Virus record (IMG/VR): IMGVR_UViG_3300006735_005316
Coordinates: 1-22,769 of that record
DNA from: a virus
Length of the DNA: 22,769 nucleotides
Direction: 5' to 3' (one strand)
Of the stretch, positions 1 to 22,769 are shown one piece after another. The translations under genes were made by a program, and so were the position numbers. Under the pieces are notes generated by a model. It was given only the letters and a program-made list of their open reading frames with translations, did no database searches and was not told the origin of the DNA. Position 1 is the stretch's first letter. Every line of letters starts with the position of its first letter.

Positions 1-3000
1 TTACCATAGTCCAATACAACATTTCTTGCCAGTGCTGCTGCTTCATTTATCTGCACACCATCTTTAATTGCATTAAAGAATACTGCTTCACGCATTGCTT
101 GGTCTGCACCATTTGCCCAATGTGCATACGATGGCGTTCTACCGGTCGTGACAGCATCTAACATTTGCACATATAGGTTACGGCCTGTTTTTGGCATACC
201 TTGTGGGATGTTTAAGCTGTAAGTTCTGGCAGCTGCTTTGATATCATTAACCAAAGTCTCACCTAATTGTAATGCACTTTGTGAGCGACCTGTATTGTTT
301 TCTAACAACAAGTCTTGTGCTCTTCTGTATGTTATTGCTTCACCAGTTCTGGTTGTAAAGAATACATCATCAGCTTTGCCAGTTCTTATTGCCTGTCTAA
401 TCAATTGGTCAGGTGTCATCTTAACAGTTCCAAGCGACATAACACCAACACCAATTCTACCTTGTTGCCTCATAACTGTGTTGAGATAATCAGGTGCTGT
501 TACACTTGATATTAAAGGTGCAGTTATAATGTTTTCTGCCTGATATGGCACGTTTGGTAAAAATTTACCAGCCAGCTGACCAGATACAATGTTACGTCTT
601 AAACCACGAGTTATCATTCCTAAGTCACTAAGCAATTTACCCATAAATGTCGGGTCACGTCTTCTTACATCATAAAAGCTTGCACTAAAACCTGAGTAGT
701 TATCCTTCAATGCCAAAGCACCATAGTCTGCTTGCAATCTCATTAACAAGTTTCTTGTATATCTGTCTGTAACTGCAAATTCTTTTTCACCAACACGTAA
801 CAATACTGCTTGTATTTGTTGCAAGAATTCTGCATCATTCATATAACCTGCTGCAATACCACTTGTTTGCAAGCCGGCAGTATATGAAAATGGTGATGAG
901 CCAACTATTTCACGTAACGCATCATCAAACAAGTAAGGTGTCATTGCTTCACCACCATCACCTAATACACCTCTAAACATTTCTGATGGTGATTGTGGTA
1001 TGTCTAATTCTACAACTGCTTCGCCGGCACCTGCTCTACTTCTTCTTATGTTTTGTGTTCGGCCTGCATTATCACGTATTTCGTCCATTAACTTACGACC
1101 AGGTCCTGCTTTTACACTATTCATAAATTTGTCAAAGGCATTATATAATGCTTCATCAGGTGTAATGTCACCATACTTCATTATGTTTTGTGTTGTTGCA
1201 GCTATAAGTTCTGCACGTGCTTGTTGTCCTGCTGATGTTGCAATGTAAGTATTAACTTGTCTATTGATTATAACAGCAGGATTTCTTATACGTTCAAAGC
1301 TTTCCAATGTGCGTGGTGCTACATCACCTAATTCTTCAAATGCTGCAGCGTTTTCAAGAGGATGTCCTTTCGGAACTCTTGCTATTTCTGTAAGTTGCAC
1401 CTCTTGTGCTAAATCTGTCTTTGTAATAAAACCTACGCCACCACGATTAATTTCATCAGCAATTACACGTTCTACAATTTTATCTCTTGACTTACCAAAA
1501 ATATATTGTATGACTGCAGTTTCTACATCTGCTGGTGCTGCACCTAAGAACCTTGCGCTTTCAAGAGAAGCCTGATTAATTACTTCGCTTTCTCTCATTG
1601 TAGGTGGCAAGCTATCGATAAATGCATTTATTCTTGCTGTGCTAAATGCGTCTTGTGGTCCTAACTGGCTTTGCATATTGATTGGGTTCATTTCAAGAGA
1701 CCTGCTACGTTCTACACCTGTCAATGTTCTCATACGTTCAGCTGATATTCTTGTTTGTATTTCAAATGCTTCTCTAAATTTTTCATTAAATACAATTAAG
1801 TCTGTATCTGTTTTAATGCCTGGTCCAATATAGTATTTAAGCATTTCATACAAACCAATATTTAGCTTGCCACTTTCTGTGCCTAACTCATAAACTTCTC
1901 TTTCAACTCTTGCACCTTCTATACCAGCTATTCTACCTGCAATATCTTCCATCTCTTCTGCTTGCTTTAATGCAATGTTTTCCAACGCTAATGTATCTGC
2001 TGCATCAGGAGCTGTAAGTTGTGCAGATTTTAATTCTAATTCAGATGCTTCAAAAGCTTCACGTAATTCTACCTGTCTATCTTTTAGTGCCCTTAATTCT
2101 GCTCTTGATGCTTCAGGTATTTCACTTCTTATTGCTGGTTGTGCTAATTCATCCAGCTCATCAACCAAACGACCTGCATCTCTTGCAAAATCCATTGGGT
2201 CACCACCACGTGCTGCTTGCCTGAACATATAACTAAATACTAATTCTGCACCTGCTTCGTCACTTCTACCTGTAAGATTTCTTGCAGCACCTCTTGATTT
2301 TAGTTCTGCACGTAAGCCACTAACTGCATTGAAGAAACCATTATCTAAAGCAGCAATACCTTCTTCAATACCTCTTGCTGTGCTGTTTGCCCATATTTGT
2401 GTAGGTGGATTGGTAAAACCTTGATACTTTCTTCTTGTTACTTTTTCTACAAAACCTTTTGCAATTGGCACCAATACATTTTCTTTGGCTGCTTTAACAA
2501 CTGTTTTTGCACCAATCATTGTGCCTTCGAATATACCTTCACTAAATAGTCTTCTACCTTGTGGCTCAAATGCACGTGTTGTTACAACACCACTTGTAGC
2601 TGGTCTTATTATATCTGCACGTGGTATCATATCTGTTGCTATTGCTTCTGCTAATTTTTCTGCAACAATTATACCTTGTCTTTCTGTAAGTGCAAGGTCA
2701 CCTACGTGGTTACGTAATAATTCACCAACTGGACCACTGAAGTTTGCATTGCGTTGTCTAAGAAACTGCAAACCTTCTTCAGTAAGCATCATTGGTTTAT
2801 TAATATCATCAGGATTTGGTAACAAGTATTGTTTTCTTGCATTTGCTATAGCTTCAGATAATTTAGGCCACATTTCTTTGAAAGCTTTCTTTGATACTAT
2901 AAGTCTGCTTGTAAGTGGCACATAGTCTGCATAAAACGTATCGCCTAATTGTTCTTTAACTGCATTAACATATGGATTTGGTGCATCACCAAGTGCGCGT

Positions 3001-5330
3001 TCCATTCTAAATTGCATTAATTTTTCTGCTGTTGCTTCACCTTTTGCATAACCTTCGAATGCTTTTATTTCTTTTTGTGCAGTCTTGCCAAGACGTCCTG
3101 CGATACCTTTCTGTTGTGCTAAGGTATTTATAAGGCGACCAGCTTTGGATGCATCTATGCCATAATCTGCAAGGCGTGTCGCACCTCTTGTGCTTAGCCC
3201 TAAAGCTGTATCAATCAGGTCCTCATAAAACTGGCCAACATTGTCTGCATAGCGCATTGCATATGAGTTTGCATCCAGCACTTCATCTGCATTTACACGT
3301 AAAAATACATCAACATCAATATCTTCTGCTAAACCTGCTGCTCGAATTGGTTTGTCTAAGTTTGCACGTCTTTTTGCAATGTAAATACTTTCTTTAATTG
3401 GGCTGTCAATAAACTGACTTGCTCTTGTTTGCACATCATCTATCTTTTTACCACGTGCTTCAACAGCTGCCATTCGTTTTTCTAATGTTCTTTTTCTTGT
3501 AAATATTGCGTCAATTTCTGTATCAATGGCTTTATACTCAGGACTACCTACAGCTTTTGAATTACGTGCTCCAACCAAACTATCCATTCTGGTGGTTAGC
3601 TCATCAATCTGTGCTTGCCTTCCAACAGCAGTTGATGGTGTTGTGCCTGTTGCAAGTGTTTTACCACGTTGCGCACGTCCTATATCAATAGCTTTATCAC
3701 CTAATTTAAATGCGGCACCTGTTCCTTTTACTGCAAGTTTTGGAACTGCTGTTACAGCACGAACATATTTTGTTGGGTCAATTGGTATTAATAATTCTGT
3801 TACCAAACCACCAATACGAACTGTTGTTTCATAATCTTCTGGCACAGCTGACATAGAAGCAATGTCATCACCAAGCGTTCTCATTGTGGCTATTTCATAT
3901 GCTGTTGTTTTAAAGTAATCTTCAAACACACCTGCATTTGGCAATACAACCGTCTTACCCCTAGCTGCATCTTCTTTTCTACCCATAGGTTCGACTGCAA
4001 TAAAGCCAATATCACTATCATCTAATGCTTCTCCTGTGTAGGGATTGACATCATATGTTACAGCTTCTTTTACAACATTAACCGGCACACGAACAATACC
4101 ACCAATATCTCTTACCAGCGCACCTGCCATAGTTTCTGTAATTAAATCAGGGTCTTCCAATACACCAACATATTCTAATGCACCACGTATTCCAGTTACA
4201 TCTACTTGATTTGTTAAAAAGCCACGATGTAATGCATCACCCCAAACCTTGAAGAACATACCTTCTTGGTCTGCTTCAATACCAAATGCTGCTCTTTCTG
4301 CTGGTCGCTTTTCTTCTTCACGATATTCATCAGGAAAATTGTTTTGTAGGAACTGCATATAAATGGCTTTGGCCAACATATCAACTTCTTCAGCTGATGC
4401 TAATTCTATTGGCTTACCTGTAAATTTACTGTAATTACTTCTTGCCTGTGCTTTTGCTTGTCCTTGTTTGTCATTAAAAAAGTCTGTATATACTTGACCA
4501 CGTGCAATATCAACATCTTCATACTTACCTGCATTTGTATCACGTATTGCAATATCTTCTAATGTTTTGAGGTAACCTTCTCTTACTTTTCTTTTCTGTC
4601 TTTGTTGTTCTGTTTCAAGAACCTGAGGTTTGGCAGCATCATACATTACTTCTAATGTGCCCATCTCTTCTATTTCAGCAGGTGTTTTACCTCTTAAGCC
4701 TGCACTTTGCATTGATGGTGCCGGTGTGCCATATTCTGCAGCTGCACGTGGTCTTCTGGGTGATTGATTTGGGTCATATATGGTTTCATAGGCCAGTTTC
4801 TCTGCCCATTCATATTCCTGCAGTGCGACCCTTCTTGCATCAAAATATTCTTGCTGTTCGTCCGGGTCAAAAGCAAACGGATTATATCCAGCTTCATTAA
4901 GTCTTGTATCTACTTCATTCAATACTTCTTGTTCAGACATTTCACCAGCTGTAATAAAGTCTTGCACTAATTCATTATATTCTTTAATTTGTGCTTCATC
5001 AAGCTGCTCTTTACTTATACGTTTGTATATACCTGTGCCTTCACCAAACTGTGTCAAACCTGGCAACAGAACCTGAAAGCCTGGGTCACCAAACTGTGGT
5101 CCAATTGTAGGTAAAGTTTCTTCAAGTGTTTCTGGTTCTTTTGGCTCAGGTGGTGGCAAAACAACAGGTTCTGCAGGTGTAGTCTTTGGTGCATTTCTTA
5201 GCGTAAAGTCTGCTGCCTGTTGTTTCTTATTGAAGTAAGAGCTACCAAGACCACTATCAAAATTAAATTGTATAATATATTCTGCGTAGTCCTCGTCACT
5301 CATCCATTCTGGTTGAGGATTTGGGTCCAT
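1..5330 (-). CDS. Very large phage protein, probable internal virion/ejection protein (3' end beyond window)
   Basis: The frame is open from an ATG at 5330 to the left edge, giving 1776 codons plus two bases, so the C-terminus is missing. The ATG directly follows the TAA of the upstream gene, with an AGGAG Shine-Dalgarno site inside that gene's end. Residues about 49-75 form a Pro/Glu linker. The rest is mostly helical, rich in Ala, Glu, Arg and Lys, with amphipathic or hydrophobic stretches near residues 505-545 and 935-960 and a coiled-coil-like stretch near 1070-1100. The last visible residues (REAVFFNAIKDG followed by EAAALARNVVLDYG, about 1743-1776) resemble a motif I associate with large phage polyvalent or virion proteins; this is from memory, not from a search. 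Position as the last gene of the tail/ejection block supports a role as an ejected internal protein. I see no peptidase, lysozyme or polymerase motif in the visible part. Confidence 0.85.
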   Translation of the reverse strand, partial: MDPNPQPEWMSDEDYAEYIIQFNFDSGLGSSYFNKKQQAADFTLRNAPKTTPAEPVVLPPPEPKEPETLEETLPTIGPQFGDPGFQVLLPGLTQFGEGTGIYKRISKEQLDEAQIKEYNELVQDFITAGEMSEQEVLNEVDTRLNEAGYNPFAFDPDEQQEYFDARRVALQEYEWAEKLAYETIYDPNQSPRRPRAAAEYGTPAPSMQSAGLRGKTPAEIEEMGTLEVMYDAAKPQVLETEQQRQKRKVREGYLKTLEDIAIRDTNAGKYEDVDIARGQVYTDFFNDKQGQAKAQARSNYSKFTGKPIELASAEEVDMLAKAIYMQFLQNNFPDEYREEEKRPAERAAFGIEADQEGMFFKVWGDALHRGFLTNQVDVTGIRGALEYVGVLEDPDLITETMAGALVRDIGGIVRVPVNVVKEAVTYDVNPYTGEALDDSDIGFIAVEPMGRKEDAARGKTVVLPNAGVFEDYFKTTAYEIATMRTLGDDIASMSAVPEDYETTVRIGGLVTELLIPIDPTKYVRAVTAVPKLAVKGTGAAFKLGDKAIDIGRAQRGKTLATGTTPSTAVGRQAQIDELTTRMDSLVGARNSKAVGSPEYKAIDTEIDAIFTRKRTLEKRMAAVEARGKKIDDVQTRASQFIDSPIKESIYIAKRRANLDKPIRAAGLAEDIDVDVFLRVNADEVLDANSYAMRYADNVGQFYEDLIDTALGLSTRGATRLADYGIDASKAGRLINTLAQQKGIAGRLGKTAQKEIKAFEGYAKGEATAEKLMQFRMERALGDAPNPYVNAVKEQLGDTFYADYVPLTSRLIVSKKAFKEMWPKLSEAIANARKQYLLPNPDDINKPMMLTEEGLQFLRQRNANFSGPVGELLRNHVGDLALTERQGIIVAEKLAEAIATDMIPRADIIRPATSGVVTTRAFEPQGRRLFSEGIFEGTMIGAKTVVKAAKENVLVPIAKGFVEKVTRRKYQGFTNPPTQIWANSTARGIEEGIAALDNGFFNAVSGLRAELKSRGAARNLTGRSDEAGAELVFSYMFRQAARGGDPMDFARDAGRLVDELDELAQPAIRSEIPEASRAELRALKDRQVELREAFEASELELKSAQLTAPDAADTLALENIALKQAEEMEDIAGRIAGIEGARVEREVYELGTESGKLNIGLYEMLKYYIGPGIKTDTDLIVFNEKFREAFEIQTRISAERMRTLTGVERSRSLEMNPINMQSQLGPQDAFSTARINAFIDSLPPTMRESEVINQASLESARFLGAAPADVETAVIQYIFGKSRDKIVERVIADEINRGGVGFITKTDLAQEVQLTEIARVPKGHPLENAAAFEELGDVAPRTLESFERIRNPAVIINRQVNTYIATSAGQQARAELIAATTQNIMKYGDITPDEALYNAFDKFMNSVKAGPGRKLMDEIRDNAGRTQNIRRSRAGAGEAVVELDIPQSPSEMFRGVLGDGGEAMTPYLFDDALREIVGSSPFSYTAGLQTSGIAAGYMNDAEFLQQIQAVLLRVGEKEFAVTDRYTRNLLMRLQADYGALALKDNYSGFSASFYDVRRRDPTFMGKLLSDLGMITRGLRRNIVSGQLAGKFLPNVPYQAENIITAPLISSVTAPDYLNTVMRQQGRIGVGVMSLGTVKMTPDQLIRQAIRTGKADDVFFTTRTGEAITYRRAQDLLLENNTGRSQSALQLGETLVNDIKAAARTYSLNIPQGMPKTGRNLYVQMLDAVTTGRTPSYAHWANGADQAMREAVFFNAIKDGVQINEAAALARNVVLDYG

Positions 5331-7652
5331 TTATTCTTTCTCCTGAGCGTTATATAATGCTTGCTGATTTGCTAATTCTGTAATTGTTGTTGCATTTTCC
5401 TTAGCCCAAGCTTGTGATGCTTTATTACCTGCTGTGCCTTGTAATACACCAGTTGCATCATAAACTGTATCACCAAGTGTGCCATCTGCTTTGATATACG
5501 TAATTGTCATTGCTTGAGGATTAAACTCCCAACTTTTCATTCCACCATCTGTAATTGGCCTAAACGGTTCAGGTGCTACTAATGCTGCTTTTGCTTCTGG
5601 CTTTTCACCTGCTGGTTGCACATCGGGAGCAGGTTGTTTTGGAACCACTGGTTCTATTTCAGGTTGAGCAAGTCGATATCTTTCAATAAGCAATGCGTCT
5701 TGTTTTAATTCATTTAATATATCTTGACGTTGTTGTTCAGCAGCACTTAGCTCACTTTTCTCTGTCAAGAATTTTTCTTGTGCTGCCTTTGCTTCTTCAC
5801 TTCTAAAGATTGGTAGTCCTAAGAAACCACCACGTTCTGCTGCTTTTGCTGCATCAAACTCTGCTTGCGCGCCTTCAACATCAATTGCTGCTGCTCTTTT
5901 CCTTACAGCTTCTTTTTCAACTTCAATACCTTTTCTTTGTGCTTCTTCTAAGTTTCTCATTTGCTCTAAGAATTGGTTAGCAGCACCTGTTGTGTCTCTT
6001 GGTGGTGCTTCTGCTGCCATTGCTGCTTGCATATTGTATGCGTGGAAATTTGTAAGAATAGCATCTGTTTTAGTTTGGTCACCACCAAGTTGTGAAGCCA
6101 AAGAAGTTATTTCTGCTGGTGTAAATACAGATGGATTTGCTTTGTATTGTTGATATATTTGGTAACCAAGATATTCAGCACCTGTTTGGTCTGCAGTTTT
6201 TGATGGTGGCTTAATGCGACCTGATAGTTCTTGTGCTCTACCAATTACTGCAAAGTTTCTTTCAAAGTCTGGATTTTCATCCAATACTCTTTCAAAGTCT
6301 TGTTGCATTTTTATCATATCATCAGCAGTTGCTTGAAATTCTTTACCGCTTCTTGGGTCAGTTAGGGTAAATGTCTGTCCAGTTTCTGGTGAGCCTGACA
6401 TTCTAATAGGATTATATAATTCTCTTGCACGTTGTGTTGCTTGTTCTACTGTAGGTCTTGCAAGTGGTGTGTCTATTTTCTTTTGCACCTTACCTTGTCT
6501 TGTAACAGAACTGTCAAGGTTTCCTAACTTACGTAAGAATTGGTCATCAAATATTAATTGTTCTTCAATAGATAAAGATTTTAAATCAATTGTAGGCTTA
6601 ACTTCTTTACCATCAACTTGTATTCTTGAGCCATCTTTAATTGCATCATACGCTACAACAGCAGCAGGTGTTTGTTTGCTGTCGGTTAATCTTTCTGTAA
6701 ATAATGCATACTCGTCTTCTGTTACTTTGCCATCATCACTAAGTGACCTGATAAGCATACCATAGTCACCACTTGCACGAAGACTGCCAAGTGTGGATTG
6801 CAATAATGCTTGACCTTCTGCTGTTCCACGTATTTCATCCAACTTGCCTTTTACTTGGTTTGCTTGGTCTGTTAATCCACCTGTAGCAGCATATTGTTTT
6901 CCAACTTCTATATCTACTTCATATTGTTCAATACGTCCAAGGTCGTAATCAAGAGGGTCAGCTAATACAGGAAAGTCTGGATGCTTTGTCTTGTCTTTCT
7001 TACCTGATTTTGGTGGTGTATAAGAACCTAAACCATAGTGACTTGATATAAAGCTTCTTATTTCTGCATCATTAAAGAAACCACCAACACCTTTTCTATC
7101 AGCTGTATCTTTTACTTTTGCGTATGTTTCTTGTGCAGCTGCCAGTGCTGAAGGACTACCAGGATTGCTAACAACAATTTTACCAACCTCACCTTTAATT
7201 AAAGTGCTAAGTTGTGTTTCATTTGTTGCAACTGCTGCTCTTGTTCCAATCGCATCATCAGCACCCACAATGGCTCTTGACATAGTTGTTGGAACACCAT
7301 ACTTGCCTTGCACCATTCTTTGTGCATCTAATTTTCTTGCTTGCTTTTGTGCTGATTGTGTAGCTTTTGCCTTTTCAATATCAACATACATTCTCATCAA
7401 AGCAAGTTCTTTATCAGCATCTGCTTTACCAAGCTTACCTTTTTCTGATATGTAATCGGTCAAGTCTCTTTCAAGATTACCAATGTAGCCAAGTAATTTT
7501 TCATTTTCTTTCTGGAGCTGTTCTTTAATAGCAGCACGTTGTGTATAGTCTGCTTGTAATTCTTGCAAAGCCAGTTGATACATCATATTGTAACGTTGCG
7601 TATGTGTATCTTGATATTGAAAAATATAGTATTGTGAAGTCGGTTCAGCCAT
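5331..7652 (-). CDS. Coiled-coil structural protein, probable internal virion/ejection protein (773 aa)
   Basis: I do not recognise a named family. The protein is Glu/Gln/Ala/Lys-rich and mostly helical, with heptad-like stretches near residues 25-60 and 570-670. A Pro-rich linker with repeated PEP/PAP-type units (about residues 680-715) precedes a small C-terminal domain beginning near GGMKSWEFNP. There is no signal peptide or catalytic motif. The start ATG overlaps the upstream stop codon in a TAATG junction and has a strong GGAGGAG site upstream; the stop abuts the ATG of the giant downstream gene. Long alpha-helical proteins at this position, after the tail genes, are typical of the ejection proteins of podoviruses (compare T7 gp15/gp16 and P22 gp16/gp20 in role, not in sequence). 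That functional reading is inference from order and composition. Confidence 0.85.
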   Translation of the reverse strand: MAEPTSQYYIFQYQDTHTQRYNMMYQLALQELQADYTQRAAIKEQLQKENEKLLGYIGNLERDLTDYISEKGKLGKADADKELALMRMYVDIEKAKATQSAQKQARKLDAQRMVQGKYGVPTTMSRAIVGADDAIGTRAAVATNETQLSTLIKGEVGKIVVSNPGSPSALAAAQETYAKVKDTADRKGVGGFFNDAEIRSFISSHYGLGSYTPPKSGKKDKTKHPDFPVLADPLDYDLGRIEQYEVDIEVGKQYAATGGLTDQANQVKGKLDEIRGTAEGQALLQSTLGSLRASGDYGMLIRSLSDDGKVTEDEYALFTERLTDSKQTPAAVVAYDAIKDGSRIQVDGKEVKPTIDLKSLSIEEQLIFDDQFLRKLGNLDSSVTRQGKVQKKIDTPLARPTVEQATQRARELYNPIRMSGSPETGQTFTLTDPRSGKEFQATADDMIKMQQDFERVLDENPDFERNFAVIGRAQELSGRIKPPSKTADQTGAEYLGYQIYQQYKANPSVFTPAEITSLASQLGGDQTKTDAILTNFHAYNMQAAMAAEAPPRDTTGAANQFLEQMRNLEEAQRKGIEVEKEAVRKRAAAIDVEGAQAEFDAAKAAERGGFLGLPIFRSEEAKAAQEKFLTEKSELSAAEQQRQDILNELKQDALLIERYRLAQPEIEPVVPKQPAPDVQPAGEKPEAKAALVAPEPFRPITDGGMKSWEFNPQAMTITYIKADGTLGDTVYDATGVLQGTAGNKASQAWAKENATTITELANQQALYNAQEKE

Positions 7653-8371
7653 TATCTTGCTCCTCCTGGTGGATATCCATAGCCTGGGAAGAACGGATTA
7701 ATAGGAGTTCCTGATTGTGGGCCGTAATAAGATTGATAATAGCCAAAGAATGGGTCCATTTGTGCGCCGTAGAATTGTTGCATATATCTTTGCTGCTGCA
7801 TTTGTTGTCTCATTTGTGCTTGTTGTGCAGCTGACATTTGTGATGCTTGACCTGTAAGCTCTTTCAATTCCTTTTGTTTTGCACCTGCAGTCAAACCAAT
7901 TTGTGCAATCTCTGCAGAACCACCAACAACAGCAGCCAACATTTCTTTGTTTTCTATTTCTTTACGTTTCTTCAGGTCTCGTATCTCTTGTTCTTGTAGT
8001 TTTTGTTGTTGAAGATTAATTGCAGATATATTTTTGGCTACATCGCTTTCTTGCCTTGCAGCCATTTCTTCTTCTTGCATCATTTGCTTTGCAACTGCAC
8101 CAGCACCTAAGTCTGCAGCAGAGGCTATTTCACGTCTTTGTAAGTTTCTTTGTGCTTGCATTGCAGCAACAGGGTCAAGCATTTGCTCGGTTAAAACCTT
8201 TGTTTCGTCTTCTGTTAAACCTAATGCATTTAAATCTTGTAGTCTTTCTAACTCTCCAAGCCTTTCTTCATCATCTTCTGTAAATATTTGGCTGGCTCTA
8301 ATACCTGCTGAAGCAGCTTTACCTAAAGCTCCTACGCCCATTCCGATAGCCAGCATTGTAATTGGTTCCAT
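7652..8371 (-). CDS. Gly-zipper, Gln-rich structural protein, possible small ejection protein (239 aa)
   Basis: The N-terminus (residues about 4-26) is a Gly/Ala-rich hydrophobic helix (AIGMGVGALGKAASAG) that could insert in a membrane or pack as a glycine zipper. The middle is a long Gln/Glu/Lys-rich helix (residues 55-185) with clear coiled-coil character, including runs such as QAQMRQQMQQQ. The last 45 residues are rich in Tyr, Phe, Pro and Gly, which suggests a flexible, sticky tail. The start has an AGGAGA site and a short gap to the upstream stop. The gene ends in a TAATG overlap with the 773-aa gene. The layout resembles small internal virion or pilot proteins that pair with larger ejection proteins, but I recognise no family and the role is inferred. 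Confidence 0.82.
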   Translation of the reverse strand: MEPITMLAIGMGVGALGKAASAGIRASQIFTEDDEERLGELERLQDLNALGLTEDETKVLTEQMLDPVAAMQAQRNLQRREIASAADLGAGAVAKQMMQEEEMAARQESDVAKNISAINLQQQKLQEQEIRDLKKRKEIENKEMLAAVVGGSAEIAQIGLTAGAKQKELKELTGQASQMSAAQQAQMRQQMQQQRYMQQFYGAQMDPFFGYYQSYYGPQSGTPINPFFPGYGYPPGGAR

Positions 8372-8395
8372 ATTTATCTCCTATTTATATATATA

Positions 8396-9085
8396 TTAGT
8401 AATAACATTCAAGTGATAATGAATATCTACTTATCCAAGTAATTTGTTCATTGCTACAAGCAGCCAGTCCAATTGTATGTTCGCCTTTGGCAAGGTCCAA
8501 CGTAATTGTGCTGTGAAACTGTCTTTGTCCTTCATATACCGGTATAAAATCGCCTGTTCCTCCAGACGCACCAACATCCATCATTGCCTGAGCGATATGC
8601 TTAGTTGCAGTTTGAACTGTTCCATCAACTGATAATGCTACCATTGTTGATTTACCTGCATCTGAATATGAACCGGTGTCATCATCAAGTGGAAACATTT
8701 CTGAAACAATTGATATGCGAACTTTTGCGTCTGCTTCTAATGTAAATGTGCAAGAAGTGCGTGGAACAAGTATAAACCCAGAAGTAGGAACTGTTAAATC
8801 TGCATTTGCATCACCTATTGCTACACTCATACCACCTGGATTAAATTTAGGAAACTCAGGATTACCTTGCACCAAACCAGTTGTAAATTCAAACTGATTA
8901 ATTATGGCGTTGTAGTAACCATTCATAATCATAGAAGCTTTTATCCATTTACTTGTTAGCATATCTGTAGGTGCAGCACGAAAGCCACCATTCAACCAAG
9001 TTTTTATTGCATCATTATTTGCTTGGACTTCTGGTCCTTCTATGTTTGTGTTTGCTGAAAATGTATTTGGTATAACTACTGGCAT
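8396..9085 (-). CDS. Putative tail-appendage protein (229 aa)
   Basis: The first 55 residues hold a short helical segment with NND and WLNGG elements, followed by a beta-rich domain. The C-terminus (ITWISRYSLSLECYY) looks like a last strand of a jelly-roll or sandwich fold. No enzyme motif is visible. It is the third of three consecutive genes with this plan (helical head, beta-rich body), all between the tail hub and the ejection proteins. It starts inside a TAATG overlap with the preceding gene and has a GAGGAG site. A 24-bp AT-rich gap separates its stop from the next ATG. Minor tail fibre, spike or appendage is the most likely role, by position and fold impression only. Confidence 0.78.
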   Translation of the reverse strand: MPVVIPNTFSANTNIEGPEVQANNDAIKTWLNGGFRAAPTDMLTSKWIKASMIMNGYYNAIINQFEFTTGLVQGNPEFPKFNPGGMSVAIGDANADLTVPTSGFILVPRTSCTFTLEADAKVRISIVSEMFPLDDDTGSYSDAGKSTMVALSVDGTVQTATKHIAQAMMDVGASGGTGDFIPVYEGQRQFHSTITLDLAKGEHTIGLAACSNEQITWISRYSLSLECYY

Positions 9086-10134
9086 TACGATGTCACTCCT
9101 CTCATTATCATTGCATCCAATTGTGCGCTGGCTAATGTAACTGTCATTGAAACACCAAACCTGTTATTTACCGGGTCGCATTCCACGTTTTCTAAGAATA
9201 ATTTTGCATTACTACCTGCAACATTCATACGCCAAACACCACTTGTATAGAGCTGAACACCAAATAATGTCATAGCTTGTGTTGCTTTTAAGGTAATTCC
9301 ACCTGTAACTGTATATGGTCGTCTTACACCTGATGATGCATTGTTGTCACCAGTTGCTTGAAACACCATACCACTGGTTGTTGTGCTGTCACCTTGCGTC
9401 ATTAGTGCCATATCAACAACAGAACAATGGTCAAATGAAGAACCAGCCATTAACAAGCCGTTACCCATACCTACTGTTGCACCACCAGGGTCAGCAACTG
9501 TTGCATAATATAAGTTCTTTGCAGAAATTGTGCCAAAGTCGCTATCTGTTAATGCATTACTTGTTGTATTTACCTTTGGATAAATCAAATAACACCATTC
9601 ACCAATACCACTACCATCTGTAGCAGTGTCGCTTCTTGCTGCAACTGTTACCAAGTCTGAAGCGTGCATATTAAGTGATGCAACATTACCTGTAGTATTT
9701 GTATTGCTTCGCACTTTCCATACTTGCACTTGCCAACTTAACCTTACGATATCACCAGCAGCCAAAGTAATGCCTGCAGTTCCATCACCAATTATTAATT
9801 TTGTGCCTTGTCCTGGAACTGTTGATGTAAAACCACCACTATTGTGATTGATTTCGCTTTCTTTTGTTGCATCATCTGCAAAATTACCGTAGTTAGTTGC
9901 TGCAGGTATAGGTGAGGCGCCCAAGGAGCCTTCGTAACCATTATATTGCGTTCCCCTGAATACAACTAAAGGGTCTTCCATAATGTTTCTTGTATCAATA
10001 CCCTCAGTCCTTACGTTACCATCTCCAATACCAGCACTAACTGTTGCTAATTCTGAATATATTGTATTGTAAGTTGCTGCTTCTACTATTGGATTTTCTG
10101 GCCAGTTATTGCTGACTTTACTTATTTTTGGCAT
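9085..10134 (-). CDS. Putative tail-appendage/fibre protein (349 aa)
   Basis: The N-terminal 55 residues contain the pattern PIVEAATYNTIYSEL followed by GNVRTEGIDTRNI, a style common in phage fibre or host-contact proteins whose short N-terminal helix anchors a trimer before a beta-rich body. Residues 60-345 are rich in Gly, Thr, Ser, Ala and Asn, as expected for beta-sandwich or beta-helix virion proteins. I see no catalytic depolymerase motif. The gene is coupled at both ends by TAATG overlaps (one base shared between stop and start). The upstream gene's last codons provide an AGGAAA site. It could be a receptor-binding protein, but sequence alone does not show which of the three neighbouring proteins contacts the host. 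Confidence 0.8.
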   Translation of the reverse strand: MPKISKVSNNWPENPIVEAATYNTIYSELATVSAGIGDGNVRTEGIDTRNIMEDPLVVFRGTQYNGYEGSLGASPIPAATNYGNFADDATKESEINHNSGGFTSTVPGQGTKLIIGDGTAGITLAAGDIVRLSWQVQVWKVRSNTNTTGNVASLNMHASDLVTVAARSDTATDGSGIGEWCYLIYPKVNTTSNALTDSDFGTISAKNLYYATVADPGGATVGMGNGLLMAGSSFDHCSVVDMALMTQGDSTTTSGMVFQATGDNNASSGVRRPYTVTGGITLKATQAMTLFGVQLYTSGVWRMNVAGSNAKLFLENVECDPVNNRFGVSMTVTLASAQLDAMIMRGVTS

Positions 10135-10817
10135 TATCGTTTCCTGTTCATCGCTGTTAGTTGGCCACCAAAGAAGTAAAATACAACTTGGTTTTGGTCG
10201 TCATCTATAAGTTCTGGTATGAGGTAGTATATATCAACTTGTCCTTGTCCTGTAGCTACTGGAAATGTTGTTGTGCAATGCACATTATTCCACTGCTCAA
10301 ACATTGCACCACTTTCATATACAACATTACCATTATATCTTATTTGCCATTGCACAAATTTTGGTGCAACAACTGTAGAACCGGTTTGTTTTCTAAATGT
10401 TCTGTATTTTGGAATATATGATTTGCAACGCCAATCAACTGTAAGCATACCTTCTTTAAATTGTCCGTTTAGTGACGCGTTCTTTGCTTGTATCCAGCTA
10501 CCACCTTGTCGTAAATTTACAGAGTTTGTGTAACGTAAGCCAAATATTTCATTGCCTTTTGGATGTGTTGCAGTTGCTGAATTAAAATTAAGGTCCTTAC
10601 CACAAAAGCCTTCGTCAATGGCAACAGACTTATCTTCATAATATTCTGCTATTTCTGTGTCCTGAACCATACTTCCTGACACATAGCCAAGAGGTATGTT
10701 TTCTCTATCAATGGCATTATTCATTACATCGATAAAATCATTTATACTAATATCCAGTTCTCGACCATTTACAATACTGTTTGCTTCTATGCTTCGCTTG
10801 TTCCACCTATATGCCAT
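10134..10817 (-). CDS. Putative tail-appendage protein (227 aa)
   Basis: This is the first of three modular proteins. The N-terminal segment (EANSIVNGRELDISINDFID, then IDRENIPLGYVSG) follows the same plan as its neighbours: a short helix with Asn and Ile at regular spacing, then a turn. The remaining 170 residues are beta-rich with several Trp and Tyr residues, ending in a FFGGQLTAMNRKR tail. It begins in a TAATG overlap with the tail-hub gene and ends in a TAATG overlap with the 349-aa gene. An AAGGGGAA purine run acts as its ribosome site. Function is not recognisable beyond virion structural protein, probably part of the tail tip or fibres. Confidence 0.78.
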   Translation of the reverse strand: MAYRWNKRSIEANSIVNGRELDISINDFIDVMNNAIDRENIPLGYVSGSMVQDTEIAEYYEDKSVAIDEGFCGKDLNFNSATATHPKGNEIFGLRYTNSVNLRQGGSWIQAKNASLNGQFKEGMLTVDWRCKSYIPKYRTFRKQTGSTVVAPKFVQWQIRYNGNVVYESGAMFEQWNNVHCTTTFPVATGQGQVDIYYLIPELIDDDQNQVVFYFFGGQLTAMNRKR

Positions 10818-12979
10818 TAGCTTTTCCCCTTAATAGTTTGTGTTGATACTGGAGTGTATTCAATACTATAACCAATAAAATGTAGCTTGGCTGATGTTGA
10901 TAATTCAAAACCAAAACTACTTACATTCTTCATTGCAACAGGTATTCTTATTTCTGTAAGAATTGGTTCTTGTGCAAAATCTTGGTCCCACTTTGCAAGA
11001 AAGTCACCGGTAGATGTTGATGATGCAGCATAGTTTGGTTGGTCTTTGTGGTCTGCTCTTTCCATTTTAACTGTTGCACTTTGTGTATTTATTTTACTAT
11101 CTTCTACGTGCCAGTCACCATCACGATAATATGTAATATTTACATCTTGTTGTCCAGTCGTGTAACAATACAAGTAAAGATAATGTATTTGTTTCTTTAT
11201 TGCACCATAGCCAAAGTCGTGCCATCTACTTCTAAACAAGCTTTCAAGTGGTAGGTTATCTTGTATAGCTCTATCTGCACCAATTGTTTGGTAACCTGCC
11301 TGACGTGTTGCACTTATTGCCATCAAACCATTACCAACTTCAGTTCCTTCTGGTAAAGAATTAAACTGACTTGCATTACCAAACTGGTGTCCAAAGATAA
11401 AGTTGCCATCATAATCAATAGTGCCACAAGACATTGGCCACCTATCTCTTACAGATATGCCACCATTTTCGTGTATAACTAAACCAATATTTATTTGGTT
11501 GTCACCATAGTCAGCAGCATTTAACCAGTATTCTCTTTTCTCTGGCCAATATGTTGCAAAAGCTTTCTTTGTTCCACTACGACTGAAAGCTTCTACCATA
11601 AAATCAACACCTTTGCTCATCTTTATAAGTTGTAATTCAGAACCTGCAAAGTTACCTTTGATACTATATACACCATCTTCCGCTAAGAAGACAAGACCGA
11701 AGTTTGGTGTCACCTGTATTGTCGCGTGCGACACACAACCAACACCCATTACAAATGGAGTTATAATAAAATTACCACTTTGGTCTTGTCTAATTACATC
11801 AACAGCGCGTTCTCTAAAAACAAATAAATTGTTATAATAATTATAGAGACCGGTTATGTCACCACCGTCACGCCCGCCAACATCAAAAAACTGTGATGCA
11901 CCGAAGCTGTCAATTTGTAAAGCGTTAGAAAAATATATTTTACTGCTCTCAGATTTACCACCATCAACAAAAAGTCTGTTGTGGAAACTACAAGCATATC
12001 TTGGATTTATTGCAGGAAATGTAATACTATCACTTGGATTTGGAGCTGATGCACCAAGCTGGTCATCTTCCAAACTATCAATAATAATTTCTGTAGTATT
12101 GTCATACACAGTTAAACAGAAAAATAGGTCTGAACCTTGGTTCCTGGTTCTATATAGTTTTCGTGCTACAGTGCCTCTGGGACCTATTGGCAGTTCCATA
12201 ATGATACCTGTGCGTGAGGTCACGTTGGTTCCATCTTTGGCAAACTCTGTAGTCTTCCAAGTTACACTATCACTAAGCTGAGATATAGGACTTTCACTAC
12301 CATTTTCATTAACAAATGTGCATTTGTAAAAATATTTGTTTTCAAAGTCTTTCTCATTACTACCTACACCTGGGTAATTTTTACTTGTTACACTTACCAG
12401 ACCTGAGGATTTAGCTTTTTTGTAGTCTTCTGTTGAAAACAAAAAGTAACCACCTGCTCTATTACTTGGGTCTGCTGCTGGTCCTCTTACAATTGGTGGT
12501 GCTGTTTGTTCTTTCCAACCAACATTACTAATTGTGTCACCACCCCTGTATTTTATAATGTCATTGTTTGCGTTGGCTATAATAACATAGTTACCAACTG
12601 TTTCGTAACAAGTTAATGGGTCACTACTTTGTGGTGCTTCTCTGTTGCCTACTATTTGTTCAGCTTGTTCAGAACTACCATTGATTTCATACAACTCGTT
12701 TTCTTGTTCGAACAGTAGAAACTGCCTTGCACCATTGTGTGATGGCCAACAAAAGATAGAATGCACTGGACCATTCTTTTTAAAAGGTCCTACACCACCT
12801 TGCAAAAACATATTTGTTTGACCGGTAAAATACTTTTCATATCCAAAATTTGTAGTCCAACCTTTTGTTTTGTCGTCATACATCATATTAGATATAATTT
12901 GACCAGAAGTTGTAGGTTCTGGTCGTCCTTGAAACATACCTGTAATTTGTGCGAGCTCTGTTCTCTGCTTACTTCTCAT
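10817..12979 (-). CDS. Tail hub / beta-propeller protein, P22 gp10-like (720 aa)
   Basis: The protein is almost wholly beta-rich. Residues 213-242 (FYKCTFVNENGSESPISQL) look like a fibronectin-III-type strand pair. Residues 325-440 carry a set typical of the phage tail hub or packaged-DNA-stabilisation proteins: a YACSFHNRLFVDGG strand, a YNNLFVFRERAVDVI strand, a GVGCVSHATI turn and a FLAEDGVYSIKG strand. In P22-like podoviruses such proteins cap the connector below the adaptor and form the tail tube or hub. Its position directly after an adaptor-like gene fits this. The start has an AGGAGA site 8 bp after the previous stop, and the end overlaps the next gene as TAATG. Family assignment is by motif impression; a profile search would settle it. 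Confidence 0.88.
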   Translation of the reverse strand: MRSKQRTELAQITGMFQGRPEPTTSGQIISNMMYDDKTKGWTTNFGYEKYFTGQTNMFLQGGVGPFKKNGPVHSIFCWPSHNGARQFLLFEQENELYEINGSSEQAEQIVGNREAPQSSDPLTCYETVGNYVIIANANNDIIKYRGGDTISNVGWKEQTAPPIVRGPAADPSNRAGGYFLFSTEDYKKAKSSGLVSVTSKNYPGVGSNEKDFENKYFYKCTFVNENGSESPISQLSDSVTWKTTEFAKDGTNVTSRTGIIMELPIGPRGTVARKLYRTRNQGSDLFFCLTVYDNTTEIIIDSLEDDQLGASAPNPSDSITFPAINPRYACSFHNRLFVDGGKSESSKIYFSNALQIDSFGASQFFDVGGRDGGDITGLYNYYNNLFVFRERAVDVIRQDQSGNFIITPFVMGVGCVSHATIQVTPNFGLVFLAEDGVYSIKGNFAGSELQLIKMSKGVDFMVEAFSRSGTKKAFATYWPEKREYWLNAADYGDNQINIGLVIHENGGISVRDRWPMSCGTIDYDGNFIFGHQFGNASQFNSLPEGTEVGNGLMAISATRQAGYQTIGADRAIQDNLPLESLFRSRWHDFGYGAIKKQIHYLYLYCYTTGQQDVNITYYRDGDWHVEDSKINTQSATVKMERADHKDQPNYAASSTSTGDFLAKWDQDFAQEPILTEIRIPVAMKNVSSFGFELSTSAKLHFIGYSIEYTPVSTQTIKGKS

Positions 12980-12987
12980 CCTGTCTC

Positions 12988-14442
12988 CTATGGCAAATGC
13001 GTCAAATTCACTCTAACTCTGTTGCGTGTAACAGGGCCAGCGCGAAAACTTGACTTTATCCAAGGACCAGCAGGTGTTGTAAGGTGTTTCGCTTCAATAC
13101 GTTGCAGCTCTTTGTCTGCCTTCTTTTGATAATATAATGCTTGTGTTGCATTATTAAATTTATTAAATATATCTTCACAGGTTCTATACACCAGATACCG
13201 GTGTGTGTCACTTGGCATTTTTGGTGTATCAAAATTTGCTGTAAGTGCTGGAGCCTGTTGATTATATCTAACACGTATTGGAACGCCTTTATCACCTTCG
13301 TTTGTTCTGTCGCCTGATGGGTGCGGATAAAGTCTGATTTGCCAGCATCTACCTTCATTATCTTGATAACGTTTGAGTGACCGTAGGTTTTCTATTGATG
13401 GCACAATGTTTGAGTTTGGCCAGTCAAAACTTACGTCGTCATCTGCTATTTCAAGAAACTTTTCACCGGTAGATGATGTGTTTGTTAAGCCTGTGTATTT
13501 ACTTGCACAGTCTCTAAAAATGTCTTCTTTGTATTGGCGACCACTTACGGTCACGTCTTTTATTCTTACAAAAAGTCTTTTACTTACACCATTGAAACCA
13601 TAAAGCGTTGTATCTGGTGTGCCGAAGCGTAAGTTGGCATTGGCCAGAGAAACAGTAAATTCTACTGCATCACTCATTGGTCCATTTATGCCACGATAAT
13701 TGTAACAATATTTAAATTCATATGTTCCTACTGGCCAGTTGTTTGAACCAACACCAAACTCTGTAATGCTTAGGTCACCTGGGTCCAATGGAATATCACT
13801 CACACCTTGCACTCTTTCTGGTAGTTCATCATATGCTACCCAATCTGTAGGTGTGCCTTCTAAGTCTAATTTTAAATTTAACTCATCATCTCTTCTACGT
13901 GTAAGTTGATACAAGCTTCGATATCCTGTGTCACCAAACTCTACTGGATTTCTAATATTAATACTAATAGGATAATTACAGTCCTGAGGTAGCGGTAAAT
14001 ATCTTTGCATTATCTTAGCTGTTATTGTGCTTGTGTTTGCACTATGCCAACCAGGCCATAGAAAAGGTGTTGTTGTGGTTTTCTCCACTTTTGATAATGC
14101 ACAATCAGAACCAAATACATCATCAATAATAAATTCACCATTATCTCTTTCATCAGCAGCACCGCTGATTTGCACAATAGAACCTCGCATTCTTCTTGAT
14201 GCACCTGTAATGGCAATTATTTTGTTTCCAGCTGTTGAACTGGTAGTAGAAAGTCCCGTAACTGTTAAGTCCGGAACGGTATATACATCAACTTCTGTGT
14301 CAGCCCAAGGCCAAGTTCGAAGCATCATAAATTCTAAGTATGTTTCATTCACCATACGATTTAGTTCGTTGATGTAAGAGGTAACGTTAGGGTCATAATC
14401 AACTATGCTTCCTATCATATCTCTCATTTGTTTTAAATTCAT
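12988..14442 (-). CDS. Head-tail adaptor-like protein with Ig/FN3-like insert (484 aa)
   Basis: The ends look like a podovirus head-to-tail adaptor (T7 gp11 / P22 gp4 type): an N-terminal helix pair with the pattern INELNRMVNETYLEFMMLRTW (residues 24-44), and a C-terminal helical segment from PSDTHRYLVYRTCEDIFNKF through YYQKKADKELQRI (about 405-455). Between them, residues 60-120 are beta-rich, and residues 238-266 (GTYEFKYCYNYRGINGP) resemble an FN3-type insert similar to the one in the next gene. The protein is longer than simple adaptors (about 170-200 aa), so the middle is an expansion. The ATG has a GAGG site and lies 12 bases downstream of a terminator T-tract. Adaptor identity is inferred; it could equally be annotated as a tail tubular protein. 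Confidence 0.85.
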   Translation of the reverse strand: MNLKQMRDMIGSIVDYDPNVTSYINELNRMVNETYLEFMMLRTWPWADTEVDVYTVPDLTVTGLSTTSSTAGNKIIAITGASRRMRGSIVQISGAADERDNGEFIIDDVFGSDCALSKVEKTTTTPFLWPGWHSANTSTITAKIMQRYLPLPQDCNYPISINIRNPVEFGDTGYRSLYQLTRRRDDELNLKLDLEGTPTDWVAYDELPERVQGVSDIPLDPGDLSITEFGVGSNNWPVGTYEFKYCYNYRGINGPMSDAVEFTVSLANANLRFGTPDTTLYGFNGVSKRLFVRIKDVTVSGRQYKEDIFRDCASKYTGLTNTSSTGEKFLEIADDDVSFDWPNSNIVPSIENLRSLKRYQDNEGRCWQIRLYPHPSGDRTNEGDKGVPIRVRYNQQAPALTANFDTPKMPSDTHRYLVYRTCEDIFNKFNNATQALYYQKKADKELQRIEAKHLTTPAGPWIKSSFRAGPVTRNRVRVNLTHLP

Positions 14443-14454
14443 ACATCCCTCACT

Positions 14455-14485
14455 AAAAAAGTGGCATATTTTAACCCATATGCCA
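14455..14485 (-). terminator. Intrinsic terminator between capsid cassette and tail genes
   Basis: Reading the minus strand, TGGCATAT (14485-14478) pairs perfectly with ATATGCCA (14469-14462) around an 8-base loop, then follows C and six T residues (14460-14455). This is a standard stem plus U-tract. It lies 88 bp after the decoration gene and ends only 12 bases before the next ATG, so it must be partially read through or the tail genes need another promoter. The same spot in T7 (after gene 10) also holds a terminator; that analogy is from general knowledge. A second possible stem, GGGGT (14511-14515) with ACCCC (14526-14530), lies upstream in the same gap. Confidence 0.75.
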
Positions 14486-14572
14486 GGGGCTCTGCGATTT
14501 TATCAGGAGAGGGGTTAGCCTATACACCCCAAGGTAGCAGAACAGAACACAAGGCTCCGAAAAATTGTTAAA

Positions 14573-15109
14573 TTACGCCCAGTTAGGTAGGACATAAACT
14601 CTTGAAGTAGCGTCAGCAGAAGTTGCCTCAAGTGCAATAGCAACCACCAAGTCAGGTTGTGCAACTGCACCAGCCCCACCACCACCAGAACCTTCTTTTT
14701 GGTCTGAGCGGAATGTTTGGACTTGAACCAACTTACCAGCAGTTCCAAACGTAAGTCTGTCACCAGCTGAAATGTTTGTTACATCACCTTTTGTAAGTGC
14801 TTCTTCTACGATACCACGAGTAACAACATTAATAAAAACGTCTCCAGCAGAAGAAGGGTCCTCACTATCGGTAGAACTGTCAAATACTCCTACAGGAATA
14901 TAGTCACTTGCGTCTGCTTCAGCAACAATAAAAGCCTTTTGGCCATTGCTTGCTTGAGAGACATCGAGTGATACAGTAGCACCAGCTGTGATTTGCTCAC
15001 TTACACGGAAGCGTTCAATACGTCGTCTGTTACTTTGAGTAACGCCATCTTCACCAACGCCAGTTTCGTCTGAAGCGTATAGTTTTTGAATTAAATCAGA
15101 TGTAGCCAT
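14573..15109 (-). CDS. Head decoration-like protein (178 aa)
   Basis: The gene sits directly behind the coat gene (11-bp gap), with a GGGGG purine run before its ATG. The protein is small, acidic and rich in Ala, Ser, Val and Asp, with a beta-rich core (residues 35-125) that includes ITAGATVSLDVSQAS, DYIPVGVFDSST and ISAGDRLTFGTAGKLVQV. A Gly run (GSGGGG) lies near residues 138-143, followed by a last strand set. Position, size and composition suit a capsid decoration or head-stabilising protein. No family motif is certain. An out-of-frame extension beyond its stop is open for about 58 bases but does not look like a frameshift product. Confidence 0.82.
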   Translation of the reverse strand: MATSDLIQKLYASDETGVGEDGVTQSNRRRIERFRVSEQITAGATVSLDVSQASNGQKAFIVAEADASDYIPVGVFDSSTDSEDPSSAGDVFINVVTRGIVEEALTKGDVTNISAGDRLTFGTAGKLVQVQTFRSDQKEGSGGGGAGAVAQPDLVVAIALEATSADATSRVYVLPNWA

Positions 15110-15120
15110 TTTAAACCCCC

Positions 15121-16122
15121 TTAAATGTTGTGCAACACACCTTGCGATGCAAGATGTTCAGCGTAAAGTTGAACTCGAGTATAGATTTTAGCACTTCTTG
15201 CGCAGTAACCAGAAATCATTTCGAAGTCTGACATACGGAAGTTAGCGTCACTATCCATAGCGAGCTTGATATAGTCAGTGTTAAGAGCGTAAGCAAAAAC
15301 AGAGTTTGCATTAGCGCTTAGCGGCAAGAATGGGTCAGCCATCATTTGAGCTCCGTGGAACGCAAGTGATAATCTACCACCATCAAGCTGTGCTTCGTCA
15401 ATGAAACGTTCATTAGCGAACAAAGCTTTCTTATATGCAGCATAACCAGCAGGTGAGATAAGAATTAAGTCTGGAGACCTTCCACCTGGGGTTCTTAATT
15501 GACAATCAATATAAAGATTAGTCAAGTTTTCAATAGCAGTTGAAGTTGCAGCATCAAAACTACCACCACAATCCACTTGTTGATTTTGGTAATCATTAGG
15601 GAAAGATGACTTAGCAATTCCACCAACAGTATTGGTTTGAGCACCAAATGCATTTTCTTCTAAGAAACCTGCTTGAGTTTGTCCATTCAAAGTGTTTAAT
15701 TCTGAAAGGATTGTAGAAGTTCCTTGAACTACCTGCTTTTCAAATTCACGTTGAAGCATACCCATAACAGATTTCATACGCGCTTCGGCGATTGAAACAA
15801 TAGCGCGCTCACCTTTATTAGAAAGTTCTTCTTTCTCAGTGATTACGATTGGAGCGACAAAGTCACACCAGTTATAAGATGCGTTACGTAGAACGTCTTG
15901 CACAGCAAGATTTACAGGTTCATATCCGGAACTAAGTTGAGTGATTGAGCTATGCTCAGCCAAAATTAAGGGGACGTCTAATTTTTGTCCGCCATCATAA
16001 AAATCAATCTGGCCCTTTTTCTTCATCTGGTCGAGAAGTGGGGTAGCCTTAAAAAGGTTATCTACTTCTTCTTCCAGGAGGATACGAAGGGTCGATGATA
16101 ATACGTCATTCGATATAGCCAT
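15121..16122 (-). CDS. Major capsid (coat) protein, HK97-fold type (333 aa)
   Basis: The layout is that of HK97-fold coat proteins without a long N-terminal prodomain: an N-arm (residues 1-38), an E-loop-like beta hairpin (about 38-75), a long spine helix (about 102-132, ERAIVSIAEARMKSVMG), and a P-domain/A-domain part including PDLILISPAGYAAYKKAL (217-234). The final residues ARSAKIYTRVQLYAEHLAS are typical for coat proteins of marine and environmental phages. It lies between the scaffold and decoration genes. The ATG has a GGAGG site nine bases upstream and a 143-bp leader with repeats. The separate scaffold gene means assembly probably uses scaffold-assisted procapsids. The assignment rests on position, size and pattern, without an alignment. 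Confidence 0.9.
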   Translation of the reverse strand: MAISNDVLSSTLRILLEEEVDNLFKATPLLDQMKKKGQIDFYDGGQKLDVPLILAEHSSITQLSSGYEPVNLAVQDVLRNASYNWCDFVAPIVITEKEELSNKGERAIVSIAEARMKSVMGMLQREFEKQVVQGTSTILSELNTLNGQTQAGFLEENAFGAQTNTVGGIAKSSFPNDYQNQQVDCGGSFDAATSTAIENLTNLYIDCQLRTPGGRSPDLILISPAGYAAYKKALFANERFIDEAQLDGGRLSLAFHGAQMMADPFLPLSANANSVFAYALNTDYIKLAMDSDANFRMSDFEMISGYCARSAKIYTRVQLYAEHLASQGVLHNI

Positions 16123-16139
16123 AATTTGTTTCCTCCAAT

Positions 16140-16220
16140 TAACAGCTTAAGTTATTTATTGCGATTTGCTCTAAGGTTATCCGTTGCCGGGTCCAAAGGT
16201 TATCCTGAGGTGAGCTGTTA
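16140..16220 (-). promoter_or_regulatory. Structured leader upstream of the coat gene (inverted arms plus direct repeats)
   Basis: On the minus strand TAACAGCT (16220-16213) is matched by AGCTGTTA (16147-16140), an 8-bp perfect inverted pair enclosing 65 bases. Inside are two exact copies of GGATAACCTT (16205-16196 and 16182-16173), 23 bases apart start to start. The downstream arm ends only a few bases before the GGAGG ribosome site of the coat gene. If the arms pair in the mRNA, the stem would abut the ribosome site; the repeats could be a protein site or a shared RNA fold. Function is inferred. Confidence 0.5.
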
Positions 16221-16265
16221 TTCAGGGCCTGTTGTATATAAATATATATCGTCTTTATCATTTAT

Positions 16266-17126
16266 TTACCTTTTTGTGTTATTATCTTTAACCCATTTGT
16301 AAAGGTCATAACTTTTCATACCTTTTGGCGGGCGTTTTGATGTAACGTTGTTGCCTGCACTTACCTTCAAACCATATTGACGTGCTGCGTCTTTGTATTG
16401 TTTCAGTTCCGCTTGTTGAGCTTTTAAACTCTCGGTCTGACTTTTACCTTTCACAATGTAATAGGCTGATTGTAGGTCCAGAGCTCGGTTGTTTTTTAAC
16501 AAATCAACGATATCTGTTTTATAGTCTTTAAAATCTGGATGCTCAGCAGTCCAAGCGTCAAGCTTTTGCTTGCGTTGTTGTAGCTGATATTCTTCTTGCA
16601 TAGGCTTCATCATCTGTTGCATACGTCTTGCCACTTCTTCTTCAATACGTGAATTAAAAGTTTCTGTATCATATGGGTCCAGTTGTGTGTCACGTTGTGC
16701 AACCTCGCTTATGCTTTCATATACCTTACTATCTTGTAAGGCTTTCATTTGCATTTGTAATTCTTTTCTTTGTGTAGCCAGTTCTTGTGTCTTTTTTGTA
16801 TATGAACTGCGCATATTAGCCAAAAGTTTTTGTGCATCTTCAGGTAGTGCTTCAACTACATTATTATAATTGATACCTTTATGTGTGCCTTCTGGTAAAT
16901 TAACCTCTTCAAGACTATCAATGGTTGCTTCTTCTACAAGCTGCGCTTTTTGCTTAGCCACTGCTGGCTGAGCATCAACTGCTTTTTGTAGCGCACTTCC
17001 AATGCGGTCCTTTATTCCATTACTGGATAGGTCATAATTCTTTTCTTCTCCTGATACATTTTCCGCTGTTGCTTCGACTGTATCAGCAGTGGCTCCTGTT
17101 GCCGTGTTGCTGATTTCATCACTCAT
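16266..17126 (-). CDS. Scaffolding protein (286 aa)
   Basis: The protein is strongly charged and nearly all helical, as phage scaffolds are. The N-terminal 30 residues are acidic and low-complexity. Coiled-coil-like stretches fall at about 98-135, 156-195 and 228-252 (for example RKELQMQMKALQ and EEEVARRMQQMMKPMQEEYQ). The C-terminal 25 residues are basic and Pro/Lys-rich (KRPPKGMKSYDLYKWVKDNN), matching the usual coat-binding tail of scaffolds. The gene lies directly upstream of the coat gene. The ATG has an AGGAGG site with 5-base spacing, placed in the 9-bp gap after the previous gene. No protease motif is seen, so there is no sign of a fused maturation protease. Confidence 0.82.
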   Translation of the reverse strand: MSDEISNTATGATADTVEATAENVSGEEKNYDLSSNGIKDRIGSALQKAVDAQPAVAKQKAQLVEEATIDSLEEVNLPEGTHKGINYNNVVEALPEDAQKLLANMRSSYTKKTQELATQRKELQMQMKALQDSKVYESISEVAQRDTQLDPYDTETFNSRIEEEVARRMQQMMKPMQEEYQLQQRKQKLDAWTAEHPDFKDYKTDIVDLLKNNRALDLQSAYYIVKGKSQTESLKAQQAELKQYKDAARQYGLKVSAGNNVTSKRPPKGMKSYDLYKWVKDNNTKR

Positions 17127-17135
17127 TATTGCCTC

Positions 17136-17681
17136 CTATGACATACGTGACATTAATAAATCGTCTTCTTCACCTTCTGGTGCTTGACGAGTTGGTGCTT
17201 CTGTTTCGACTTCTACCTTTATGGCATCAATTCTCATATCATCTTCACCCATTGGTTTTGCAAGAAAGGCTCGAAAAGCCTTGTCTTTTGAATATGCAAG
17301 TAGCTTACCTGCCATTTCTTTTAAATCTCTATCACTACTTATTTCACTCATTGCCATTTGTTCGTCACCTGAGTAGTCACTATAAGCAGCCAGAACCATA
17401 CCAAGCTTACGACTAATAGCTTCTGGCATAGCACCATCTATTTTTTCAGTAACTTGTTCTTCTGGTTCGGCACCTGGAAATAATTTAAGTGCTTCGTTTA
17501 GTCCTTTGATAAATGTATTTGTTGCACTTGCACTAAATTCACCTTCTGGTGCAATTGCTTGAAACATCATTCCTTCTAATTTGTCGGCTTGTTGTGCCAT
17601 TTCGTCCATATTTTCTGGTTTTTCTAATGGTTGCTCACGTTCCATAAGCTCCATTGTCATTCCATCTCTTTCTTCGGCCAT
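17136..17681 (-). CDS. Acidic protein of unknown function in the head module (181 aa)
   Basis: I do not recognise the family. The protein is acidic and Met/Glu-rich, mostly helical, with the segments EKPENMDEMAQQADKLEGMM and DRDLKEMAGKLLAYSKDKAF. It ends in a Asp/Ser-rich tail (EEDDLLMSRMS). I place the start at the ATG at 17681 because a GGAG site lies 6 bases before it. A TTG four codons upstream (17693) is also open, but would put that GGAG inside the coding sequence. The gene ends with TAG 9 bases before the scaffold ATG. In related phage maps this slot, between portal-side genes and scaffold, often holds small head or assembly proteins of unknown role. Confidence 0.75.
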   Translation of the reverse strand: MAEERDGMTMELMEREQPLEKPENMDEMAQQADKLEGMMFQAIAPEGEFSASATNTFIKGLNEALKLFPGAEPEEQVTEKIDGAMPEAISRKLGMVLAAYSDYSGDEQMAMSEISSDRDLKEMAGKLLAYSKDKAFRAFLAKPMGEDDMRIDAIKVEVETEAPTRQAPEGEEDDLLMSRMS

Positions 17682-17697
17682 TGTGTTCTCCAATATT

Positions 17698-17727
17698 AAT
17701 ATATATTATGAAAAATTATTTAGTTAA
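17698..17727 (-). promoter_or_regulatory. Weak candidate promoter before the 181-aa head gene
   Basis: On the minus strand TTAACT (17727-17722) is followed after 18 bases by TATATT (17703-17698). The predicted start would fall about 7-10 bases later, immediately before the GGAG ribosome site of the 181-aa gene, which leaves an unusually short leader. The region is very AT-rich, so chance matches are expected and this call is weak. Confidence 0.22.
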
Positions 17728-17847
17728 TTTTTTTATTTTATCTGACTTACCACAAAGGTGGCAAACCGGTTTATCTGCTTGAAACTTAAAGTTGCATCTG
17801 AGACAATGATATATAGGTATGTATAAATCACTCTGCAGCTTTATCAT
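17716..17847 (-). CDS. Small zinc-ribbon protein (43 aa)
   Basis: A short frame starts at ATG 17847, within the end of the upstream FmdB-like gene (20-base overlap), and ends with TAA at 17718-17716. An excellent AGGAG site lies 7 bases before this ATG. The 43-aa product has two Cys pairs: CLRC at residues 15-18 and CHLC at 29-32, ten residues apart, followed by GKSDKIKKLTK. This CxxC-x10-CxxC spacing is that of a zinc ribbon. The protein is basic at its end, which would suit nucleic-acid or protein binding. Such a short gene is easily missed by size cut-offs. It is the second zinc ribbon in a row, after the FmdB-like protein. Function is unknown. Confidence 0.72.
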   Translation of the reverse strand: MIKLQSDLYIPIYHCLRCNFKFQADKPVCHLCGKSDKIKKLTK

Positions 17848-18439
17848 CTAACGCTCCTGTTTCTTTCATATGTTCTACAGAAAATGCTTCTGCAATTGCA
17901 CGTCCATCATCACCGTGCTTGTCAATACTATCCTTCATTCTTTTCATAGCATCTTCGTGTAAGGTTGCTTGCTTAACTTGCTGATTGAAACTATCATCAA
18001 TCATATTTGACCAAGCTGCACTACCACCAGCTACTTCATCTGCTGGCACCAGTCCTTTTGCTTTTGCCTTTTTTCTCATATCGGCATCCGAATACACCAC
18101 ACAACCAAGTCCCTTGTTGTATGTGCCATTTACACCATATTTTCCTGTGCTTTCCCAACTGCTGTGTCTTGCTGGCACACTTACTTTGCCTACAACCTTG
18201 CATTTTTTACCACATCCTGGACAACCGTTGTCCCACCATTCTTCTATACTACTTTGAAAGTAATCATCTGAAGTGTAATAATCACTTCTAAGTTTTAAAT
18301 TATCTATTACGTCTGGGTCGTCCCAGGCTAATTCTTTGTTAAATAACTTCATTCGCATATGAACATCATAACTTACGCGTGTTATGACATCCTCTATGTA
18401 ACCACAGTTACTACAACTAAATGAGTATGCTGCCGTTAT
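17828..18439 (-). CDS. FmdB-like zinc-ribbon protein, apparent ATA start (203 aa)
   Basis: With the start at ATA (18439), the N-terminus reads TAAYSFSCSNCGYIEDVITR, with the first zinc-ribbon pair at Cys9 and Cys12. The second pair is CPGC at 73-76 after a 60-residue insert. A later stretch (NGTYNKGLGCVVYSDADMRK) matches a motif I know from phage FmdB-like proteins found near portal genes. The first in-frame ATG (18358) would remove the first Cys pair, and no ATG, GTG, TTG or CTG lies between them; an in-frame TAG sits just upstream of the ATA. An AGGAG site stands six bases before the ATA, which overlaps the portal stop (ATAA, four bases). The alternatives are a minus-one frameshift from the portal frame, or a sequence variant of ATG. 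Its role in the virion or cell is not known. Confidence 0.75.
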   Translation of the reverse strand: MTAAYSFSCSNCGYIEDVITRVSYDVHMRMKLFNKELAWDDPDVIDNLKLRSDYYTSDDYFQSSIEEWWDNGCPGCGKKCKVVGKVSVPARHSSWESTGKYGVNGTYNKGLGCVVYSDADMRKKAKAKGLVPADEVAGGSAAWSNMIDDSFNQQVKQATLHEDAMKRMKDSIDKHGDDGRAIAEAFSVEHMKETGALDDKAAE

Positions 18440-20154
18440 ACGTTTCTCCTACCTCGTAATCCGAGATTAGCTGGCCCAATAGGTGCCACTTGTTGCGCAG
18501 TTTGCTGAATTGCTTCACGAGCATCTTGCCCGACTTCGACGGCTCCTGCATCCGCCGCTGTTACGTTAGCCATTTGAGCTGCTTGAGCCTGTTCCATTTG
18601 AGCCTGCTGCATTGCTTGCTGTTGTTCGATAGCAGTCATTGTTTCTTCCACTATATAATCCGGTAGGCCAAGTGTGTTGATTAACTCCTTGACCAACGTC
18701 GTTTGCGGAACGCCTAATCCTTGTAATAAGGGGATAGACTGTATAAATTCACGCTTACGAACTGTTTCTGAAATAGGTGTAGAAGCAGCATCAACTGCAA
18801 ATACGTAAAAGTTTTCGTTTAAATCATCAGGTGTAATAACAACTGGCTTGGCATCAACAAACACCAAGTCTCTTATGTTGTCTTCATCAAGATATAAAGC
18901 AATCATTGCTAAATAACACTTAGCTATTTTCTCAATTGTTTGGTCTCTTTCTCTCGCAAGGCGACCAATTTCTGTGCTTGTGTATGCAGCCAAAGCAGCG
19001 ATTTCAGTTGCGCTGGCTCGAGTGCTTTCCCCACGGGTAAATGGGGCCAATATGCTTCCTTTATCTTTATCATCTTGCACCTGCCTGTAATAAATTTCTA
19101 ATTCTGGTGGGGTGGGATTTTGAGGTAGAGGACGAATAGCACCAGCAAGGTCATCATCGTCAATTTCAACAAATAAACCATCAATGCCGCTTGTAATTTG
19201 TGCAATCTGTTCCTCATCTAATATCCCCTTCTTTACAATATATTGACGTGAAGCCTTACGAACTGCATTAGCCTGAAAGGTTCTTATCATATTTATTTCA
19301 AATAACTGGTCATATATTCTGGACATTGCTGCATAACCAATCATTGGTCTATCCGGCAGCCTGTTGAAGAAGAGCGGTATAATTGGAACAACTGGATTGT
19401 TGTCTGCATCTCTGAAAGGTATGGGTGATTTGTCTAAGAACTTAGTTGCACTCCATTGTTCAGACCAAAAATACAACATATCATTTTGTAGGTCATAAAA
19501 TTCTACAACTTCAATGTATTTAAACATCTTAGCATCACTATCAATATCTGATTGTTCGTATGCACCTTCATCTTCATTCATATAATTGTCGAAGTATTGG
19601 TCATAACTTACACCTGTATATTGCTTGGCACCAAAACGTGCTTCTGCTGCAGGAAGTGACATATAATATACGTGACCTACATAACGACTATCTTCCCAAC
19701 GTAGTGCATCTCTATCTGCAATAACATTCCAAGGTGCTACAGGTGTTAAATCAACACGATTGTAGAGGTTTGGGTCATCCTTTGGAAACATCTTGATGTA
19801 AGCATTAGGATAAATTAATGCCAAACGTGACGCATCTTCTACTGGTTGCCGCTGTTTGGTAAGAAAATCATTGGCTAATGCTTGTGCTTTCTTTGTATCA
19901 CCTGTGCCTTTCAAGCCGTTCTTAACAACAACCCCAGGGTTCTTGGTGAATAACGAGCTTATGAAGCTTTCTATGTAGCCATATCCGTCTGATGTTTGAA
20001 CTGTAATACCTGCATTAGTATCTAAGTCATCCCAAAAACGGCATTCATAGGCACGTTTGTATTTATACATATCACGTTTTTGGTCGTCCCAATATCTCTT
20101 GTGTGCTTGCACTACCTGAGATAAGACACCTGGTGTAACGTTATATCTTGCCAT
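18436..20154 (-). CDS. Portal protein (572 aa)
   Basis: The portal forms the dodecameric ring at the packaging vertex. The protein starts with a helical segment (residues 8-45) and has the mixed alpha/beta wing typical of podovirus portals. The stem/clip region is around residues 270-330 (IPLFFNRLPDRPMIGYAAMS, then YDQLFEINMIRTFQANAVRKA). GESTRASATEIAALAAYTSTEIGRLARE near 385-412 is the usual helix after the tunnel loop. The C-terminus is Gln/Ala-rich (about 515-560), like the barrel helix of P22-type portals. The gene starts one base after the terminase stop, with AGGAGG eight bases upstream. Its TAA overlaps the ATA of the next gene. Size (572 aa) is in the normal range. Confidence 0.92.
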   Translation of the reverse strand: MARYNVTPGVLSQVVQAHKRYWDDQKRDMYKYKRAYECRFWDDLDTNAGITVQTSDGYGYIESFISSLFTKNPGVVVKNGLKGTGDTKKAQALANDFLTKQRQPVEDASRLALIYPNAYIKMFPKDDPNLYNRVDLTPVAPWNVIADRDALRWEDSRYVGHVYYMSLPAAEARFGAKQYTGVSYDQYFDNYMNEDEGAYEQSDIDSDAKMFKYIEVVEFYDLQNDMLYFWSEQWSATKFLDKSPIPFRDADNNPVVPIIPLFFNRLPDRPMIGYAAMSRIYDQLFEINMIRTFQANAVRKASRQYIVKKGILDEEQIAQITSGIDGLFVEIDDDDLAGAIRPLPQNPTPPELEIYYRQVQDDKDKGSILAPFTRGESTRASATEIAALAAYTSTEIGRLARERDQTIEKIAKCYLAMIALYLDEDNIRDLVFVDAKPVVITPDDLNENFYVFAVDAASTPISETVRKREFIQSIPLLQGLGVPQTTLVKELINTLGLPDYIVEETMTAIEQQQAMQQAQMEQAQAAQMANVTAADAGAVEVGQDAREAIQQTAQQVAPIGPANLGLRGRRNV

Positions 20155-20155
20155 A

Positions 20156-21700
20156 TCAATATCCTCCTGCTGGTGACCACGGCAATGGACCCTTTGCTTT
20201 TATTCGTTTTGCTCTTGTTTTCGCTTTAAATTCTTCTATCATATCACGCCTTACAGCAAAAAAACTGGGTGCTGGCTTAAGCTTACATAGCCATAATGCC
20301 AGTGCAGTGCTAATAATTATATCATCGTGTGTGCCTTTTGCCATAGCATTTGGCACACCATTGTCTGAAATTTCAACAGTGCGTAACTCACTCCATAATA
20401 ATTTACTAATACAACCTATCTGCTCATTACAAAGCATATCCCTTAGGTGGTCATATATAGCTATCTTGTTATGTTTGTTTGTTCTCCAATACTTACCATT
20501 CTTATCTTTGTAGATGTTACGTAGTTTCCATTCTCGTAATCGTGCGATAATAACCTCACCTACGCCATTTTGTTCCACAACTGTAAGCGGTTCATTAAAC
20601 TCCCAATACTTTTCCCATACTACATCTGCAAAATTGTGTGGTAAAATAGTATTGCTGCGATAATGATAGACCGGCTGCATTGTGGTGCGAGAAACAACAG
20701 TAATTGTGCTGTAGTCTCCACCTGCACCTGAGGAAACATCTACACCCATAGCATATTGGTCGTCACCACGCGCTTCTGTGTAGTAATGGTCTGGTCCTCT
20801 ACCGGTGTCAATTAAGTCTAAGTTGTCAATAACATCGGTAGGAAAGAAAAGATTGGAAGAACTGAGAAAGGCTTCATCTATATTAGATGGAAACTCACGC
20901 CTAAATTTCTCTACACCTAAAGAATTAATCTTTGTTCGTCGCCAATACATTTGTGCTTTGGTAAGACCATATGCTTCTTGTATCTTTAATTCATCCTCAG
21001 ACATATCAGGCACGCTCTCTAAATGAAACCGTGACTTCTTGGCGTAGTTCTTGTGTTTATACCAAGGGAAGAAACAAAGATGCCACCCGTTGGTTCCTGC
21101 GTTTAAGATTAAGTCGTGATACTTGTCACCTGGCACGTTAGGTGTAGTTTCTATTACGACTTGTCCTTCGCCAACTGAGGCGATGACATTAGCAAGGAGG
21201 TCTTCTTGGTCATCGAAAAAGGCGAACTCGCTAATGTGTGCGCTGTTGAAGGTGAAACTTCTGGTTGCGCCACCTTTTCCTCCGGCTGTGAAGCTTCTAA
21301 GGACTGACTTTGTATCAGCAAACTGGAGGGTTCTATTTGAGCTTCGTGAAAGCTTTCGTTGTAATGCTTTAGGGAGCTTGAAGTAGAATTCTCTGTCCAT
21401 TGAATGAAGGTGGTCGGCACTATCACGTGTGTAGCTAATGATGGCGTGGGTTGTCGGGTCGTTGCTGCAGTATTGCTTCCAAAGGTAAAACGCTCGGAGC
21501 AGCGTGCTGCATCCGATTTGTCTGGCTTTGAGGACAATAACTCTTTTTTCTTTGAGTAAGACATCTAATAATTCCTCTTGTTCGTCATTAAGGACAAAGG
21601 GCACGAGTTTGCCTGATGCCTTGTCCATTACTTTTAAAAACTTAAAGAAGGCTCTGGGGTCCTTCTTAAACATTGTTAATATTGTTTTATTTACTTTCAC
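20156..21700 (-). CDS. Terminase large subunit (514 aa), GTG start
   Basis: This is the packaging ATPase and nuclease. The ATPase part has a Walker-A-like ARQIGCST at residues 59-66, where Cys stands in the usual Lys place, a Walker B with HISEFAFFDD (155-164), and a coupling motif ETT (184-186). The nuclease part has Asp321 in MGVDVSSGAGGDYS, Glu376 in VVEQNGVGE, and Asp459/460 in GTHDDIIIS, the expected acidic triad of the RNase-H-like fold. The start codon is GTG at 21700, overlapping the preceding stop as GTGA, so translation is probably coupled; the local Shine-Dalgarno match is weak. The portal gene follows after one base. The length is normal for the family. Confidence 0.97.
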   Translation of the reverse strand: MKVNKTILTMFKKDPRAFFKFLKVMDKASGKLVPFVLNDEQEELLDVLLKEKRVIVLKARQIGCSTLLRAFYLWKQYCSNDPTTHAIISYTRDSADHLHSMDREFYFKLPKALQRKLSRSSNRTLQFADTKSVLRSFTAGGKGGATRSFTFNSAHISEFAFFDDQEDLLANVIASVGEGQVVIETTPNVPGDKYHDLILNAGTNGWHLCFFPWYKHKNYAKKSRFHLESVPDMSEDELKIQEAYGLTKAQMYWRRTKINSLGVEKFRREFPSNIDEAFLSSSNLFFPTDVIDNLDLIDTGRGPDHYYTEARGDDQYAMGVDVSSGAGGDYSTITVVSRTTMQPVYHYRSNTILPHNFADVVWEKYWEFNEPLTVVEQNGVGEVIIARLREWKLRNIYKDKNGKYWRTNKHNKIAIYDHLRDMLCNEQIGCISKLLWSELRTVEISDNGVPNAMAKGTHDDIIISTALALWLCKLKPAPSFFAVRRDMIEEFKAKTRAKRIKAKGPLPWSPAGGY

Positions 21701-21969
21701 TCATCGCCACCGCTTATGACACGAAGGATATCAGTCATATCTTCTTCACCGCCAAATTCTTGTCTATACTTTAACAAGACCTGTGTCAGTTCCATAAACG
21801 TGCGTGGTGATGCTTTCCAATCATCAGCATCATTATTCTTTACAGCCAATAACATAACACTACGTAGGATACCTTCCATATCACCTTTGTATATAGCGTC
21901 TTTTAATTGTGCCTGATATGATTTACTGCGTTTCTTATGTTCTGCTTTGTTTAACTTGCCAGTGCTCAT
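21697..21969 (-). CDS. Small terminase-like protein (90 aa), tentative
   Basis: The gene directly precedes and overlaps the large terminase by four bases (GTGA), which is the usual place for a small terminase. The product is helical and charged: a Lys-rich start (MSTGKLNKAEHKKRSKSYQA) that could bind DNA, then a predicted helical region (residues 22-70) and an acidic end (GGEEDMTDILRVISGGDE). It is shorter than many small terminases (about 120-180 aa), so a different terminase-linked protein is possible. The ATG lacks a classic Shine-Dalgarno site; a GGG within a palindrome sits about seven bases upstream. Leader length from the nearest promoter is about 100 bases. Confidence 0.68.
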   Translation of the reverse strand: MSTGKLNKAEHKKRSKSYQAQLKDAIYKGDMEGILRSVMLLAVKNNDADDWKASPRTFMELTQVLLKYRQEFGGEEDMTDILRVISGGDE

Positions 21970-21974
21970 TTTTT

Positions 21975-21984
21975 TACCCGGGTA
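21975..21984. promoter_or_regulatory. Palindrome TACCCGGGTA flanked by A/T runs before the first terminase gene
   Basis: A 10-bp perfect palindrome stands five bases before the ATG of the terminase-linked gene, with a run of A on both sides when read on the minus strand (T on the plus strand). CCCGGG is rare in this AT-rich setting. It covers the position where a ribosome site would lie. A repressor operator or translational control site are possible readings; none is proven. Confidence 0.4.
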
Positions 21985-22052
21985 TTTTTTTGTCGTTTTC
22001 TGAGTGGTGCATTTTTCTGTGCTACTACTACATACTATAAATTTACAATATT

Positions 22053-22103
22053 GGGACCCTATTGTTACAATATATTATACCACATTACGACAACAATACA
22101 CAA
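22053..22103 (-). promoter_or_regulatory. Candidate late promoter, proximal module
   Basis: On the minus strand the -10 box TATAAT lies at 22079-22074 and is preceded by TGG, giving the extended form TGnTATAAT. TTGTGT (22103-22098) sits 18 bases upstream. The start would fall near 22067. A box ACAATAGGGTCC (22065-22054) follows in the first transcribed bases and is repeated in the distal module. Transcription would enter the terminase gene after a leader of about 100 bases. Confidence 0.5.
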
Positions 22104-22122
22104 CACGGTATAACATATAACA

Positions 22123-22174
22123 GGACCTTATTGTATATATATCCTATTATACATCATACCACCACTTTTTACAA
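22123..22174 (-). promoter_or_regulatory. Candidate late promoter, distal module
   Basis: On the minus strand TTGTAA (22174-22169) is followed by a 17-base spacer and TATAAT (22151-22146), a near-consensus sigma-70 arrangement. An overlapping extended -10 (TGGTATGAT, 22161-22153) lies within the spacer. The start would fall near 22139, and the box ACAATAAGGTCC (22134-22123) comes right after it, as in the proximal module. It would drive the terminase operon. Confidence 0.55.
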
Positions 22175-22214
22175 AATAAAATTATATTAATTAATTTATT
22201 TATTATTGTAAATA

Positions 22215-22493
22215 TCAAACATACCAATCCATACCTAACTGGAAATGATATAAGGTGAAAAGGTTGTTTTGATAAAGAATATCAAATTGTAAAACCTTAT
22301 ACTTACCATCCTTACAATCAAAGGCAAAATCACCTATATCTAAATCATAAAGGAATTCACCTTCACCTGTAAAATTATCTATTGTATCTTCATCCACCCA
22401 TATATATTCCTTCCTTGTTATAAGGCCAAACCCACCTCCTTCATAAACACTTTCAATCAAATCACCTTTATTAATCTTTGCCGTAAAATTCAT
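22215..22493 (-). CDS. Hypothetical protein with strong ribosome site (92 aa)
   Basis: I recognise no family. The 92-aa product is acidic and rich in Asp, Gly, Phe, Tyr and Leu. It contains GDLIESVYEGGGFGLITRKEY (about residues 9-30), which has the look of a small beta-barrel or ligand-binding turn, and ends in YHFQLGMDWYV. The ribosome site (AAAGGAGG, six bases before ATG) is the strongest in the window, so it is probably well expressed. It stands alone between two AT-rich control regions, ahead of the terminase promoters. It could be a regulator or a host-takeover protein placed at the edge of the late module, but nothing in the sequence shows this. Confidence 0.72.
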   Translation of the reverse strand: MNFTAKINKGDLIESVYEGGGFGLITRKEYIWVDEDTIDNFTGEGEFLYDLDIGDFAFDCKDGKYKVLQFDILYQNNLFTLYHFQLGMDWYV

Positions 22494-22579
22494 TTCATAC
22501 CTCCTTTGGTTATGATTAATAATAACCTGTTTTATTTAAATTTATAATAAAAAATTAATTATTTTTATTTTATCTTTTA

Positions 22580-22620
22580 ATTGTAAATAGTATAATTAAC
22601 TGTATATTGGAATTTACAAT
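22580..22620. promoter_or_regulatory. 9-bp inverted repeat flanking a TATAAT box
   Basis: ATTGTAAAT (22580-22588) and its exact complement ATTTACAAT (22612-22620) enclose 23 bases. On the plus strand TATAAT lies at 22591-22596, just after the left arm; its -35 is poor (TTTTAT, 17 bases upstream). On the minus strand TTGTAA in the right arm could serve a weak -10 TTATAC in the interval. The arms could be a paired operator controlling either direction. The right arm overlaps the ATG at 22619. Confidence 0.42.
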
Positions 22621-22717
22621 GAAAAAATTATTATTTTCTACCCCAACTTTTGGCTATCAGTTTGACCGACTTACTGACGCAGTCTGGCCTGCACCCTTGC
22701 CACTGGTAAAACTTTAA
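22619..22717 (+). CDS. Very small plus-strand ORF (32 aa), doubtful
   Basis: ATG at 22619 opens a 32-codon frame (MKKLLFSTPTFGYQFDRL..) ending in TAA at 22717. It follows the plus-strand TATAAT by about 23 bases. The Shine-Dalgarno site is weak (GGA about seven bases upstream). The stretch 22640-22710 is clearly richer in G+C than the AT-rich flanks, which is a slight sign of coding or RNA function. It may instead be a leader or chance ORF. No family is recognised. Confidence 0.25.
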   Translation: MKKLLFSTPTFGYQFDRLTDAVWPAPLPLVKL

Positions 22718-22724
22718 TAAACTC

Positions 22725-22753
22725 TTGTAAATCTATGGCTGGTGGTGTATGAT
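22725..22753 (+). promoter_or_regulatory. Candidate plus-strand promoter at the right edge
   Basis: TTGTAA (22725-22730) is followed after exactly 17 bases by TATGAT (22748-22753). The spacer ends in GGTGGTG, similar to the GTGG preceding the -10 boxes of the two minus-strand promoters. It would transcribe rightward out of the window, which suggests a divergent gene set beyond the edge. Confidence 0.42.
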
Positions 22754-22769
22754 ATAAACATACGCTAAA

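Follow-up and report, generated by a model that had tools for sequence, protein, structure and literature searches.

An apparent ATA start of a portal-adjacent zinc-ribbon gene very probably reflects a single T-to-C change, ATG to ACG, at the following codon

The window (the whole stretch of viral DNA that was analysed, 22,769 nucleotides) carries a portal protein gene and, directly after it, a gene for a small FmdB-like zinc-ribbon protein. The features at and around the junction of the two genes are as follows.

18436..20154, minus strand: portal protein gene, 572 aa (PHROG 156 portal protein, E = 3.3e-12); its stop overlaps the zinc-ribbon start
17828..18436, minus strand: FmdB-like zinc-ribbon protein gene, 202 codons plus stop, assigned by open frame and homology
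18449..18451, minus strand: in-frame TAG, created by a window-private C-to-T at 18451 that is silent in the portal gene
18446..18450, minus strand: Shine-Dalgarno (SD) sequence AGGAG, 9 bases before the very probable start position and 6 before ATA
18437..18439, minus strand: ATA triplet proposed as the start, made of the last base of the final portal GTA and the TA of TAA
18434..18436, minus strand: start codon position by alignment to relatives, ACG in the window
18356..18358, minus strand: internal ATG, the first canonical in-frame start left in the contig and an unlikely initiator

The 3' end of the portal gene reads AGG AGA AAC GTA TAA on the minus strand, with the stop TAA at 18438-18436, and the zinc-ribbon frame over the junction reads TAG GAG AAA CGT ATA ACG GCA GCA TAC TCA. 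The first-pass annotation placed the zinc-ribbon start at ATA (18439-18437), with AGGAG six bases upstream and an ATAA overlap with the portal stop, and it noted a CxxC (CSNC) upstream of ATG 18358 that pairs with a later CPGC downstream. All of these elements were found on the minus strand as described. It also took ATA to be the only plausible initiator. On the minus strand of the window there is indeed no in-frame ATG, GTG or TTG from the TAG (18451-18449) to 18358, but the next codon, ACG, had been missed, and it aligns with the ATG of the relatives. The predicted anti-SD duplex at AGGAG has an energy of −8.0 kcal/mol in both haplotypes, compared with −0.9 kcal/mol at ATG 18358.

Apart from its start, the zinc-ribbon gene is intact in the window and its product is the same as that of the relative L001. 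Two CxxC pairs are present in the window and the close relatives, and only the first is invariant across the aligned sequences (8/8). Matches to TIGR02605 were weak (18.2 bits for L001 and 28.7 bits for L047), both lying below the curated cut-off of 31.3 bits, and PHROGs gave no significant match. By its sequence, the portal-adjacent protein is FmdB-like, short of confirmed membership of the FmdB family. An AlphaFold model was of such low quality (pLDDT 44.7) that a zinc site could not be recognised in it. The gene lies directly 3' of the portal gene in every relative where the site was readable, and from this position one might guess at a role in the virion or in head assembly. Our literature search found no paper combining FmdB, portal protein and phage.

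Further features were observed in the protein family and in another gene of the window. A motif YGVxGxxNxxLG is conserved in the second half of the protein in all relatives (for example L050:1697-2158 and L047:3499-4017), and the spacing between the cysteine pairs is very variable in length among them. The proteins of L004:2650-3252 and L003:2374-2979 diverge strongly in the N-terminal half and are nearly identical in the C-terminal half, a pattern that looks like intragenic recombination. The gene at 17136-17693 on the minus strand was listed with a TTG start that lacks an SD (+1.8 kcal/mol); its start is more likely the ATG located four codons downstream (ENTMAEERD).

To compare the start region, relatives were collected from the viral collection. 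A search with the zinc-ribbon protein gave five close relatives (L001-L005), and a portal-based search added the more distant L047, L050 and L051, making eight relative contigs in all. Homology in the zinc-ribbon gene was full-length to the five close relatives and partial to the other three. No match was found at the protein level among named phage records with either the zinc-ribbon gene or the portal, and no relatives were found in bacterial and archaeal genomes. The nearest relatives, L001 and L002, are about 99.9% identical to the window in DNA sequence, L001 being 99.9% identical over 5 kb. L002 lies within a 30.6 kb record (G001), which the whole window matches with 40 substitutions and no indels.

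All five close relatives (5/5) have the sequence AGGAGAARCGTATAATG: they keep the ATA, but their next codon is ATG and not the ACG of the window. L051 also has ATG as its zinc-ribbon start (GTATAATG), so that the one-base stop/start overlap TAATG is shared by the five close relatives and L051. The start in L047 is ATG (MPFYEFKCKECEY), and that in L050 is GTG, overlapping the portal stop as TAGTG. The window alone has ACG at 18436-18434, every relative having a canonical start, and comparison with outgroup contigs showed that the base at 18435 (T-to-C) is derived in the window. Start codons of the other genes with comparable starts were unchanged between the window and its relatives. The TAG had been taken to exclude a longer open reading frame. 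It is present, but it is private to the window: the relatives have C at 18451, and the change to T, silent in a portal glycine codon, is derived. The upstream open frame of the relatives nevertheless holds no other canonical start.

The alignment indicates, with little room for doubt, that the evolved start is the codon after ATA and that this contig carries a single T-to-C change, ATG to ACG. The relatives keep ATA although they start one codon further on, which indicates that the triplet is a by-product of the GTA-TAA end of the portal gene and not an evolved initiator; no separate function has to be assumed for it. The first-pass annotation had asked for homologous loci to be aligned at this codon and had offered a strain variant of ATG among its explanations. 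It was right as to the kind of event and misplaced the codon: the variant is the ACG at 18436-18434, and the relatives keep ATA and have their ATG one codon later. Judged from these comparisons, the apparent ATA start is accounted for by a plain point variant or an error in the sequence, and no new mode of initiation is involved.

Whether the phage itself carries ACG is a separate question. The ACG could have come from a mistake in sequencing or assembly, or from a minor variant that entered the consensus, with the actual phage having ATG; this bears only on the reality of the variant and not on where the gene starts, and we consider it a serious possibility with slightly less than an even chance. 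The ACG version was absent from all other contigs of the viral collection, where a search for further copies returned only unrelated DNA, although such searches may not cover records that closely match the window. Two window-private changes, at 18435 and 18451, fall within 17 bases, which would also suit an error. Against this, the 40 differences from G001 comprise 31 synonymous, 6 non-synonymous and 2 non-coding changes and the one start change, with no indels and no stops, whereas 40 random changes would be expected to give about 11 synonymous changes, 26 non-synonymous changes and 1.3 stops. Since the differences are mostly synonymous, the contig is reliable overall and its divergence genuine, which leaves single bases unproven. 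The chance of a start-destroying change among 40 random ones is 6.6%, so one real change of this kind would be unremarkable. On balance a real variant seems somewhat ahead of an error, as a matter of judgement and not of calculation. In the same comparison, a frame at 3-5330 on the minus strand, at least 1776 codons long and running off the left contig end, was found to be a real large gene, as nearly all of its differences from G001 are at third codon positions.

Other accounts of the start were weighed against the same alignment. Translation of the variant could truly begin at AUA and give a protein one residue longer. AGGAG lies six bases before ATA, and AUA starts are known in bacteria, for example infC and ccpN of Staphylococcus aureus, at about 10-30% of AUG (PMC13009471). 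The portal end, however, already explains the triplet, the relatives pass over it for the ATG of the next codon, and nothing favours ATA over ACG as the codon used. Instead of a conserved or proven AUA initiator, the five relatives show ATA followed by ATG, with the SD at nine bases. AUA initiation, the headline reading of the first-pass annotation, is improbable. A minus-one shift from the portal frame, its other suggestion, would make use of the overlap of the two frames at the portal stop. The junction (AGA AAC GTA TAA) contains no slippery heptamer, and such a shift is unnecessary because the gene of the relatives has its own SD and ATG; we give it practically no credence. A start at ATG 18358 in this contig is also very unlikely. 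It is the first canonical in-frame start, but it has no SD and would lose the invariant first CxxC.

With the start placed at the codon after ATA, the evolved ATG would overlap the portal stop as TAATG and use the AGGAG located nine bases before it as its SD; its translation would probably be coupled to that of the portal. One-base and four-base overlaps, the most frequent types between genes, show such coupling (PMC10666635). Among non-AUG starts, GUG, UUG and CUG have been measured at 58.4%, 29.8% and 0.86% of AUG (PMC11497404); our literature search found no measurement of initiation efficiency for ACG. If ACG is real, initiation in the variant would be weak and translation of the zinc-ribbon protein would probably be strongly reduced. 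Some product could still arise by residual initiation at either of the two neighbouring codons, ACG and ATA, through the conserved SD and ribosomes finishing the portal gene. A wild lineage in which the ATG-to-ACG change is fixed, with low expression from an AUA-ACG near-cognate pair through portal coupling, is conceivable and on the whole unlikely.

No compensating changes were seen near the start. The C-to-T change at 18451 slightly stabilises a hairpin that includes the 5' portion of the SD, from −13.6 to −15.8 kcal/mol when the start codon is ATG and from −15.1 to −17.3 kcal/mol when it is ACG. As the hairpin is slightly more stable and the anti-SD duplex is unchanged, this change is not predicted to rescue initiation. 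The first 26 codons differ from those of L003 by 4 synonymous and 6 non-synonymous changes, too few to test selection.

One supposed example of AUA initiation in phages is thereby struck from the list, having been produced by a lone derived base in this contig. The case illustrates that gene callers can truncate an N-terminus when a start codon is altered at one position; the part at risk here contained the first CxxC of a zinc-ribbon protein.

The close relatives resemble coupled TAATG gene pairs in having a one-base overlap with an upstream SD, from which coupling is suggested; the window differs in that the codon at the overlap is ACG. The protein shares the N-terminal M-x-x-Y-x-F-x-C-x-x-C with the FmdB family (TIGR02605 / Pfam Zn_ribbon_8, PF09723), and the N-terminus of L047 (MPFYEFKCKEC) is near the family pattern. 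It departs from the FmdB model in not reaching the curated cut-offs, in the distance of about 60 residues from one cysteine pair to the other and in a long extra C-terminal part. The AUA genes infC, ccpN and citZ of S. aureus (PMC13009471) have a near-cognate triplet with an upstream SD, as at this locus. The difference is that infC and ccpN use AUA as such and citZ does so in a lineage-specific manner, whereas the relatives of the window initiate at the ATG that follows.
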